Below are positions 1-64,000 of a stretch of 64,000 bases of DNA, in pieces; position 1 is the stretch's first letter; each line of letters begins with the position of its first letter. The translations under genes were made by a program, and so were the position numbers. Below the pieces are notes generated by a model. That model ran no database searches. It was not told the origin of the DNA and saw only the letters and a list, made by a program, of their open reading frames with translations. Source of the stretch: Herbiconiux ginsengi (GTDB taxonomy: Bacteria; Actinomycetota; Actinomycetes; Actinomycetales; Microbacteriaceae); contig NZ_FNPZ01000005.1 of assembly GCF_900107435.1 (NCBI RefSeq), positions 62,001 through 126,000 on the forward strand, in the 5' to 3' direction.

Positions 1-94
1 CAGTGCCCTCGTCGGCCTGCTCGGGAAACGGCGCATCGATCACCTGGTAGCGAGCATCGCCACCGACGAGCACTGCTTTTTGCGAATATGTCAT
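1..94 (-). CDS. Dehydrogenase N-terminus (partial, runs off the window)
   Basis: Only the first 31 codons are present. The peptide begins MTYSQKAVLVGGDARYQVID, which fits the opening of the GroES-like domain of zinc-dependent medium-chain alcohol dehydrogenases, but no zinc ligand or cofactor motif lies inside the window. The ATG is 4 bases after the stop of the ferredoxin gene on the same strand, so it is probably the next gene of the P450 operon. A dehydrogenase oxidising the alcohol made by the P450 would make sense. The family call is an inference from a very short stretch. Confidence 0.4.
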   Translation of the reverse strand, partial: MTYSQKAVLVGGDARYQVIDAPFPEQADEGT

Positions 95-98
95 GGCT

Positions 99-305
99 TT
101 AGCTTTCATCGTTGATGATGGTGATGACCCGAGCCGGGCACACCGCGGCACCCTCCCGGGCTTGCCGGCGCGATTCGACGCCTTGTGGATCATGGTCAAG
201 GACGACCACCACACCATCCTCGTCCCGCTGGTCGTAGACGTCGGGGCCGGCCATGACGCAGCTCCCCGCTGAAATACATCTACTTTCGTCGATCTGTATC
301 TGCAT
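99..305 (-). CDS. 3Fe-4S ferredoxin of the P450 system
   Basis: A 68-aa single-cluster ferredoxin that would pass electrons from the adjacent reductase to the adjacent cytochrome P450. Three cysteines are visible: Cys10, Cys16 and Cys56, the last followed by Pro as usual. The spacing C-x5-C...CP, with no cysteine at the middle position (Ala/Gly there), indicates a 3Fe-4S rather than 4Fe-4S cluster, as in many actinobacterial P450 ferredoxins. It starts 4 bases after the reductase stop, so the two are co-transcribed. Size and motif are typical of the family. Confidence 0.9.
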   Translation of the reverse strand: MQIQIDESRCISAGSCVMAGPDVYDQRDEDGVVVVLDHDPQGVESRRQAREGAAVCPARVITIINDES

Positions 306-309
306 GTTC

Positions 310-1515
310 CTACGCCTCTCCGGACACGACGGTCCGCTCTATTGCATCTGCCAGCTCGCGACGATGCTGCGCGAGCTGGGGGCCGAACCCACTGGTCAAG
401 AACCCGGTGATCTCACCGTTGTGACGACCGACGAGTCCCCACTTGCGCGAATCAAGCTCGCCCCAAGCCAGGTCGTACTCGTCTCCGGGCCCGATCATGC
501 CGAATGACTGCAGCTTGAAACCAAACTGATCGGTCCAGAAGAACGGGACCGGCACGTAGGCAGAACGCGTGCCGCTGAGGGTGAGCGCCAGATGTGCCGC
601 GCCCTCGGTCGCGTTCGCCCGGGTCTCGAAGCGCATGTGCCGCCGGTAGCCGGGGTGGAAGCCGTTTGCGACATCACCGACCGCGAACACGTCCTCGCAG
701 GCCTGCTGATATTCGTCGACGACCACACCGTTGGTGATCTCCACACCGCTCCCCTCCAGCCACTCGACATTGGGACTCGCTCCAATGGAAATCAACACCA
801 CGTCGACCGGCACTCGCGACCCATCGGAGACCACCAGTTCCGTGATCTCCCTGCCATCGGCGACGATCTCGGTGCACGATGCGCCGAGCACCAGATTGAC
901 CTCGTTGCTGCGATGCTGCTCGAGTAACCACGCCGACAGCTCCGGTGTGATCCGATTGGCGAGGGGCTGCTCCGTCGGCTCGATGACCGTGACGGTCACA
1001 CCGAGGTTCACTGCGCTCGCTGCGACTTCAAGGCCGATCAGGCCACCGCCGACGATTCCCAGACGCGATCCCGGCGTGAGTCGCCTGCGCAGCTCGGCGG
1101 CATCACTCAGAGTCCTCAAGACGAACGCGTTGCCGTAGCCGTCGAACTGCGGCAAACGCCTGGGCGAGGCGCCCGTAGCGATGACCAACGTGCCGTAGTC
1201 GATGTCCTCCCCATCGCTCAAGTGCACCGTCTTTTGGGCGAGATCGAGGGCGGTCGCGGCCACTCCCAACCGGCAGACGATCCCCTTTTCAGCGAGCTCC
1301 TCATGGCTTGTCAGAGCGATGTCCTCGAATTCCTGCGTGCCGCTCAGCACTCCTTTGGACAATGGGGGACGGTCGTAGGGGAGGTGGCTTTCCGCTCCGA
1401 TCAGGGTGATGCGGCCGGCGTGACCGTGTGCACGCAGGTCGAGTGCGGTTCCGACACCGGCCCCGGAGGCCCCGACGATGACGACGTGATCGGCCGCGGG
1501 CATAACCGACCCCAT
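310..1515 (-). CDS. FAD-dependent NAD(P)H-ferredoxin reductase
   Basis: A 401-aa pyridine-nucleotide-disulphide-type oxidoreductase that would move electrons from NAD(P)H to the neighbouring ferredoxin. The N-terminal FAD fingerprint reads HVVIVGASGAG. The central dinucleotide fold has GIVGGGLIGLE, and the C-terminal FAD-binding ATG-like motif is VFAVGDVANG. The start at 1515 is chosen because its ATG overlaps the P450 stop as ATGA. A longer open frame upstream only overlaps P450 coding sequence. A second in-frame ATG four codons later is an alternative. Together with the P450 and ferredoxin it makes a three-component class I monooxygenase. Confidence 0.9.
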   Translation of the reverse strand: MGSVMPAADHVVIVGASGAGVGTALDLRAHGHAGRITLIGAESHLPYDRPPLSKGVLSGTQEFEDIALTSHEELAEKGIVCRLGVAATALDLAQKTVHLSDGEDIDYGTLVIATGASPRRLPQFDGYGNAFVLRTLSDAAELRRRLTPGSRLGIVGGGLIGLEVAASAVNLGVTVTVIEPTEQPLANRITPELSAWLLEQHRSNEVNLVLGASCTEIVADGREITELVVSDGSRVPVDVVLISIGASPNVEWLEGSGVEITNGVVVDEYQQACEDVFAVGDVANGFHPGYRRHMRFETRANATEGAAHLALTLSGTRSAYVPVPFFWTDQFGFKLQSFGMIGPGDEYDLAWGELDSRKWGLVGRHNGEITGFLTSGFGPQLAQHRRELADAIERTVVSGEA

Positions 1516-2720
1516 CAGCTGCGTCCCCACTCGACGACGACCTCGGCCGAACCCTTGCAGAGGGCCCGCTCCCGCCACCCCTCCGACGGAAGCACGTTCT
1601 CGAATCGGCTGTACCGTTTCACGATCTCTTGGAGTGCGAGCGTGATCTCCATCCGGGCCAGCTGAGCTCCGGGGCACGCGTGCGGCCCCAGCCCGAAGGT
1701 GACGTGCCGAGCCGGGTCGACACGGTCCATGTCGAAGGTCAGCGGATTGGGGAAAGCGGCCGGGTCGGTGTTCGCGGCTAGGAGACTGCCGCCGACGCTC
1801 TCGCCTCGCTTGATGGTCGTGTTGCCGAGGATCGCGTCCTCTTTTGCCATGCGGGCGCGGGGGAAGCTGATGCCCACCGTCAGGAGGCGCAGCATCTCTT
1901 CGAACGCTCGCGGGAGCGCCTCGGGCTCCCGCTTCAGCCGCTCGAAGGTGGCGACGTCATATGAGAGCCATTCGATGCAACTGTTTAGCATCACGCCGGT
2001 GGCGTCGTGAGCGGCGGTGAGCAACGTCATACCCATTCCGCGTAGCTCGTCCTCGGTCCACTTGCCCTCTGCGGTGTCCTGGATCATGGCGCTCATCAGG
2101 TCCTCTCCCGGCTCACGCTTCTTGCGTTCGTACAACTCGACGAAGACCGGCGTGATCTTGGAGTACGCCTCGTACACCTCCTCCATGCTCGTCACCCGCG
2201 AATCCACGATCGCTGAGCACGCGTCGATGAACACAGGGTCTGTAATTGTCGGCATGCCCAGGATCGAGCACAGGACATGCATTGGCAGCACCTTGCCGAT
2301 CGTGGAGGTTATATCGGAAGGGTTTCCGCGCGCCTCGAAGTCGTCGAGGCACTGATTCACGAACTCCTGCGTGCGCGGGCGGAGGGCGTTCACGCGCTTG
2401 ACCGTGAGGTGCCGCATGAGCACACCGCGCTTGGTCTGGTGGTGCTCCCCGTCCGTCGACAAGAACGACTGCGTCAGGGTCGTACTCTTCTCGGTCTGGC
2501 GCATCCTCGGGAAGTCTTCGTCGCCGAAGAACTCGACGGTGTAATTGGGGTCCGTGTAGAAGTCTTTGACGAGGTCGTAGGTCGTTGTCATCCATCCTTC
2601 GCCGCCGAAGGGGAAGTCCACGCGGACGACGTCGGAGTCCTCACGCAGCGCTGCGTAAGCGTTCGCCGTCTCGGACCAGTTGACCAGATTTTGCTTCGAC
2701 TGAAGTTTGTAGGGTGTCAT
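1515..2720 (-). CDS. Cytochrome P450 monooxygenase
   Basis: A 401-aa soluble bacterial P450. The haem-binding loop is FGLGPHACPG with the thiolate ligand Cys349. The K-helix ExxR is Glu275-Met-Leu-Arg278. The I-helix reads AAHDAT around residues 236-241: the acid of the oxygen-activation pair is Asp239, but the usual Thr position holds Ala240 with Thr241 next to it. It is translationally coupled at both ends, through ATGA overlaps with the HtaA-like gene upstream and the reductase gene downstream. The substrate cannot be read from the sequence. The neighbouring peptide-type importer, aldehyde dehydrogenase and MpaB-like oxygenase suggest degradation of a hydrophobic or terpene-like compound, which is inference. 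Confidence 0.95.
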   Translation of the reverse strand: MTPYKLQSKQNLVNWSETANAYAALREDSDVVRVDFPFGGEGWMTTTYDLVKDFYTDPNYTVEFFGDEDFPRMRQTEKSTTLTQSFLSTDGEHHQTKRGVLMRHLTVKRVNALRPRTQEFVNQCLDDFEARGNPSDITSTIGKVLPMHVLCSILGMPTITDPVFIDACSAIVDSRVTSMEEVYEAYSKITPVFVELYERKKREPGEDLMSAMIQDTAEGKWTEDELRGMGMTLLTAAHDATGVMLNSCIEWLSYDVATFERLKREPEALPRAFEEMLRLLTVGISFPRARMAKEDAILGNTTIKRGESVGGSLLAANTDPAAFPNPLTFDMDRVDPARHVTFGLGPHACPGAQLARMEITLALQEIVKRYSRFENVLPSEGWRERALCKGSAEVVVEWGRS

Positions 2721-3232
2721 GTCTGTGGAGCCTCTCTTAAATCCTGGATCTGTATTGGGGAGGGCACCGGATCGGTGTCGCCTTGAAGAAGTAGGGTCAT
2801 TGGATCGAAGATCTGGCCGGCCGGATACTGGTTTCCGAACATCCGCGCCCCGTTGGGACTCAGGTGAGGCTCGAGCGAGAACGATCCACCGGCGGAGCGG
2901 GCGACGACGAGGAGATCGGCGATCGCTATGCGCGCGTCCGGAACACCGGGCGTGGCGACCGTGAAGGAGCCGGTGTCGCCGATGATGACAATCCCAGGCT
3001 CGTTCAGATGAACCGCCAGCAGACCGCCGTGGCCCAGGTAGCTAATTCCCGATGTGGAGCGCCACACGATGGTGTCATCGGCAGTCGTCAACTGACCCGA
3101 GAAGGCGAAACGTCCATGCCCCACCGGCCGGACCTCGCCGGCAATCTCTATAACGCCGTCAGGCATGCGTGCAATGTAACGGGAGAAGGACGATTTCACG
3201 GCCCAAAGGAGGATCGCCTCTCGTTGTGACAT
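2717..3232 (-). CDS. HtaA-domain-like protein in the P450 operon
   Basis: A 171-aa protein that opens with LLWAVKSSFSRYI and later contains GHGGLLAVHLNEPGIVI. This pattern resembles the HtaA domain known from corynebacterial haem-uptake proteins (W-x-VK-x-SF-x-x-Y near the start, GHGG-L in the middle). There is no signal peptide and no membrane segment, so it is predicted to be cytosolic, unlike the secreted or anchored HtaA proteins. It is the first gene of the P450 operon and overlaps the P450 start by ATGA. A role in haem supply or substrate binding is possible but unproven. The family assignment rests on motif similarity only. Confidence 0.6.
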   Translation of the reverse strand: MSQREAILLWAVKSSFSRYIARMPDGVIEIAGEVRPVGHGRFAFSGQLTTADDTIVWRSTSGISYLGHGGLLAVHLNEPGIVIIGDTGSFTVATPGVPDARIAIADLLVVARSAGGSFSLEPHLSPNGARMFGNQYPAGQIFDPMTLLLQGDTDPVPSPIQIQDLREAPQT

Positions 3233-3470
3233 TCAGACGCCCCCTTCCGGCCTCATCGCCAATCGATCTCGACTTCTTATCTCGACAGGTAGATGTTAGG
3301 TCGCAAAAGAAAGCGAAGTCAAGAAAATCATACTCGGTTCTGGTTTTAAGACCATATCAAGCACTTCTAGTGTGAGGGCTGATGTTCTTTTAGCAGAACT
3401 GGTACTGGTTAGTTGGGGGTGGTATCTGGCGCCTGTACCTAAGTCATCCGCGCTTTGACACAATGGTGCA
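3233..3470. promoter_or_regulatory. Divergent promoter region between the P450 operon and tetR
   Basis: 238 bp between the HtaA-like start (minus strand) and the TetR start (plus strand), lower in GC than the flanks. It holds a gapped inverted repeat GTTCT-N6-AGAAC at 3384-3399 and a nearby CTGGTACTGG stretch, either of which could be the TetR operator. No convincing -35/-10 pair was assigned. Confidence 0.3.
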
Positions 3471-4139
3471 ATGTGGCATTCGTCGTCGACCCCCGTCCCG
3501 CCGAACGAGCTGGTCTTTCCCGCGGCATCTCAACCATCCACCCGGCCACAGATCGAGCGCGCAGAGCGCATCCTCTCGATTGCCGCCGACCTCCTGGAAT
3601 CTGGCGGGGACGGAGCCGTTCAGATGAAGGATCTCGCCGAGCGGGCCGGCGTCGCTCTGTCGACGCTCTACCGATACTTCCCATCCAAGCGCTGGGTCGT
3701 AATCGCAGCTGCTGTTCGGCGTCGTCAGGCTCGCACCCGCGATTCTGGCCGCCCCGTAGAACACGCCGGTCGACCCTCGCAACGTGTTGCGGGGTTCTTT
3801 CTCGAAAATTTCCGCGACGAGCGGAGGCATCCGCACTTCATGGCAGCCCTTCGGCGGGCGACCTCGGCCGTTACTGGTCCCGGAGAGCGGTCGGCCGTCG
3901 AACTCCTTCGCGACCAGTTCCTACGCAACCTTGTGCAAGACGCCGGCCCGTTCTCGGCGGAGCAGCTCCCCATCGTCGAGTTCCTCGTGGAGGTCGTCGA
4001 CCTCGTCGAATCCCGCTGGGCTTCCGGGGACCTGACCGGCCGCCAGGCGCGGACACGAATCATCCTCGCCTGCAAACTGCTCGACTTGCCCAGCGCAGAG
4101 GTCAATGCCGCCACGGCGGCTGCGATCGAGTCCAGCTGA
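3471..4139 (+). CDS. TetR-family transcriptional regulator
   Basis: A 222-aa regulator, divergent from the P450 operon and therefore the likely local repressor of it. The N-terminal helix-turn-helix is typical: residues around 33-75 include MKDLAERAGVALSTLYRYF followed by PSKRWVV. The C-terminal part is a helical ligand-binding domain without a recognisable ligand signature. About 27 extra residues before the HTH, rich in Pro and Ser, make the start uncertain, and an internal start is possible. The gene is closed by a strong hairpin at 4161-4200. Confidence 0.85.
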   Translation: MWHSSSTPVPPNELVFPAASQPSTRPQIERAERILSIAADLLESGGDGAVQMKDLAERAGVALSTLYRYFPSKRWVVIAAAVRRRQARTRDSGRPVEHAGRPSQRVAGFFLENFRDERRHPHFMAALRRATSAVTGPGERSAVELLRDQFLRNLVQDAGPFSAEQLPIVEFLVEVVDLVESRWASGDLTGRQARTRIILACKLLDLPSAEVNAATAAAIESS

Positions 4140-4160
4140 TTCAGGCTTCAGTCAAAGAGG

Positions 4161-4200
4161 CTGAGCGTGGTGGATGGTCTCACCCGTCCACCACGCTCAG
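4161..4200. terminator. Bidirectional terminator hairpin
   Basis: A perfect 14-bp stem, CTGAGCGTGGTGGA at 4161-4174 paired with its complement at 4187-4200, with a 12-nt loop. It sits between the convergent tetR and ABC-transporter genes. No long T-tract is present on either side. Confidence 0.85.
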
Positions 4201-4206
4201 TGAAGC

Positions 4207-5757
4207 TCAGTTACCCGGACGCCATTCCGCGAGTAGCGGAACACTGCGGGCCTCGGTCACCGCAACGTTCTCCACGGTCCCCGTGGCGTAAACGTCAGCT
4301 ATTGGATTACCTATCGGCACCAGATACGCCTCCTCCGTCGCCCGTTCGCTGATCTTTTCCCAGTAGGGATTGGGATCAGCCGCGCTAGCGCCCTCAAGGA
4401 ACTGGCCATCGATTTCGGGGTCCGTCCAGCTTCCGGGGTGCGCGAACCCACCGGGTGCGAAATAGGTGCCGTACTGAGAGAACATCGAGCGGTCGAATTG
4501 GGGAGCGACTTGGCCGACCGGAGCACTCTTCAGGTTGGCGATGTAGTCAGTGGTCGAGTTGCTTGGGACGATATTCACCCTGATGCCGATTTCCTCCCAG
4601 TTCTCCACCACCGCCTGGGCGACGAGACCGTAGTCTGGTCCGGCGAAGTCCTCAGACACCACGTCCATCTCGAACCCATCCGGATAGCCGGCCTCGGCAA
4701 GAAGCTCCTTGGCCTTGTCCTGGTCAAACTCATAGCGATCCTCTAGCTCGAGCACGTACCCGTCGAGACTTGCGAGCTCCGAGCTCGGGGTCGCGATGCC
4801 TTTGTAGACGGCTTTCGCGATGGCTTCACGATTGACGGCGTAGTTCAAGGCCTGCCTGACGCGCACATCTCCGAGTGCAGGAACCTGCTGACCATCGGCA
4901 TCCATGATTGCGAACGCCTGCTGGGCCAGCTTGAATGACTGGACGTCCACACCGGGGATCTGCTTTGCCGCCTCGGTGGTGGAATAGTGACCGTTCGCCG
5001 CGTCGACCTCGCCTGTCTGCAGCGACTGGAGTCGGGTGTTCGGATTGGTCATGATCCGAACGACAATCTTGTCCCAGTTGACCTTCGAAGGATCGTAGTA
5101 GTGCTCATTCGGGACGAATGTGTAGGTGTCCCCCGCCACGGACTGGGTGGGGTCGTAAACATACGGCCCTGCTCCAAAAGTGCTGGTCGCGAGCATCGCC
5201 GGATCGGACTGGACTGCCGCCGGCGAGACCAGTCCGCCCCAGTTAAGGCCGGAGTCGGAAAGGATGCGCGGGACGTTCGGGTTCGGCCGGCCGAGATTCA
5301 GCGTCACCGTGTTGCCGTCGACGTCGATCGAGTCAATCGGACCCATGAGCCCCGAATATGGGCCCTTCGCCGCTGCGAAGTACTCGAGCCAGATCTTCGC
5401 AGACTCCCCAGTCACGGGAGTGCCGTCCGAAAAATACGCATCGTCGCGCAGGGTGAACGAGAAAACTCTGTTCCCATCTCCCACGTAGCCCCACTCTGTT
5501 GCGAGGCCCTCCGTGACCGTCCCGTCGGGTTCGAGGTGCAGAATTGCCTCGTTGGTAATCTCGTGCACGGGATTCTGGAAATCTTTCGAACTGTCGAGCG
5601 AATTCGGCGCGTAGCTGCCGCCGAAAGTGAGGATCTTGTCGGATGCCGCTGGTGCGCCGGCGCCGCTGCCGCCGCACGCGCTCAGGACGAGCGCCGAGGC
5701 AAGGGCCGCAACGACGGCGACGCGTCCGCGGAGTTTACTTCTTCGTACTGTGTTCAT
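4207..5757 (-). CDS. ABC importer substrate-binding lipoprotein (SBP family 5)
   Basis: A 516-aa extracellular solute-binding protein of the peptide/nickel/opine type (SBP_bac_5). The N-terminus has Arg/Lys residues, a hydrophobic stretch and the lipobox LSAC, so it is a lipoprotein anchored by that cysteine. The body has the family's long two-lobed architecture and full length. It is the first gene of a minus-strand group with two permease domains and two ATPase domains at 5.8-9.7 kb, although in transcription order it lies downstream of them. The ligand is unknown; family members take up peptides, glutathione, sugars or plant compounds. The hairpin at 4161-4200 ends the transcript. Confidence 0.93.
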   Translation of the reverse strand: MNTVRRSKLRGRVAVVAALASALVLSACGGSGAGAPAASDKILTFGGSYAPNSLDSSKDFQNPVHEITNEAILHLEPDGTVTEGLATEWGYVGDGNRVFSFTLRDDAYFSDGTPVTGESAKIWLEYFAAAKGPYSGLMGPIDSIDVDGNTVTLNLGRPNPNVPRILSDSGLNWGGLVSPAAVQSDPAMLATSTFGAGPYVYDPTQSVAGDTYTFVPNEHYYDPSKVNWDKIVVRIMTNPNTRLQSLQTGEVDAANGHYSTTEAAKQIPGVDVQSFKLAQQAFAIMDADGQQVPALGDVRVRQALNYAVNREAIAKAVYKGIATPSSELASLDGYVLELEDRYEFDQDKAKELLAEAGYPDGFEMDVVSEDFAGPDYGLVAQAVVENWEEIGIRVNIVPSNSTTDYIANLKSAPVGQVAPQFDRSMFSQYGTYFAPGGFAHPGSWTDPEIDGQFLEGASAADPNPYWEKISERATEEAYLVPIGNPIADVYATGTVENVAVTEARSVPLLAEWRPGN

Positions 5758-5821
5758 CAGTGTTGCTCCTCGTTGAGTGATGACGGAATTGCAGGAGAGA
5801 GACAGAAGGCGACGGCGGCGG

Positions 5822-6655
5822 TCACGTGGTCGCGGCGGCGGCAGATCGCGCGAGCCGACGTAGTCTCTGTCGGGCGGGATCGGGGACCGGTGCGGCGTCG
5901 AGCAGCGCGCGGGTGTAGGGGTGCTCGGGATTGTCGTACACTCGAGCCGATTGCCCCCGCTCGACGATGGAGCCCCGCAGGAGTACGAGAATCTCGTCGG
6001 AGACGTGCCGGACGACCGCCAGGTCGTGAGAAACGAAGAGGTAGCTTAGGCCAAGTTCTTCTTGAAGATCCATCAGCAGGTTGAGTACCTGCGCTTGGAC
6101 GGAGAGATCGAGTGCGCTTGTCGGCTCGTCGCAAATAATCAGCCGAGGCCGCCCGATAATCGCCCGCGCGATTGCGATTCTCTGCCGCTGTCCGCCCGAA
6201 AAGTTACCCGGGTAGCGGGCAGCAGCGCTCCGCGGCATTCCGACCTGATCGAGCGCCTCCTCAATCCGGTCCGCTCGCTCACTGGCGGACAAATCCGCCA
6301 CGTGACGCAGACTCTCGGCAATGGTCTGCCCGATGGTGCGCGTCGGATTGAGGGAGCCATAGGGATCTTGGAAGATCACCTGCAGTTCCGAGCTGAGAGC
6401 GCGGCGGTCACGAGACGTGATCGCCGCGAGTTCGCGCCCGCCGAATGTCACCGATCCGACTGAGATCGGTGACATTCCGAGGATCGCCCGACCGATAGTC
6501 GACTTGCCGGATCCCGACTCGCCGACCAGGCCGACTGTCGTGTTGCTGGGCACATCGAAACTAACGTCCCGGACCGCCGTGAAACCGTCACCCCGACCGC
6601 GGGCGGGGTAGGTCACGGTGAGGTCGCGTACCTGTAGAAGCGCGTGCTCAGACAT
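5822..6655 (-). CDS. ABC transporter ATP-binding protein (DppF/OppF-like)
   Basis: A 277-aa ATPase of the oligopeptide/dipeptide import class. Visible motifs are Walker A GESGSGKST, the signature FSGGQRQRIAIARAI, Walker B LIICDEPTSALD and the switch histidine in FVSHDLAVV. The chosen start (6655, MSEHALL) overlaps the stop of the upstream permease-ATPase gene by 8 bases. A longer frame to 6823 lies within that gene and is rejected. The protein pairs with the ATPase half of the fusion protein to form the nucleotide-binding dimer. It is slightly short at the C-terminus for the OppF group. Confidence 0.9.
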   Translation of the reverse strand: MSEHALLQVRDLTVTYPARGRGDGFTAVRDVSFDVPSNTTVGLVGESGSGKSTIGRAILGMSPISVGSVTFGGRELAAITSRDRRALSSELQVIFQDPYGSLNPTRTIGQTIAESLRHVADLSASERADRIEEALDQVGMPRSAAARYPGNFSGGQRQRIAIARAIIGRPRLIICDEPTSALDLSVQAQVLNLLMDLQEELGLSYLFVSHDLAVVRHVSDEILVLLRGSIVERGQSARVYDNPEHPYTRALLDAAPVPDPARQRLRRLARSAAAATT

Positions 6656-8606
6656 TATGGTCTTCCAGTTCGTCCGCTCGGATACAACGAACGTCGTGTG
6701 CCACCTCGACCTGCCGGAGAGCCGGCGATTCGCCCTCCGCGCAGGCCTCAACCGCGAAAGCGCAGCGGGTGCGGAAGTGACACCCGGACGGCCAGGAGCC
6801 GGGCGGCGGCACACTGCCCGCAATCGAGATCAGGCGATGTTCACCGATCGAGCGATGCGGGTCGGAGGCTAGGAGACCCTTCGTGTAAGGATGCAGCGGA
6901 GCCGCGAACAATTCGTCGATAACTCCCCTCTCCACAACTTCGCCCGCGTACATGACGATCGCTCGATCGCAGACGTCGGCGACGACACCCCAGTCGTGCG
7001 TTATCAGGATCATCGACATGCCGCGCTCTGCGACCAGACGTCGGAGCAGGTTCAAGATCTCTGCTTGGATCGTCACGTCCAGGGCTGTCGTGGGCTCATC
7101 CGCGATTAGTAGGCGAGGCTCCCCGGCGAGTGCCCGAGCGATCACCACTCGCTGCGCCATGCCGCCGGAAAGCTCGTGAGGGTAGCGTCGCAGCACCTGC
7201 TCCGGGTCACGAAGCTCCACCTGCTGGAGTAGCTGAAGCACCCGCGCCTTCGCTGCTCGCCGCGACAGACCCGTGTGGTTGCGCACGACCTCGGCGAGCT
7301 GCCAACCGACGCGGAAGCCCGGGTTCAGGCTCACTGAGGGCTCCTGCGAGATCACGGCTATTTCCTTGCCGCGATAGGCACGCATGATTCGTGCGTCGAG
7401 GTCGAGGAGGTTGACGCCGTCGAAGACGATACGGCCCGACTCGACGTATCCACCGGAGGGCAGGGCGCCGATGATCGACATCGCGGTCGCCGTCTTTCCG
7501 CAACCCGACTCCCCGACCAGGCCGACGGTCTCTCCGCGCCCGACATGGAAGGTAACACTGTCGACCACCCGGACGGGGCGCCCGTCGGGGCGCCGAAACT
7601 CGACGTTCACATCCTCGACTCGCAGAAGTGCGTTGCGATCAGCGGGCTCGACCTCAAGACCCTCCTGGGCACGGCGTGATCTCGGCTTCTTCGCTTTCGT
7701 GCTGGAGCCCGCCCAACCCTCGGTCGTGGCATCACGGACCGAGTCCCCGAGCAGCCCCAAGGCCAGAGTGGTCAGCGTGACAGCCACTCCCGGAGGCCAG
7801 ATCAGCCAGGGATCGACCAGGAGATTCTGTAGGCCCTCAGCGATCATGCCTCCCCAACTCGGTGCGGGCGCTTCGACGATCAGGCCCAGAAACGCGAGCC
7901 CCGTCTGGCTTATCAGGGCAGCCGCGCTGATCAGGGAGGCCTGGACGATGATCGGCCCTGCAACACGCGGCAGGACGTGCTGCGTGATGATGTACGCGTC
8001 GCCAAGGCCCGACACGCGGGCGGCTGACACGTACAGCTCCTCCTTGACGGGGAGCACAGCCGATCGAACGATACGAGCAAGGCCAGGAGCGACGAGGACG
8101 CCCAGTGTCACCATCGCTGCAGTCATGCTCAGCGGGAAGACCGCGAGAACGACAAGGATGATGATGATGCCGGGGAGGGCGAAGAGGAGATCTGCGATCC
8201 AGGAGATCACCCGATCCGTGCGGCCGCCCACGTACCCGGCGATCAGGCCAAGCGGAACGCCGAGCACCAAGGCGACAGCGAGGGCCTGAGCCACCCCTAT
8301 CAGTGTGATTTGGGCTCCGACCAGGATCCGCTGGAACACGTCACGGCCGAGCGAGTCGGTGCCGAGTAGATGCTGGAGGCTAGGAAGTTGATTGACGTCG
8401 GCGAGGTCACCGGTGCGCTCGGTGAGCACCTCAGGCCAGATCATCGGCGCTACGATCGCGACGATGACCAGAAGGAGGATGTAGGCGAGGCAAACCCGAG
8501 CGAGTCCTCGCTTCAACAGCCGGCGAAGAAAACGCGGGGACTGCGCCGCGTGTGGGGAGACTTCGGCGGCGGCCGACTCTTTCCGGCTCGACTTGGTGGC
8601 GGTCAT
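6648..8606 (-). CDS. ABC permease-ATPase fusion protein (DppC-DppD type)
   Basis: A 652-aa fusion. Residues about 25-300 form a DppC-like permease: a membrane segment near the N-terminus, the GTDSLGRDVFQRI motif, several transmembrane segments and the EAA-type loop ELYVSAARVSGLG. After a basic linker, residues about 325-650 form a DppD-like ATPase with Walker A GESGCGKTA, signature LSGGMAQRVVIARAL, Walker B LLIADEPTTALD and the C-terminal cysteine-containing oligopeptide-transporter extension. No stop or frameshift separates the halves. It overlaps the upstream permease by ATGA and the downstream ATPase by 8 bases. Separate genes are the more usual arrangement. Confidence 0.9.
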   Translation of the reverse strand: MTATKSSRKESAAAEVSPHAAQSPRFLRRLLKRGLARVCLAYILLLVIVAIVAPMIWPEVLTERTGDLADVNQLPSLQHLLGTDSLGRDVFQRILVGAQITLIGVAQALAVALVLGVPLGLIAGYVGGRTDRVISWIADLLFALPGIIIILVVLAVFPLSMTAAMVTLGVLVAPGLARIVRSAVLPVKEELYVSAARVSGLGDAYIITQHVLPRVAGPIIVQASLISAAALISQTGLAFLGLIVEAPAPSWGGMIAEGLQNLLVDPWLIWPPGVAVTLTTLALGLLGDSVRDATTEGWAGSSTKAKKPRSRRAQEGLEVEPADRNALLRVEDVNVEFRRPDGRPVRVVDSVTFHVGRGETVGLVGESGCGKTATAMSIIGALPSGGYVESGRIVFDGVNLLDLDARIMRAYRGKEIAVISQEPSVSLNPGFRVGWQLAEVVRNHTGLSRRAAKARVLQLLQQVELRDPEQVLRRYPHELSGGMAQRVVIARALAGEPRLLIADEPTTALDVTIQAEILNLLRRLVAERGMSMILITHDWGVVADVCDRAIVMYAGEVVERGVIDELFAAPLHPYTKGLLASDPHRSIGEHRLISIAGSVPPPGSWPSGCHFRTRCAFAVEACAEGESPALRQVEVAHDVRCIRADELEDHNV

Positions 8607-9676
8607 CGGGCACTCACTCTCGGGTTCAGCCAGCTGTAGGCAAGGTCGATGGCAACGTTGATGAGCACGACGAAGACCGTGAACACCAGCACGATTCCTT
8701 GGATCACGGGTAGATCGTGCCGTCGGGAAGCTTCGACGGCCAAGCCACCGAGTCCCGGCAGTCCGAAGACGGATTCGACGAGGACTGTGCCACCAAGAAG
8801 CCCGATCGCCTGGAGGCCGAGAACTGTCGAGATGCGAAGCCCCGCATTCTTCAACGAGTGCCGCAGGACGAGGGAGACCTCGCCGACTCCATTGGCCCGC
8901 GCCATTCGGATGTGCTCGCTGCCGAGCACATCCAGCATCGCCTCGCGCGTCTGCTTAGAGATTGCGGCAACAGCGTGCGTCGCCAGAGCCGTAACAGGAA
9001 GCACTAGACACAGAAGCCAGGCCATAGGGTCCTCCGCGAACGGCACATACCCCGACGCAGGTAGCCAGCGGAACCGTACGGCGAACAACCCGATCAGCAG
9101 CGCACCCACCCACACGGTGGGCAACGCAAATCCGACAAGCGCAAGCGAATCGACAAGCTTGCCGCTCCACCCGCCACGAGCCGCACTGTATACACCGACG
9201 ATCATTCCGATTATCAACGAGAGGAGGAGCGAAGCGACAACCAGGGAGATGGTGACCGGCATCCTCGCAGCAATCGCCTCGGACACGCTTCCCCCCGTGT
9301 AGATCGATGTGCCGAGGTTCCCCTGCAGCGCGTTCAGCAGCCAGGAGATGTACTGCTCCCACACGGGTCTGTCGAGACCGAGTTGGCTACGGAGCGCGAG
9401 ATACGCTTCCTCACTGGCATCGATCCCGAGCATCTCGCGCGCTGGGTCACCGGGAGTGAGGGAGACCAGCACGAAGCTGAACGCCGTGACGACCAGGATG
9501 AGCGGGATCGCCCACAGCAGCCGTCTGATCAGCACCGCCACTACACCGGGCAGACGCGGCTTTCGTGGGGAACGCTGTAGGGCACTCCCCTGCGGCGCGG
9601 CGGTCTTCTCGCCAACAGACGTAGTTTCGATCACTCCTGCTCCTTTGCGGGGTGGTGATGTCGTTGAGGCGGCCAT
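8603..9676 (-). CDS. ABC transporter permease (DppB-like)
   Basis: A 357-aa permease of the peptide-type ABC importer. After a polar N-terminal extension of about 45 residues comes a first membrane segment (LLWAIPLILVVTAFSFVLV), then the family motif TPGDPAREMLG and five further hydrophobic segments. The EAA-type loop is seen as RANGVGEVSLVLRHSLKNA. It is the first gene of the importer operon and couples to the next gene by an ATGA overlap. The start could be a later codon (for example near the VIETTS sequence), because the first residues are low-complexity. Confidence 0.9.
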   Translation of the reverse strand: MAASTTSPPRKGAGVIETTSVGEKTAAPQGSALQRSPRKPRLPGVVAVLIRRLLWAIPLILVVTAFSFVLVSLTPGDPAREMLGIDASEEAYLALRSQLGLDRPVWEQYISWLLNALQGNLGTSIYTGGSVSEAIAARMPVTISLVVASLLLSLIIGMIVGVYSAARGGWSGKLVDSLALVGFALPTVWVGALLIGLFAVRFRWLPASGYVPFAEDPMAWLLCLVLPVTALATHAVAAISKQTREAMLDVLGSEHIRMARANGVGEVSLVLRHSLKNAGLRISTVLGLQAIGLLGGTVLVESVFGLPGLGGLAVEASRRHDLPVIQGIVLVFTVFVVLINVAIDLAYSWLNPRVSAR

Positions 9677-9945
9677 CTCGCCTCGAAGCCTTCGCCGACA
9701 CGATCGGAATGATGTCGACGTACTGTTTTAAGAGACTTTCGATAGTCAGTTCTTGAAGTCCCTCACGCTATTGACGCAAGGTTGGTGACCTAATGATTGC
9801 CTTCGCAACCCTAATTCCGTTGACTCAGTGGACTGCACCGATGCTAACCTCTGAGCGGGACCGGGTCAATAATCGGATTTGATTCTGGTTTTCCACTTGC
9901 AGACAACTTGGCGTCGGCTATCGCCGCCCACTCAAAGGAGAGCAC

Positions 9946-10461
9946 GTGAGCATCGAGAGTATTGACCTGAGCGGTTTCGAGGGCCTCTGGGTCATGGACC
10001 TGGGACATTCGAGGATCCGCGACGAGAATACGGGGGGCTGGAAAGCGGAAGACCTGGAAGGTCAGACAATCGAGATGCTCCACCACGGCGACGTTCAGGA
10101 GTACAGGATCCGAGTGGATATCGCTCCGGACCTCACCACCTACATGGGGTACACGTGTACGTTCGGCGACCCGGAGTGGGTGCCCTATTCCGTCGTCGAG
10201 ATCGCCGGAGATCCGAATCATCCTCGACTCAAGCCGAACAAGGTCCTGAAAGGTGGAACCCGACTGGGCGAGCCCATCGCGTGGGTGAAGCAGGTCTACG
10301 TCGACCCGCGAACCCACTACCGCATCACCAAAAACCCTGATGGAACGGCTCAGTACGCGATGCTTCGCAGACTGTCTGAAGACGGCACGACGCTCGTGTC
10401 AACCGTACTCAGTGCTGATGGAACCTCCGACGTCGCGAAGCACTTCGTCCGCGCGACTTGA
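9946..10461 (+). CDS. Hypothetical protein, possibly a lipocalin-like small-molecule binder
   Basis: A 171-aa soluble protein that I do not recognise with certainty. It has no signal peptide or membrane segment. It begins MSIESIDLSGFEGLWVMDLG and alternates short beta-prone segments, a pattern reminiscent of calycin/lipocalin-like folds where a GxW lies near the start (GLW here). A good ribosome-binding sequence (AAAGGAGA) precedes the ATG. It is divergent from the ABC importer and 84 bp upstream of a TetR gene in the same direction. A ligand-binding or accessory catabolic role is inference. Confidence 0.55.
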   Translation: MSIESIDLSGFEGLWVMDLGHSRIRDENTGGWKAEDLEGQTIEMLHHGDVQEYRIRVDIAPDLTTYMGYTCTFGDPEWVPYSVVEIAGDPNHPRLKPNKVLKGGTRLGEPIAWVKQVYVDPRTHYRITKNPDGTAQYAMLRRLSEDGTTLVSTVLSADGTSDVAKHFVRAT

Positions 10462-10545
10462 GTGCCATACGCACGCGTCCAACATTCCGGCGTCAGTGCC
10501 GTCAGCAGGGACACTTTAGACGCGCCGGCGGAATAAACTCTCGGT

Positions 10546-11139
10546 ATGGCGACGCGAAACTACTCGAAGGGGGCAGCAAAGCGGGAGGAGATCCTCGACG
10601 TCGCTTTCGAGACGGTTGCGCATAGCGGATACAACGCCGCGACGATCCGCACGATCGCTGAGGCCGCCGGCCTAAGCAAAACGGGCGTCGGCCACCACTT
10701 CGGCAACAAGCATGAGCTGCTGACCGCGGTTCTCACCAGACGCGACGAGATCGGCACTGCGGCTGCGCGCGATGGTGGCGATCACTTCTTCGAGACGCTC
10801 CGGGTCATCCTCACGGAGCGAGCCAAGGACGTCGGTCTCATGGAGCTGTATGTCCGGCTCTCCGCGGAGGCCGTCGACCCGATGAATGGGGCACACGAAT
10901 TCTTCGTTGAGCGTTATCAGCGGATAGATGAATACGGCGTGGCGGAGATCAAACGACAGCAGCGCTCCGGCGCCATCGCGGCAGACATCGATCCGCACGT
11001 CCTCTCTCTGTTAATCGCGGCGATCGTAGACGGTCTGCAGCTCCGCATGCTCTACGACCCGAAGGTGACTCCTGCGCCGATCGCGGATGCGCTCCGGGAT
11101 CTGCTCGCGGCTCCCGCCCGGCCCACTTCGCAGGGCTAG
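10546..11139 (+). CDS. TetR-family transcriptional regulator
   Basis: A 197-aa regulator. The N-terminal HTH is clear: REEILDVAF, then IRTIAEAAGLSKTGVGHHF and the NK-helix HELLTAVL. The C-terminal domain resembles the common TetR_C group found in acyl or fatty-acid metabolism regulators, but the ligand is not readable. It lies between the unknown 171-aa gene and the convergent aldehyde dehydrogenase gene. It is a candidate reader of the palindrome at 12654-12672 upstream of the aldehyde dehydrogenase, which is inference from proximity. Confidence 0.85.
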   Translation: MATRNYSKGAAKREEILDVAFETVAHSGYNAATIRTIAEAAGLSKTGVGHHFGNKHELLTAVLTRRDEIGTAAARDGGDHFFETLRVILTERAKDVGLMELYVRLSAEAVDPMNGAHEFFVERYQRIDEYGVAEIKRQQRSGAIAADIDPHVLSLLIAAIVDGLQLRMLYDPKVTPAPIADALRDLLAAPARPTSQG

Positions 11140-11192
11140 TCGACCCGGCTGGCCCCTTGCCCGGACTCCGCCGCTACCGTGCCCGCACGCCT

Positions 11193-12599
11193 TTAGGCAC
11201 CGCGAAGCTGCTTCTCCTTCTTCGAGGTGAAAGGCGGATGAGTGAATTTCACCAGATTCGGCAACCAGGTCACTTTCTTGACGACGGAACGCTCGTGGCT
11301 GAACGTGCGCACGCTCTGCTCGCCATGATACGAACCCATGCCGCTCGCTCCCACCCCGCCAAACGGCAGTGCCGCAATCCCGTTCTGAATGAGCGAGGCA
11401 TTGATGGCCACCGACCCTGACGAGGTCCTCGTCAAGAAAGAGTCGATGGGCATCTGGTCGGTGGAGAAGAGGTACATCGAGAGCGGCTTGTCGCCCCGAT
11501 TGACAACCGCGATTGCCTCATCCACCTCGTCCACGGTAATGATCGGCAGGATTGGCCCGAAAATTTCTTCATGCATAGCCGGATCGGTCACACGGACGTC
11601 GCGGAGGACGGTCGGTGCGATGAAACGATCGTCGCGTGCGACCTGACCACCGATCGCGATGTCGGCTCCCTCGAGCAGGACCGTCAGCCGATCGTGGTGG
11701 CGGTCGTTAATGATGCGACCATAGTCAGGGCTTGAACGCGGGTCGGTGCCGTAGAAGGCCGTGATCTCCTTTTGCAGGGCCTCGATCAGCTTCGGCTGCA
11801 CCGCTGGTGTGGTCAGGACGTAGTCGGGCGCCACGCAGGTCTGGCCGGTGTTCAGGAATTTGCCCCAGGCGAGCCAGTTCGCAGCCGTAGCGATGTCGGC
11901 AGACGGATCGACCCAAGCGGGGGTTTTTCCACCGAGTTCGAGTGTGACAGGAGTGAAATGTTCGGCGGCGGCCTTCAGCACGATCCGACCTACCGTGCCG
12001 TTACCGGTATAAAAGATGTGGTCCCAAGCAAGTGACAGCAATTCGGTGGTCTCGGAGATGCCTCCTTCGACGACGGTAACGGCTCGGCCATCGAGGTACT
12101 TCGCCACCAGGCGCGCTATCAGGGCGCTCGTCCTCGGAGCGAGTTCACTTGGCTTCATCACGACTGCGTTTCCCGCGGCGATGGCGCCGACGACTGGCGA
12201 GAGGAGCAGGTTGACGGGGTAGTTCCATGGTGCGATTACGAGAACAGTGCCGAGCGGCTCGCGTTGGATGAAGCCTTGCGACATGACCGCTGGCGCAAAC
12301 GGGATCGAGCGTCGCCCCGTCCATTTTTTCAGATTCTTGAGTACGGTCTTGATCTCCGATCGCACCCCCTTGATCTCGGTGATGAAACTCTCGAGACGCG
12401 GCTTATGGAGATCTGCGTAAACCGCCTCCTCGATTTCGATGTGATTGTCTTCAAGCAAACGGTCCAGTGCTGAGAGTTGTTCACGCCGCCACGCGAAAGG
12501 GCGGGTGATGCCCCGTTCGAATCCACGTCTGATGTCTGCCACTCGGACAGGGATGTCAGTGATTTCCGGATTGACACTCGATTCCACGCTGATACTCAT
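11193..12599 (-). CDS. Aldehyde dehydrogenase, class-3-like
   Basis: A 468-aa NAD(P)-dependent aldehyde dehydrogenase of the short, class 3-like group (coniferyl/fatty aldehyde type). The general base is in TLELGGKTPAWVD and the nucleophilic cysteine is in NTGQTCVAPDYVL. The typical C-terminal PFGGVGASGMGSYHGEQ motif is present. It would oxidise an aldehyde to the acid, probably downstream of the oxygenases on this arm. It is divergent from the MpaB-like gene, with a palindromic operator candidate between them. Confidence 0.93.
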   Translation of the reverse strand: MSISVESSVNPEITDIPVRVADIRRGFERGITRPFAWRREQLSALDRLLEDNHIEIEEAVYADLHKPRLESFITEIKGVRSEIKTVLKNLKKWTGRRSIPFAPAVMSQGFIQREPLGTVLVIAPWNYPVNLLLSPVVGAIAAGNAVVMKPSELAPRTSALIARLVAKYLDGRAVTVVEGGISETTELLSLAWDHIFYTGNGTVGRIVLKAAAEHFTPVTLELGGKTPAWVDPSADIATAANWLAWGKFLNTGQTCVAPDYVLTTPAVQPKLIEALQKEITAFYGTDPRSSPDYGRIINDRHHDRLTVLLEGADIAIGGQVARDDRFIAPTVLRDVRVTDPAMHEEIFGPILPIITVDEVDEAIAVVNRGDKPLSMYLFSTDQMPIDSFLTRTSSGSVAINASLIQNGIAALPFGGVGASGMGSYHGEQSVRTFSHERSVVKKVTWLPNLVKFTHPPFTSKKEKQLRGA

Positions 12600-12653
12600 G
12601 TCGCAACTCCTTCGTTATGCCGGGATGACTTCCACTGTCGACGCCTCGAGAAT

Positions 12654-12672
12654 AACAGGACAACGTCCTGTT
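12654..12672. promoter_or_regulatory. Palindromic operator candidate
   Basis: A perfect inverted repeat AACAGGAC-AAC-GTCCTGTT (8-bp arms, 3-bp spacer) between the divergent aldehyde dehydrogenase (start 12599) and MpaB-like (start 12742) genes. Size and symmetry fit a TetR-family operator. The two TetR proteins of this arm are the obvious candidates. Confidence 0.6.
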
Positions 12673-12741
12673 TTGGCAACTACACTCGACTCAGCGCCGT
12701 GGCGAGCGGCACGCTTCTATCAATGAGGAAGAAGGATTGAG

Positions 12742-13662
12742 ATGACCCGAGCCGATCAGAAGGCCTGGCTAGGTAGCAGCGATCGCTACGCACGACTTCG
12801 CCGTATCCTCGCCCTGGATCCGGCGACCGATTACCACGAGATCACCGAACTGTTTTACTACGACTTCCAATCCGTGATGATGCCTCAGGCCGTTTCCGGC
12901 TTCCTGTTCACGTTCTCGGCACCTCGGATGTCGCGGATCCTGAAAGCGAGCAAGCAGGTCGAGCACCACACCGCAAAGCGAGTGGTCGATACCGCCTTGC
13001 TCACGGGTGCAGTTATGCAGCACGGTCTCGAGCCAGGCGACGGGCGCGAGGCGGCGAAGCGCGTCAACGCCATGCACAGGCAGTACGACATCCATCAGGA
13101 CGACTTCCTCGCCGTCGGTTGCGAGGTCCCGATCACGTCACTTCGTCTGGCCGAACGGTTCGGGTGGAGAACCGTCACAGAGACCGAGAAGGCCGCCGTT
13201 CTACTGCACTACAGCAAAGAAGCACGTGCCTTCGGCTCGCATAGACCACTCCCAGGCACGCTCGAGGAGGCCGAGTCGTTCTGGAACTCGTACCTCGACA
13301 CCGAGTTGGCCTTCGAAGCGCAGAACAAGGAGCTGACCGATGCCCTACTGCGCTTCGTCCCGACCCTGTTCCCCGCGGGTCTTGGAAGCGTCCTCACCCC
13401 CCTGATGCTCGCGCAGGTGGACCAGCGCATCCTCGCGGCCTGCGGTCTTCGGGAACCCTCTGGAACGAAGAAACGTCTATCCGCCACCATGATGCGTCAG
13501 CTCGGAAAAAGCGATCCAAAGCCGGATTCTGTAAAATCCGCGACCGACCCGATCGGAGACCTACAGAAGAAGCTCTACCCGAACGGATTCGACATCAAGG
13601 GTCTCGGCACCCATCTCAGCCAGCACGCGAAGGCACAGCCGTCGCCCTCTGCGCAGAAGTAG
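12742..13662 (+). CDS. MpaB/rubber oxygenase (Lcp)-family haem oxygenase
   Basis: A 306-aa protein with the features of the DUF2236 family, which includes the latex-clearing protein Lcp and fungal MpaB. Seen here are the region RVNAMHRQYDIHQDDFLAV, with conserved Arg/His positions of the catalytic domain, and flanking long alpha-helical segments. There is no signal peptide, so it is cytosolic, unlike secreted Lcp. An AAGGA ribosome-binding site precedes the ATG. Family members cleave or oxidise C=C bonds or terpenoid chains, which would produce aldehydes for the divergent aldehyde dehydrogenase. The specific substrate is unknown. Confidence 0.65.
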   Translation: MTRADQKAWLGSSDRYARLRRILALDPATDYHEITELFYYDFQSVMMPQAVSGFLFTFSAPRMSRILKASKQVEHHTAKRVVDTALLTGAVMQHGLEPGDGREAAKRVNAMHRQYDIHQDDFLAVGCEVPITSLRLAERFGWRTVTETEKAAVLLHYSKEARAFGSHRPLPGTLEEAESFWNSYLDTELAFEAQNKELTDALLRFVPTLFPAGLGSVLTPLMLAQVDQRILAACGLREPSGTKKRLSATMMRQLGKSDPKPDSVKSATDPIGDLQKKLYPNGFDIKGLGTHLSQHAKAQPSPSAQK

Positions 13663-13710
13663 CTGCTGCCGGAATAACTCGAGGAGATCGAAGCTGCAGC
13701 AGACGGCATC

Positions 13711-13730
13711 GGGTTGCAAATTTGCAACCC
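13711..13730. repeat. Perfect 20-bp palindrome at the boundary of the mobilisation module
   Basis: GGGTTGCAAATTTGCAACCC is perfectly self-complementary without a loop. It lies between the 3' ends of the MpaB-like gene and the mobilisation operon. It could be a factor-independent terminator acting in both directions, or a protein-binding or recombination site. There is no T-tract. Confidence 0.7.
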
Positions 13731-13747
13731 TCCGTTCACCAGGGATG

Positions 13748-14611
13748 CTATCGGCTAAGTCCACCCCGTTCGCGCTGCATGCGCGAACCATTGGACACCG
13801 TGCGCGCCCGAGTCTGCTTGCCAGGGGCGCTGTCTACGGCAGCAGTCGCAGGCAGGGCGTTGTCGCGGTCGCTGATGATTCTCACGCGAATTAGCTCCGG
13901 GTCGAGCCCGGACTCCTCCAGCCGGGCTGCGGCGTGCCGCCGACTTTGGGCGCTGTCGTATGCGTGAGCGGAAGAATTCCGGTTGGTCGCTGCCGCAGTC
14001 GAGACCTGTTCGCGGGCGAGCCCCTGTGTCGGGGCGTCGACTTGCGCATCTCGCAGCTCGTGATCGCTCTGCTCGACGTCGAGCTCAACTTGTTCGGCTG
14101 CAGCAAGCAGCGCGATGCCCTCGGCATCGTCCTTCCTACTCTCACCGCGCTGTGCGGCCGCATCAGCGCGATCGCGTTCGGTGCGCTCAAGCAGTGCTCG
14201 AACACGGATTGAATCGGCGCCAAGTTCGGCAACATCGATGTCGTATCGGACCCGAAGTTCATCGCCCATCTGGTCTGCAGTTCGGGCGATGCCCGGGTCG
14301 ACTGGTCGCCACGCTTCGGCAGTTTCGTATGCGGCGGATATCTCTCCCACGCTCGTATGGTTCCACCATTCGGCCTGCTGGACTAGGGTCAAGCTCGCGG
14401 CAGCCGCGGAGCGTTCGGCATCAAAGCGAGCTTGCAATTCCAGCGTCTGTTGCTCGGTGTGGGACTGAGTCACGCGCGCAAGCTCTTCGCGGAGTCGGGC
14501 GAACCGCTGCGCGAGCTGCAATGCGACGGCGAGTGCCGTGCGGAGTTGGCCGTCAAGCGCTTCGCCCATACCGTCACTATCCTCAGCCATTGTCGTTGCC
14601 TCCCTGGTCAT
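13748..14611 (-). CDS. Coiled-coil mobilisation-operon protein of unknown function
   Basis: A 287-aa, highly charged, mostly helical protein with long Ala/Glu/Arg/Gln stretches predicted to form coiled coils, and no membrane segment. It is the last gene of the mobC-relaxase operon. The start at 14611 (MTREATTMAEDSDG) is chosen because its ATG overlaps the relaxase stop by ATGA. A much longer open frame upstream only shadows the relaxase gene. Proteins in this position on actinobacterial mobilisable elements are usually annotated as hypothetical or as mobilisation accessory proteins. I do not recognise a domain. Confidence 0.7.
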   Translation of the reverse strand: MTREATTMAEDSDGMGEALDGQLRTALAVALQLAQRFARLREELARVTQSHTEQQTLELQARFDAERSAAAASLTLVQQAEWWNHTSVGEISAAYETAEAWRPVDPGIARTADQMGDELRVRYDIDVAELGADSIRVRALLERTERDRADAAAQRGESRKDDAEGIALLAAAEQVELDVEQSDHELRDAQVDAPTQGLAREQVSTAAATNRNSSAHAYDSAQSRRHAAARLEESGLDPELIRVRIISDRDNALPATAAVDSAPGKQTRARTVSNGSRMQRERGGLSR

Positions 14612-16269
14612 CTCTCGTGGCCGTCGCGCTCGATGGGCGTGGCGGTGGTTCTGGGTCTCTGCTGCTCGATCGGGTTCGGCAGCGGGCTCCCGGCGCCGGG
14701 GATGACCTGGCCGCGTCGCGCGACCTCTACGACGCGTGCGAGCTCGGGGTCGATGCCTTCGGCGGGGCCCGGCATAACCGCACCCTGGGCTGCTGCGTCG
14801 GTCTTCGGGATCGCGGGGAGGCGATCGCGCACGGTGGTGTACTGCTCGCGCAGGGTGCGGTCCAGGTGCGCGGCACGTTGGGTGTCTCCGACCGCCTCGT
14901 GCATCTCCATCACAGCCTTGACGGTCGCGGCGAGCTGGCGCAGCATGAGCGCTTCGACCATCGAGCCCTTGCCCTGGTCGTCGGCCTGGAGAAGCATCAT
15001 GGTGGCGCCGGCGACGGAGACGTGGCCAGCAGGGCGGGGCTTGGATTGGTGGGCGCGGATCTGCGCTGTTCTGGACAGATCGCGGGCGGTCTGAGCGAGC
15101 GGTCCGGGTGTCACCTCGACGCGCTGCGACCACGCGGCGAACGCGCCGGCCGTGTCGCGCGCGAGGTGCGCCCAGCTGGCCCGATCGTCGATCGGCACGT
15201 CACGCATCTGCGCGCGGAGCTCCGCGATCTCGGCCGTGTAGTGCTTCCACAGCTGCGGGTCGGGCGTTGACTCTTCCCGGCCGGGCGTCACGGGCCGGTA
15301 CTGCCACGGGTTCTTTGCAGTGGCCTTCCACTCGTCGACGGCGCCCTGTGCGGAGTGCACACTGTCTGGCCATCCCTCACGCATGCGCGGAAGGGTTAGG
15401 TCGCGAGCGAGGCGGCCGCCGCCGTACCAGACGACCTGCTTGTCGGGCTCGGGCCGCAGCGCCACGGAATAGCCGGCCACCACGTCGTCGCGGCCGGCCG
15501 CGAACCGCGGGCGGATGAGCACTCCGCCGCGGCGCAGGCGCCGCACGAACTCTGCCTCGTCGAGTGATGACGTGGCCGCGGCGCGTACGGTGCGCTCGAG
15601 GCGGTGCACTCCGACCTCGGCGCCGGCGCGCGTTGCCCTTGCACGCTCGGCCGGCTTCACGCCACGCTCTCCGATGCCGCGCTCCCGCGACTCCAGCTGC
15701 TCAAGGCCGTGCTCCTTCTCGAGGTCGCGGCAGATGTTTTGCGCCCGCTGGTAGTCGTTGTGAGTGTTCGCCTTGGTGCCGTCCTCGCGCACAAGCGAGA
15801 CGGCTACGTGGATGTGATCGTTGCCGCTCGTCGACAGGCCGTGACGGACGGCGACCCACCGGCACGGTGCCCTGCTGCCGCCCTCGGTGGTGAAACCCAT
15901 GCGGTCGACGAACTGCTGCGCGATCGCCCCCCACCTCTCATCCGAAAGCTGCCCCTCCTCGGCGCGGAGCGAAAGCGAGCAGTGCCACACGTCAGCCGGC
16001 ACAGTGATGCTGGTCACCTCGCCCGTCTCCGGATCTGCAATCCGCTCCTGGCGGGTGACGTCCACGCCGAGCCGCACGCGCGGTTCGTCGAGATCCTTCG
16101 CGATCGCCAGAGCGCTGTCGCGGTCGAGTACTCCGTAGCCATGCATCGTGACGATCGCGGAATCCCCGGCGACGAGGTGCTGCTCTTCGTGCTCGTTCGA
16201 TCGGCCCTGGCCGACCAGGTAGACCATCAATCCACCCATCCGATCGCCGCGGCTGATGTTGGGCATCAT
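14608..16269 (-). CDS. Relaxase / mobilisation nuclease
   Basis: A 553-aa DNA relaxase expected to nick oriT and pilot the transferred strand. The N-terminus MMPNISRGDRMGGLMVYL is the characteristic opening of actinobacterial relaxases of the relaxase/mobilisation-nuclease family. The metal-binding histidine motif is seen as NDHIHVAVSLV (His152 and His154), with His96 in VWHCSLSL. The C-terminal half is charged and helical without a helicase domain. It overlaps mobC upstream and the coiled-coil gene downstream by start-stop overlaps, so the three are one operon. The oriT-like hairpins lie just upstream of mobC. The likely partner is the VirD4-like coupling protein at 47.9 kb. Confidence 0.9.
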   Translation of the reverse strand: MMPNISRGDRMGGLMVYLVGQGRSNEHEEQHLVAGDSAIVTMHGYGVLDRDSALAIAKDLDEPRVRLGVDVTRQERIADPETGEVTSITVPADVWHCSLSLRAEEGQLSDERWGAIAQQFVDRMGFTTEGGSRAPCRWVAVRHGLSTSGNDHIHVAVSLVREDGTKANTHNDYQRAQNICRDLEKEHGLEQLESRERGIGERGVKPAERARATRAGAEVGVHRLERTVRAAATSSLDEAEFVRRLRRGGVLIRPRFAAGRDDVVAGYSVALRPEPDKQVVWYGGGRLARDLTLPRMREGWPDSVHSAQGAVDEWKATAKNPWQYRPVTPGREESTPDPQLWKHYTAEIAELRAQMRDVPIDDRASWAHLARDTAGAFAAWSQRVEVTPGPLAQTARDLSRTAQIRAHQSKPRPAGHVSVAGATMMLLQADDQGKGSMVEALMLRQLAATVKAVMEMHEAVGDTQRAAHLDRTLREQYTTVRDRLPAIPKTDAAAQGAVMPGPAEGIDPELARVVEVARRGQVIPGAGSPLPNPIEQQRPRTTATPIERDGHER

Positions 16270-16658
16270 GTGTCGGCCAGCGTCTCGATCGCGGCCGACA
16301 GGCGAGGGACGAAAGCACGGTACTCCGTGATGATCGACTCGGCCTCAGCGGGGAACGAACCCTCCGTGTTCGCGAACCGGGCAAGCTGATTCGCGTTGTT
16401 CGCAATGCTCGCGAGCAACCGGCGCACCTCAAACATCTCCACGATCGCGGCCTTGCGATCGGTATCCGTCTCGACGTCCGCCACCATCGCCGATTCGAAC
16501 AGAAGCCGCGGCACGGTGACCTCGCGAACGGCCGCCCGGGCCTCCAGCTGCACCTGCTCTTCGGGGGTGACATAGACGCTGTAGAACTTCTGGCGAGCAC
16601 CGGTAACGTTCTTGCGCCGGCTGCGGCCGAAGAGGCGCCCTTTGTCTGGTTCAGCCAT
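16266..16658 (-). CDS. mobC: MobC-like relaxosome accessory protein
   Basis: A 130-aa protein that would bind oriT and help the relaxase open the nick region. The C-terminal half holds the MobC family pattern, seen as LLASIANNANQLARFANTEG. The N-terminal half (QKFYSVYVTPEEQVQLEARA) resembles a ribbon-helix-helix DNA-binding segment. The start at 16658 (MAEPDKGR) is preferred, because the longer frame upstream runs into the intergenic oriT-like stretch. Its stop overlaps the relaxase start. Confidence 0.85.
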   Translation of the reverse strand: MAEPDKGRLFGRSRRKNVTGARQKFYSVYVTPEEQVQLEARAAVREVTVPRLLFESAMVADVETDTDRKAAIVEMFEVRRLLASIANNANQLARFANTEGSFPAEAESIITEYRAFVPRLSAAIETLADT

Positions 16659-16754
16659 CGTTCCACCGCCCTTCCTGGCCCAGCGCAGCGACCCCGCATC
16701 CCGGGGACCACACGTCCAGTATGCACACGAGAACGCCGCCGCGTCGAGAGGAAC

Positions 16755-16881
16755 GAGCAAGTTACCCTGGGTAACTTCATAGCTTGCTCCGTTTGAAACT
16801 CCGCCCTGACGGCCCGTTCGAGCTGGTGGGCCTGCACCTGTAAGGTGCGCTTCGCTCTGTCGCGAACGACGTGCGCGACAG
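16755..16881. other. oriT: oriT candidate: cluster of inverted repeats with a nic-like core
   Basis: Upstream of mobC lie four nested or adjacent inverted repeats. GAGCAAG/CTTGCTC (16755-16761, 16783-16789) encloses GTTACCC-T-GGGTAAC (16761-16775). Then come GCACCT-GTA-AGGTGC (16834-16848) and CTGTCGCG-N9-CGCGACAG (16857-16881). The sequence TAAGGTGCGC at 16841-16850 resembles the TAAGTGCGCC nic core of RSF1010/pIP501-type origins, which is established knowledge. Position beside relaxase and MobC genes, hairpins and nic-like core together support oriT. If nicked as in RSF1010, the plus strand would be transferred with the DNA to the right entering first. Confidence 0.6.
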
Positions 16882-16894
16882 TTAGTGTCGGAGG

Positions 16895-17191
16895 ATGAGT
16901 GATGCTTTGGTGAGTTCTCAGGAGGCGGCCGATAAGGCCCGTGCGCTGGTCGAGGCTGAGGTGAATGCGAAGGTTGAGGTCGTCCGTGTCCTCGCGGACG
17001 CAGCGAATGCCGCGGACGCTGCCGAGCTGCGGGCCAAGGAAGCGGCGGCGGCGCACGAGTCAGCGTGGACGGCCGCGCTGAAGGCCGGTTGGTCGGAGAA
17101 AGAGCTCCGCGCGACGGGTGTCCGTGCACCGGGTCAGGTTGGTCGCCGAGCTCGTCCGCGCGCGTCAGCGGCCACCACGTCCGAGGGGTGA
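16895..17191 (+). CDS. Small Ala/Glu-rich hypothetical protein
   Basis: A 98-aa protein divergent from mobC. It is mostly one long amphipathic helix rich in Ala, Glu, Lys and Val, with a basic tail (GRRARPRASAATTSEG). A GGAGG sequence touches the ATG directly, which is closer than ideal, so the start is uncertain. Short helical proteins of this composition at the oriT edge of actinobacterial elements are common but uncharacterised. No function is assigned. Confidence 0.5.
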   Translation: MSDALVSSQEAADKARALVEAEVNAKVEVVRVLADAANAADAAELRAKEAAAAHESAWTAALKAGWSEKELRATGVRAPGQVGRRARPRASAATTSEG

Positions 17192-17314
17192 GCCTGCGGC
17201 TCTCCGTTCTTCCACAAAGCCCCGTCGAGCTGCGCTCTCGGCGGGGCTTGACGTACTGCAACACGTTGCCTTTTGCACCAGGTGAGCGTACGCGTCGGCT
17301 GCGCTCCGGCAAGG

Positions 17315-17363
17315 GCTTTCGCGGCATATCCTCACTCCGCTGCGCTGCGGTGCGGTATTCCAC
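17315..17363 (+). repeat. Leading-region element, copy 1 (upstream of nrdH)
   Basis: Reads GCTTTCGCGGCATATCC ... GCGGTATTCCAC on the plus strand with a 4-bp hairpin core containing GCTGCGC. Its end is 81 bp before the start of the nrdH gene at 17444. It is the same element as at 21550, 25930, 29127 and 32725, but in the opposite orientation, matching the opposite direction of the gene it precedes. Confidence 0.85.
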
Positions 17364-17443
17364 GGTCTCTTGCCTCCACGCCTCCGACGACTTTCTTGGC
17401 GGGTGCCAAAAGGCAATGAGTTGGAGAGGGAAGGAGCACCCTG

Positions 17444-17686
17444 ATGGACAGCATCGTCACCGTGTACGTGAAGCCGGGATGTGTACAGTGCACGGCCACG
17501 GAGCGTGCGCTCGTGGCCAAGAAGGTCACCTTCGAGATCATCGATCTCAGTGCCGATGAGGTCGCGCTCGAACACGTCAAGGAGCTCGGCTACCTGCAAG
17601 CCCCGGTGGTCGAGACGACCACCGCACACTGGTCCGGATTCCGCCCCGACAAGATCGACGAGCTCGCCGAGACCCTGGTGGCGTGA
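17444..17686 (+). CDS. nrdH: NrdH-like glutaredoxin/redoxin
   Basis: An 80-aa thioredoxin-fold redoxin with the active site CVQC after YVKPG, the LGYLQAPVV cis-proline segment and the WSGFRPDKI motif typical of NrdH. NrdH normally reduces class Ib ribonucleotide reductase, so a plasmid copy could support dNTP supply during establishment. It is the first gene of a small operon with an HTH protein and an SSB-like protein, starting 81 bp after copy 1 of the leading-region element. A related redoxin gene lies at 25610-25846. AAGGAG precedes the ATG. Confidence 0.88.
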   Translation: MDSIVTVYVKPGCVQCTATERALVAKKVTFEIIDLSADEVALEHVKELGYLQAPVVETTTAHWSGFRPDKIDELAETLVA

Positions 17687-17868
17687 GCGTGACCATCGTG
17701 CCGCTTCTGCTCACTCCCGCGCAGACCGCCGCCATCCTCGGCACCACGACCGCCACCCTCAGACGGTGGCGTGCCAAGGGCACCGGGCCGCCCTTCCACA
17801 CCCTCGGGCCCCGATCCGTCCGCTACAACAAAGCCACCATCCGCGCCTTCATCACCACCAACCGATAG
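17683..17868 (+). CDS. MerR/excisionase-type small HTH protein
   Basis: A 61-aa protein composed almost entirely of one winged HTH of the excisionase/HTH_17 type: LLTPAQTAAILGTTTATLRRW, then GPPFHTLGPRSVRYNKATI, which is the usual GPPFxxLGxRxVRY signature. It starts with GTG overlapping the nrdH stop as GTGA, so it is translationally coupled. It could be an excision/directionality factor or a local regulator. No integrase gene stands next to it. Confidence 0.7.
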   Translation: MSVTIVPLLLTPAQTAAILGTTTATLRRWRAKGTGPPFHTLGPRSVRYNKATIRAFITTNR

Positions 17869-17878
17869 GAGAACACTC

Positions 17879-18232
17879 ATGTCCACTCGCACCATCACGG
17901 GGAACCTCCCTGCCGATCCTGAACAGATCACAGTCGGCAGCATCCAGATCACCAAATTCCGCGTCATCGAGAACACCGGAGACTACTGGCGCGGCGAGTG
18001 GGTCGCACACGACACCCCAACCACCCACTTCGTCGAGGCCCGCTTTGAACTCGGCCAGAACGCGCTCGGTTCCCTGAATAAAGGTGACGCGGTCATCGTC
18101 ATCGGCGCCGAACACACCAAGTCCTGGGGCGACGACACGAACCGGCAGTACGGCCGCGTGCTCCAGGCCCATCACATCGGTCTCGACCTCGCCCGCGCGA
18201 AGAGCGGCACCACCATTACGACCCCGAACTAG
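17879..18232 (+). CDS. Single-stranded DNA-binding-like protein (divergent SSB)
   Basis: A 117-aa protein with an OB-fold pattern like SSB: TITGNLPADPEQI at the start, ITKFRVIENTGDYW, the strand-forming VEARFELGQNALGSLNKGDAVIV and a short tail without the acidic SSB tip. It is shorter and more divergent than the SSB at 21055. The start at 17879 is 10 bases after the HTH stop and has AGGAG before it. As part of the nrdH operon it could coat transferred single-stranded DNA. The missing acidic C-terminal tip means it may not recruit the usual SSB partners. Confidence 0.7.
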   Translation: MSTRTITGNLPADPEQITVGSIQITKFRVIENTGDYWRGEWVAHDTPTTHFVEARFELGQNALGSLNKGDAVIVIGAEHTKSWGDDTNRQYGRVLQAHHIGLDLARAKSGTTITTPN

Positions 18233-18246
18233 ACCGCACCCGGCAA

Positions 18247-18278
18247 TGCTCCGACGCGGTGTGGGCCGCGTCGGAGCA
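18247..18278 (+). terminator. Terminator hairpin after the nrdH-HTH-ssb operon
   Basis: A perfect 13-bp stem, TGCTCCGACGCGG with its complement, and a 6-nt loop, starting 15 bp after the SSB-like stop. It lacks a T-tract, as is common in actinobacteria. Confidence 0.75.
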
Positions 18279-18326
18279 CTGCCCGTTATCGTGACATACA
18301 GAGCCGCGCGAGCGAAGGGTTGGTCG

Positions 18327-18566
18327 ATGGTGCAATTGGTGTGGCTGCCGGCCAAGGGCCGACCGCCGGGCACGGCCGCGTTCTGGTTCAACCCCGATCA
18401 CGTCATTGCCCTCACCCCGCGCTTCAACGACGCCGGCGCGTCCGTGACTCTGTATGTGCGGATGAAACTGCAGGGCCTCCCCGAAGGCGACTATTGGCTG
18501 GGCGATTTCGAATCGATGAGCGACGCCGACACCGGCTGGCAGGACTTCCTGGCACGCCTGACGTGA
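18327..18566 (+). CDS. Small hypothetical protein
   Basis: A 79-aa protein starting MVQLVWLPAKGRPPGTAAFW with AAGGG about 10 bases upstream. It is rich in aromatic and beta-prone residues (FNPDHVIALTP, ASVTLYVRMKLQ) and ends with DTGWQDFLARLT. It has no membrane segment and I recognise no family. It follows the terminator of the nrdH operon and faces the 46-aa zinc-ribbon-like gene on the other strand. The compact compositional pattern suggests a real gene. Confidence 0.5.
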   Translation: MVQLVWLPAKGRPPGTAAFWFNPDHVIALTPRFNDAGASVTLYVRMKLQGLPEGDYWLGDFESMSDADTGWQDFLARLT

Positions 18567-18582
18567 CAGAATCCGTGATGAG

Positions 18583-18723
18583 TCAGGCGAACCGCCAGCC
18601 CCCTTCGAAGCAGCCGCACCGGTATCCGTCCAGCACAGTGGTCTCGGTCACATACGGGTGCCATGCCATCGCAGCCCCGCACAATGGGCATTCTGGCACC
18701 GAGCGCTCTTCCCACGTCCCCAT
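18583..18723 (-). CDS. 46-aa zinc-ribbon-like microprotein
   Basis: A very short frame from ATG at 18723 to TGA at 18583. The peptide begins MGTWEERSVPECPLCGAAM and ends GYRCGCFEGGWRFA, so it carries CPLC and CGC pairs compatible with one zinc-ribbon knuckle. Neighbouring frames on this strand give unstructured Arg/Ser-rich peptides, whereas this one has a sensible zinc-binding pattern. It ends 17 bp from the stop of the convergent 79-aa gene. Function is unknown. Confidence 0.5.
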   Translation of the reverse strand: MGTWEERSVPECPLCGAAMAWHPYVTETTVLDGYRCGCFEGGWRFA

Positions 18724-18858
18724 GCCGCGACGATAGCGGCGCTCTGGGCCGTGTGTCTATGAGCCGAACCTGACTGCTGATACCGCCAGTCGCACACCAT
18801 CTCGGCGGATCGTGTCTACACGGGGCGAGCGCCCCAACTCCCGATTCACGTGCCGCGA

Positions 18859-19629
18859 CTATTCCCCGATTCCGCGGTCTCCCCGACGGTCATGCCCTCT
18901 TGTCGGTGTCCGCGATCGAGGCATGGATTCCTCACGAGCGTGTGGTTGCCTCCCGGGCGAGGGGTGATCAATGCGGGAGAGATCAGCGATGCGCTGGATG
19001 TCCGGATCGAGCTGGGCAGAGCTTCCCGCGCCCGGTTCACCGGATACGAGTCGGTCTGCGAGGTAATCGGCAAGGGGGCGCTCGTGTCCCGCGACAGCGT
19101 TGAGTCGGAGCGCGCGAAGGGTGTCGACGTCGACACGTTCCCAGTCGATTGGGTGGCCGGCGCGCTCGGCGAGAGTGGTGATGTAGACCGCCTGGGACCG
19201 GGTGTTGCCGTCCCGGAACGGGTGGATGGCGGACAACTCACCCCATCGGTCAGCGAGTCGATCCGCGAACTCGCGCCCACTCAGTCCGGCGAGGTAGTTC
19301 TCTCGGTCGAGTCGACCAAAGAGCGTTCTGAGGTTCTCGTCAATGAACTCGGGGCGACAGTACGGGATCCCTGTGCCGGTGGCTTGCACATCGACGTCAC
19401 GGACCCGCCCGGCGATGGCTGGCACGAGGTGCTGAAAGAGACGGGTGTGGATGTGGCGAAGGTAATAGAATCACGGCCGCTCCGGAACCGGCTCCCGGCG
19501 CAGCGCAATCATCTCGAGGGTGGCCGTGTCATTCATGGCCTCGTCAAGGAGCGCCTGATCGCGGACTTCGAAGGTGTTGACCAGCACTCCCCCGCTACCG
19601 GGGTAGGTGTATTTGTCGTCCTGGGCCAC
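18859..19629 (-). pseudogene. fic: Fic-family AMP-transferase toxin gene with an in-frame stop
   Basis: The frame starts with GTG at 19629 (TAGTG overlap with the antitoxin stop) and encodes the usual Fic N-terminus QDDKYTYPGSGGVLVNTFEV. It is interrupted by TGA at 19471-19473 in the peptide ERP*FYYLRHIHTRLF. The frame then continues without shift through HPFRDGNTRSQ, the Fic catalytic motif HxFx(D/E)GNxR with the catalytic His. The downstream part could restart from GTG at 19425 and give a 188-aa fragment lacking the N-terminal helices. Fic proteins AMPylate target proteins and act as toxins in VbhA/VbhT-like pairs. The break looks like a single substitution (CGA or GGA to TGA). Confidence 0.8.
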
Positions 19630-19835
19630 TACCGCGAGTACTTCGCAGCGATCTCCGCGCGCGCTTCTTCAACCGTCAGGTCGCCATCAAGGACTCGGCG
19701 GCCGCGCTCGAGCGCTTCGGCGTCCGGGAAGTGGCCCGCGAGCTGCTGCCCCTTCTCGACCATGGCCATCTCGCGGTCCGGGTCGAGTCGGCGGCCGTCG
19801 GCCGTGGTTATGATGCTGCGGGTCTTGCTGGCCAT
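19629..19835 (-). CDS. VbhA-like antitoxin of the Fic module
   Basis: A 68-aa protein directly upstream of and overlapping fic. The C-terminal segment RRVLDGDLTVEEARAEIAAK matches the conserved antitoxin_VbhA pattern (G-x-(I/L)-T-x-E-E-x). The N-terminal helix would carry the inhibitory residue blocking the Fic active site. The start at 19835 (MASKTRSII) is preferred over an earlier ATG at 19883 because the extra residues are low-complexity. It appears intact although its partner is broken. Confidence 0.7.
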   Translation of the reverse strand: MASKTRSIITTADGRRLDPDREMAMVEKGQQLAGHFPDAEALERGRRVLDGDLTVEEARAEIAAKYSR

Positions 19836-19988
19836 AGCGAGCTCCCCTTCCTGAGCGTCAATTCTACCAGCGCCTCCCGACATCCCGGCGAGAATGTAGA
19901 GCCTCGGGGGTGCGATCCGTCGCGTTTCCGCGACGATAGGCCGCCGTTGGCGGGCCCGCCCCGGGGAGTGTGAGGGGCCCGCCCCTCA

Positions 19989-20013
19989 CGACCGGCCCGT
20001 GACGGGCCGGTCG
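19989..20013 (-). terminator. Terminator hairpin after dprA
   Basis: A perfect 11-bp stem CGACCGGCCCG with loop TGA and its complement, ending 6 bp from the dprA stop. It is GC-only and lacks a T-tract. Confidence 0.7.
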
Positions 20014-20019
20014 CCGCGG

Positions 20020-20994
20020 TCAGACCACTTCTATGGCGTGGGTGAGAATCCGCGCCATGTTCTCCCGGATGAGTACGTGGCAGCCTACCGACGTCGGAGA
20101 GGTGACAGGCCCCGGGACGGCGTAGACGGGCGTTCCCATCTGGTTTGCCTGTGCGGCCGTTCTCAGAGCACCCGATCGGGATCCTGCCTCAACGATGATG
20201 AGCCGGTGGCCGAGCGCAGCGATGATCCGGCCCCGTTGTATGAGGCGCAAGCGGGTCGGTGAGGTCGTCGGTGGCAGTTCACTGACGACTGCTCCCCCGT
20301 TGGTGGCGACGCTGTTGATGAGATCGCGGTGACCAGCCGGGTACGGTCGGTCCACTCCCCCGGCGAGAACCACAATGGCCGTTCCGCTGTCCGCCAGGGT
20401 GGCACGGGTGGCCGCTCCATCGATGCCATACGCTGCCCCGGTGACGATCGCGTGCCCTTCTCGGAGCAGATCGGAAGCCAGGGTCATGGCTACGTGCTCG
20501 CCGTAGGAGGTCGCAGCACGCGATCCCGTGATTGCGGTGGCCTGCTCTTCATTGAGAGTGGAGGTGTCCCCCGCGCACCAGAGAAGGAGCGGCTCGGCGT
20601 CGCCGAGTGCGGAGAGGCGAGCGGGCCAGGTGTCGTCTTCGGGGGTGAGGATTGCGAAGCCGAGGGCCTCGGTGAGGTCGAGGTGACGGACAACGCGTTC
20701 AGGGTTGTACCCAGTCCCGGCCAGGCGAGCGAGCTGCACGGGCGCGGCAGGTGTGGAGGTGTTCACGACGAGTTCGAGAGCACGGATCGGTCCGTGCTCG
20801 GCGATGAAGGCTCCGGCCTCGGTGTCGCCGGGGTGGATGATGACCGACCATGCAGCGCGGGCGATCGCGTCGTCGCTGTGCCGAAGTGGTGCACATGCGG
20901 CGCGGCGGATCGCCTCGATCGGGTTGTGGAACCCGCCAGCGGTGGGGACGTGGTCGTTTCCGGTGCTCTGGAGGGGGTGCTGTTCGCCAGTCAT
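20020..20994 (-). CDS. dprA: DprA/Smf-like DNA-processing protein
   Basis: A 324-aa DprA-like protein. The Rossmann-like core is complete: ITGSRAATSYG, IVTGAAYGIDGAATRATL, IVVLAGGVDRPYPAGHRDL, GAVVSELPP and the C-terminal QANQMGTPVYAVPGPVTSPTSVG block. Chromosomal DprA loads RecA on incoming single-stranded DNA during transformation. The plasmid-borne copy lies directly downstream of ssb, so a role in handling the transferred strand after conjugation is reasonable inference. It is separated from ssb by a strong hairpin at 21021-21044. It lacks the extra C-terminal winged helix of many DprA proteins. Confidence 0.9.
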   Translation of the reverse strand: MTGEQHPLQSTGNDHVPTAGGFHNPIEAIRRAACAPLRHSDDAIARAAWSVIIHPGDTEAGAFIAEHGPIRALELVVNTSTPAAPVQLARLAGTGYNPERVVRHLDLTEALGFAILTPEDDTWPARLSALGDAEPLLLWCAGDTSTLNEEQATAITGSRAATSYGEHVAMTLASDLLREGHAIVTGAAYGIDGAATRATLADSGTAIVVLAGGVDRPYPAGHRDLINSVATNGGAVVSELPPTTSPTRLRLIQRGRIIAALGHRLIIVEAGSRSGALRTAAQANQMGTPVYAVPGPVTSPTSVGCHVLIRENMARILTHAIEVV

Positions 20995-21020
20995 GCTGGA
21001 TGTCCTTTCAAGGTTGGTGA

Positions 21021-21044
21021 GAGGGGGCGCGTGTGCGCCCCCTC
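21021..21044 (-). terminator. Hairpin between ssb and dprA
   Basis: A perfect 10-bp stem GAGGGGGCGC / GCGCCCCCTC with loop GTGT. It may attenuate transcription from ssb into dprA. Confidence 0.75.
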
Positions 21045-21054
21045 AGGTGGGTGT

Positions 21055-21459
21055 TTAGAACGGGTTGGGCTCGTCGGCGGGCTGCTCAGCCGTGTCCTCG
21101 GTTCGGGGGGTTTTGGTGTAGACGGTGGTGCCCCAGCTGAGGTCGTGCCCGATCGCGTCAGCATCGATCTCGACACTGATTCCGCTCTTGTCCTCGGTCT
21201 CCCAGGCGCGAACCCGGAGCTTGCCGGTGACGATGACTCGCTCGCCTCGGCGGATGCTCTCGGTCACGCCCACTGCGAGCTGGCGAAATCCGGTGACGGT
21301 GTACCAGTTGGTTTCGCCGTCGACCCATTTCTGGGACTCGGAGTCGTAGCGGCGCTGGGCGGATGCCAGCCGGAAGCTCGCGATGTCCAGACCCGCCTGG
21401 GTGACGATGTGGCGGGGGTCGGTGGCGACGATTCCGGTGATGGTGATGATGTCCGACAT
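21055..21459 (-). CDS. ssb: Single-stranded DNA-binding protein
   Basis: A 134-aa SSB. The OB fold is recognisable (ITITGIVATDPRHI, ASFRLASAQRR, TNWYTVTGFRQLA, GERVIVTGKLRVRAWE) and the C-terminal acidic tip is DEPNPF, the usual protein-interaction tail. The start at 21459 (MSDIITITG) has GGGAGAACC upstream, and a longer upstream frame is rejected. Copy 2 of the leading-region element begins 91 bp upstream. Plasmid ssb genes in leading regions are expressed early in recipients and protect the incoming strand or limit the SOS response (established for F-like plasmids). Confidence 0.92.
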   Translation of the reverse strand: MSDIITITGIVATDPRHIVTQAGLDIASFRLASAQRRYDSESQKWVDGETNWYTVTGFRQLAVGVTESIRRGERVIVTGKLRVRAWETEDKSGISVEIDADAIGHDLSWGTTVYTKTPRTEDTAEQPADEPNPF

Positions 21460-21549
21460 GAGTGGTTCTCCCTGTGGTTGGCTGATCATTTTTCTGTGCG
21501 TCTCCGCGGGAAGATCCCGTGTGAGCGGGAGCGTCGGAGCGTCGGGACC

Positions 21550-21596
21550 GTGGAATACCGGACCGGGCGAAGCCTGGGAGGATATGCCGCGAAAGC
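21550..21596 (-). repeat. Leading-region element, copy 2 (upstream of ssb)
   Basis: Plus-strand arms GTGGAATACCGG and GGATATGCCGCGAAAGC flank a core hairpin CCGGGC-GAA-GCCTGG (one G-T pair). The element is 91 bp from the ssb start and oriented with it. Confidence 0.9.
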
Positions 21597-21758
21597 TCGG
21601 CGTGTAGACGCGAGAGCGAGCTAGGGTCTCCACCCGGAGATGCGCAGAAACCTCTAGGGCTGCCGCCGGCTGCGCCGGCGTCCATTCGGCGTCGCTCCGT
21701 CGACGCTGCCACGCAGTGGCCACCAGCTGTGCCGAGCCGGCGTTGTACGGTGGGTGGC

Positions 21759-22493
21759 ATGTGCGGGCGCTTCGCGATCGACGGCAAAGTCAATGAGGCC
21801 ATCAGTGAGTACGTGCACGCCGGCGGGAAACCCCAGGACTGGCGGCCCTCCGACTGGGCACCGAACTACAACGTCGCGCCCACTGACCCCTCGGTGATCA
21901 TCCGCGACCGCATCGACGACAGCTCGGGAGAGATTCGCCGAGAGGTCGACTGGGATGCCATCTGGGACTTCCGGCCGCCGTGGCTGAAGACACCCGCACC
22001 GCAGATCAACGCGCGCATCGAGAATCTCACGAGCTCCAACCTGTGGAAGAAGGCCTTCATCGGCCGCCGGGCAATCGTTCCGATGCTTGGCTACTACGAG
22101 TGGAAGACCATCGCCGGCAAGAAGCAGCCGTACTTCATCCACTCCGACGCCGACTTCCTCTCGGCGGCCGGCATCTATGTTCCGGTCGAATCGGGCGACG
22201 GCTGGGAGGTGCGATTCGCGATCATCACCCGTGAGGCGCGAGACGCGTCCGGTGAGATCCACGACCGGATGCCCGCCTTCTTGACCCGCGAGTCGTGGGA
22301 CACCTGGCTTGCTCCGGACGATCTCTCGGACCCAGCGGACGCACTCGAGATGTTGAAGGCATCTTCCGAACAGGTGGCGACCTCGATCACTGCGTATCCC
22401 GTGGGTATGGCGATCAACAACGTGCGGGCTCGCCCGGAGTGGGACGATCCGGATCTGCTCGAACCGGTCGACCTCGACACGCCCTCGCGGTAA
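21759..22493 (+). CDS. SRAP-domain protein (YedK/HMCES-like)
   Basis: A 244-aa SOS-response-associated peptidase family protein. The initiator Met is followed by Cys2 (MCGRFAID), the residue that crosslinks abasic sites after Met removal. YNVAP, LGYYEW (catalytic Glu) and the late HDRMPAFL (His) complete the active site. Family members shield abasic sites in single-stranded DNA by a covalent link, which suits a strand entering by conjugation. The start at 21759 is fixed by Cys2, although an upstream in-frame ATG exists. It is divergent from ssb, 163 bp beyond the element at 21596. Confidence 0.92.
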   Translation: MCGRFAIDGKVNEAISEYVHAGGKPQDWRPSDWAPNYNVAPTDPSVIIRDRIDDSSGEIRREVDWDAIWDFRPPWLKTPAPQINARIENLTSSNLWKKAFIGRRAIVPMLGYYEWKTIAGKKQPYFIHSDADFLSAAGIYVPVESGDGWEVRFAIITREARDASGEIHDRMPAFLTRESWDTWLAPDDLSDPADALEMLKASSEQVATSITAYPVGMAINNVRARPEWDDPDLLEPVDLDTPSR

Positions 22494-22611
22494 GGCAGGT
22501 GAGCCTGTCCGGGCGCGTTCATGATGTGAGCAGCGAGGGGCCGGCTTTCACGGCCACGGCCAGATTGCATCGATGGCGCGACGCCCGGCTTTGGCGCCTC
22601 TGGTTGGGGAC

Positions 22612-23625
22612 TCAGTTACCGCGCAGCGCTGCTGCGAGGTCGTTCTCCGAGGGAAGGGCTGCCTGCATCGCAGGCGGGAGCATGTCGTAGCTGGCGACGC
22701 CGATCGGAGTCTGCTGCGAGCCCAGGGCGTAGCGAACCACGGCATCGTTCTTGTTGGTGACAAGGAGCAGTCCGACGGTCTCGGCGTGCTGTGGTCGGCG
22801 TAGCTTGTCGTCGACGAGCGCGACGTAGAAGCCGAGTTGTCCGAGGAATTCGGGTTTGAATCGCCCGGTTTTGAGTTCGATCACGACGTAGCGGAGCTGC
22901 TCTACGTGGAAGAACAGGAGGTCGACGAAGAAGTCGTCTCCGTCGACGTCGAAGTGGACTTGTTTGCCGACGAACGCGAACCCGTCCCCGAGTTCCCGGA
23001 GTGTGTCGATGATGCGATCGACAAGAGCCTGCTCGAGCTCGCGTTCTTTGGCGTCGCCGTCGACGGCGAGGAAATCGAGAACGTACGGGTCTTTGGTGAT
23101 CTGTTGGGCCAGGTCGGAGTCGCCTGGGGCGAGGACACGGCCGAAGTTGGATGGTGCTGCCTCGAACCGGGTGTGAGCGCTTGTGCGAATGTGGTGTTCG
23201 AGGACGTTCCGCGACCACCCGTGGGCGAGCGCGTTGGCGGCGTACCAGTCCCGCAACGGTTGATCACTGATCCGGTCGAGGAGGACGGTGACGTGACCCC
23301 ACGGCAATTGCGCAACAGCTTGTTGCGCAATCTCGGCATCGGGCCAAGCGCCGGCGAATGTGCGCATGTAGGTCAGATTCCGGGGAGAGAAGCCTTTCAT
23401 CTCGGGGAATGACTTTCGGAGGTCGGCGGCAAGCCGGCTGACGACTTTGGCGCCCCATCCTTCGGCGTCTTGGCGATCCGCGATCGTGTGCCCGATGTGC
23501 CAGTAGAGCGCAACGAGTTCGGTGTTCACGCGTCGCTGCGCGGTGAACCTGGCGGCACGAACTTGGTGCTTGAGTTCGGCGAGTGTGGACTCGTAGGAGG
23601 ACGGCACCGGGGTGTTCTCGGACAT
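22612..23625 (-). CDS. YhcG/DUF1016-family PD-(D/E)XK nuclease-like protein
   Basis: A 337-aa protein with the two YhcG parts. The N-terminal DUF1016-type domain (ALYWHIGHTIADRQ, FPEMKGFSPRNLTYMRTFA, QLPWGHVTVLLDR) is followed by a C-terminal nuclease domain with the FFVDLLFFH...YVVIELKTG motif, giving the Asp and Glu-x-Lys of a PD-(D/E)XK active site. Length is normal and the motifs are intact. Such proteins occur on plasmids and phages and have been linked to DNA repair or defence, but the role is unsettled. It is convergent with the SRAP gene and divergent from umuDC. Confidence 0.9.
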   Translation of the reverse strand: MSENTPVPSSYESTLAELKHQVRAARFTAQRRVNTELVALYWHIGHTIADRQDAEGWGAKVVSRLAADLRKSFPEMKGFSPRNLTYMRTFAGAWPDAEIAQQAVAQLPWGHVTVLLDRISDQPLRDWYAANALAHGWSRNVLEHHIRTSAHTRFEAAPSNFGRVLAPGDSDLAQQITKDPYVLDFLAVDGDAKERELEQALVDRIIDTLRELGDGFAFVGKQVHFDVDGDDFFVDLLFFHVEQLRYVVIELKTGRFKPEFLGQLGFYVALVDDKLRRPQHAETVGLLLVTNKNDAVVRYALGSQQTPIGVASYDMLPPAMQAALPSENDLAAALRGN

Positions 23626-23872
23626 GATCCCTCAGTCTGACTCATTCACCGGGAGTATCCCCGTTCACCACTCCCCCACCCTGACAGCTCACCCGGGGGT
23701 GCGTCCGGCTCCCTCCGGGATCATCGCACTCCGTGCGATCACGCAACGGGCTGTTGCGCGATTGAATTGCTTAGCCCCACGGCAGCGATCTGCCGACGAC
23801 TCGCCGTCTGGGTATTCGAATGTCGCTACCGTCGCGCATACTTGACTATCGATTCTTTGTTCGCTTGGAGGT

Positions 23873-24304
23873 GTGGTGCTCGCCCTTCATCCTCAACCCA
23901 TCTCCCCAGAAGTCGTGGCCGTCTTACTGGCGGCTCCGACCGCGGTGGCGTGCGGGTTCCCCTCCCCCGCCCAGGACTACTACGACGGCCCGATAGATCT
24001 GACCAGCATGCTGGTTGAGGATCAGGCGGCGACATTCATCGTCCGCGCTGCCGGGCATTCCATGACAGGCGCGGGGATCAGCGATGGCGACGAATTGCTG
24101 GTTGATCGCTCGAAGAGGCCGCGGCACGGGGACATCATCGTGGCGATCATCGACGGCGAGCTCACGGTGAAGCGGCTCGCACTCACCGCTGACGGCGTCG
24201 TGCTTCGCTCCGAGAACTCCGAACACCCTGACATCGTCGTCGCCGAATTGTCCGACTTGCAGGTGTGGGGCGTCGCGACCTACTGCCTTCATCACCTTCG
24301 GTAG
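23873..24304 (+). CDS. umuD: UmuD-like S24 peptidase
   Basis: A 143-aa LexA/UmuD-type protein. The self-cleavage site is the CG pair in VACGFPSP (Cys27-Gly28). The catalytic Ser63 is in GHSMTGAGI and Lys100 is in TVKRLAL. It would convert to UmuD' and form polymerase V with the adjacent UmuC. Two GTG codons (23873 and 23876) can serve as start, preceded by TTGGAGG. It is 6 bp from umuC. I did not find a clear LexA box upstream, so SOS control is not shown. Confidence 0.92.
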   Translation: MVLALHPQPISPEVVAVLLAAPTAVACGFPSPAQDYYDGPIDLTSMLVEDQAATFIVRAAGHSMTGAGISDGDELLVDRSKRPRHGDIIVAIIDGELTVKRLALTADGVVLRSENSEHPDIVVAELSDLQVWGVATYCLHHLR

Positions 24305-24310
24305 GCGGCG

Positions 24311-25585
24311 TTGCTCGCTCATGTCGACGTCAATTCGGCATATGCGTCGTTCGAACGGGTCTTCAATCCATCTCTCGACGGTCGCCCACTCGTCGTCCTC
24401 AGCAATAACGATGGCATGGTCGTGGCCGCGTCGAGAGAGGCGAAGGCGATCGGCCTGGATCTCGGAAAGCCGTGGTTCGAGCTGCGGCCTCACGCACAGC
24501 GATTAGGTGTTGCAGCGGTGTCGAGCAACTATGAACTGTACGGCGATATGAGCCGAAGGGTGATGGAAGTACTGGAGCGGTTCACCCATGAGCTCGACGT
24601 GTACTCCATCGACGAGGCTTTCTTGACGGTTGATCGTCGTGCCGCCACCGATGCCGCCGCGATGACCCGTCTGGGGAGGGAGATCAAGAACACTCTGCGA
24701 CGTTTGCTGGGCGTTCCGGTGTGTGTGTGGATCGCCCCGAATCGCACCCTGGCGAAACTAGCCAATCGGACAGCGAAAAAGCTTCCCGTGTTCGACGGCG
24801 TCTGTGTGTGGACGGCCACTCGCCCGGAATGGCGCCAGCAGCTCATGGAGGCACTGCCGGTGTCGGAAGTGTGGGGCATCGCCAGCCGGCTCGAACGTCG
24901 GCTTCTCGGTTATGGGGTCCGGTCGATTTGGGATCTGGCCACGGCGGAGCCGGTGCAGGTCCGGAAGTGGTTTAACGTCGTCGTCATGCGGACGGCGCTC
25001 GAGCTCCGTGGGGTTGCTGCTATCGGCCCGGAGGAGGACCGCACCGGCCGGAAGGATCAATTGATCGTGTCCAGGTCATTCTCGGAGAAGGTCACAACGC
25101 GAGCGGGTATCCGCCAGGCGCTATCGGTGTATGCGCAACGGGCGGCTTCACGTCTCGTCCGTCACGGCCAGGTCGCCAAGACGCTCACGACCTTCGCCGG
25201 CACGAGTCATTGGACGGAGCAGATGCATCATCCGAGCGCGACGGTGCGGCTGCCCTTTCCGACTGCGGATCCTGTTGAACTGACCCGAGCGGCTCATCTG
25301 CTTCTCCCCCAGATTGAGGAGGGCATTCGGTATGCCAGGGCGGGGATCATGCTCACAGATCTGATGCAGGCGGGTGCGCAGCTCCCCCTCGAGCCGTTCC
25401 GCCACCGCCACGAGGATGCCGGCATATCGACGTTGATCGACAGCGTGCAGAAGATGGCCGGGCGGGAGTCCCTGGCGCTCGGCTATGCGGGACTCCGGCC
25501 AGGTCCGTCGTGGCAGATGAAGCGGGAGCTGCTGACACCGCGTGCGACGACCCACTGGTCCGAGCTCACCACGGTGAAGGCGTGA
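24311..25585 (+). CDS. umuC: UmuC-like Y-family DNA polymerase subunit
   Basis: A 424-aa Y-family translesion polymerase. The metal-binding acids are in [13 protein letters not shown] (N-terminal Asp) and YSIDEAFL (Asp-Glu). The helix-hairpin-helix region ([17 protein letters not shown]) and the little-finger domain follow at full length. The start is TTG at 24311, 6 bp after umuD, the only start that keeps the DVNSAY segment close to the N-terminus as in the family. Plasmid umuDC genes give mutagenic repair and could finish damaged complementary strands after transfer. Confidence 0.93.
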
Positions 25586-25609
25586 TGTCGTCGCAGGCGG
25601 GTGTCAGTT

Positions 25610-25846
25610 TCAGGTCAGCTTGTCAATGAGATCGGGACGGTAGCCGGACCAATGGTTGTGGTCATCGACGACCACCACTGGTGCTTGGGCGTAGCCGAGG
25701 TCGTCGGTGACGTACTCGAGAGCTGCACTGTTCTCGGTCATGTCGACGTCTCGGTACACGAGGCCTTTTCCGTCTAGGTGCCGTTTGGTGGCGGTGCACT
25801 GGACGCATGCGGGCTTCGAATAGACCGTCACGGTTGTCTCGTTCAT
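25610..25846 (-). CDS. nrdH: NrdH-like redoxin, second copy
   Basis: A 78-aa redoxin with active site CVQC in SKPACVQCTATKRHL, the YAQAPVVVV cis-proline segment and HWSGYRPDLIDKL at the end. It is clearly paralogous to the redoxin at 17444 but on the other strand. Its start is 84 bp from copy 3 of the leading-region element and it has AAGGAGAAAGG upstream. It appears to be a single-gene unit, convergent with umuC. Confidence 0.88.
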   Translation of the reverse strand: MNETTVTVYSKPACVQCTATKRHLDGKGLVYRDVDMTENSAALEYVTDDLGYAQAPVVVVDDHNHWSGYRPDLIDKLT

Positions 25847-25929
25847 GGTTTCTACCTTTCTCCTTGGAGCGCCTCTCTCGGTGCCTGACGTGTCGATTGA
25901 GTGCGAGGGGGCGTGTCCCGTGCCGGGTC

Positions 25930-25976
25930 GTGGAATACCGGATCAGGCGCAGCCTGGGAGGATATGCTGCGAAAGC
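25930..25976 (-). repeat. Leading-region element, copy 3 (upstream of nrdH2)
   Basis: Arms GTGGAATACCGG and GGATATGCTGCGAAAGC (one C-to-T difference) around the perfect core hairpin CAGGC-GCA-GCCTG. It lies 84 bp from the nrdH2 start. Confidence 0.9.
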
Positions 25977-26269
25977 CCGACACGGCGGCCGCGCCGCTTG
26001 CTATGGTCGGACCGGCAGGCGGCCGAGTGGCAATGCATTGGGGGAACTGAAACCAAAGCATGGGCGAGACACCCACCTAGGGCCCGAATACATGTTCGAT
26101 TAGGACTCTGGCTTTAGGGGCCCATAGTCAGGCGGCAACTCGTTCGCGCTGGTTTTCCGCCACCGCTCCCCCGGCCCTTGACGGCCGCTAGGGCCGCTTT
26201 CACCCCCGATTTGGGCCAGCCACCCATCACGGCCGCCGTTCGTCGATTCTGAGCCAATTCCGCGTCAGT

Positions 26270-26542
26270 ATGCGGATGTTCTGCCGGATTTTGCTACACC
26301 AGTAATACTGGTATTTCGGGTTTTGCTGGTGTTACTTGTTTCGATTGCATAATTGGATTTCCCAGTAATCCTGTAAACCCTTGTATTGCTTGGATTCCGA
26401 TTCGGCCCGCGCGAAGCAGTAAGCCCTGGAATCACCGGCCCTGCCTTATGCCTTGGAATACCCGGATTGCATGTTTTACTTGCTAACCTGGTTTCACCTG
26501 AATAGCCAGGAATACTTGCATTACTTGTTTTAGGAGATTGTC
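26270..26542. other. parS: AT-richer centromere-like (parS) region upstream of parA
   Basis: The 696-bp gap between nrdH2 and parA has an AT-richer second half full of short related repeats. ACCAGTA-A-TACTGGT is a 15-bp palindrome (26298-26312). TACTTG-type boxes recur at 26331, 26475, 26511 and 26521, and CCAGTAATCCTG and GGAATACC-like variants lie between them. This layout is expected for the binding region of a small ParB/ParG-type protein and for autoregulation of the parAB promoter. The first part (25977-26270) shows nothing beyond element copy 3. Confidence 0.55.
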
Positions 26543-27499
26543 GTGGCGGAGATCGATCGGAGCGTGCTGCAGCGCACCGTTGCTGTCATCAATAACAAGG
26601 GTGGCGTCGGCAAGACGACCTTGACGACGAATGTCGGGGGACTGCTGGCGGCGTCGGGGTGGCGCGTTCTGATCGTCGATTTGGATCACCAGGGCAATGC
26701 CGGTTTGGATCTGGGGTATCGAAATACGGAGAAGGACGATGACGGCGCCAACCTTCTGAAGGCGCTGATCATGAACGAGGATCTGCACCCAGTCGAGGTG
26801 CGGCCGAACTTGGATGTCGTGGTGGGGGGGAGTCTTCTCGAGAACGCAAACGGACCGCAGCCGGCGTCGGCGTCGAAGAGGGGAGATGCCCGACTTTCGG
26901 TTGCACGAGCGCTGGAGCCTATTGCGGGCGATTACGACATCATCCTGTTGGATTGCCCACCGAGCAGCGATGTGATTCAGTCCGCTGCGGTCGCGGCAGC
27001 CCGCTACGTGCTGGTTCCAGTGAAGACGGACAGGGCGAGCTTGGAAGGCCTGGCGCTGACAGCGAATCGTCTAAGTGCCATCTACCAGCTGAACCCAGAC
27101 ATTGACCTGCTCGGCATTGTGCTGTTCTCGTCGACGACGTCGGCGGTGAAGGTACGCGAGGAGTTCGTCAACCAGATCGTCGAGGTGCTGATCAGCGACG
27201 ACGCGGGCCCCGAGGAGCGGGATGCGGCGAAGAAGTCGATCTTCGACAATTTTGTCCGCAACGCCGAGGCGGTGGCGAACTCCGCTCGGAATAAGGGCGT
27301 TCTCGTGCACGAGTTGGATGAGCAGGTGCGGAAGGCTGACAAGTGGTGGGTGTCGCTTCGGAAGGGGGAACCGGCGAAGCGAGTTGGACCTGCGTCCTCG
27401 AAGAGTGTCGCTGATGATCTGCAGGCCATCACGCAGGAGCTGGTAGCGCGATTGACAGAGCTTGAGGCTGAGACGGAAGTGGAGGAAGCGAATGTCTGA
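26543..27499 (+). CDS. parA: ParA-family partition ATPase
   Basis: A 318-aa ParA. The deviant Walker A is INNKGGVGKTTLTTNV, Walker A' is VLIVDLDHQGNAG, and Walker B is IILLDCPPSSD. There is no N-terminal HTH, so this is a small type Ib-like ParA working with the small partner downstream. It starts with GTG at 26543 after TTTTAGGAG and overlaps the next gene by 8 bases. It would segregate the element using the repeat-rich region upstream. Confidence 0.93.
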   Translation: MAEIDRSVLQRTVAVINNKGGVGKTTLTTNVGGLLAASGWRVLIVDLDHQGNAGLDLGYRNTEKDDDGANLLKALIMNEDLHPVEVRPNLDVVVGGSLLENANGPQPASASKRGDARLSVARALEPIAGDYDIILLDCPPSSDVIQSAAVAAARYVLVPVKTDRASLEGLALTANRLSAIYQLNPDIDLLGIVLFSSTTSAVKVREEFVNQIVEVLISDDAGPEERDAAKKSIFDNFVRNAEAVANSARNKGVLVHELDEQVRKADKWWVSLRKGEPAKRVGPASSKSVADDLQAITQELVARLTELEAETEVEEANV

Positions 27500-28028
27500 T
27501 GACGCATCCCGTTTTGTGGGCGCGCCGCCTCCGCCGCCCCGAAAGGCGCGTGGCCTGACCCGAGCCAGCCGGCCCCCGGTCACCGCAGAGCCCGAGCCAG
27601 ACACCACGCCGGCGGCCGACTCGACACCCGTCAATCTGGGGAGCGACGTACGGCTGGAGCAGGTGGCAGCCGTCGCGGCGCCGGCTCCTCAGCCAGAGAC
27701 GGAAGCCCTGACGGCACCTGTCGTCCTGCAACGCGCGACTGAACTGCAGCAACCCGCTACCGTGCAGCAGCCGTCGGGGGAGGAGTTCGAAGTTCCGGGA
27801 GCCCGTCGGCACAGGATCAAGGTGACGTTCGAGCTCGATTCTGACCTGCGGATGCGGGCGCGGACGATGTTCAAGCTGACGGGCGATGACGAGGGTGATG
27901 TGTCCTTCGGTGGCATGCTTGCAACGCTGATCGAGAACGAGTGCATCCGCCGTGAGCGGTTGTATAACGGCGGTCGTCCTTTCGAGGGAACTGACCGCAG
28001 GCTGCGTCCGGGCCGCCCGTTGGGCTGA
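27492..28028 (+). CDS. Small ParB-like centromere-binding protein
   Basis: A 178-aa protein overlapping parA by 8 bases. The first 100 residues are a disordered Pro/Ala/Thr-rich segment. The C-terminal 70 (RHRIKVTFELDSDLRMRART, then a helix pair) look like a ribbon-helix-helix-type DNA-binding domain. It is not a Spo0J-type ParB. Position after parA and size suggest the centromere-binding partner of a type Ib partition system. This is inference from context and architecture. Confidence 0.6.
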   Translation: MSDDASRFVGAPPPPPRKARGLTRASRPPVTAEPEPDTTPAADSTPVNLGSDVRLEQVAAVAAPAPQPETEALTAPVVLQRATELQQPATVQQPSGEEFEVPGARRHRIKVTFELDSDLRMRARTMFKLTGDDEGDVSFGGMLATLIENECIRRERLYNGGRPFEGTDRRLRPGRPLG

Positions 28029-28127
28029 CCGGGTAAACACAGTGCCGCCCGCGGCGGCTCCGCTCGCCTGCTCTCACCGGTTCCCGTGTGCGAGTGCCCG
28101 CATGGTCCGGTGAGGGTGCGTTCTGGT

Positions 28128-29036
28128 TTAGTCGAGTTCTGGCTGCTCTGGGTTGTCGGTGAGCGCGTTCGCGAGGGTATGGGCTGCTCGGAGTACTCGG
28201 CTGGCGGTGTTTCGGATGGTGTCGGGGTCGCAGTTGCTCCAGCCAGCGACGTATCCGATGCTGTATTTGCTGGTGTCGAGTCCCATGATGCCGGCGACGA
28301 TGTAGGCGACGCTTTCGGCTTCGGTTTCTTTGATGCCGCGGTGCTCGATGTACTCACCGGACTCCTCGTCGGTGTGTAGCAGGACGTGTCCGGCCTCGTG
28401 TAGGACGGTTTTGGCGGCTTGGGCGGGGGAGAGGTCGGCGTCGACGATGACGCGCTTGCTTCCGTCTTGGGTGGTGTATCCGTTGACCTCGCCGGGGATG
28501 GGTTCGCGGGTCACGGTCCAACCAATCGACGTCAGGTAGTCGGAGGCGGCGTCGTAGATGCCAGCCGGGTCGTCGCCGGTAAGGCGCTGTCCCAGCGCGC
28601 CGGGGTCGGGCTGCGTGGGGTCGATGAGGTCGGTCTGTGCCCGGTCGAAAACGGACAGGACGGGGAAGTAGGCTACAGTTTTCGCGCCGTCCTCGCCTGC
28701 ATCGACTTTCTCGCCGTCGCCTGCGTCGCCGGTGAGCTTCTTCTGCCGGAACCCGAAGATGCGGATGCCGCGCTCTCCTTTACGCACCTGGCGGCCGAGT
28801 TGCTGCCACTTCCGGAACCCGGCGACATAGGTCGCGGTGGGGCATTGGGTGAGGATCAGGACGAGGTTGTTGAACGAGTAGTTGTGGAACGCCTGAGCGA
28901 ACGTGAGGAATCGCTCCCATTCGCCGGTTTCGCGCAGCTTCTCGACCTCGGTAACGATCGACGCCTGCAGCGTCTCGGCGTGGGCGCGGCGCTCCTCGGG
29001 GGATTTGCTGGGGCGGGTGCTCGTGACCTTGCGCAT
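28128..29036 (-). CDS. ArdC-like antirestriction protein
   Basis: A 302-aa protein with an N-terminal ArdC/DUF1738-like single-stranded DNA-binding domain (FAQAFHNYSFNNLVLILTQCP, YVAGFRKWQQLGRQVRKGE, GIRIFGFR) and a C-terminal ImmA/IrrE-like metallopeptidase segment with KTVLHEAGHVLLHT (HExxH-type zinc motif). ArdC proteins protect incoming plasmid DNA against host restriction. It is preceded by GAGAGGAGAG and by copy 4 of the leading-region element 91 bp upstream. It is convergent with the parAB operon. Confidence 0.9.
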   Translation of the reverse strand: MRKVTSTRPSKSPEERRAHAETLQASIVTEVEKLRETGEWERFLTFAQAFHNYSFNNLVLILTQCPTATYVAGFRKWQQLGRQVRKGERGIRIFGFRQKKLTGDAGDGEKVDAGEDGAKTVAYFPVLSVFDRAQTDLIDPTQPDPGALGQRLTGDDPAGIYDAASDYLTSIGWTVTREPIPGEVNGYTTQDGSKRVIVDADLSPAQAAKTVLHEAGHVLLHTDEESGEYIEHRGIKETEAESVAYIVAGIMGLDTSKYSIGYVAGWSNCDPDTIRNTASRVLRAAHTLANALTDNPEQPELD

Positions 29037-29126
29037 TGCTCTCTCCTCTCAACCAACCCCTCACGTTGTTTTGCCGTGAAGGCGGTTGACCGCCGCCAGG
29101 GAGAGGCGACCGGAGCGCCAGTGACC

Positions 29127-29173
29127 GTGGAATACCGGACTGAGCGCAGCGAGGGAGGATATGCCGCGAAAGC
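29127..29173 (-). repeat. Leading-region element, copy 4 (upstream of ardC)
   Basis: Arms GTGGAATACCGG and GGATATGCCGCGAAAGC around a core containing GAGCGCAGCGAG. It lies 91 bp from the ardC start and in its direction. Confidence 0.9.
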
Positions 29174-29401
29174 ACTGGCGCTCAGGTCGGCCGACCGCAC
29201 ACTGCCGAAGGCTTCACGGCACAAGAACGGCACCCGTGGGTGCCTGACAGTCGGCCGGTTCGCCGGCCGTCCGATTGCGGTGCGGGCTCCGTCCCGTGCC
29301 AGCCGCCCTATTCGTGAGCTGTGCGCGCCAAATCGCCGCCGATCGACTGCGCGAGAGAGGGCGGAACAACCGGTGGCGACAGCGTGGGGGAGTGGGTGGT
29401 G

Positions 29402-29851
29402 TCAGTTGCTTACCTCGCAATCGAGGCAGATCGGCGCAAGCACGGTTCCTCCGAGACGGTGTGACATGCCGGTGGAGGGGCAGGACAGGTTCCTGGTGCG
29501 CTTTTGCACCTGGCCTTCGACCTCCAAGGCCTCGTCCTGAGTGAGCTCGCCCGCGTGCTCATCTGCGGGGTCGGTGCGAAGCTCCCATTCGACGCGCTCC
29601 CACGCGAGCACGATGAGGTAGGCGTGCGCCGCTTCGTCGCCGTAGTCCTCGAATTCGCCGGCGCCGGGTTTTCCGTACCCGGTGCCACGTTCCGGGAGGT
29701 AGCAGGAGTCGGTGACGTACCGGTAGGTGGTGGCCTGGTCGGGGAGGTCGCTTGGGAGCATCCACTCTTCGCGAATGCACTGGGCCTGGATGAAATCCAC
29801 GGCGGCCGCGACCTTTTGGGGGAGCGGGATGGTTGGGGGTTCGATACTCAT
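29402..29851 (-). CDS. Hypothetical plasmid protein
   Basis: A 149-aa soluble acidic protein (FIQAQCIREEWMLPSDLP near the N-terminus, EDYGDEAAHAYLIVLAWERV in the middle). It contains CPSTGMSHRL and ICLDCE at the end, which together could form a zinc site (two Cys plus His/Cys). No family recognised. It ends a run of four minus-strand genes (29.4-30.8 kb) and has GAGGGCACC before the ATG. A 228-bp stretch separates it from element copy 4. Confidence 0.6.
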   Translation of the reverse strand: MSIEPPTIPLPQKVAAAVDFIQAQCIREEWMLPSDLPDQATTYRYVTDSCYLPERGTGYGKPGAGEFEDYGDEAAHAYLIVLAWERVEWELRTDPADEHAGELTQDEALEVEGQVQKRTRNLSCPSTGMSHRLGGTVLAPICLDCEVSN

Positions 29852-29928
29852 GGTGCCCTCCTTGGGCTAGTGGTATGTGGATGGAGGGTGCGGGGCCGGC
29901 CTCCGTGGCCGCCCCGCACCCGGGCGGG

Positions 29929-30354
29929 TTAAAGAGACCGGAGCATGGCGATGATCGGCACGAACGCCGGGTGCACGCTCAGCGTCGCTACCACGGCGTC
30001 GACAACCTCGGGGGAGGGCTTCTGCTCGATCGCGTCGGTGACGGCCTTGGCCTGCTCGTCGCTGAGTCCTTTCGTGTCGCCCTCGTCATCGGCGGTCAGC
30101 GCGAGCGCCGAGCCGAACAGGGCGGTGGGGTGGCCGAGCGTGTGGGCGATGATCGTCAGTGGCAGGTTGAATGGTGCCCTGTTGATCGCGCCTTCGTCGT
30201 CCACGTAGAGGTCGATGCCGTCTCTGCAGCGGACGACGTCAAAGTTCCGGGCGTCGATCGCCTGCTGGATGGCTCGCCAGGTCTGCTCGGCGGGCACGGT
30301 GACCTGTTGCAGTTGGGCGGCGCCGATCAGGATGCCGCGAAAGGTGGTGGTCAT
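29929..30354 (-). CDS. DUF3846-like protein
   Basis: A 141-aa protein whose middle (RCRDGIDLYVDDEGAINRAP, then NLPLTIIAHTLGHP) matches the DUF3846 pattern: a hydrophobic strand, an 'acid-acid-glycine' turn, then the conserved N-x-x segment and 'GxxxxFGxAL'. DUF3846 genes are frequent beside antirestriction genes on plasmids and ICEs, but their function is unknown. The start at 30354 (MTTTFRG) follows GGAGACACACC. A longer upstream frame only shadows the neighbouring gene. Confidence 0.65.
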   Translation of the reverse strand: MTTTFRGILIGAAQLQQVTVPAEQTWRAIQQAIDARNFDVVRCRDGIDLYVDDEGAINRAPFNLPLTIIAHTLGHPTALFGSALALTADDEGDTKGLSDEQAKAVTDAIEQKPSPEVVDAVVATLSVHPAFVPIIAMLRSL

Positions 30355-30365
30355 GGTGTGTCTCC

Positions 30366-30590
30366 TCAGTGGTCGTAAGTGGTGGGTTCGGTGACGGTGA
30401 ATCCGTCGATCAGGCCGGAGCGCATCAGGTCGAGCTCTTCGACGGTCGACCACACGGCGTCGTGCTCGTCGAATGGAATGACGCCTCCTTCCCAGCCTTC
30501 GCCGTGCTGCTTGTCGAGCCATTTCGAGGCCAGCTCGATCTCATTGGCGGCGGTGATGGTGTCCCCTGCGGGGGTGGACAGAGTCAGCAC
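30366..30590 (-). CDS. Small hypothetical protein
   Basis: A 74-aa acidic protein starting with GTG at 30590 and overlapping the end of the upstream gene by 7 bases. It reads VLTLSTPAGDTITAANEIEL and ends GFTVTEPTTYDH. No recognised domain; it is of the size of many uncharacterised antirestriction-region genes. Coupling with the upstream 84-aa gene supports that it is real. Confidence 0.5.
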   Translation of the reverse strand: MLTLSTPAGDTITAANEIELASKWLDKQHGEGWEGGVIPFDEHDAVWSTVEELDLMRSGLIDGFTVTEPTTYDH

Positions 30591-30838
30591 GACGGCTCCT
30601 TGTTCTCGGGGAGGGTGAATCCGCGGGTGCCCTCGAAGTAGGCGCGGGCCTTTGCGTTGGTCTTGATCGCCTCCCACGCCTCGGGGGATACGACGTAGGC
30701 CGGGTCGCCTTCGGCATCGGTGAATGCCACGCATGTCCGCGCGTCGAGCACCGCTCCGGTGACGGGGCAGGTGATGGCCCGCCCGACGAGGTAGGCGACC
30801 ATCTGGCCACGGACGATGTTTTCAAGGGTTGTGCTCAT
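30584..30838 (-). CDS. Small hypothetical protein
   Basis: An 84-aa protein starting MSTTLENIVRGQMVAYLVGR. It contains AITCPVTGAVLD and ends PENKEPSC. CPVTG followed by a later Cys could coordinate a metal. The start at 30838 has GAGAGAGAACCC upstream, nearly the same leader as the parB-like gene at 32643. It is the first gene of a four-gene minus-strand group ending at 29402. Confidence 0.55.
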   Translation of the reverse strand: MSTTLENIVRGQMVAYLVGRAITCPVTGAVLDARTCVAFTDAEGDPAYVVSPEAWEAIKTNAKARAYFEGTRGFTLPENKEPSC

Positions 30839-30869
30839 GGGTTCTCTCTCGTTCAACCGTTTTTTTGCC

Positions 30870-31012
30870 TGTCTGGCAAGCGCAGTGATTGAGAGTGGAC
30901 GGCCCGTAGTGCGTGCCAATTCGGGCGAAATGAGCCCGTCAGGGCGCGTCCGGATTGGTGGGCACGGAGGGCCGGGAGCGAACTATCGTGAAGTGGCCAG
31001 ACAGACGGAAAA
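30870..31012 (-). repeat. Structured leader with dispersed repeat, copy A
   Basis: Upstream of the 84-aa gene. TGTCTGGC at 30870-30877 can pair with GCCAGACA at 30996-31003 across about 120 bp. The stretch 30974-31012 (GGGAGCGAACTATCGTG onwards) is nearly identical to 32779-32817. Inside is GGGC-GAAAT-GAGCCC-like pairing instead of the leading-region element core. The remaining 31013-31212 is GC-rich and shows no gene. Confidence 0.6.
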
Positions 31013-31212
31013 GTGCTCGAGCGGCACTGTGCCGCGCAGCGGCTCAGATCTCGATCGGGACCGGCGCCGGCGGCGCCGGCGCTCCACTTCGATAGGGCTG
31101 GCGCCGGCCGCGACGGCGTTCCGCTGTCGGTCGGAGGTTCCGGCCTCCGTGCCGGGGTCGGGGGAGTGGCCCGGCGTGACAGCAGTAGGGGAGCCGCCAC
31201 GCCGGGGGCTTG

Positions 31213-32643
31213 CTACTCCTCGGACTGGTCTGCCTCATTGCCCGAGTCGTCCTGTTCGGCTCCAGGGGCTTCGGTCGGGGCGTCGGCGTGCGCCTCGGCG
31301 GTGACGATCTTCTCGACGTCGCTGAGGGTGTAACCCCAGGCTTCGAGCTGGGTGAAGTAGTGGCCGTCGCGGGAAGCGGGGGAGCGCCAGGTCGTCTTGC
31401 TCGTGTTCGACTCGATGCCTCCGAGCACCACAGCAAGCGTCACGTGCTGTGCCTTCGAAGGGGTCTTGGCCACGATGCCCGCGAGCTTGTCGCGCTCGTA
31501 GTACCCGCCGCGCTCCACGCCCATCAACTCGTGCGCGAGCGCGTTCCCGTCGCGCGATGCGGAGCCGACGGTGAGCCCGTGGACGGTGAGTCCCTGGGCG
31601 ATGAACTGTGCGGCATCCTTCGGAAGGGTTTTGCGGGAGAGGAATGACGCGAGCCACTCTCGGCGGACGACCGCGGCGCTGGCCCATGCTTTGTTGTTGG
31701 CGATCAGCGTCTTGCGCTCGGCTTTCTGCTCGTCGGTCATCGGTCCGGTGGTCGCACCGTGTCCGCTGGATTTCCGGAACCCTGCGCCTTTCGGGTCGGC
31801 GATGTAGAACATCGCTCGCACCTGACCGCCGAAGTAGGTTCCGACGTAGACGGCACGACCCTCGGCAGCATCGACCTGCTCCTGGGTAAGGCTCTCACCG
31901 TCTGCGCTCACGAGGTTGCGGACAAGGGTGTAGTCCGTTTCGTAGTGGCCACGCTCTCGATCGAGCACCGTGTATCCCCGTGCGGCGTACTCGGCTTCAA
32001 CTGCGGCTTTCTCCTCGGCCCGAGCTTTCTCATCGCGTGCCCGCTGGGCGGCGTGGGCGAACTGGCCCGGGTCGGTGGTCGCGGTCTCGATTAGGTCCGC
32101 CACGGTGTCGTCGTCGCCCTGAAACTCGATCAGAGTTGCTGCCTGGTCGAGGGTCAGCGAGTGCGACACGATGGCGGACGCGGCGGCGGCGTTTTCCGCC
32201 ACGGCGATTCCGGCCTTCACGGTCGCGGGCTTGGTGTTGAGCCGTTTGGCGATCACGGTCGGCGTGAGGCCTTCGAACGCAAGCTGCTGGTAGGCAGCTA
32301 CCCGGTCGGCGTCGGTGACGGCCTCGCGGTGCTCGTTCTCTGCCATCTGCTGAATGATGCGATCCACGGTCTTCTCGTCAGCATCGACGATGTAGGCGGG
32401 GATGCTCACCAGCCCGACCTCACGGGCCGCGAGGGTGCGGCGCTGACCGGCTCGCACGATGACGTTCCCGTGCTCGTCGCGGCGGGCGAGGATCGGTGTC
32501 AGCACCCCGTTCTGCTTGATGCTCGCCAGGAATTCGGTGGGCAGTTTCGCGTCCGTCCGCACGTTGGCTTCGACGACGATCTGGTTCGGGTCGATGTGCT
32601 CCACGGTGCCCTGCGCGGTGGAGTTGGCGTTGGTGGTTGTCAT
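31213..32643 (-). CDS. ParB/Spo0J-domain protein of the leading region
   Basis: A 476-aa protein. The N-terminal ParB-like domain is clear (IDPNQIVVEANVRTD, SIKQNGVLTPILARR, VRAGQRRTLAAREVG), followed by the HTH-containing central part (YQQLAFEGLTPTVIAKRLN). The long C-terminal half is not Spo0J-like and ends in an acidic tail. It is far from parA and has its own leader, so it is more likely a conjugation or antirestriction-region ParB-like protein than the partition partner. Element copy 5 lies 82 bp upstream. Confidence 0.75.
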   Translation of the reverse strand: MTTTNANSTAQGTVEHIDPNQIVVEANVRTDAKLPTEFLASIKQNGVLTPILARRDEHGNVIVRAGQRRTLAAREVGLVSIPAYIVDADEKTVDRIIQQMAENEHREAVTDADRVAAYQQLAFEGLTPTVIAKRLNTKPATVKAGIAVAENAAAASAIVSHSLTLDQAATLIEFQGDDDTVADLIETATTDPGQFAHAAQRARDEKARAEEKAAVEAEYAARGYTVLDRERGHYETDYTLVRNLVSADGESLTQEQVDAAEGRAVYVGTYFGGQVRAMFYIADPKGAGFRKSSGHGATTGPMTDEQKAERKTLIANNKAWASAAVVRREWLASFLSRKTLPKDAAQFIAQGLTVHGLTVGSASRDGNALAHELMGVERGGYYERDKLAGIVAKTPSKAQHVTLAVVLGGIESNTSKTTWRSPASRDGHYFTQLEAWGYTLSDVEKIVTAEAHADAPTEAPGAEQDDSGNEADQSEE

Positions 32644-32675
32644 TTAGGTTCTCTCCCTCAACTGTTTTTTCTGCC

Positions 32676-32817
32676 TGTCTGGCAGGCGCAGCGATTGAGA
32701 GCGGACGTGCCGGAGTGCCGGGTCGTGGAATACCGGAGCGCAGCGAGGATATGCCGCGAAAGCCCGGAACGCAGGCTCGGGAGCGAACTATCGTGGAGTG
32801 GCCAGACAGACGGAAAA
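32676..32817 (-). repeat. Structured leader with dispersed repeat, copy B
   Basis: TGTCTGGC (32676-32683) and GCCAGACA (32801-32808) bracket element copy 5. The outer stretch 32779-32817 is the second copy of the 39-bp repeat found at 30974-31012. Confidence 0.6.
32725..32763 (-). repeat. Leading-region element, copy 5 (upstream of the parB-like gene)
   Basis: Shortest copy (39 bp): both arms are intact (GTGGAATACCGG and GGATATGCCGCGAAAGC) but the core is reduced to AGCGCAGCGA. It lies 82 bp from the start codon. Confidence 0.88.
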
Positions 32818-33010
32818 TCTCGGTCAGCACCTGCCGCGTCGCGGCTCCGCTGGCTGGCGTAGCCAGCACCAATGTCCCACCTCCCTGAGCCGTCAGCTCG
32901 AGGCGGCGAGCTTGGGCCGTATTCGACGCGCCGGGGATGAATCCGCGGGGCTTCCACTGGGGGCGTCAGGATTGATAGCACGCTAGCGAGCTATCTAGCA
33001 CTGTGGAGGA

Positions 33011-33205
33011 ATGATGACGACGATCGACAGCAAGCCCCCGAGGAAGCGTGATGTCGCTGTCCAGCTGAACACTCGGGTGTCGCTTGATAACCGCGAGTTG
33101 CTGGACGAGGTGGTGGCCCGTGAGGGGATCAGTCTGCGTGCCGCGGTCGAGATGGCGATCCGGTCCACGTGGGGGAGTGGAGCTCAGAAGGCTGATCCGT
33201 CATGA
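33011..33205 (+). CDS. Small RHH-like protein in front of repA
   Basis: A 64-aa protein: a basic N-terminus (PPRKRDVAVQLNTRVSLDNR) followed by a helix pair (ELLDEVVAREGISLRAAVEMAI), as in ribbon-helix-helix DNA-binding proteins. GTGGAGGA precedes the ATG and the gene overlaps repA by 4 bases. It is probably a replication regulator or accessory, inferred from fold and operon position. Confidence 0.7.
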   Translation: MMTTIDSKPPRKRDVAVQLNTRVSLDNRELLDEVVAREGISLRAAVEMAIRSTWGSGAQKADPS

Positions 33206-34125
33206 GCGCCGTCGAACCGTCGGTGCCGCGAATTTCGCGGGATCGCCTCAAGGCGCTGAATTTCGCCGCGGCTCAGGAGCAGGACGACAGCAATCCTCTC
33301 GTTGGCTATAGCGCACGGGTGTGGGCCCAGGTGTCGTTGCCGTACCGAGACCCGGGCGATGTGCCTTTCTGGACTCGCAAGAACGGCGATGTCGAGTTGA
33401 CGATGCGTCCTGCTCTTCTGTCGAACGCGGATGGCACGAAGTACGAGGGGTTTGCGTACGGGCTGTTGCCTCGGCATGCGCTCACCTGGATTGCAACAGA
33501 AGCGGTCCGCACGCAGACCCCGGTCCTCCAGCTGGGCTCGAGCATGAATACGTTCATGCAGAAGATCGGCTTGGCCAAGGGCGGGCGGGATGCGAAGCGA
33601 CTCACCGAGCAGCTGCAGCGGTTGTTTGGCTCGCAGCTGTTCGTACGCGGCCTAGCGATGAATGAGAACGGCCGCGGTGAGGTGACGAAGTACTTCCAGA
33701 TCGCTGACACCGTGCAGTTGTGGTTCTCCAAGGAGGTCGGCGACGAGAATAAGGGTTTGTGGTCGTCGTCGGTGACGTTGTCTGAGTCGTTCTACCGGTC
33801 GATCGTCGATGCTCCAGTGCCGGTGCACCTGGAGGCGATGCGCGCTTTGGGTTCGTCGCCGATGAGGCTCGATATCTACCTATGGGCGACGTACCGAGTG
33901 TTCACCTTGACGAGGCCGGCGAAAATTCGGTGGACGGAGTTGAACGATCAGTTCGGTGGCCAGTACGGGTCGATCCGTCAGTTCAAGGCGGCGTTCATCA
34001 AGAACCTGCACGAAGTGAAGTTGGTGTACCCGGAGCTCAACGTTGAAGTGACTCCTGAGTTTTTGGTGCTGCGGCCGTCGCGCCCGCATATTGCGCCGAC
34101 GAAACGTCGGGTCGAGCTCATTTAG
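33202..34125 (+). CDS. repA: RepA-type plasmid replication initiator
   Basis: A 307-aa protein resembling the plasmid-encoded RepA family (pfam 'Plasmid encoded RepA protein'). Seen are SARVWAQVSLPYRDPG, EGFAYGLLPRHALTWIATEA, LGSSMNTFMQKIGLAKGGRD, SFYRSIVDAPVPVHLEAMRA and RLDIYLWATYRVF, a sequence of blocks typical of the family with winged-helix character. It is directly followed by an iteron-rich region, the expected binding site. ATGA-type overlap with the upstream RHH gene. Confidence 0.85.
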   Translation: MSAVEPSVPRISRDRLKALNFAAAQEQDDSNPLVGYSARVWAQVSLPYRDPGDVPFWTRKNGDVELTMRPALLSNADGTKYEGFAYGLLPRHALTWIATEAVRTQTPVLQLGSSMNTFMQKIGLAKGGRDAKRLTEQLQRLFGSQLFVRGLAMNENGRGEVTKYFQIADTVQLWFSKEVGDENKGLWSSSVTLSESFYRSIVDAPVPVHLEAMRALGSSPMRLDIYLWATYRVFTLTRPAKIRWTELNDQFGGQYGSIRQFKAAFIKNLHEVKLVYPELNVEVTPEFLVLRPSRPHIAPTKRRVELI

Positions 34126-34923
34126 CCGGCCGGCCCGTTGGCGGAGTGACAAACGGCGTCACAGAGTACCCATGACGTGGGGTGTCACCAATTGCCCACG
34201 GGCGGCTGTCACAAGTTACCCACGGGCCGCGATCAGGCGCGGTGGCCTTGGGTTCGCGGTGACGGGCTCAGGTGTGCCGGAACGACCGCGGGGACTGGTG
34301 ACGGGGGTTTTATGGCCGTAGGACGTCGCTGAGCGCCGTGCTGGCAGCGCGTGTCCGCTGCCGGTAGTCGCGTGGGTGGGTTTGGTTCAAGATTTGGGCC
34401 GCTCGAGTCCGAGTCCTAAGACTCAACGCCGGTCCGCTGTGTGGTCGGCTCGAGAAGTGATGTCTTCTACCGGTGGATCTATCTGTAGAACTACAGGGGG
34501 CCACCTGATGCGTGCCCGGGATCGCCGTCATTGCAGGCATCGAAGCCTCTGGGTCTGTTCTGGGCTGTCACAAGATACCCACGTCGGCGTCATCAGACAC
34601 CCACGAAGGCGTCACTGAAGACCCACGTCTGTCACCAATTACCCATGGATTTCGCGGGGGACTTTGGTGACGAGCTTGTGTGGACAGCGCAGGGCCGCTG
34701 TTCGTCACCAGATACCCACGATTCGGCGCTCTGGGCCGTCACCAATTACCCATGAGACATCGCCGTCGAACCGGTCGAACGCTGCGTTCGGCGGCGTAAT
34801 CAGATGCCCATGGCGGACATCATGCAGCGGATCGAATTTTGTTGCGATCTTCATGGGTATTTGGTGACGGCTCGGCCCGCCATGTCACAACGCCGGAGCC
34901 GCAGTCTCCTGCTCCGTGGTCGT
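34126..34923. other. oriV: Replication origin region with 17-bp iterons
   Basis: A gene-free stretch with repeats close to GTCACCAATTACCCATG. Plus-strand copies are at 34158, 34184, 34208, 34567, 34589, 34611, 34631, 34704, 34738 and a weak one at 34796, mostly 20-26 bp apart in two clusters. An inverted copy is at 34852-34868. Between the clusters lies the palindrome CTGTAG-AA-CTACAG (34483-34496). Location directly after repA supports an iteron-controlled oriV. No clear DnaA box was found. Confidence 0.85.
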
Positions 34924-36846
34924 CTACGCGACGTCGCCGAGCTGCCAGCGGCTGTCGGGGTTGAGGTACCCGGCGTTCACGTATTCGCGTGCCTCACGAT
35001 GGTTTCCACGGCCATCTGCTGAGCGTGGGTATCTGGGCCAATTCCGTTCCCCGGACCCTGTGTCGCGAAAAATGGGACGAGCAGAGACGTGGGGTCTTTT
35101 TGGTCGTTCACGTGGGCTGCTGGTCATGGTGTCGTATTCAGCGAGCCACCAGGCCCAGACCTCTCGTTCTTCGCTGTAGCGTCGCGCTCGGGCAGCGAGG
35201 GTTCCAAGTATCCCGAGCTTCCGTGCAGCGGCATCCCGGAGGTCACGAACGGACCGTATCCAGCCGCCGCCACGTTTGATGACGAGTCGCGAGTGACGCA
35301 GGCGGCTCAGAGCGGTGGTCGCCGTCCGTCGATCTACACCGAGGAGCTCTGCTGCCCCGTCGACAGTGATCGGGTCCGGACGGTCCCGGAGTTCTGCGTA
35401 GATTCGTCCGGCGGTGTGTCCGTGGCCAGCGCGAGTAAAGACGTCATGCCGGCCGTCGGTCAAGAGATGGGTCAGCTTGCTGAGGATCACGGTGCGGTTG
35501 CTGAAGAGTTGGCCCGGGGGGCGGGGGTTCTTAAAGGGTTGTGACCGGTCCTTGTCGGAGGGTGTGGAAAAGTCGGGGGTTAGCCTGAATTCGCGGGCGT
35601 TGGGACCGTCTGCTGTCCTGATCGTTTCGATCCAGCCGTCCGTGGTGAGCGCTTTGAGGGCCGTGTTGGCGGTGGTGCGTCCGATGCCGGCGAGGAGGGC
35701 GAGGTCGCGGATGGAGGCGCCGATGATCTCCTTGCCGGTGTGCATGCTGAGGTACGTCAGAGCGAGGAGGACGGAGCGTTGGCTGACGGCGGCTTCGGTG
35801 CGTCCCCACCGGCCGGGGCTTGCGTGCAGGCGCTGCAGGAGTGCCTCGGTGGTGGTGATGATGCTGTCCAGCTGGCTGAGGTCCTGGATGCGCGTGGTGG
35901 GCGGAAGGCCCTGGCGGAAGGTTGCGATGTCTTGTGCTTTGGCCCATTGCCGGTTGAGGCGTTCTGCCGCTTCGTGCGCGGCTCTGGGGCGTCGTGCGCC
36001 GCGGCCGGTGTTTTTGGTGCGGTAGTGCTCCATGCCGGGGGCGGTGCGGGCGGCGTGTTCGATGTCGCGGGTGCTCCAGCCGGCTGTCGCGGCGGCGAGG
36101 AGGCACATGAACCCGGTCCAGGAAGGGTTGCTGCCGCCTCGCACGGTGGCCATGTGGGCTTCACCCCAGCTCGTGAGCTTGCGGTGGGGGCGATGGTTGT
36201 TGGTGGGCCCGGAAGGTCCGCTCTGTTCCGTGTGCGCGCGGGGGGCCGCGTTCTCGAGGGCGACGGTCACGGCGGCGAGTGCGGCCGGTTCGGCGTTTGC
36301 GTCCAGGAGGCTGTCGATGGTGCCACGAAGCACGGTGGAGTGGCTTCCGTTGCGGTGGGGCGACAGGGGCGGGCGGGCGGCGCCTTCGCGGGCGTTGAGG
36401 AGCATGCCGTGGTCGAGGCTTCGGTAGTGGGCGCGGGCTGCGGTGGCGAGGGCGGCTGTGGCGATGGCGGAGAGCCCGCCTCGGGGGGCGATCCAGATGT
36501 GGCGGCCGCCGGAAGTGGAGGATTCGCAGATCAGGTGCGGCACGTTGTGGGTTGCGAGGAGGGTACTGAGTGCGTCGCAGTCGTCTTGTGCGGTTTCGGG
36601 TTCGTCGGCTTTGGCGTCGAAGTCGAAGCAGAGCAGCCGGAAGGTGCCGTGTTCATCGGCGAGCCTCATGCACCAGGGCGTGGTGGGGGTGTGGGGGTTG
36701 AGGCGGTGCAGGTGGGGGTATTCGTTGGCGTGGAGTTGGCCGTCGGCTTCACGAACCATGATCCGGACTTGGTTGCGGGGGCTGATGCGGCGGGTGAGTT
36801 CCCATGCGGTGTGGGTATTTTGTGACGGGTGGGTATTTGGTGACAC
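34924..36846 (-). CDS. Primase-polymerase-like plasmid replication protein
   Basis: A 640-aa protein. The N-terminal 200 residues look like an archaeo-eukaryotic primase (AEP) domain: FRLLCFDFDAKADEP carries the two metal-binding acids and ESSTSGGRHIWIAP the conserved histidine motif. The middle holds a PriCT-like or helical part (WTGFMCLLAAATAGWSTRDI). Two winged-helix segments follow (ASIRDLALLAGIGRTTANTA and VDGAAELLGVDRRTATTALS). The GTG start at 36846 lies inside inverted iterons, so residues 2-12 are encoded by iteron sequence. A later start would remove only these residues. It probably primes or extends DNA at the origin. Confidence 0.75.
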   Translation of the reverse strand: MSPNTHPSQNTHTAWELTRRISPRNQVRIMVREADGQLHANEYPHLHRLNPHTPTTPWCMRLADEHGTFRLLCFDFDAKADEPETAQDDCDALSTLLATHNVPHLICESSTSGGRHIWIAPRGGLSAIATAALATAARAHYRSLDHGMLLNAREGAARPPLSPHRNGSHSTVLRGTIDSLLDANAEPAALAAVTVALENAAPRAHTEQSGPSGPTNNHRPHRKLTSWGEAHMATVRGGSNPSWTGFMCLLAAATAGWSTRDIEHAARTAPGMEHYRTKNTGRGARRPRAAHEAAERLNRQWAKAQDIATFRQGLPPTTRIQDLSQLDSIITTTEALLQRLHASPGRWGRTEAAVSQRSVLLALTYLSMHTGKEIIGASIRDLALLAGIGRTTANTALKALTTDGWIETIRTADGPNAREFRLTPDFSTPSDKDRSQPFKNPRPPGQLFSNRTVILSKLTHLLTDGRHDVFTRAGHGHTAGRIYAELRDRPDPITVDGAAELLGVDRRTATTALSRLRHSRLVIKRGGGWIRSVRDLRDAAARKLGILGTLAARARRYSEEREVWAWWLAEYDTMTSSPRERPKRPHVSARPIFRDTGSGERNWPRYPRSADGRGNHREAREYVNAGYLNPDSRWQLGDVA

Positions 36847-37138
36847 GCCGCCCGGTTGTGCTGCATTTCTGGGGGGTTGGCGCGTTACGATGGGAATATC
36901 TCCACTCCGGTGGGTGGGTACGACAAATGCCCGGAGCTCATCCGGTCCATGTTGGGAGATCGGCCGCGGTACCTGTTTGGGTCGCCAAACTTTTCGCAGG
37001 TTCGTGGCTGAGAGGCTTTGGCCCGTCGCGTTGCGGCGGGCCGCTTCTTGTTAAGCGGCTGTGATGCGGGCCTCCTTGGGTGGGGGGCGCACGCTGTCGG
37101 TTGCAGCTGCGAGCTGTGGGGCGTGGGTATTTGGTGAC
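36811..37138 (-). repeat. Inverted iterons upstream of the primase-like gene
   Basis: Iterons of the same family as at 34.1-34.8 kb but on the other strand: GTGGGTATTTTGTGAC at 36811-36826, GTGGGTATTTGGTGAC at 36829-36844 and CGTGGGTATTTGGTGAC at 37122-37138. The second and third share the longer stretch TGGGTATTTGGTGACACGCC. They overlap the start of the primase-like gene and precede two plus-strand small-RNA-like units. Confidence 0.8.
36898..37050 (+). ncRNA. Possible small RNA A
   Basis: A -10-like TACGAT (36886-36891) lies shortly after the inverted iterons. A transcript would end at the hairpin GGCCCGTCGC-GTT-GCGGCGGGCC (37020-37042, one G-T pair) followed by GCTTCTTGTT. There is no convincing protein-coding frame. 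The -35 is not recognisable. This could be a regulatory RNA or just a terminator. Confidence 0.35.
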
Positions 37139-37188
37139 ACGCCGGTGTTGCCGCTGTGCTCAGTTGTGGCGGAGCCTACAATCCTGAA

Positions 37189-37313
37189 CATAGGGAGACC
37201 TCCCGTGAGGGTTGGTTGATCTGGTTGAGCTCGAGCCTTCGTGCCTGGAAGCTGGTGGTTCGAGCTTGTTTGTGGGAGATGCCCGCCGCTGTTGCGGCGG
37301 GCTCTTTCGTTTT
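37189..37313 (+). ncRNA. Possible small RNA B
   Basis: Same layout as unit A: iteron (37122-37138), -10-like TACAAT (37177-37182), then about 130 nt ending in a textbook intrinsic terminator, GCCCGCCGC-TGTT-GCGGCGGGC (37281-37302) followed by TCTTTCGTTTT. The T-tract touches the stop of the convergent RHH gene. No coding frame of quality. Confidence 0.4.
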
Positions 37314-37542
37314 AAGCGGAGATCGGCAGCTCCTCGTAGCGGGGGAGGAGCGGGGCCTGGGGTGCGAGTTCAGCCATGCCGACCTCGCGGGCGAGGACCG
37401 AGGCGATGTAGTCGTTGACGCTCATGCCGTGAGCATCCGCCTTTTCGCGGACTGCTTCGCCGAGGGGGGTGGCGACGCGTGAGATGAGCGCTTGGCGGTC
37501 GCCTTTGCTTTGCCGGCCGCCTCGGTATCGCTGGCTAGTCAT
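37312..37542 (-). CDS. RHH-type DNA-binding protein
   Basis: A 76-aa basic protein (MTSQRYRGGRQSKGDRQALI) with a strand-helix-helix core (ISRVATPLGEAVREKADAHG, MSVNDYIASVLAREVGM) typical of ribbon-helix-helix/Arc-like repressors. The start at 37542 is chosen because upstream in-frame sequence runs through the palindromes at 37565-37619. These are its likely operator. It may control copy number or an antitoxin-like function; no toxin partner is visible. Confidence 0.7.
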   Translation of the reverse strand: MTSQRYRGGRQSKGDRQALISRVATPLGEAVREKADAHGMSVNDYIASVLAREVGMAELAPQAPLLPRYEELPISA

Positions 37543-37546
37543 GGCA

Positions 37547-37619
37547 CTGAATCTAGGGGGGTTAAGAATCAGATTCTGGGAGGGTGGCCGGTGTGTCAGA
37601 GGTTTTCTGAATCTGATTC
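37547..37619. promoter_or_regulatory. Palindromic operators upstream of the RHH gene
   Basis: AGAATC-A-GATTCT (37565-37577) and GAATC-T-GATTC (37609-37619) are near-identical palindromes, with a half-site GAATCTAG at 37549-37556, just before the start codon of the RHH gene. Spacing and symmetry fit autoregulation by an RHH dimer array. Confidence 0.65.
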
Positions 37620-37685
37620 TTGATCCTGTGGGCGCATGCCAATGGACACCGTCGATGAGGCCGCCGGCGATGTCAGGGAGAGGGC

Positions 37686-38132
37686 TTACTCGCTGAACGC
37701 CGTTGTCTGGTTGCTGTAGCCGCGAAGGGCTTGTCGCAGCTGCGATTTCTGTACGACCCAGCGGCTTCCGACGTGGAAAGCGGGGATCACGCCGGATTCC
37801 ATCCATCGGTAGATGGTGGGTTTCGATTTCGCGAACAGAATCATGAGGTCGCGGTAGGTGAGTTCGTCGTCGAGGCCCTGAAGCACGTCCACCGGCGATG
37901 CGGGTGTCTGAGGGGAGCGGCTGTTGGTGGTCGCCAGCCAGGAGCGCACTTCGTCGCGGAAGACCACCCAACTGCGTTCGATCCGGTAGGCGGGGATGAT
38001 GCCGCTGGAGAGGCGTGTGAAGACGGTGACGCGTCCAACGCTGAGAATCTTGGCCAGCTGTGCTGTTGTCAGGGTCGGCGGGTATGACGCCCAGTAGGCG
38101 TCTTCCTCGTCGGCGGGAGGCGGGTGTGTCAT
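37686..38132 (-). CDS. Protein with two excisionase-type HTH domains
   Basis: A 148-aa protein with two similar HTH modules. The first is TTAQLAKILSVGRVTVFTRL followed by GIIPAYRIERSWVVFRDEV. The second is TYRDLMILFAKSKPTIYRWM followed by GVIPAFHVGSRWVVQKSQL. Each looks like an HTH_17/excisionase winged HTH. A tandem of two in one chain is unusual. The start is taken at 38132 (MTHPPPADEE); in-frame codons up to GTG at 38279 also exist. It lies between the replication and transfer modules and may regulate either. Confidence 0.65.
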   Translation of the reverse strand: MTHPPPADEEDAYWASYPPTLTTAQLAKILSVGRVTVFTRLSSGIIPAYRIERSWVVFRDEVRSWLATTNSRSPQTPASPVDVLQGLDDELTYRDLMILFAKSKPTIYRWMESGVIPAFHVGSRWVVQKSQLRQALRGYSNQTTAFSE

Positions 38133-38336
38133 GAGTCGTCCGGTCTCGGTTGTGGGAGATTCGGTCAGAGTTTTGGCACAGCTGACGTTCGTCGGTGGTG
38201 CGGCCAGGTCTCGGCTCGTATCGAGTATCATCCCAGGATCTGCTCGCGGACGCTCGTTCCGAAGCGGCGTTTTGGACACGTAGTCCCAATGGTTGACTGG
38301 ATGCCTGATGCGGACCGAAGGCGGTGGTTGTTGTCA

Positions 38337-39449
38337 TTAGTAGTTCCTTGCGCAGCTGTCGGCGGGGCAGAGTTCGACGCCAAAGAGGGCGAAGAATTTT
38401 TCGGGATCGATGAACCCGGCGACGGGTGCGCCGAGGGTTTCGGATGTCGGGAGGGTAGCGACCTGGGTGTCGGTGTTGCCGTCGACGTTGATGCGGATGT
38501 CGAGGTGGCAGCCGGTTGAGGGGCCTTCGTCCCCGGTGAGAGCGATCTGTTGGCCTGCGGTTACCGCGTCTCCGACGCTGACGGTGACGTCGGCGAGGTC
38601 CATGTGCAAGTAGGAGACGGTGTATCCGGCGGGGGACTTGATGGAGACCTGGTAGCCCTCGACGAGCGCGACGGTGCCGTTCTCGATGGAGTAGATCGGG
38701 TCTTTGCAGTTACCGGGCCAGTGTTGGAGGTCATCAGCGGGGTGCCAGCTCGAGGCACCGCTGGTAGGGGCACCTCGGGGCCCGAAGTCGTCGGTCATGT
38801 TGAACCCGGGGGAGAGGGGCAGGACGACGCTGCCGCTGGCGCAGCCGGGACCATTGGGGCCGCCGGCGAGGGCGGTCGCGATTGCGTCTGCGGCTTCGAA
38901 GAAGGGGGCGTAGTAAAACGGGTCGGCGTTGCCCTGGACTTTGTGCGCGGCGAGGGTCGGTTCGAGGTTCTGCCAGTCGGGCACGCCTATGAGGCGCTCG
39001 AAGAACGCGGTGGCGGCGTGTGTCGGGTCCACGACCTGCTCACGTGTGCCCCAGGTGCCCTGGCACCATTGCTGCTGGAAGAGGCCGAGGGAGCAGGTTG
39101 GGGTGCCGTCGGGGTTGGTGACGCCGTTCCCATCGTCTCCGTAGTGGACGTTCACGAGGGTGCTTTCTCCGATGGCGGTCATGATCCCGATGACTTGGGC
39201 TTTGTGGTCGAGGCCGAGTGCGCTGGCGGCGTTCATGATGTGGGCCGCGTTGGTCAGTTGTTCGCCTTCGAACCCGGCGACCGAGTCGGTGGGTATCTTG
39301 TTCGGATCGACCGTGCTTGCGGTAGCGGCGCAACTCGCGGCCGCACCGCTTCCTGTGAAGACCAGCACGATGAGCAGGAAGACCGTGGCGAACACGATCA
39401 GGGGCGCGCCGACGGCGATCAGCGCACCTGTGTTTTTGTGGTCCGCCAT
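38337..39449 (-). CDS. Bifunctional peptidoglycan hydrolase of the transfer system (VirB1-like plus M23)
   Basis: A 370-aa membrane-anchored protein. Residues about 8-32 form one membrane segment (VGAPLIVFATVFLLIVLVF). A lysozyme-like domain follows (VIGIMTAIGEST, SLGLFQQQW). The C-terminal third is LytM/M23-like: SWHPADDLQHW (His-x3-Asp), SYLHMDLADV, and GCHLDIRIN, where the usual HxH is HxD. It would open the cell wall for the secretion channel. The start at 39449 (MADHKNTG) is 4 bases from the stop of the upstream lipoprotein gene. It ends the minus-strand transfer operon. Confidence 0.85.
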   Translation of the reverse strand: MADHKNTGALIAVGAPLIVFATVFLLIVLVFTGSGAAASCAATASTVDPNKIPTDSVAGFEGEQLTNAAHIMNAASALGLDHKAQVIGIMTAIGESTLVNVHYGDDGNGVTNPDGTPTCSLGLFQQQWCQGTWGTREQVVDPTHAATAFFERLIGVPDWQNLEPTLAAHKVQGNADPFYYAPFFEAADAIATALAGGPNGPGCASGSVVLPLSPGFNMTDDFGPRGAPTSGASSWHPADDLQHWPGNCKDPIYSIENGTVALVEGYQVSIKSPAGYTVSYLHMDLADVTVSVGDAVTAGQQIALTGDEGPSTGCHLDIRINVDGNTDTQVATLPTSETLGAPVAGFIDPEKFFALFGVELCPADSCARNY

Positions 39450-39453
39450 AGCA

Positions 39454-39957
39454 TCAGCTCTGGGCGGGCCGGATTCGATCGGCGAGCCAGGGGGCACCTG
39501 TCCCGGCACGGCTCAGGCTCACGTTGTAGGGGCCGGCATCGGTCGGCACCTGGACGATCAGCGCGACGTCGGTCGAGCCGTCGAGGATACGACCTGTCCC
39601 GGTGACATTGTGTACGGGGACTTTAGCGGGGTCGGTGCCTTCGTGAGCCTTGGCACCGGCCTGACTCATCAGGGGGTAGAGGTTGTTCATCCAGGTCTCG
39701 GCATCGAGTGTCGGCTGGCCGAATGTGGCTACGACCTTTTCAGCTGCGACGATCGCGGAGCTCTTGCTGTCGCCGCTGGCTTCGGGAACAGGAATGATCA
39801 TCGCGTCATCGCTGGGCGGGGTTGGGTTGGGGCTGGCGGCGAATGTCGGCGTAACGGTGGTCGCCGGAGGGCTTGTGTGGTCTACCGCCGGCTGAGCGAC
39901 GCATCCGACGAGGGTGAGTGCTGCGAGGAGGGGCAGCGCCGTTGCTGCACGGTTCAT
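39454..39957 (-). CDS. Transfer-operon lipoprotein
   Basis: A 167-aa lipoprotein: signal sequence ATALPLLAALTLVGC with lipobox LVGC, then a Pro/Thr-rich linker and a compact domain (VAAEKVVATFGQPTLDAETWMNNL onwards) that resembles NTF2-like/VirB8-type folds in pattern. The start at 39957 (MNRAATAL) overlaps the ATPase stop by 4 bases. It lies between the MinD-like ATPase and the cell-wall hydrolase, so it is probably a surface part of the secretion channel. Confidence 0.75.
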   Translation of the reverse strand: MNRAATALPLLAALTLVGCVAQPAVDHTSPPATTVTPTFAASPNPTPPSDDAMIIPVPEASGDSKSSAIVAAEKVVATFGQPTLDAETWMNNLYPLMSQAGAKAHEGTDPAKVPVHNVTGTGRILDGSTDVALIVQVPTDAGPYNVSLSRAGTGAPWLADRIRPAQS

Positions 39958-41252
39958 AGGCCGTCCGCCACGGTGGCAGTGACTTGGAGCCATGCTTCAC
40001 GGGTGGCCGGCGCGAGGGCGTCGAATGCGAGCGTGCCGCCGTCGACGAGGGCGTCGTCGTGGGGGACGTGGTGCACGGCCCGGGTGAGTGAACGGAAGTG
40101 GGAGTCGAGCCGGCGGACGAGCTCTGGGTCGGCGACTTTCGATGGGGAGGCGAGGACGGTGACGGCGTTGCGGACTTTGTCTTCGTGTCCCTTTTCGTAG
40201 AGGCCGTCGACGAGCCATGCAGCCGAGTTGGCGGTGTCTTCGCGGATGGTGGAGACGATCACGAGTTGGTCGGCGGCGGCTAGCGCGGCTTCCCAGTTGG
40301 AGGCTCGCATGTTGTTTCCGGTGTCGACGACGATCACCCGGTAAAAGCGGCTGAGGGTGTGGTGCAGGTTGTCGAAAGCGGCTGCGTCGATTGTGCTGGA
40401 GGCGGCGGCGTCTTCGTCGGAGGCGAGCACGTGGAACTGAGTGGGGTTTTGCGCCCGTACGTAGTTGTCGAGGTCTCCGACGCGGGCGTTGCGGATGTCG
40501 TTGAAGCGGTCGAGGTCCCGCAGCAGGTCGACGGCGGTGTTCTGATGGCGGGCCGGTTGTGCTCGCCAGCCGAGCGTTCCTCGGGTCTCGTTGTTGTCCC
40601 AGGCCAGGACGGAGCCGCCCCGGTGGATGCCGAATGTGGCAGATAGCAGCATTGTCGATGTCGTCTTGTGGGCGCCGCCTTTGGGGTTGATGACGACGAT
40701 GGTGCGGGGTCCGCTGAGGCTGCGCGCGACGCGTTCGATGGCGTCGCGGTGGGCGAGTTCATCGGCGCTGGGGGCGGGTTTAATGAGTCCACCGGTGAGT
40801 CTTCGAACTGTGCCTTGCCAGCCCATCGTCGCGGGCCCGATAGGGGCCGGCGGGCGGGACTGCAAGAGGTCATCCAGTGTTGGTCTCGGCCGACGCATTA
40901 GGACCTGCGGCATTGAAGACTTAAAGTCGTCCGGTGAACCGTCGGCGTGCGCTGGAGAGGGTGGCTCGGTCGGCATTACGGCCCCCGCGGCATCCAGTCC
41001 CGACAAGGGTTCGATGTGGCCGTCCGGGTGCACTGCAAGGTCTTGTTCGCCGAGCGGGTCGCGTGTGTGAAGGCGGACGGGTCGGCCGAATTCGATCGCA
41101 GTCGCGGTTACGAGGGCCACGATCTCAGCACGGACGGCAGAGTCCGTGCTCGCTGAGACGTCCTGCACGTGTCCGTTGATGGAGACGGTCCCGGTCGCAT
41201 CTGTTTCGACGGTTGCTTCAATCTTGGGAAAGGTCGGAACGGTGAGGTTCAT
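39954..41252 (-). CDS. MinD/ParA-like ATPase of the transfer operon
   Basis: A 432-aa protein with an N-terminal 170-residue region and a C-terminal MinD/ParA-type ATPase: Walker A VVINPKGGAHKTTSTML, then SVLAWDNNETRGTLGW and the switch region FYRVIVVDTGNN. It is not a plasmid partition ParA, as it is fused to an unknown N-terminal part and sits in the transfer operon. Such ATPases accompany actinobacterial T4SS loci and may position the apparatus. The start at 41252 (MNLTVPTF) is chosen over an upstream ATG that lies in the promoter region. Confidence 0.8.
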   Translation of the reverse strand: MNLTVPTFPKIEATVETDATGTVSINGHVQDVSASTDSAVRAEIVALVTATAIEFGRPVRLHTRDPLGEQDLAVHPDGHIEPLSGLDAAGAVMPTEPPSPAHADGSPDDFKSSMPQVLMRRPRPTLDDLLQSRPPAPIGPATMGWQGTVRRLTGGLIKPAPSADELAHRDAIERVARSLSGPRTIVVINPKGGAHKTTSTMLLSATFGIHRGGSVLAWDNNETRGTLGWRAQPARHQNTAVDLLRDLDRFNDIRNARVGDLDNYVRAQNPTQFHVLASDEDAAASSTIDAAAFDNLHHTLSRFYRVIVVDTGNNMRASNWEAALAAADQLVIVSTIREDTANSAAWLVDGLYEKGHEDKVRNAVTVLASPSKVADPELVRRLDSHFRSLTRAVHHVPHDDALVDGGTLAFDALAPATREAWLQVTATVADGL

Positions 41253-41297
41253 AGTGTCGAGCGTAACCGGAATTGGGCATATGCGTATCAATGCGAG

Positions 41298-41314
41298 CAA
41301 TTAGTAGCTAATTG
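41298..41314. promoter_or_regulatory. Operator candidate between the divergent transfer operons
   Basis: CAATTAG-TAG-CTAATTG is a perfect inverted repeat in the 194-bp intergenic region between the two transfer operons. It is a plausible site for a repressor controlling both directions. Confidence 0.5.
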
Positions 41315-41446
41315 GGTAATGTGAATTCCGTGCCCCGGGGTCACCCCTCAATGGGGGCCATGACTTCATGTTCTACCAGTGTCGAGGGTGATGCAAGAAA
41401 CATGACATTCGGTACTCCAAGTCTCAAAATTGGGAGGTGCGGCAGT

Positions 41447-42067
41447 TTGACGAGTTTGAATCCGTGGTTAGTTCCTCAGGATCGATCGACGGAAGAGGTC
41501 CCGCCGTCGAGGGAATTTCCCACCCGGGAGAGGGCCCGGACGAAAGTCACGTCTCCGCAGCCGGGTATTCCCACACCGGACGTGGTTGATCGCTTACCGC
41601 GCCGAGACGCAGTGTGGCCAGCGACGGTGTGGTGGCTTGGGGTGCACGGTGGCGCGGGGGAGTCAACGCTCGCGATGCTCGCCGCCGGTTCTCGCCCGGC
41701 AGGGCACGCGTGGCCTGTCCCGACCATGCCGGGCACAACGCATCGAGTGGTGCTGGTGGCGCGCAGCAACTATGCCGGCATCAGCGCGGCACGGCTCGCC
41801 GCCATCGAATGGGCGTCCAACACGTTGGGTGACGTGATTGACCTGGCCGGACTGGTTGTGATTGCAGACGCTCCCGGCCGTACGCCTAAGCCACTCCGCG
41901 ACCTCGAACGAGTTGTTGCCGGCGGACTACCGCACGTGTGGCGTCTGCCGTGGGTCGATGCCTGGCGCGTCAGCCCAGTTGATTCACGCTTGCCACTGCA
42001 CAAAGAGTTCCGCCAGCTGTTCTCCGACCTCGAAATCACAACCGCGAGCACTCCTGCTCACCACTGA
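41447..42067 (+). CDS. DUF6668-like protein (P-loop-like, first gene of the T4SS operon)
   Basis: A 206-aa protein with the block VWWLGVHGGAGESTLAMLA, a degenerate P-loop (GAGEST instead of GKST), then RVVLVARSNYAGISAARLAA. This layout matches a family of uncharacterised proteins (DUF6668) next to actinobacterial conjugation genes; the family name is from memory. The TTG at 41447 is chosen because GGGAGG lies 9 bases upstream and the peptide then begins TSLNPWLVP. ATG at 41402 is an alternative. It may be a non-hydrolysing partner of the MinD-like ATPase encoded divergently. Confidence 0.65.
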   Translation: MTSLNPWLVPQDRSTEEVPPSREFPTRERARTKVTSPQPGIPTPDVVDRLPRRDAVWPATVWWLGVHGGAGESTLAMLAAGSRPAGHAWPVPTMPGTTHRVVLVARSNYAGISAARLAAIEWASNTLGDVIDLAGLVVIADAPGRTPKPLRDLERVVAGGLPHVWRLPWVDAWRVSPVDSRLPLHKEFRQLFSDLEITTASTPAHH

Positions 42068-42078
42068 AAGGACACACC

Positions 42079-42381
42079 TTGTCTCTCTCACTAGTAGCCG
42101 CGCATGTGCTCACGACAGCCGGTCAGTACGCCGGCCTTCTCCCCGACCCTGACCCGGTAGCACCACCCGGCTTCGAGGGAGTTGCGACGATCCTCAGCTG
42201 GGCGAAGTGGGTGGGCCTGATCGCCGCGATTCTCGCTCTTATCGCCGTGGCCGTGATGTTCATGTTCAACTCTCGCCGCGGCGAAGGCGGCGAGCACATC
42301 AAGACCTTCGTCGCCATCCTGATCGGCGTGATGATCATCGGCGCCGCCACCGCCCTCGTCGGATTCCTTTCCGGCTCCTAG
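42079..42381 (+). CDS. VirB2/TrbC-like small membrane protein (pilin-like)
   Basis: A 100-aa protein with two membrane segments (VGLIAAILALIAVAVMFMF and FVAILIGVMIIGAATALVGF) separated by a charged loop NSRRGEGGEHIK, the organisation of VirB2/TrbC-type pilin subunits. It starts with TTG at 42079 after GAAAGGACA. It is the second gene of the T4SS operon. The third gene's polytopic neighbour repeats the motif SRRGEG, suggesting a shared ancestry. Confidence 0.75.
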   Translation: MSLSLVAAHVLTTAGQYAGLLPDPDPVAPPGFEGVATILSWAKWVGLIAAILALIAVAVMFMFNSRRGEGGEHIKTFVAILIGVMIIGAATALVGFLSGS

Positions 42382-42412
42382 ACCGCCGCCACTCTGCCGA
42401 AGGGAACCACGC

Positions 42413-43129
42413 ATGAGCAGCACCGAGACCAGAAGCCCGTTCAAGAGCCGCGGATTCATCGCCGCGGCCATCGTCGTCGGGATCATCGTCCTGGCCGGAA
42501 TCGTCGTGCTCGTCAACTCACTCACCCGCGGCGGCGACCCGGTGACCACCGCAGCACCGACACCTGCGGGGAGCGCCGAACCAAGCTCGGCAGATGCGAG
42601 CGTCTGCGGGCTGGAGGGGTTCGAGGAAGAGAGCAGCCTGACCTCCGCACCCGAGAACGAGTGGGTGCTTGTAGGCACGATGGCTGCGCCTGCAGAGGGG
42701 TCGGACGCGGGCCCCGGTGAGGTCGATGGCACGTTCCGGTCCTGCTACGCCCACACGGCAGAGGGCGCACTGTTCGCGGTAGTCGGCTACTTCGCGGTGA
42801 GTTCGGACGCTCGGAACACTTCGCGGCTGTACGAGTTGCTGGCTTCCGGCGGTGTGCGCGAAGAGTTGGAGGCCAATCCGCAGGAGGGCGATCCATCCAC
42901 GGTGCGGTTGCAGGTGGCCGGATTCAAGGTGAACAGCTACACGGCCGAAGAAGCGACCATCGACGTTGCCTGGTCCTCAACCACGCAGCAGGGTGCGCTC
43001 ATCAGCCTGCCAATGGTGGTGCAGTGGGAGGGCGGCGACTGGAAGGTGCTCGTACCTGACTCCGGGGTGCCGTACGCACCGACCCAGATTCAGAACCTCG
43101 GAGGATACATCCCGTGGGCGGGGGTCTGA
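42413..43129 (+). CDS. Membrane-anchored VirB8/TcpC-like protein
   Basis: A 238-aa bitopic protein: a short cytoplasmic tail, one membrane helix (GFIAAAIVVGIIVLAGIVVLV), a low-complexity linker rich in Pro/Ala/Ser, and an outside domain ending GVPYAPTQIQNLGGYIPW. The outer part has the beta-rich pattern of NTF2-like VirB8/TcpC domains (GALFAVVGYFAVS, VVQWEGGDWKVLVPD). It overlaps the next gene by 16 bases. The role is likely a scaffold of the channel. Confidence 0.7.
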   Translation: MSSTETRSPFKSRGFIAAAIVVGIIVLAGIVVLVNSLTRGGDPVTTAAPTPAGSAEPSSADASVCGLEGFEEESSLTSAPENEWVLVGTMAAPAEGSDAGPGEVDGTFRSCYAHTAEGALFAVVGYFAVSSDARNTSRLYELLASGGVREELEANPQEGDPSTVRLQVAGFKVNSYTAEEATIDVAWSSTTQQGALISLPMVVQWEGGDWKVLVPDSGVPYAPTQIQNLGGYIPWAGV

Positions 43130-44733
43130 TTTTGGCCGCTGCGGCGGACCCGTGTAGTAACCCTCTCTATTTTGCGACCCACGCCCCGGAGTGCGCGTCC
43201 AGCGGGGTAGGCAACATCATCTCGCAGGCATCAAACGACGCCGTGCAGGAGCTGATGAACCGGGTGTTGGAAGGGCTTGGGAAGGCGCTGGCAAGCATCG
43301 GGACGATGTGGGTCAACGTGCCCACGCCGGTGCTCACGGCCGGCAACGGCGCAGGGGTGCTGCCCACCAACTACCCCGGCGCCGACCAGTTCACGACGAT
43401 CCTCTCGTACGTGAGCTACATCGGGTTGACGATCGCCGTTCTGTCGATCGTCGCGCTCGGCGCGCTCATGGCATTGCAGTCCCGCCGCGGTGAGGGCATC
43501 CGGAACGCGGGCAAGCTCGGCGTGATCTTCATCGCCATTACGCTCATCTCGGGGGCGTCCGCCCTTGTGGGCGGGCTTCTCTCCGCTCGAGCGCCGGAGG
43601 GCTCGTCGTCGACGGTCGGCTTCCTGCAGAACGCTCTCTGGTACTGGGTCGGCGGGCTCGCGATCCTGTCCATCATCATTGCCGGTATCCGGATGGCGTG
43701 GGAGCAGCGGGCACAGCCCGGCAAAGACCTGATCCAGTCGCTCATCACCCTTGTTGTGGTGTCCGGCACCGGCCTGGCCGTGATCACTCTGGCCACGACC
43801 GCTGCCGACCAGTTCTCCGTGTGGATTCTCCAGGGGGCGACCAACTGCGACGTCTCCGCGGCCGGTAGCCAGTGCTTCGGCACGAACATGGCCGCTCTGA
43901 TCACCCTGACCGCAGGGTCACCTATCGGCGTGATCGGTGTGCTCATCCTCGGCGCGATCGCCCTCCTGATGACCTACGTGCAAGTCGCGCTGATGGTCAT
44001 CCGGGGCGGCCTACTGGTCGTGCTCGCGGGCGCGCTCCCGCTCACGGCGAGCTTCACCAACACGCAGATGGGCAAGCAGTGGTTCGGAAAGATGATCGGC
44101 TGGACGCTGGCGTTCATCCTGTACAAGCCCGCGGCCGCCCTGATCTACGCGGCCGCGTTCAGCCTCGCCGGCACGGACGCCTTCCAAGACGACGGCGGGG
44201 GCATCTACTCGATCCTCACCGGCCTGGCTCTCATGCTCATGGCGCTGATCGCGCTGCCGGCGCTGCTGAAGTTCGTGGCACCGATGACGGGTGCAGTCGC
44301 TGGAGGTGGCGCTGGGGGGCTCGCTCTGGCCGGCGCCGCTGGAATGGTCGGCGGCGAGGTTGCCAGCGGTGCGGTTCGACGGATGAGCAGTGCTGGCAAC
44401 AGCGGAGGTGGGGTCAGCGGGGGTGGCGGTGACTCCAGCCCGAGCGGCGCGAGCATGGCCGGGAAGGGCAGCGCCACCCCGGCACCCTCACCTGCGGGCG
44501 CGAGTGGCGGCGGTAGATCGGGAGCGAGCGCCGGTGCATCCGGTGGCGGCGCGGCCGCTGGCGGAGCCGCTGCGGGCGCAGGTGCGGGAGCCTCGGCAGG
44601 TGGGGCTGCCGCGGCCGGGCCCGCCGCACCGATCGTGATGGGCGCGCAGATGGTCAAGGAGCGGGCCAAGGCCGTGGGTGAGGCCGCTCAGGGAGCGGTC
44701 CAGTCGGCCACAGACGATGCAACCGGAGCGTAG
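43114..44733 (+). CDS. VirB6/TrbL-like polytopic membrane protein
   Basis: A 539-aa protein with several hydrophobic segments (YIGLTIAVLSIVALGALMAL, LGVIFIAITLISGASALVGG, IGVIGVLILGAIALLMTYVQ, GLALMLMALIALPALLKF) and a long Gly/Ser/Ala-rich cytoplasmic tail from about residue 400. This is the layout of TrbL/VirB6-type channel proteins. The GTG start at 43114 overlaps the upstream gene. The tail is low-complexity and very GC-rich. Confidence 0.85.
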   Translation: MGGGLILAAAADPCSNPLYFATHAPECASSGVGNIISQASNDAVQELMNRVLEGLGKALASIGTMWVNVPTPVLTAGNGAGVLPTNYPGADQFTTILSYVSYIGLTIAVLSIVALGALMALQSRRGEGIRNAGKLGVIFIAITLISGASALVGGLLSARAPEGSSSTVGFLQNALWYWVGGLAILSIIIAGIRMAWEQRAQPGKDLIQSLITLVVVSGTGLAVITLATTAADQFSVWILQGATNCDVSAAGSQCFGTNMAALITLTAGSPIGVIGVLILGAIALLMTYVQVALMVIRGGLLVVLAGALPLTASFTNTQMGKQWFGKMIGWTLAFILYKPAAALIYAAAFSLAGTDAFQDDGGGIYSILTGLALMLMALIALPALLKFVAPMTGAVAGGGAGGLALAGAAGMVGGEVASGAVRRMSSAGNSGGGVSGGGGDSSPSGASMAGKGSATPAPSPAGASGGGRSGASAGASGGGAAAGGAAAGAGAGASAGGAAAAGPAAPIVMGAQMVKERAKAVGEAAQGAVQSATDDATGA

Positions 44734-44745
44734 GGAGTTCGTGCG

Positions 44746-46248
44746 ATGACAACGACAGATGGTGCGCCCCCGGCGTACGGCAACTGGACCAAGCCCAAGA
44801 CGGCCGGCCTGCTCGGCCTGGGCACGATCGGGACCGCGATCCTGTTCTTCGGGGCGGGGTTCAGTGTGATCGTCACGATGGCGTCGACCATCGTCAATGG
44901 CCTGCTCACCGCTCTGGTGTTCGGGCTGTTCTTGCTGACGGTTTCCGTCAAGGACAAGCACGGCCAGAGTCTGCTGATGCGGACCACAACACGGATGGGA
45001 TGGATCGCTACAAAGAGCAAGGGATCGAACATCTACCGGTCGGGGCCGCTGGGCCGCGCCGAGTGGGGAACGACGCAGCTGCCCGGCCTGGCGGCAGGCT
45101 CCCGGCTGACGGAGTGGCGCGACAGTTACAGCCGGCCGTTCGCGCTGGTGCAGGTGCCGAACACGTCGGACTTCACGGTCGTCATTGGCACCGAGCCTGA
45201 TGGGGCTGCGCTCGTCGACCGTGAGCAGGTCGACGTGTGGGTGGCCGAGTGGGGCATGTGGCTGGCCAACCTCGGAGACGAGCCAGGGATCGAGGCGGTG
45301 TCGGTGACGATCGAGACGGCACCGGACACCGGCACGAGGCTGCGGCGCGAGGTGAGCTCGCGCATCGATCCGAACGCACCCGAGTTCGCCAAGAGCATCC
45401 TCAACGACCTGGTGGAGCACTACCCGGCCGGATCGGCCACGATCAAGGCATACGTGGCCATCACCTTTAACGCAGCCGCGCGCGCCGGGGGCAAAAAGCG
45501 CACCCCAGACGAGATGGGCCGCGAACTCGCCTCACGACTTCCGGGCCTGACCCAAACGCTCTCAGCCACCGGCGCCGGTGCGACGCACCCGCTGAGCGCC
45601 CAGGAGCTCTGCGAGGTCATCCGCGTGGCCTATGATCCCGCGGCCGCGCGGTTGATCGACGATGCCAACGCGGCGGGCGAGCCGCCCGAGCTGTATTGGC
45701 CGGAGGTTGGCCCGACCGCGCATCAGGCCAACTGGGACACCTACCGGCACGACTCCGCCCTGTCGGTGACGTGGATGATGAGCGGCGCCCCACGCGGCAA
45801 CGTACCCTCGAGCATCCTAGCCAGGCTCCTCGCACCTCACCGCGACGTCGCCCGAAAGCGAATCACGCTGCTGTACCGCCCGATCGACGCAGCCAAGGCG
45901 GCCGCACTCGTCGAGGCGGATGCGCGTGCGGCGATGTTCAACCTCCAGTCCTCGAATAAGCCCACTGCTCGGAGCGTTACCGCGACGAAGTATGCACTGG
46001 CGACCGCGCAGGAGGAGGCGTCCGGGGCGGGTCTGGTGAACTTCGGCATGCTCGTCACCGCCACGGTGACGAATGCCGCCCAGGAGGCCGACGCGAAAGC
46101 GGCGATCGACAGCCTGTCGGCCACCGCACGGCTGAGGCTGCGCGTCGTGCACGGATCGCAAGATTCCGCGTTCGCGGCGGCGCTCCCGCTCGGCCTGGTA
46201 CTTCCCAAGCACCTCCGCATCCCCACCGAGGTCAGGGAGCAGCTGTAA
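44746..46248 (+). CDS. SCO6880-like T4SS membrane protein
   Basis: A 500-aa protein. Two membrane segments lie near the N-terminus (GTIGTAILFFGAGFSVIVTM and GLLTALVFGLFLLTV), followed by a large soluble part (RAEWGTTQLPGLAAGSRL, RPFALVQVPNTSDFTVVI, DVWVAEWGMWLANLG). It corresponds to the SCO6880 family encoded before VirB4 in actinobacterial transfer operons, which combines PrgI-like and VirB4-N-terminal-like features. Its stop overlaps the virB4 start as TAATG. Confidence 0.85.
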   Translation: MTTTDGAPPAYGNWTKPKTAGLLGLGTIGTAILFFGAGFSVIVTMASTIVNGLLTALVFGLFLLTVSVKDKHGQSLLMRTTTRMGWIATKSKGSNIYRSGPLGRAEWGTTQLPGLAAGSRLTEWRDSYSRPFALVQVPNTSDFTVVIGTEPDGAALVDREQVDVWVAEWGMWLANLGDEPGIEAVSVTIETAPDTGTRLRREVSSRIDPNAPEFAKSILNDLVEHYPAGSATIKAYVAITFNAAARAGGKKRTPDEMGRELASRLPGLTQTLSATGAGATHPLSAQELCEVIRVAYDPAAARLIDDANAAGEPPELYWPEVGPTAHQANWDTYRHDSALSVTWMMSGAPRGNVPSSILARLLAPHRDVARKRITLLYRPIDAAKAAALVEADARAAMFNLQSSNKPTARSVTATKYALATAQEEASGAGLVNFGMLVTATVTNAAQEADAKAAIDSLSATARLRLRVVHGSQDSAFAAALPLGLVLPKHLRIPTEVREQL

Positions 46249-47918
46249 TGCCCGCGATCGACAACACCCGCCGCAGGATCCGCGCATCGAAACCGAAGGA
46301 GCTCGCTGCCGCCAAGCCATCGAAGGCCGACCGCGAACGGGAGAAGAAGCCCGCCGTAAAGCGGCCCGGGCCCCGCGGGTGGCTGGGTCGTGCACGAGGT
46401 GAGGCGAGCGTCGTCCAGCCCGTTGACGAGTGGCGTGGCACTACCGTGCAGGTCTGCGGGCTCCACCCGTTCTCGGTCGGCACTGGGACGCCGATGATCG
46501 GTGTTCCACTGGGCTTGCAGCTGTTCACGGGTGCGACTGTGTGCGCCGACCCGATTTCGTGGTTCCAGGACGCCGGACTCATCTCCAATCCCTCGGTGTT
46601 CGTCCTTGGCCTGCCCGGTCTGGGGAAGTCGACGCTGATCCGGCGCATGGCCGCGGGCGGCGCCGGCCTCGGCAACCTGCCACTAGTGCTGGGAGATCTG
46701 AAACCCGACTACGTGGACATGATCAAAGCCCTCGGCGGCCAGGTCATCACCCTCGGCCGCGGCCGCGGCCACCTCAACATCCTCGACCCCGGGGAGGCCA
46801 CGGCCGCTGCCGAGCGGCTGCGAGCGGCGGGCAAGGAGAAGGAGCGAGCGATCGTGCTCGCGGACGCCCACGGCCGCCGCCACACGATGGTGTCGGCGCT
46901 GCTGACGATCCTGCGGAAAAACCCGCCCTCCGCCCGCGAAGAGGCGATCATCGACCGCGCTCTGAAGGTACTCGACGACCGGGCGGCCGGCGTCCCGGTG
47001 CTCGGTGACCTGCTAGCGGTCATCCAGGAGGCGCCACCCGAAGTGCGCGCGGTCGCGCTCGACCGCGGCGACGACGACCGCTACCGGCGCATCACCGAAG
47101 AGCTGGAAGCATCACTCATCAGCCTCACCACGGGCGGCCGCCTCGGAGAGACGTTCGCGCACCACACCGATGTGCCGATGATGCGCGACCGCCCAGTGGT
47201 CTACGACGTGTCCTCGATCGACGATTCCGATACAGACATGCAGGCCGCCATCCTGCTCGCCTGCTGGTCGGCCGGCTTCGGCACGGTCAACATTGCGAAC
47301 GCCCTTGCGGATGCCGGGCTGGAGCCACGCCGCCATTACCTCGTGGTGCTGGACGAGCTGTGGCGTGCTCTCCGCGCCGGTCAGGGCATGGTCGATCGCG
47401 TCGACGCGCTCACCCGCCTCAACCGGCAGCGCGGCGTCGGCCTGGCAATGATTTCGCACACCATGAGCGACCTTCTCGCGCTGCCCACCGAATCCGACCG
47501 GATGAAGGCGCGCGGCTTCGTCGAGCGCAGCGGCATGGTGATCGCCGGCGGCCTGCCTGGCGCGGAGATGCCCATGCTGACCAGCGCCGTGCCACTGTCG
47601 CGTGCGGAGCAGGAACTGTTGGCGTCATGGCAGGACCCCGGAGCGTGGGACACCGGCGCCGGCCGCGAGGCGGAGCCGCCTGGGCGCGGAAAGTTCCTGA
47701 TCAAGGTCGGTGGCCACCCGGGCATCCCCGTGAAGGTCGAGCTCATCGAAGCAGAGCGCGCGATCAACGACACGAACAAGCTCTGGCACCCGGCCGATTC
47801 ATTCCCGCAGCCGGACGAGTCCAACCCGGTGATCGGCCTGGAGAGCGCCGACGAGGTGGAACGCGAGTTCGAGGCTGAGGTGCCGGGCGCAGCTCGAGCA
47901 GAGGAAGGCGCAGCATGA
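46248..47918 (+). CDS. VirB4-like T4SS ATPase
   Basis: A 556-aa ATPase: Walker A VLGLPGLGKSTLIRRM, motif VITLGRGRGHLNILDPG and Walker B HYLVVLDELWRAL, followed by an arginine-finger-like region RLNRQRGVGLAMISHTM. The first 60 residues are basic. The usual VirB4 N-terminal domain is missing because it is encoded in the separate SCO6880-like gene. It overlaps the coupling-protein gene by ATGA. It would power assembly and substrate transport. Confidence 0.9.
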   Translation: MPAIDNTRRRIRASKPKELAAAKPSKADREREKKPAVKRPGPRGWLGRARGEASVVQPVDEWRGTTVQVCGLHPFSVGTGTPMIGVPLGLQLFTGATVCADPISWFQDAGLISNPSVFVLGLPGLGKSTLIRRMAAGGAGLGNLPLVLGDLKPDYVDMIKALGGQVITLGRGRGHLNILDPGEATAAAERLRAAGKEKERAIVLADAHGRRHTMVSALLTILRKNPPSAREEAIIDRALKVLDDRAAGVPVLGDLLAVIQEAPPEVRAVALDRGDDDRYRRITEELEASLISLTTGGRLGETFAHHTDVPMMRDRPVVYDVSSIDDSDTDMQAAILLACWSAGFGTVNIANALADAGLEPRRHYLVVLDELWRALRAGQGMVDRVDALTRLNRQRGVGLAMISHTMSDLLALPTESDRMKARGFVERSGMVIAGGLPGAEMPMLTSAVPLSRAEQELLASWQDPGAWDTGAGREAEPPGRGKFLIKVGGHPGIPVKVELIEAERAINDTNKLWHPADSFPQPDESNPVIGLESADEVEREFEAEVPGAARAEEGAA

Positions 47919-49732
47919 GCACCTCGAACCGGCGCCGCGCACCTGGCCTCGACGGCTCAACGATCCTGCTCCTGGTCGGGCTCACGCTGGCTGTGCTGGT
48001 GCTCGGCACGGTGTGGGCGGCCGTGGCGTTGGGATCGAAGCTCGACGACGTGAATCCTGAGCTCACTGGTGACCCGTTTGAGCTGTTCTTCGGGGTGCTC
48101 CGCGGCAGGGTGACCTGGCCTGGCTCAGCCACCTGGATCGCCGTGGCGGCCGGGGTGATCATCCTCGCTCTGGGCATTCTGCTGTGGGTGGCGATCGCCC
48201 GCGCCCGCTCGCGGCGCACGCGCGTCGACGAGGCCGCCCAGTTCATGGGCAAGGGCAAGGATCTTGCCTCGCTGTCGGCCAAGAACGCACGCGCCACGGC
48301 GCAGCGCCTCGGCGTCGACGGCTGGATCGGCGTCACGATCGGCGTCACCGTCGTGGGTCGGCAGAGGCTCTACGCCTCCGCGGAGGACATGATCGTCATG
48401 GTTGCCGGCCCCCGAGTCGGCAAGTCGACCTCCTACGTTATTCCGGCGATCATCGATGCTCCCGGCGCAGTCGTCACGACGTCGAACAAGCGCGACGTCG
48501 TGGATGCCACCCGGGACGTGCGTGCCGCGAACGGGTCGACCGTCTGGGTGTTCGATCCACAGGGCATTGCGCGGGAGGAACCGACCTGGTGGTGGAATCC
48601 ACTGTCTTACGTCACCGACGACACCCGCGCAGCCCGCCTGGCTGCGCACTTCGCATCATCAACGCTGACGGGCGGCTCGTCCGAAAACTCGTCGTACTTT
48701 AACCGTGCCGGCGAGAATCTGCTTGCCGGCTTCCTTCTCGCAGCCGCGCTCGACGGCCGGCCGATTACGCAAACGTTCACCTGGACGACCCGCCCAGGAG
48801 AAATCGAGCCAGTGAAGATCCTGGAGCGGCACGGATTCAACGGCATGGCTGACGCCGTCGCCGGTGAGGTAAATGGCGAGCCCAAGCGCCGCGACAGCGT
48901 CTACGGCACCGCCGCGCAAATGGTGGACTGCCTGAAAATCGGCAAAATCGTCCGCTGGGTAACCGCACTGGGTGGCGACGCGACCGCCGACCCGCGGCCG
49001 CAGTTCTCACCCGAAGCGTTCGTGCGGAGCGAAGACACGCTGTACAGCCTGTCAATGGAAGGCCAGGGATCGGCCGGTCCGCTTGTCACCGCGCTAACCG
49101 CGATCACAGTCGAGGCCGCGGAGGAGTTGGCCACCACTCAGCGCGGTGGGCGCCTCAAGGTGCCGATGCTAGGGGTGCTAGACGAGGCTGCAAACGTGTG
49201 CCGTTGGCGAAACCTCCCAGATCTCTACTCGCACTACGGATCGCGGGGGATCGTTCTCATGACGATTCTGCAGTCCTGGTCACAGGGCGTTGAGGTGTGG
49301 GGGAGAGAGGGCCTTCGCAAACTGTGGTCTTCGTCCAACGTCAAGATTTACGGCGGCGGTGTCGCGGAAACGGAGTTCCTCGGAGAATTGTCTCAACTGG
49401 TGGGGGATTACGACAAGCACACCTCCTCGACATCGGTCGGGCGCGGCCACCGGTCGACGTCGCATCAAACGCACCGAGAGCGCAATCTCGACATCTCGGA
49501 ACTCAGCGCCCTTCCCCGTGGCCGAGCTGTCGTGTTCGCTTCTGGATCACTGGCCACACTCGTCGAGACATTGCCATGGATGCGCGGCCCTCATGCTGCG
49601 ATGGTCCAACAGTCGATCGCGGCGCATGACCCGGGCGGGCGTGGTCTGCAATTCGTTCGTGAATTCAGGGAGCGCACGGCTCAACAATCGAGCGGTGACG
49701 AAGCTTTTGAGGACGTTCCTCATGGGCGATAG
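47915..49732 (+). CDS. VirD4/TraG-type coupling protein
   Basis: A 605-aa protein with two N-terminal membrane helices (ILLLVGLTLAVLVLGTVWAA and WIAVAAGVIILALGILLWVA) and an ATPase domain: Walker A VAGPRVGKSTSYVIP, STVWVFDPQGIAREEPTWWW, Walker B VPMLGVLDEAANV and the ILQSWSQGVEVWG segment. It would link the relaxase-DNA complex to the channel. It overlaps the next gene, and the relaxase at 14.6 kb is the expected client. Confidence 0.92.
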   Translation: MSTSNRRRAPGLDGSTILLLVGLTLAVLVLGTVWAAVALGSKLDDVNPELTGDPFELFFGVLRGRVTWPGSATWIAVAAGVIILALGILLWVAIARARSRRTRVDEAAQFMGKGKDLASLSAKNARATAQRLGVDGWIGVTIGVTVVGRQRLYASAEDMIVMVAGPRVGKSTSYVIPAIIDAPGAVVTTSNKRDVVDATRDVRAANGSTVWVFDPQGIAREEPTWWWNPLSYVTDDTRAARLAAHFASSTLTGGSSENSSYFNRAGENLLAGFLLAAALDGRPITQTFTWTTRPGEIEPVKILERHGFNGMADAVAGEVNGEPKRRDSVYGTAAQMVDCLKIGKIVRWVTALGGDATADPRPQFSPEAFVRSEDTLYSLSMEGQGSAGPLVTALTAITVEAAEELATTQRGGRLKVPMLGVLDEAANVCRWRNLPDLYSHYGSRGIVLMTILQSWSQGVEVWGREGLRKLWSSSNVKIYGGGVAETEFLGELSQLVGDYDKHTSSTSVGRGHRSTSHQTHRERNLDISELSALPRGRAVVFASGSLATLVETLPWMRGPHAAMVQQSIAAHDPGGRGLQFVREFRERTAQQSSGDEAFEDVPHGR

Positions 49733-50156
49733 TTATGATGAACTGGACGCCGCGGATTTCGATGCACTCGACGTCGTGCCCTCAAGTGCTCCTCCGTCGC
49801 TGGTCTTTGGATCCGTCGACGAATTCGTACGCGAGAAGCTGATCCAGCAATACCGGCGCGTGGTGGGCCCGCCGGGCAGAGCCCATCGGCGGTGGGCGGC
49901 TGAATGGTGGCGCTACCCCGAGGCCGTGTCTCGGCTGGAGGCCCTCTGGCGGTCATGGGAGCATCTCAGGCTCGACGGTGCGACCGGATCTAGCATCTGG
50001 TGGCGGGACCATCTCGACCCGCACATGGCCGTGCTCATGGATGTGGATGGGCCATTCGCAGAAGCGAAGGATCAGAACGACCCGGGAGAGCCGCTGCCCT
50101 ACGCGCACCCCCCGACCGGGATGTTTCCGGACGTGCGTACCGCGGACGTGGTGTGA
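49722..50156 (+). CDS. DUF4913-like protein
   Basis: A 144-aa soluble protein whose core (FVREKLIQQYRRVV, WAAEWWRYPEAVSRLEALWR, WWRDHLDPHMAVLMD, GPF) matches the DUF4913 pattern rich in Trp and His. Such genes follow the coupling-protein gene in many actinobacterial transfer operons. It overlaps the virD4-like stop by 11 bases and ends the operon. Function is unknown; the conserved H/D residues might bind a metal. Confidence 0.8.
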   Translation: MGDSYDELDAADFDALDVVPSSAPPSLVFGSVDEFVREKLIQQYRRVVGPPGRAHRRWAAEWWRYPEAVSRLEALWRSWEHLRLDGATGSSIWWRDHLDPHMAVLMDVDGPFAEAKDQNDPGEPLPYAHPPTGMFPDVRTADVV

Positions 50157-50176
50157 ACTTTACCCTCAGGGTTGAG

Positions 50177-50209
50177 GGGTCGCAGGTCCAAGTTCTGCCG
50201 TACCGACCA
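50177..50209 (+). other. tRNA 3'-end-like attachment-site remnant
   Basis: The sequence around GTCGCAGGTCCAAGTTCTGC and then CGTACCGACCA looks like a T-arm plus acceptor strand ending in CCA. A 5-bp T-stem GCAGG/TCTGC (one G-T pair) encloses a 7-nt loop. No full tRNA precedes it. tRNA 3' ends are typical integration sites, and a recombinase remnant lies immediately to the right. Confidence 0.5.
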
Positions 50210-50227
50210 AAGTCGTCTGTCTCAAAC

Positions 50228-50861
50228 CTAAGGGCCGAGAAAGTCCGCGAGTGAGCCAACAGAGGCATAAACCGCAGGATTTCCCGCCGAGAGGCCGGGG
50301 CTCCTGCTGTTCTTATCGGCCCGAGATTCGCGGTGAGCCTCCGCGGCGGCTTCGAGTTCTCGAACAGCCCGCCAACTCTCACCTATCGCGGAGATGGCGA
50401 CATTTGCGGCGAGGTGAACGGGGTTGAAGAATGCATCCAGGAGTTGTCTGCGAATCGGATCCGGCGCACCCTTGTACAGCTCTTCTGGGTGTTCGAGCAT
50501 GTCCAGATTGGTCAAGAGCATCTTGCTTGGCGGTCCAAGGTAATCGTCGCTAGACGTGCCTTCAACTCATCAGTCGCGAGCTCGCAAGTAGAGTTGCTTT
50601 AGTTAATGTCTCCCGCAATGCGCGGTCTGCCATCCGCGTGTCGTCAAGCGCAGCCGCCACCTTAGTGCGCAAGTCAGCCGTGAAGGCCTTGTCCAGATGT
50701 GTCCGTCGAGTAGATCGGGCCTCCGAATATCGACGTCTCAAACGAGGGCGGCTCGAACTCCTGAAGTTGAACGCGAGTTCGATTTTGCGTTCGAGACAGG
50801 CACGTTCGGGTGTTTGGCAGGTCAGCGGCGGATGTGACGTGCAATGTCCGGTGGTTCTCAC
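50228..50861 (-). pseudogene. Serine-recombinase C-terminal remnant, frameshifted
   Basis: Two short frames on the minus strand. The first ends ALRETLTKATLLAS, with the continuation ATDELKARLAT in another frame. The second frame, after another shift, continues DDYLGPPSKMLLTNLDML and HPEELYKGAPDPIRRQLLDA. Phrases such as ELYKGAPDPIRRQLL are typical of the C-terminal part of large serine recombinases. No catalytic serine domain is left. The neighbouring tRNA-end-like site supports an old integration module. It lies after the methyltransferase gene. Confidence 0.5.
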
Positions 50862-51982
50862 TTGGGGTACATGGTGATGATCATCTCTTGGGCCTGGTGA
50901 CGAGCTGATCTACCGGAACCGTTGCCACCCATGGTGCTGAAGGTTGCGCGTGAAACTGAAGAATCCACCTCAAACCATTGCCGTGCATCGGCGACGATAT
51001 CCATGCCAGACATTCCATTGCTGGCTCTGCCTTGGGGGAATGTTGCTATAACTCGACAACTTCGATCGGCGAGGGTCTCGAGCAGGCGTCCTAGGCTCGC
51101 CCTGGCAGTGCTAACCATGCTGTACTCCGAACGACTTCGATCCGAGATATGAGGTGCCCGACCCGCACCGAACACGTCGGTATAGCCCCCCACCGCAACG
51201 GCTTCCAACACATGGTAGAACCGGCTGTACTGAGCGGCGGAATAGGGTGGATCCAGGAACACGACCTCGTTGCCCTCGAGGTTCTGTGCGAACTCATTTG
51301 CGTCGGCCTGTACGGCCCGTCCTTCGACTTGTGCGTGCTGACTAGTAATGCCGTCGAGTGACGAGGCCACTTCCTTGAGCAGATTCCTTCGCCAGATCGC
51401 GTCGATGTGAGGTAGGGCATTCTTCGTTGGCTGGAATGGTTGCGCGGTATGTCCCGGTGACGCCGAACTGCGACTAGAGGATGAGATGAGGGCGGCAAGT
51501 GCGGCTTCCGCCTCAGTCGGTTTGGTCGGCAAATTGGCTCGCAACGTGCCTATCGCGAGAGCTTGCTCAATGCTGAAATAGTGCCCCCCGTACGAGCGAA
51601 CGAAGACATCACTGTGCTGAGTTGCGATCTCCCGGAGCGCCTGGACCTTTTCCGCGTCGAGCGCTTCGCTAAGCATCCTGCGCTCAAGAGCCACCGAGGC
51701 GTCTCGCTCGATTAGCTCGCTCGCCCGACTAGTCCACTTCGAGCCGAACTTGCCTGGGTCGAGGGGCACTGTTCGCCGAACCACGGCGCCACTGAGGGCC
51801 ACTGCGTACATCTGCAAATCCACCGCCGTGACATGAACCGGCAGTATCTGTGAGGCGAACATTGCGACGGCGCCAGACCCCGAGAACAAGTCGACAAATC
51901 GGTCGCCAGGCTTGAGGACCTTCTGGAGCTGGAGACCCAGGCCGTTCTGCAACTGAGACCGTTTGGATCCCATGTACTTCAC
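50858..51982 (-). CDS. D12-class DNA adenine methyltransferase
   Basis: A 374-aa methyltransferase. KYMGSKRSQL at the very N-terminus is the D12-class motif X, RFVDLFSGSGAV is the AdoMet-binding motif I, and VFLDPPYSAAQYSRFYHVLE is the catalytic DPPY motif near residue 244. The GTG start at 51982 is chosen because it gives KYMGSK directly and overlaps the upstream stop as GTGA. It would make N6-methyladenine at an unknown site. It is the last gene of a coupled three-gene cassette that has no recognisable restriction endonuclease. Confidence 0.9.
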   Translation of the reverse strand: MKYMGSKRSQLQNGLGLQLQKVLKPGDRFVDLFSGSGAVAMFASQILPVHVTAVDLQMYAVALSGAVVRRTVPLDPGKFGSKWTSRASELIERDASVALERRMLSEALDAEKVQALREIATQHSDVFVRSYGGHYFSIEQALAIGTLRANLPTKPTEAEAALAALISSSSRSSASPGHTAQPFQPTKNALPHIDAIWRRNLLKEVASSLDGITSQHAQVEGRAVQADANEFAQNLEGNEVVFLDPPYSAAQYSRFYHVLEAVAVGGYTDVFGAGRAPHISDRSRSEYSMVSTARASLGRLLETLADRSCRVIATFPQGRASNGMSGMDIVADARQWFEVDSSVSRATFSTMGGNGSGRSARHQAQEMIITMYPK

Positions 51983-53340
51983 GCCGACATTCCCCACAGT
52001 CCTGGCAGCTCGAACTGAGCGAGGCGGCTGAAAATTCGTGGGCACGCTGCAGCTAAGTCCAAACTCGTGTAATTGCCCACATCTCGATCGAGCCAGTCCT
52101 CAACGACGTCAAGTTCATCACTTATGTCTTCCCAGAAGTCGCGTAGGTCATTCGTAGCGGGTGCCGTGCGCCAGATACCTCGTTCAACACCCAATGCTTC
52201 CCACCAGAACGACGTATCGTCTAGGCCCGATCCTGCGTCCTCGATGAGTCGACGAGACGCTGTGGTTGCGAGAACTAAGAGAAGCGCTGCGCGTGACATC
52301 ACGTGCATGTGGTGGGAACGGTCAGAGGAGGCGCTGTCCTGTGCAGCGTTCCGGAGGATGTCTAGATCCAGCGGCTGCTGTGAGCGCATCAAAAAGTTAG
52401 CCGTTCTTGAGCTTGTCTGGCCGACACCCGCGACCTTCGCTATTGCGTTCGCCGCGGCTGCGAATGGCCCGGGGCGTGCAGTGGGCCCAGCTCCTTCTAC
52501 GGCCTCAAATGCTCGCTCGAAGGTCACTCGGAGCAAATGTAGGTCAAGGTTTGGAAACCCATTGGGTCCGGGCTCAAGGGCGCGCCACAAGTTAATGGCG
52601 AACCGAGCACTCGCCGACGTGTCGACGAGATCTGGTTCCACTACTCGGTTTGGGCGGTAGCTGGCTTCATTTCGCGAGAATTGGTCGTTAGCAACCCGTT
52701 GAATGTCGAGACCGAGAGATTCGATCCAGCTCGTCGCGATCGGACCCCAGCCGGAGTACTTAGGGGCTGCTCCGAGCCATTCGCTCAGGTTTCGCCCGTA
52801 TGGGCGAATGACGTCTCCCACCAATGACCACGAACCAGGCTTTGTTGACCACCACTGAAGCGCCTGCCAAGTAAATGTGTGCGTAGCTCCCGCACCACTG
52901 ACCTTGGTGACTGACGTGGGGCTCGTGACAACGAAGTGCTGTTTGTCGAACACTCCAACGCCGTGGGCTGCAAGGATTGACATCGCCGCTCGGAGCTCTG
53001 CGTAGTACGCGAGATGACGAGCTGCTCCAGTGTCACCTGCGAGATGCGATTGCATCGCCCGTCCCAGAAAGCTCCAACCGTCCGAAGCGTGAAGTGGCGC
53101 CGAAGCAGCAATGTACTCCGCTAGGTGCTTCTGGTTGACGCCGCCATTCGTGACATCATTTTTTATTGCCATGACCGTATCGCGGCGATAGGAATTTTGT
53201 GCTCCAAGCCAGCGATCCTTCCTGAAGTACCGATCGAGCTTGGCGTAAGTGTCTACGACCGCCTGAGCACTGGCAAGCGCGAGGTCATTCTGGGCGGCAG
53301 CGCTAAGGCTTACATTCACTCCCGTCCCTGATTGGGTCAT
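51979..53340 (-). CDS. Unknown protein of the methyltransferase/DGQHR cassette
   Basis: A 453-aa soluble protein, mostly helical, that I do not recognise. Features: an N-terminal helical region with DTYAKLDRYFRKDRWLGAQN, a segment AMQSHLAGDTGAARHLAYYA followed by ELRAAMSILAAHGVGVFDKQ that resembles HEPN-like or YaaC-like helical proteins, and a C-terminal Asp/Glu-rich part (DFWEDISDELDVVEDWLDRD). No nuclease motif or P-loop seen. It overlaps both neighbours by start-stop overlaps (ATGA and GTGA), so it is produced stoichiometrically with them. An effector or specificity role is possible. Confidence 0.75.
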   Translation of the reverse strand: MTQSGTGVNVSLSAAAQNDLALASAQAVVDTYAKLDRYFRKDRWLGAQNSYRRDTVMAIKNDVTNGGVNQKHLAEYIAASAPLHASDGWSFLGRAMQSHLAGDTGAARHLAYYAELRAAMSILAAHGVGVFDKQHFVVTSPTSVTKVSGAGATHTFTWQALQWWSTKPGSWSLVGDVIRPYGRNLSEWLGAAPKYSGWGPIATSWIESLGLDIQRVANDQFSRNEASYRPNRVVEPDLVDTSASARFAINLWRALEPGPNGFPNLDLHLLRVTFERAFEAVEGAGPTARPGPFAAAANAIAKVAGVGQTSSRTANFLMRSQQPLDLDILRNAAQDSASSDRSHHMHVMSRAALLLVLATTASRRLIEDAGSGLDDTSFWWEALGVERGIWRTAPATNDLRDFWEDISDELDVVEDWLDRDVGNYTSLDLAAACPRIFSRLAQFELPGLWGMSA

Positions 53341-54869
53341 CGACGGTCCAGACCCAGCATCGATAGCACTTCCGATGCAACTTCGGCGATTTGTTCGTTC
53401 CGGCCGTTGGCGAGATGAGAGAGAACATCCTGACGCAGCTCCCGATAACCAGTGCTTCCGCGGAACCGCGCCTTGGAGCTGCGTTGTGAATCGGTCAGCC
53501 CCGGGGCGCCGTAAGTTCTCCAGTCATATGAAGCAAGTTCAGTCGCGATTTCCCGCAGGAAGTTATTAGCTCTCAAGGTCGAGAGCGACCTAAGGCTCTC
53601 GCTGAGCCCAATCTCTGATGTGCCTTCAGCAAAGTCGCTCGCCGGCCAGTTCCTCAGATCCAATTCGTCCGCACGAACGAACGACAGGTCGTTCAACACC
53701 GAGAGTACTGCTCGCACGCCCTGATCTGTATTAGGGAGGGTTGTTGGGCCGGCGAACGCAACATCACCATCAGCCTCCGGATATTCTTCACGAAGGGCGG
53801 CCGCCCACGGTGCCTCGGTTACTGCGATTTCGTCGCGCAGATGTGACCAGGCTGCAATCAAGAACGCGGCCTGTTGGGATCGTGTCCAGGGAAGCACCGC
53901 CTGATCAGCTCCTGCGGGCGCGCCGTAGAGGCCTCCAATAGGCACCCGGTTGCTCTCCCATTTCTTGACGAAGGTCGACAATAGCGAGCGAATCCATGCG
54001 GCCTGCGTGACCGACCTGCGTCCGCCGTCACCTAGCATGTCGATTCGCTGATGCCACGGGCTCTTTGGATAGGACCACAGCGCTTCCGTCAATTCCTGGG
54101 CTCGGGACTCGCGGTAAATGGTAGGACCACCCGCATGCTCGAGCCAGTCCTCGGTTCGCAGCAACGGGTAGAGATCGAACCCAAGGGAAGTGTTGATCTT
54201 GGCCGGCTTGATGTTGATTGTGTAGAAGAGGTACGCCTGCCAACTGACGTCAAGTCCGTGGAATATGACCACGGGCAACTCGAAGTCTTCGTCGGTATTT
54301 TCGTCGAAGGCCCAAAGACGATGCTGACCATCAATGACCTCGACGGGCGCCGTCTGCTTGGGCTTCCAATTGCTGCTCATACCTTCTGGCAGCGTGATTT
54401 CCGCGAACGTTCCCGTCTGCGAAATCTTTACGATGTCATTGGGGGCAACTGCACCGCCTTCTCGAACGTCGTCAGGCAACAAGACGTTCACCACAATCGC
54501 GGTCGGCAACCATCCTGGCTTCTTTAGATCGTCGTACCGTCCAGAGCGACGATCAGCACCCGACAACGCAGACCAGGGGAACCCATGTTGAACAAATTCA
54601 GCGATTTCCTCGCTTCGTTCTTCATTGTGTCTTCGCTGAACACCGAGATCACTTTTTCTCGACCCCTTGTGGGACGAAGAACGACGATGAATGTCGCAGA
54701 GCGCTCGGAGTTGGTTGGCTCGAATGGACGCAACGTAAAACTGTTCGGGTGGCCGTCGCCGATGCTGTGACTCGTCGAACTTGATCTCTTCCCAAGTTCT
54801 CAACCACTGACGAACGGGGAGTGCAGGAATGCTCGGCTGCTTGTCCTTGGGCTGTTCATCCTTGGGCAT
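53337..54869 (-). CDS. DGQHR-domain protein
   Basis: A 510-aa protein with the diagnostic VIDGQHRLWAFDE motif near residues 178-190, followed by ELPVVIFHGLDVSWQAYLFY and INIKPAKINTSLGFDLYPLL, the continuation found in DGQHR proteins such as DndB and DpdB, which belong to DNA phosphorothioation and 7-deazaguanine DNA-modification systems. The start at 54869 (MPKDEQPKD) is preferred. The C-terminal part is unassigned. It is the first gene of the cassette. Its link to a methyltransferase suggests control of DNA modification; inference. Confidence 0.85.
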   Translation of the reverse strand: MPKDEQPKDKQPSIPALPVRQWLRTWEEIKFDESQHRRRPPEQFYVASIRANQLRALCDIHRRSSSHKGSRKSDLGVQRRHNEERSEEIAEFVQHGFPWSALSGADRRSGRYDDLKKPGWLPTAIVVNVLLPDDVREGGAVAPNDIVKISQTGTFAEITLPEGMSSNWKPKQTAPVEVIDGQHRLWAFDENTDEDFELPVVIFHGLDVSWQAYLFYTINIKPAKINTSLGFDLYPLLRTEDWLEHAGGPTIYRESRAQELTEALWSYPKSPWHQRIDMLGDGGRRSVTQAAWIRSLLSTFVKKWESNRVPIGGLYGAPAGADQAVLPWTRSQQAAFLIAAWSHLRDEIAVTEAPWAAALREEYPEADGDVAFAGPTTLPNTDQGVRAVLSVLNDLSFVRADELDLRNWPASDFAEGTSEIGLSESLRSLSTLRANNFLREIATELASYDWRTYGAPGLTDSQRSSKARFRGSTGYRELRQDVLSHLANGRNEQIAEVASEVLSMLGLDRR

Positions 54870-55298
54870 GACTTCATAGTAGAGGTGCCGGATCTCTCGG
54901 CGGTGCATTCGTCGAATCTGCGTACGTGCGCCACTTAACTCTGGTCGTCAGTTCTCGGTTACGGCATCGACCATAACTTTCAATCTTCGTGTAACGGCTA
55001 GCTACACAAGGCTGTCGCGGCTGTCGCGGCTGTCGCAAACGGTCTGCGCCTGCCCGCCGGTCTTCGCTCATGCGCACTGAGAGATTACGCACGGGACTCA
55101 TGGTCCTGGTCGTGCCGGCCACGGGACTGCTCTCACTCATGGTGAGCTCCTCATCGGAATCGGCGGATAAACCCGGGCTGGATTCTTCGCCACCGCAGCC
55201 CGACAACGGGTGGATGACCGAGTTTGAACAATCGTTCAGGAACGTCGATGCTCGTTGTCTATTCGTCAACACCTGCAAGATGAGAACGGGCGTCGGGT
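54870..55298. other. Gene-free leader of the cassette with a tandem 9-bp repeat
   Basis: 429 bp between the cassette and the zinc-ribbon gene. CTGTCGCGG is repeated twice and followed by CTGTCGCAA (55012-55038). Open frames on both strands here lack a ribosome-binding site or plausible composition. The promoter of the cassette is probably in this stretch. Confidence 0.5.
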
Positions 55299-57017
55299 CT
55301 ATTCCTCGCCGGCCTCATCGACCGCAACCCAGCCCAATTCGACAAGCACCTTGGCAAGCACAAGATTTCCGGTCAGACCGTCGTACGGCGACTTGTTTCC
55401 GATCAGCGTCGATTCTGCAACCGCGAGCGTTGAGTCTTGCTCGCCGAGACGAGAAACCATGCGGTCGTACGCCTGGCCACACTGGTAAGCCACTGTGGAA
55501 GCTCTTTCGTGGGCGCAGCCAGGTGCGCACAAGGAAGGTTGTTCATCGGCAACGCGCTCGAGAGCTTCGCGGAACGCCTGCCCAGTCCAGCTCTGGTCCG
55601 TCCGAAGCCACTCGATCAGCCCCGTTCGCTCCGGTATTCGCCAATCACACTCCCGGCGCAGTTGTTGATCCGGAGAACCGCCGAGCGCGTCAATCACTTC
55701 GCTTGGCGTTGCGCGCATCGGCTGCATTCCGAGGACGACGCGGAACACGATGTCAGTGGCAGCGCTCAGCGGAAGGTTGAGCGTGTCTTCATTGAATGGT
55801 TCTCCGAGACTGTCGGGATTGTCGAGCGCACGCTGAACCCATTGTCCGAATCGATTGACTGCATGGGTGGCCGCGTTGTCTTTGCTCATCCCTCGATTCC
55901 GCTCATGAGCGGCTAATGCGTCGCGCGAAGATGACCACGCCATTCGGTAGATCTGCCCTAGTGGAAATTTCGTTGCAGCCTTTGCCGTATGTGAACGCAG
56001 TGTCTCAAGGTGCGCGACCGCAGGGTCCGGGAGGTTCAGCGACATCATGAAATAGCTGAAATAGCGGATCGCCTCGTCGGCAACGAGCTCTACCGAGAGT
56101 GCAATGAGGTCGCGTCGGTCAGTCGACCAGAGCGACTCGACATCGAGCGCCGATCGTAATCCGCTCGAGTGATCTTCGAGGCGCCTCGTAAGCAGACCTT
56201 CTCCAGGAGCAACAAATCTCGCTTGTTCCGGATAGAACGATCCAGTCATCGCCAGCGGGTCCTCGTCGTCCCACACAAACGCCGACGGTGCAGAAGTCGG
56301 ATGAATGAGAAAAAGTTTCGCCCGAAATGCAGCAACAAAGAGTTCTCGGGACGTTTCGAAGCTGGGCGCGAGAGTGGCGTCATACTTCACGGGATAGACC
56401 AGACCCGAAGGCGTCTCGAACGCATGAATTGCGGCGAGCGCCCCGACCTTTGCGCGGAGAGTGGCGTTTGCTAGGGCGTTCCCTCCGTCGTCAAGTTCAG
56501 CCGGATACTCGGCCTCTACGACATTGCGCCGAGCCTCGACTAGTCGCTGTTCCTGCTCACGCGCTTGCTGACGTTCCGCAATCTTTGCTTCGTATGCATC
56601 TCGCGAGACTCGCTCGTCCTCGAGACGACGCGCGCGTTTCGCGAGAGCATTCGGATTGAGGATCGCAGCAGACCGATCGTTTACCGTGCCATTGCAGTTA
56701 CGGCATTGCACGGATGATCCCCGCCGCGCATCAGCCAGCGTCTGACGAGACGACAAGGTGAGTGGCTTCTCGCAATTGGAACATGCAAAAGTCGGGGATA
56801 GCGCCTGAACTCCTGCTGCAGCGGCGTAGTAGGCAGTTCCTGACCATGGCTTGTAGTCGATGACGCTGGTCTTTCTCGTCCACCAGATCTCGTCGGTGTC
56901 GGGGTCAATACCTTCGAACTCCCAATACTGCTCGGCGACGACACGAAGTCCCTCCGGCGCCTCAGGATTGGGCGTGAGTATCAATTCGAAATCGATCGGA
57001 TCTGCAACGCGCGGCAT
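55299..57017 (-). CDS. Zinc-ribbon protein of unknown function
   Basis: A 572-aa protein. After about 75 residues comes a zinc ribbon (FACSNCEKPL and VQCRNCNGTV), then a charged coiled-coil segment (RLEDERVSRDAYEAKIAERQ) and a large helical region without recognised motifs. A second group of cysteines, SLCAPGCAHERAS and YQCGQAYD, lies near residue 510. No enzymatic motif is seen. It is in the same direction as the methyltransferase/DGQHR cassette and 429 bp upstream, so it may be an associated component or an independent gene. Confidence 0.65.
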   Translation of the reverse strand: MPRVADPIDFELILTPNPEAPEGLRVVAEQYWEFEGIDPDTDEIWWTRKTSVIDYKPWSGTAYYAAAAGVQALSPTFACSNCEKPLTLSSRQTLADARRGSSVQCRNCNGTVNDRSAAILNPNALAKRARRLEDERVSRDAYEAKIAERQQAREQEQRLVEARRNVVEAEYPAELDDGGNALANATLRAKVGALAAIHAFETPSGLVYPVKYDATLAPSFETSRELFVAAFRAKLFLIHPTSAPSAFVWDDEDPLAMTGSFYPEQARFVAPGEGLLTRRLEDHSSGLRSALDVESLWSTDRRDLIALSVELVADEAIRYFSYFMMSLNLPDPAVAHLETLRSHTAKAATKFPLGQIYRMAWSSSRDALAAHERNRGMSKDNAATHAVNRFGQWVQRALDNPDSLGEPFNEDTLNLPLSAATDIVFRVVLGMQPMRATPSEVIDALGGSPDQQLRRECDWRIPERTGLIEWLRTDQSWTGQAFREALERVADEQPSLCAPGCAHERASTVAYQCGQAYDRMVSRLGEQDSTLAVAESTLIGNKSPYDGLTGNLVLAKVLVELGWVAVDEAGEE

Positions 57018-57120
57018 GGGTGAATCGTAGTGACTCCCGGAAGTCGGTGATCAGTTACACGCCACGATGCATACTCGTTGAGGGCTCTTTCTTGCCCGCG
57101 GAATCGAGGACGACAACTAC

Positions 57121-57297
57121 ATGGTCGTCCAGGAGGTCGACGGTGCGCTCGTCGAAACACCGTGGCGGATCGAGCGGGAATTCGATGGGTACCGGCTGAG
57201 CCATGCCGATGACAATCTGCAATCCGGTTTGATCGACGGCTTTGGCGCATCTAACTCGCCCGAGGCAGCTGTCGAACGACTGCGAGGGTCATCATGA
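57121..57297 (+). CDS. Small hypothetical protein
   Basis: A 58-aa frame beginning MVVQEVDGALVETPWRIERE and ending AAVERLRGSS. GAGG lies 11 bases upstream. The peptide has a sensible alternation of charged and hydrophobic residues, but the surrounding zone is decayed and the gene could be a remnant. Confidence 0.35.
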   Translation: MVVQEVDGALVETPWRIEREFDGYRLSHADDNLQSGLIDGFGASNSPEAAVERLRGSS

Positions 57298-57336
57298 GAC
57301 GGTCGCCATGGAAGGCTCGGGGGCTGCCCCAAAGTT

Positions 57337-57719
57337 GTGGTCATGGCTGAGGTTGCAGTTCTCCGTGTCATGAAATCCGTCCTAATCGAGGAGGGAGCCG
57401 ACAGCGTAACCCTCACTTGGGGGCTCGGGGATCCAGTGCCATCATCGTCGCCAGAGCATTTCGGATACGGGGGTGTATCAATACGACCCGACCGGCAACG
57501 GAGGCAAGCGATTGGGGTGCGGTTCGGATCTGAAGTGACGTCATAGGTCTTCGAGCACTCCACCAGCACTCAGGCGAACTACGTGGGCGAGCGTCACGAT
57601 CTCCGACGACTCGTTGGTCATCCACTACCGAGATGCCGACCTTCGCCTTGAAGCGATCGGCACAATCGCGGCATACGCCCCATCAATGGGGTTGATCATC
57701 AGGTGGACATTTCAGTGAG
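57337..57719 (+). pseudogene. Possible degraded small gene
   Basis: The 69-aa frame from 57337 (MVMAEVAVLRVMKSVLIEEG) ends at TAG 57546. Meaningful-looking sequence continues in other frames: YDPTGNGGKRLG before, VFEHSTSTQANYVGERHD after, and then SLVIHYRDADLRLEAIGTIA up to TGA 57719. The pattern suggests one gene of about 125 codons broken by at least two frameshifts. The family is not recognised. Confidence 0.35.
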
Positions 57720-58024
57720 TCTTCTGCGTTAGTCGAACTTGCCGGCGGAGTCTACTCGCCGGCACCTCGCTTGATGGAGGTAGTGAGCGATATGGATCGC
57801 GTGATCGATCTGAACGGTGGGTCTTCACGAGAGATCACCACAACGATAGGGTCTGTTTCACAGGAGCGGAGTTGGTACTTCTCGTCCTGGACCATGACGG
57901 GTCGGCGAGGGCCACCGTGGGGAGCTGGGCCACGAAGTTCTGCGCCGAGGCGAGGTGAACGTGAGCGTCGTGACACTACACCCATTGAGCGTCCCACTGA
58001 GAGCTGCTCTGCCAGGATGTGGGA

Positions 58025-58852
58025 ATGACCCTCGATGAGTTCGAATACGCGATAGAACGGCTCCTGAGAGCCGTCGAGGCCGGTCCCAGCTTGACGGATT
58101 GGATAGGTGCGGCCGCAGCGGTAGTAACGGCGGTCGTGGCGGTTGTCGCGATCATCTACGCGAGAGGGCAGCTCAAGGAGGCTTCTGCCGCGAGGGAGCA
58201 GGCAAAGAGTCTCGAACTTGAGAAGTCGCAGCCGTATGTTGTCGTGACAATGGAGGGTGTCGATGGAACGCCCGAGATCCTGAATCTAGTCATCAGGAAT
58301 TACGGAACCACGATCGCCCGTGATGTCCGGGTGACTATTGAGCCAAAACCGCAGTCGAGTAATGGCGGGGGTGTGATCCAGGAAGTGGGCTACCCAGACC
58401 TGATACCAGCACTAGCTCCAGGTCAACACTGGAGCACGGTTTGGGACTTTGGCAGGTATCGCCGTGACACGACTCTCCCAGATATGCACACAGGATCGGT
58501 TACTTACCTCGGTGTGAATGGCAAAGAGCTGTCCACCGACATCGTGCTTGATTGGTCCATCTACAAGATGCGGCACTGGATTGTTAGACGGGGTGTGCAC
58601 GACATCGCAGAGGCGGTTCGTGACATCCGAGCGAACCAAAAGAAGTGGACAGAGAGCGCGAGCCGCGGGGGTCTGAAAGTGTTCTCGCGCGACGGACATA
58701 AGTTGGACAAGCGCGCCGAGAGGGAATACAAGAAGCGCATGAAACAGGCTGATGAGTGGAATGCGCATCAAGCCACAGCGCGAGAAGCCATCGAGTTTGA
58801 CGAGTCGAGTCAGCAACTCCAGATCGAAGAACCGTCGCGTGACCTCCAATAG
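58025..58852 (+). CDS. Single-pass membrane protein of unknown function
   Basis: A 275-aa protein with one membrane segment at about residues 30-48 (AAAAVVTAVVAVVAIIYARG), a short coiled coil (QLKEASAAREQAKSLELEK), an immunoglobulin-like beta part (NLVIRNYGTTIARDVRVTIE) and a charged C-terminal tail. This layout is common in uncharacterised actinobacterial membrane proteins. The start at 58025 follows CCAGGA at 7 bases; a GTG at 58019 is possible. Isolated gene. Confidence 0.65.
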   Translation: MTLDEFEYAIERLLRAVEAGPSLTDWIGAAAAVVTAVVAVVAIIYARGQLKEASAAREQAKSLELEKSQPYVVVTMEGVDGTPEILNLVIRNYGTTIARDVRVTIEPKPQSSNGGGVIQEVGYPDLIPALAPGQHWSTVWDFGRYRRDTTLPDMHTGSVTYLGVNGKELSTDIVLDWSIYKMRHWIVRRGVHDIAEAVRDIRANQKKWTESASRGGLKVFSRDGHKLDKRAEREYKKRMKQADEWNAHQATAREAIEFDESSQQLQIEEPSRDLQ

Positions 58853-59643
58853 ACATCACTAGATGCAGTCGATCTCCTGAAGTAGGCAAGGAGGTCACAA
58901 TTGTTCTTCGTGGATATGTCTTATTGTGACTGTCTCCGCTAGGTAATTCCGCCTATCAAGAATGGCATTCAAATCCATTCGCGTCTCGGATTTGTCCGGG
59001 GGCGAAGGCGGCTGGGGAGGAGTTGGCCACTGTCGTTGTTCGTCAACACCCAGACCTCGAAGAGCCCGTATAGTTCGATGCCCAGCCGGACGCAGTGAAG
59101 GGTCTGCTCAGCGCGGTGATCTCGTGCACCTCGAGATCGAAAACGGGGAAACCCGGTCCATCGTCGTCATGCTCGCGAAGTTCAACATGCTGTCGCCCAC
59201 CATCAAGGGTGGCCTCGCCAACCCTGACCCCCGACGGACTCCGCGGGCGTGGGAAGAGATTCCCGCCCCGGCCAGTAGGCCAACCCTCGACCCCGCTTAC
59301 GTCACAGTCCCTGGCTCACGTAAGCGGGGTCCATAAAACTTCTACGGTGTTGAAGGCAGGAGATCGAAGCCGGGCAGACAGGCCCGAGCATCGATCAGAC
59401 CGTCTTTGCAGGACTCTAGCCATGCGTACAGGAGGGCAGTGACCAACCTGACGAGTGCGGCGACATTGACCAACCCTAACCACCTGCGGCGAAATATAGG
59501 CCTGAAAAACGACCTCGTATGTGAGCGGCGGGTTTCGGGGCCCGGCACATCGGGGCTACCATTATTCATGTATCTAACCTTTCGACTTGACTGGAGAACG
59601 GAATTGATGCATGACCAGCGGTTGCCGCCGCTGATCGAAGACT
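58853..59643. other. Gene-poor, decayed stretch
   Basis: About 790 bp with no convincing gene. A frame at 58962-59336 lacks a ribosome-binding site and its N-terminal half is Arg/Gly-rich; its second half (DLVHLEIENGETRSIVVMLA) could be a fragment of a lost gene. A perfect hairpin lies at 59289-59331. Confidence 0.4.
59289..59331. terminator. Long perfect hairpin
   Basis: A 14-bp stem GACCCCGCTTACGT with its complement and a 15-nt loop. It may be a terminator of a lost gene; no T-tract. Confidence 0.55.
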
Positions 59644-59678
59644 AGATCTCAGTTGAATCAACTGAGATCTTTTCTTTT
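59644..59678 (+). terminator. Intrinsic terminator after a mini-frame
   Basis: AGATCTCAGTTGA-A-TCAACTGAGATCT followed by TTTCTTTT, a strong factor-independent terminator. Just before it, GGAGAACGG leads to a 12-codon frame from ATG 59607 (MHDQRLPPLIED) ending at TAG 59643-59645. No downstream gene is served, so this may end a small RNA or leader transcript. Confidence 0.75.
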
Positions 59679-59816
59679 GCTACCTGAAGGATACCAAGGG
59701 TCCCTGACACAGCTCATTGAAGTTGCAAACTGTGGATCAAATTCCGGCCCCACAGCCGTGTATCGAACGTCTTGCCCCCCTACGAACTGCTCTGACATGC
59801 CAAGAATGCTCGTTTT

Positions 59817-60242
59817 TCAAGTAGTGGGTCTAGACCACCTCCGCTTGGGTGCATTCAAAAAACACCCATTTTTGCGAACCTTCGAGTTCTCTGAATGTCT
59901 GTAGCAATCCCGGAGGTTAATATGGCCAATGAAAAACCCGCCTTGCAGGGCGGGTCTTCTACGATGAGGCCGGAACGACTCTGCATCGCTCGACAGCGGA
60001 CCTTCGTCGAACTCGATCAGCGAGTGGGTGATCGCGTGGAAGTAGTCGGCGAACTCTCGCTGATTGGCGGCGTACGCATCCGGGTTGTCGGCGGTCGGGA
60101 ATAGAACGCGATAGCTCGGAGTGTCGAACAGCGCTGCTGCCATCAGGATCGCGGAGGGCTTGAACATGCCTGCGCCGACAAGCATCAGCAGGAGCCCCGG
60201 CTTCCTGAAGTTCGGGCCCGGAGAGTCGATGTGAGTCACCAC
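59817..60242 (-). CDS. Hypothetical protein with a terminator inside the frame
   Basis: A 141-aa frame on the minus strand. The first 100 residues (MLVGAGMFKPSAILMAAALF, RVLFPTADNPDAYAANQREF) look protein-like, but the end (RRPALQGGFFIGH) is a translation of an intrinsic terminator at 59931-59955. The original gene probably ended earlier and lost its stop, or the frame is a remnant. No family recognised. Confidence 0.3.
   Translation of the reverse strand: MVTHIDSPGPNFRKPGLLLMLVGAGMFKPSAILMAAALFDTPSYRVLFPTADNPDAYAANQREFADYFHAITHSLIEFDEGPLSSDAESFRPHRRRPALQGGFFIGHINLRDCYRHSENSKVRKNGCFLNAPKRRWSRPTT
59931..59955 (-). terminator. Intrinsic terminator, minus strand
   Basis: ACCCGCC-N6-GGCGGGT with the T-tract on the minus-strand 3' side (GAAAAA on the plus strand). 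It would end transcription of the 59817-60242 frame before its stop codon. Confidence 0.7.
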
Positions 60243-60439
60243 GAAGACCGTAGAGTCCGCCTAGTTAGCTATGCAGCCATGCAGAGAGAGTAGCGATCGT
60301 GTCAAGGGAATCGTCGTGCCTCTGCCGCAACTGTCCGTTTTACTTGTCATAAGGTACATTATCAGCGGTGCCGGATTTGGAACTCAGCTGGCGGGCGCTA
60401 ACGGCCGATGCAGATGATGACCGTCACCTGCGCCACTCC

Positions 60440-60672
60440 GAAACGCATGCAGCCCTTGCGCCGCACCTCCACTCTGTGACCGACTGCGTTGACTCCATTG
60501 TCGTTGAGGTTTATCGGTGAGGTGCGAGGCACGCCCTCGGCGCCGCGGGCGGCCGTATCGTCGTCCGCGCCGCCCACGAACTCGCCCGCCGAGGCGGCGG
60601 CGTCGCCGTCGCCGCCATCTGCATCGGTGTCGGCCAGGGCCTCGCCGTCGTGCTCGAACGCTGATTCAACAG
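60440..60672 (+). pseudogene. Thiolase C-terminal remnant
   Basis: The frame reads ...VVEVYR*GARHALGAAGGRI then VVRAAHELARRGGGVAVAAI and CIGVGQGLAVVLER, followed by TGA. This is the C-terminal block of acetyl-CoA acetyltransferases (normally VNVNGGAIALGHPLGASGGR, then AAxCxGxGQG with the catalytic Cys). An in-frame TGA at the GG of the NGG motif and a missing N-terminus show that it is dead. It may be left from a former beta-oxidation operon joined to the genes on the right. Confidence 0.7.
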
Positions 60673-60687
60673 AATAAGGAGTGATTC

Positions 60688-60963
60688 GTGATCGTCATGG
60701 CCAGTGGTCGTTCGCTGACCGAACCCGTCGAGTTGCTCGAGCCGGAACGCTTTGATGACCTGCACGTCGAGCAACCGAGGAATGCACTCATCCCGGCTGG
60801 CCTGCCCCTCGAGGCGCATAAAGATCGGCTTCGCCGCCGGAGACGGCCAGGTCGCCCTGCGAGTGGACTGGCTCGCCTCTCTGCGATGATCGGCTACGCC
60901 ACGAGCAAAGGGTGGGCTGACGACCCGGCCCGCACGGTGACGGCGCACGTGGAGCTTATCTAA
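60688..60963 (+). pseudogene. Frameshifted small gene after the thiolase remnant
   Basis: The frame starts after AAGGAGTG and gives MIVMASGRSLTEPVELLEPE. In the middle it turns Arg-rich, while another frame reads RIKIGFAAGDGQVALRVDWL. The end (AMIGYATSKGWADDPARTVT onwards) is again protein-like. Two compensating frameshifts near 60820 and 60886 explain this. Family not recognised; it was probably co-transcribed with the thiolase. Confidence 0.5.
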
Positions 60964-60998
60964 GCGCCTCGTGTCAGCCGTGATGCGAAGATGTAGGC

Positions 60999-61802
60999 AT
61001 GAGCGACTTCGATGACGACGCGTCCGACCTCGAGGAGAGCCCCTTCTTCGTGCAGTCGCTCGCGAAGGGGCTCTCCGTGATCACGGCGATGGGAACTCAG
61101 CATTCGCAGGTGTCCTTGGCTGACGTCGCCCGTGCGACCTCGCTGACGCGCGCCACCGCGCGACGCCTCGTTCTCACCCTGGAACGGCTCGGCTACGTAC
61201 GCGGCACGGACGGACTGTACTCGCTGACTCCGAAGGTGCTTGAGCTCGGCTTCAGCTTCCTCGGCTCCACGTCGATCCCCGAAGCAGCTCAACCCCATCT
61301 GGAGGCGCTCTCACGCTCGGTGGGAGAATCGACCTCCGCGTCGCTCCTGGACGGCACCGACATCGTCTACGTCGCTCGCGTATCCGCCCGCCGCACCGTG
61401 TCGCTCTCCATCGACATCGGCACCCGCCTGCCCGCCTACGCCACCGCCATGGGGCGAGTGCTCCTCGCGGCCCTGCCCGACCGCGAGCTGAACGAGATGT
61501 TGGCCGGGTTGACTCTGCGACAGCTCACCGAGCGCACAATCAGGAGCAAAGACGCGCTCCACGCTGAGATCGACCGCGTGCGCGAGCAGGGGTGGGCGAT
61601 GGTCGATCAGGAGGCCCTGGAAATCGGGCTGCTCTCCATCGCCGCGCCGGTCTCGCGCGCCGGTCGGGTGGTAGCGGCGATAAACATCTCCTCCTCCGCC
61701 AACCGGGTCGCGGCCGTCGACCTGGTCGCGGAGTTCCGCGCCCCGCTTCTGGCCACCGCCCGGGCAGTCTCGGCAGAGCTGGAGCACCGCGACCTTCGAT
61801 GA
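60999..61802 (+). CDS. IclR-family transcriptional regulator
   Basis: A 267-aa regulator with an N-terminal winged HTH (SLADVARATSLTRATARRLV) and a C-terminal IclR effector domain (SASLLDGTDIVYVARVSARR, RLPAYATAMGRVLLAALPD, EIGLLSIAAPVSRAGRVVAA). It resembles the PcaR/PobR subgroup that controls aromatic-acid catabolism. It stands in front of and in the same direction as the aldehyde dehydrogenase, with a 29-bp palindrome in between that may be its operator. Confidence 0.93.
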   Translation: MSDFDDDASDLEESPFFVQSLAKGLSVITAMGTQHSQVSLADVARATSLTRATARRLVLTLERLGYVRGTDGLYSLTPKVLELGFSFLGSTSIPEAAQPHLEALSRSVGESTSASLLDGTDIVYVARVSARRTVSLSIDIGTRLPAYATAMGRVLLAALPDRELNEMLAGLTLRQLTERTIRSKDALHAEIDRVREQGWAMVDQEALEIGLLSIAAPVSRAGRVVAAINISSSANRVAAVDLVAEFRAPLLATARAVSAELEHRDLR

Positions 61803-61835
61803 CGTACCGGAGGTCGACCGGAGCCGGGGCGCGCT

Positions 61836-61864
61836 TACAGGTGTGCGCATTTCGCACACCTGTA
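61836..61864. promoter_or_regulatory. Long palindromic operator candidate
   Basis: TACAGGTGTGCG-CATTT-CGCACACCTGTA, a perfect 12-bp inverted repeat with a 5-bp spacer, 34 bp after the iclR stop and 66 bp before the aldehyde dehydrogenase start. It suits IclR binding but could also act as a terminator. Confidence 0.6.
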
Positions 61865-61930
61865 CGCAATGCGCTCAGACTGATAGCGTGTACCTGGGTT
61901 TGATTCACACCTACGAAACGGCAGGGACAC

Positions 61931-63400
61931 ATGCGTCACTACGGGCACTACATCAACGGCGAGGAAGTGTCCCCCCACTCCGGGGAGCATTTCTCGACCG
62001 AGAACCCTTTCACGGGCGAGCCATGGGCCATGATCAGCCGCGGCGACGGGATCGACGTTGATCTCGCCGTCGCTGCTGCGAAGCAGGCCGGAGAGGGCGA
62101 ATGGGGAGCGCTCAGTGCGACCGATCGCGGCAGACTGCTCCGCGGACTGGCCGACCTGGTACGGGAGAAGGCACCGCATCTCGCACAGATCGAGATGACA
62201 GACAACGGCAAGCTCTTCGCCGAGGCCCTCGTGCAGGCACGGTACATGAGCGACTACTTCCACTACTACGCCGGCCTGGCCGACAAGGTCGAGGGTCGTG
62301 TGATCCCCACCGACAAAGCGGGCGTCTTCACCTACACGAAGTACGAGCCGAAGGGCGTGATCGGCATCATCACTCCCTGGAACTCGCCACTCTCCCTCGC
62401 CAGCTGGAAGATCGCTCCCGCTCTCGCAGCCGGGTGCACCGTCGTGGTCAAACCGAGCGAGTTCACCTCCGCCTCGACCCTGGAGCTGGTGAGCCTGTTC
62501 GAAGAGGCAGGCTTCCCGCCCGGCGTGATTAATGCCGTGACCGGGTTCGGAGCGGAAGTCGGTGAGCCGCTGGTGGTGCATCCGGATGTCGCGCACATCG
62601 GCTTCACCGGAGGCGGGGAGGCCGGGCGTCGCATCTACTCCTCGGCGGCCTCGCATCTGAAGACCGTGACCTTGGAGCTCGGTGGCAAGTCGCCGAACAT
62701 CATCTTCGACGACGCCGACCTCGATCAGGCCCTCAAGGGTGCCATCGCCGGCATCTTCGCGGCGACCGGGCAGAGCTGTCAGGCGGGTTCCCGCCTGCTC
62801 GTGCAGGAGTCGATCCACGACGAGTTCGTGGAGCGGCTCGTCGCGTACGTCGCCGACATCACGCTTGGGGACCCTGCAGCGGCCGACACCCAGATCGGCC
62901 CGGTGGCCAACCGGCCGCAGTTCGACAAGATCCTGCGCTACATCGACATCGCCACCTCCGAAGGTGCGACCTGCGTCGCCGGGGGCAGAGCGCGTCCGGA
63001 CATCGGATCCGGTCAGTTCATCGAACCGACCATCTTCACCGGGGTCGAGAACGGCATGCGCATCGCCCAGGAGGAGGTGTTCGGCCCGGTTCTGTCCGTG
63101 ATCCCGTTCAAAGACGAGGAAGACGCCATCCGGATCGGGAACGACGTCGTCTTCGGCCTTGCCGGCGCCGTCTGGACCAGGAGCCTGCGGCGAGCGATGC
63201 TCCTAACGGACAAGCTCAAGGCCGGAACGATCTGGGTCAACAACTACCGGGCCACGAGCTTCACCTCGCCCTTCGGGGGCTTCAAGCAGTCGGGTGTGGG
63301 TCGCGAGAGCGGTCAGGAGGCCATCAAGGAATACCTCGAGACCAAGTGCGTCTGGATCTCGAGTGATCTCGACGTCGCCAATCCGTTCGTGAAGCGCTGA
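61931..63400 (+). CDS. Aldehyde dehydrogenase
   Basis: A 489-aa NAD-dependent aldehyde dehydrogenase of the large ALDH family. The general base is in TLELGGKSPNIIFDD, the catalytic Cys in ATGQSCQAGSR, and the C-terminal motif is SPFGGFKQSGVGRESG. Length and blocks fit the betaine/benzaldehyde/semialdehyde-type group. It is the first gene of an operon with an enoyl-CoA hydratase-like gene, so the acid formed may be activated to a CoA ester and further degraded. Probably controlled by the adjacent IclR protein. Confidence 0.93.
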   Translation: MRHYGHYINGEEVSPHSGEHFSTENPFTGEPWAMISRGDGIDVDLAVAAAKQAGEGEWGALSATDRGRLLRGLADLVREKAPHLAQIEMTDNGKLFAEALVQARYMSDYFHYYAGLADKVEGRVIPTDKAGVFTYTKYEPKGVIGIITPWNSPLSLASWKIAPALAAGCTVVVKPSEFTSASTLELVSLFEEAGFPPGVINAVTGFGAEVGEPLVVHPDVAHIGFTGGGEAGRRIYSSAASHLKTVTLELGGKSPNIIFDDADLDQALKGAIAGIFAATGQSCQAGSRLLVQESIHDEFVERLVAYVADITLGDPAAADTQIGPVANRPQFDKILRYIDIATSEGATCVAGGRARPDIGSGQFIEPTIFTGVENGMRIAQEEVFGPVLSVIPFKDEEDAIRIGNDVVFGLAGAVWTRSLRRAMLLTDKLKAGTIWVNNYRATSFTSPFGGFKQSGVGRESGQEAIKEYLETKCVWISSDLDVANPFVKR

Positions 63401-63413
63401 GAGAGGCTGGGGA

Positions 63414-64000
63414 ATGTCCATCGATTTCGACCTGGACGGCAACGCCGCCGTCATCACGATCAACCGCCCGGAGCGTCACAACGCCATGGACGCCGAGCAC
63501 TACGCCGGCCTCTCCGAGGCGTGGACCCGAGTGCGGGACGACAACGACATCCGGGCGGCCATCATCACCGGTGCCGGTGAGAAGTCCTTCACCGCGGGGG
63601 CGGATCTCAAGACCTTCGCCGGTCGCCAGGAGCCCTACGCCGACCTGTGGCTGACCCAGCGAGGGCAATTGCTCAATCGCGGACTCGAGGTCTGGAAGCC
63701 TGTGATCTCCGCCGTCAACGGGTACTGCGTGGGCGGCGGGATGACTCTGCTGTTCGCCACCGACATCCGCGTGGCCGTCGACACGGCGATGTTCAGCATC
63801 TCAGAGGTCAAGCGCGGCCTCATCGCCGCCAACGGCGGAACGCAGCGGGCGCTGCGACAGCTGCCGTACGCGATCGCCATGGAGCTGCTGCTCGTGGGTG
63901 ACAAGCTCAGTGCCGAGGAGGCACTGCGCTGGGGGCTGATTAACAAGGTCGTACCGCGGGCCGACCTGCTCGAGACGGCCTTGGACTACGCCCACCGGAT
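63414..64000 (+). CDS. Enoyl-CoA hydratase/isomerase-family protein (partial)
   Basis: At least 195 codons, cut by the window end. It begins MSIDFDLDGNAAVITINRPE, then SFTAGADLKTF (oxyanion-hole region) and VNGYCVGGGMTLLFATDIRV (second oxyanion-hole region), and KRGLIAANGGTQRALRQLPY. In the last block the usual catalytic Glu positions are not both obvious, so hydratase, isomerase or hydrolase activity is open. The start follows GAGAGGCTGGGGA and is 13 bp after the aldehyde dehydrogenase stop. Confidence 0.92.
   Translation, partial: MSIDFDLDGNAAVITINRPERHNAMDAEHYAGLSEAWTRVRDDNDIRAAIITGAGEKSFTAGADLKTFAGRQEPYADLWLTQRGQLLNRGLEVWKPVISAVNGYCVGGGMTLLFATDIRVAVDTAMFSISEVKRGLIAANGGTQRALRQLPYAIAMELLLVGDKLSAEEALRWGLINKVVPRADLLETALDYAHR

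Follow-up and report, generated by a model that had tools for sequence, protein, structure and literature searches.

We propose that the window (by which we mean the whole stretch of 64,000 nucleotides analysed) is part of a plasmid with two replicons, one of which may control the other: the iteron initiator RepA would bind both its own origin and a small set of sites at the gene of a second, primase-like (AEP) replication protein, tuning the synthesis of that protein, which would itself be translated from an AUC codon behind an mRNA leader resembling an antisense target. We hold this reading with moderate confidence. The first module would consist of repA and a two-block iteron origin directly downstream of it, and the second of a replication protein of the layout AEP-wHTH-wHTH, whose mRNA has a structured leader of its own. 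The sites, their orientation and conservation, the modularity of the two genes, the conserved position of an AUN codon and a covarying leader hairpin can all be read from sequence comparison, and RepA binding and repression at the AEP gene, like the AUC start, an antisense RNA, the initiator role of AEP and the plasmid nature of the contig, are what we infer beyond them.

The window belongs to contig C6 of a 4.85 Mb genome assembled in 12 contigs, and the nearest relative found is Scaffold8 of Herbiconiux daphne (locus L047), in which RepA is 98% and AEP 94% identical and matching DNA blocks are 80-89% identical. In the window the repA and AEP genes are convergent (tail to tail). Near them lie a ParB-like protein found by the Pfam scan (31216-32643, minus strand), which adjoins the repA cassette, an M23 peptidase and an ATPase that resembles ParA below the threshold, as is likewise the case on the plasmids compared; the contig is presumably a plasmid. 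The ORF list places a small ORF of 64 amino acids, without Pfam family, ahead of repA (33011-33205, plus strand), and by its position it may encode a regulator. On the other side, a small HicB/NikA-like ORF (37312-37542, minus strand; Pfam scores below the curated cut-offs) lies 5' of the AEP leader, and the Pfam scan places an HTH_17 protein (37686-38132, minus strand) in the same neighborhood.

The repA gene (33202-34125, plus strand) encodes a RepA_C iteron initiator of 307 amino acids that matches PF04796 with 79.3 bits against a curated cut-off of 26, and its structural model (pLDDT 80.4) has the winged-helix initiator fold, the Foldseek matches including RctB (E = 4.6e-6), RepE54 (4.4e-4) and a Rep-DUE complex (4.7e-4). 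The iteron array follows directly downstream of the gene. The search for a DnaA box and an AT-rich stretch gave only one relaxed DnaA match, at 35571 and outside the array, and the AT content of the 100-bp bins stays at or below 0.43. No RepA relative was found in the viral contigs. Family, fold and array suggest that RepA would bind this array and start replication there.

When the visible copies were turned into a PWM, a scan of the 64 kb yielded 15 sites of 17 nt, all within 34158-37138, and no further site of 11 bits or more. The plus-strand sites start at 34158, 34184 and 34208, which make up the first origin block (34158-34224, plus strand), and at 34567, 34589 (weak), 34611, 34631, 34704, 34738 and 34796 (weak), which together with minus-strand sites at 34671 (weak) and 34868 make up the second (34567-34868, plus strand); the sites at 34567, 34589 and 34611 follow each other at a spacing of 22 bp. 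The remaining minus-strand sites lie at the AEP end: two, starting at 36826 and 36844 and 18 bp apart, fall within the AEP reading frame (36810-36844), and the third (37122-37138, start at 37138) falls within a leader sORF, where it encodes GVSPNTH in frame. The degenerate pattern GTCACNNRWYRCCCAYR, allowing at most one mismatch, matched 13 times in the 64 kb (shuffled sequences gave a mean of 0.33 and a maximum of 3), with nine direct copies and one inverted copy behind repA and three inverted copies at the AEP end. Across the genome of 4.85 Mb, GTCACCAAWTACCCA has 13 matches with at most two mismatches, of which 10 are located here; the remaining three have two mismatches each. A PWM made from nine origin-side sites only gave the AEP-side sites 23.8, 23.9 and 28.7 bits, and none of 1000 shuffles of the 800 bp on the AEP side reached 18 bits. 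The oppositely oriented iteron arrays that the sequence-only reading had described on the two sides of the primase-like gene are thus real, given the excess of pattern matches and the scores under the origin-side PWM. Its account of their content, direct iterons after repA and at least three inverted ones at the AEP end, stands except that the strong inverted site at 34868 had been overlooked, and its claim that the residues SPNTHPSQNTH are encoded by iterons is confirmed from the sequence. We regard the sites as genuine and as probably having a function.

Comparison with relatives indicates that the iterons go with RepA, because arrays occur at RepA-only loci and not at AEP-only loci and because the origin iterons are kept in Herbiconiux daphne. 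At the four RepA-only plasmid loci (L015-L018) repA is followed by a long array with a motif specific to the locus type, GACCAGATACCCACG in Curtobacterium and others in Frondihabitans, and several arrays include 3-4 copies at a spacing of 21-22 bp, like the triplet beginning at 34567 in the window. Between the window and Herbiconiux daphne, 187 of 204 nt are identical in the origin iterons of both blocks, against 342 of 590 in the remaining origin DNA. At the AEP-only loci L010-L014 there is no window-type site at the AEP gene. The alternative that the iterons are the AEP protein's own sites was rejected, since AEP-only relatives have neither such sites nor, upstream of AEP, a repeat family of more than two copies.

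The AEP (prim-pol) protein (34924-36891, minus strand, from the proposed AUC start), delimited from the ORF list and the SD scan, consists in the predicted structure (whole-model pTM 0.46) of an AEP domain followed by two winged helices. Its model aligns to the CAPP prim-pol with Z = 15.9 and an rmsd of 3.6 over 180 residues. Residues D75, D77, H116 and D145 (numbered from GTG), which we take to be the catalytic Asp/His motif residues of AEP enzymes, are invariant in 29 of 29 and 23 of 23 aligned homologues, in two overlapping sets. As far as the model goes, the AEP fold and the catalytic residues are intact. As regards the AEP-PriCT-HTH layout of the RepE/RepS or PrimHYQ type, residues 226-312 are helical in the model, and the Pfam scan detected no PriCT match in the protein. 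It detected no helicase domain either; NCBIfam has no family for it, and the PHROG matches are weak and to the HTH part. The first 10 residues from GTG have a pLDDT of about 33, so that the iteron-encoded residues could vary.

That GTG, at 36846, had been proposed as the start codon, and this part of the sequence-only reading is probably wrong, as the scan found no usable SD before it and a conserved SD-linked AUC lies upstream. The AEP frame is open upstream of the GTG, and an in-frame AUC at 36891-36889 has the Shine-Dalgarno sequence GGAG (36900-36903, minus strand; SD scan) 8 nt ahead of it, an arrangement conserved in relatives, many of which share with the window an in-frame ATC GTA behind the SD; before the GTG the SD scan found none at a usable distance. 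When the ATN codon best linked to an SD was picked at each of 35 distinct loci, it was ATC in 17, ATA in 11, ATG in 5 and ATT in 1, with none in 1, the codon being ambiguous in L012 and L035 (CTG beside ATA), L030 and L046 (CTG candidates) and L031 and L032 (ATC then ATA), and the SD-linked codon doubtful in L042 and L043. When the SD was chosen independently of the codon, the sole in-frame codon 6-8 nt after it was ATN in 21 of 34 loci, and in 17 of the 19 with a spacing of 7, against a background of 54 ATN in 1020 in-frame codons (5.3%). In L044 a stop codon directly precedes the ATC. Of nine further loci, five show ATC, ATA, ATG or TTG behind an SD, and the other four, both Rhodococcus relatives among them, are without a clean start; the SD/AUN pattern is absent from these two Rhodococcus relatives and from one Dietzia relative. 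Because an SD and an in-frame ATN stand at a fixed spacing in most homologues, AUC 36891 is most likely the AEP start as judged from sequence, and GTG 36846 would then be an internal codon. We regard it as unlikely that the GTG is the true start, perhaps leaderless, with the extension of the AUC frame due to chance: a GTG-TCN ("GVS") is kept in frame in many homologues, as seen by eye, but the missing SD and the fixed spacing argue against this, as does the presence of ATG at the AUC position in L010, L020, L034 and L036. Among the papers listed under the terms tried, none appeared to treat an AUC or AUA start in a plasmid rep gene; if true, a start other than AUG that is conserved in a Rep gene would employ start-codon choice for copy control in an unusual manner.

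The AEP mRNA leader of the window is partly duplicated. Leader 2 (36892-37046, minus strand) is predicted to form hairpin I (about 37020-37042), hairpin II (about 36960-37011), which carries the box GTTTGGCGAC, and hairpin III (about 36930-36946). The leader sORF (37051-37191, minus strand) encodes 46 amino acids from an ATG with an SD-like GGGAGG and is identical in 135 of 141 nt in Herbiconiux daphne, and ahead of it leader 1 (37192-37306, minus strand) holds a second set of hairpins I and II, according to the repeat and to hairpin predictions. On the plus strand, terminator-like hairpins lie antisense to leader 2 (37019-37043) and to leader 1 (37281-37302); no sigma-70-like promoter was found in the window. 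We compared 33 leaders from 31 loci (two loci have two leaders; L023, L030, L042 and L043 were dropped from the 35), and their structure comprises a GC hairpin I and a long hairpin II, to which those of the ATC/ATA type usually add hairpin III. Hairpin II was more stable with its own arms (-16.64 kcal/mol) than with arms swapped among relatives (-11.57, sd 0.57; 0 of 500 shuffles). When hairpins were assigned by position, L025 and L033 yielded no hairpin II and L012 yielded another hairpin. Of the 33 leaders, 5 have GTTTGGCGAC in the loop of hairpin II and 6 have GTCGCCAAAC, its exact reverse complement, these boxes having been chosen after the sequences were seen; Gulosibacter (L059) and Arthrobacter (L060) also carry the GTTTGGCGAC loop. 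In 30 of 33 leaders the 5' side of hairpin I is A-rich, which would be a U tail in the antisense, and in 3 of 33 its 3' side is T-rich; the window's leader 2, parsed onto the wrong hairpin, is counted among the failures. Leader 2 of the window folds no better than its shuffles (z = +0.48), leader 1 is unusually stable (z = -4.68), RNAalifold on the alignment of the 33 leaders returned 4 pairs at -1.55 kcal/mol, and both Rfam matches fell below the gathering score. As for an activator pseudoknot, a CGCCAA after the AUC in the window was not seen by eye in L009, L013 and L048, and no conserved pseudoknot emerged. The covarying leader hairpins, some with a UUGGCG loop, suggest copy control by a putative antisense RNA.

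The sequence-only reading had also placed RepA and the primase in a single iteron system, which our comparison does not support. All four RepA-only plasmid records are without AEP and all seven AEP-only records without RepA_C, and because plasmid records with either gene alone exist the two look like separate modules, two replicons put together; with each module found without the other, we set the likelihood of one shared iteron system low. We consider it quite improbable that the window carries one replicon, in which the RepA origin would rely on AEP as its primase and neither would function by itself. The two genes do co-occur often: among 299 Microbacteriaceae genomes drawn, with RepA in 9 and AEP in 34 (thresholds 1e-20 and 1e-40), 8 of the 9 RepA genomes had AEP as well (7 of them with both on one contig), compared with 26 of the 290 others (Fisher 1e-7, the genomes not being independent), and a search of genome contigs found AEP within 20 kb in 5 of 8 RepA loci, two of these genomes being also in the draw of 299. 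Convergent neighboring pairs occur in the window, Herbiconiux daphne, Cnuibacter (L009) and also Curtobacterium (L048, L049). Against a single replicon stand, besides the records with one gene alone, the other contigs on which repA and AEP lie up to tens of kb apart.

At the AEP gene itself, window-type sites were found only in the window (3), Herbiconiux daphne (3) and Cnuibacter (4) among the 38 AEP loci scanned, some of which are duplicates. The upstream site lies in all three within a leader ORF, with GVSPNTH in frame. Since the flanks of the AEP-side iterons are about as conserved between the window and Herbiconiux daphne as the iterons themselves, this pair alone says little, and at the iteron 36810-36826 both changes between the two alter residues (QN to PD) and keep the motif. 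In Cnuibacter, with AEP 64% identical to the window, the AEP-side sites score 21-29 bits under the window PWM (applied there because the automatic motif search gave CACCGCACC), with three in-frame copies (SPNTHAPSPDTHASLNTH) against two in the window and an N-terminal extension that has otherwise diverged. The earlier identification of the sites at the AEP gene as RepA-type iterons is supported by their retention in these two other plasmids, at 94% and 64% AEP identity, which makes control of the AEP gene by RepA a sensible reading of the sequences. That these sites are a relic of recombination, having arrived with the repA-origin cassette or through the leader duplication and being functionless at AEP, we hold to be improbable: the gene order of the Cryobacterium plasmid (L012; ATPase, M23, small ORFs, AEP, ParB) is that of the window minus the repA cassette, and the leader is partly duplicated, but the Cnuibacter sites keep their scores at a diverged AEP gene, with the number of in-frame copies changed. 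Handcuffing or titration, in which the AEP-side iterons would titrate RepA or pair with the origin array about 2 kb off and thereby restrict replication by RepA, any control of AEP being incidental, is not very likely in our judgment. The use of extra iterons for copy control is known from iteron plasmids, and the AEP-side sites have the same motif, in opposite orientation and outside the main array; however, that three plasmids have them in the leader and the first codons of AEP fits gene control better, and the scan found no more sites elsewhere in the window.

The link between RepA and AEP through such sites is not general as far as sequences tell, because in the five informative contigs with both genes (L020, L022, L025, L048 and L049) nothing near the start of AEP scored above 11 bits with the plasmid's own RepA motif. 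Seven other contigs with both genes were scanned by their own motif, and two were without credible iteron, the motif search giving GC-rich words only in L021 and a repeat of TAGCTAGG in L023. L025 has one own-type site of 10.4 bits about 300 nt upstream of the AEP start, well below its array sites. Single matches to the window PWM, of 14-19 bits, also occur in L022, L034 and L045, away from the scored AEP start region.

In the mechanism that we favor, RepA would bind, besides its origin array, the three iterons that lie in the leader and the first codons of AEP, and bound RepA would block transcription there, by repression or as a roadblock, lowering AEP synthesis. RepA would thereby set the level of the AEP Rep protein, and the two replicons would not fire independently. 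The AUC, a weak codon behind the SD, and the hairpin leader, a possible antisense-RNA target, would keep AEP low in any case.

The AEP family is the most valuable lead from this work. A search at E = 1e-5 finds it in 204 plasmid records, in 133 of which the match covers at least 80% of the query, and among the matches listed the protein is mostly annotated as hypothetical or as an HTH protein. Two AEP plasmid records whose genes were listed in full are without annotated replication gene (in a gene table stated to be incomplete), and the Arthrobacter plasmid pA19BH1 carries AEP at 60% identity. In the excerpts of Romaniuk et al. (2018; PMC6305408), a replication system was identified only in pA2H1 of their Arthrobacter plasmids, and pA19BH1 is among those without one; the excerpts of PMC4059874 and PMC8929003 describe no replication protein for Clavibacter or Curtobacterium plasmids. 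Some actinobacterial plasmids are without recognised replication gene, and for these the AEP family, whose members would act as initiators, is an obvious candidate. Tentatively, AEP may stand for a large class of plasmid initiators in actinobacteria that has gone unrecognised, its synthesis being throttled by a conserved AUC or AUA start behind an SD and by a kissing-loop antisense leader, a proposal that we find possible but stop short of calling probable, to which RepA sites in the AEP frame and the leader ORF would here add a further control.

Placing these features among known systems, the second module resembles in part the antisense-controlled replicons, and the short leader ORF of ColIb-P9 has its counterpart in the window. 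The likeness extends to a hairpin target in the rep leader and to the UUGGCG loop, a motif of the ColIb-P9 loop according to a reference title in PMC10724649; the I-complex/ColIb-P9 replicons, as presented in the excerpts of that paper, differ in that the Rep of the window is AEP-type and actinobacterial, that the exact reverse complement of the loop occurs in relatives and that antisense RNA and pseudoknot are putative here. With RepB' of RSF1010 and the PrimPol-PV1 families, as far as described in the excerpts of PMC5862659, the AEP protein shares the catalytic residues and the fold, followed by helix-turn-helix domains, whereas it has two winged helices, no NCBIfam family and no Pfam helicase domain. 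The first module agrees with RepA_C (PF04796) iteron replicons in its profile match, its winged-helix initiator fold and its array behind repA, and departs from them in that further inverted iterons occupy the 5' end of another replication gene; among the papers listed under the terms tried, none appeared to treat RepA iterons within an AEP gene. A pair of replication modules, as in the window, is also found in multireplicon plasmids such as F and reportedly in chimeric replicons of Pseudomonas (PMC5304414). Unlike these, the window has sites for one initiator within the coding frame of the second, and the presence of RepA iterons in a Rep gene other than repA would, if true, constitute a clear and testable cross-talk between two replicons that share a plasmid.

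Another contig of the window's genome was found to carry a second gene for AEP, the primase-polymerase-like putative plasmid replication protein (locus L029, G000:C8:28856-30769; 33-35% identical), and the hairpin loop in its mRNA leader has the reverse-complement form, GTCGCCAAAC. If these loops are indeed incompatibility determinants, then the two AEP genes of this genome would differ in that determinant. In the AEP of a Cnuibacter plasmid (L009 4175), the RefSeq start is placed far into the conserved N-terminal domain, and start sites in the family may have been misannotated because AUC and AUA were left out of consideration as start codons.

An open reading frame at window 24311-25585 resembles, as judged by eye, a Y-family polymerase of the UmuC/DinB type. 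Besides a 52-nt repeat in two copies 90% alike (30961-31012 and 32766-32817), the window contains four copies of a 51-nt direct repeat interspersed with plasmid genes (21546-21596, 25926-25976, 29123-29173 and 32713-32763), with similarities of 88-90%, or 61% for the final copy. The 51-nt repeat is possibly a common leader or regulatory element.
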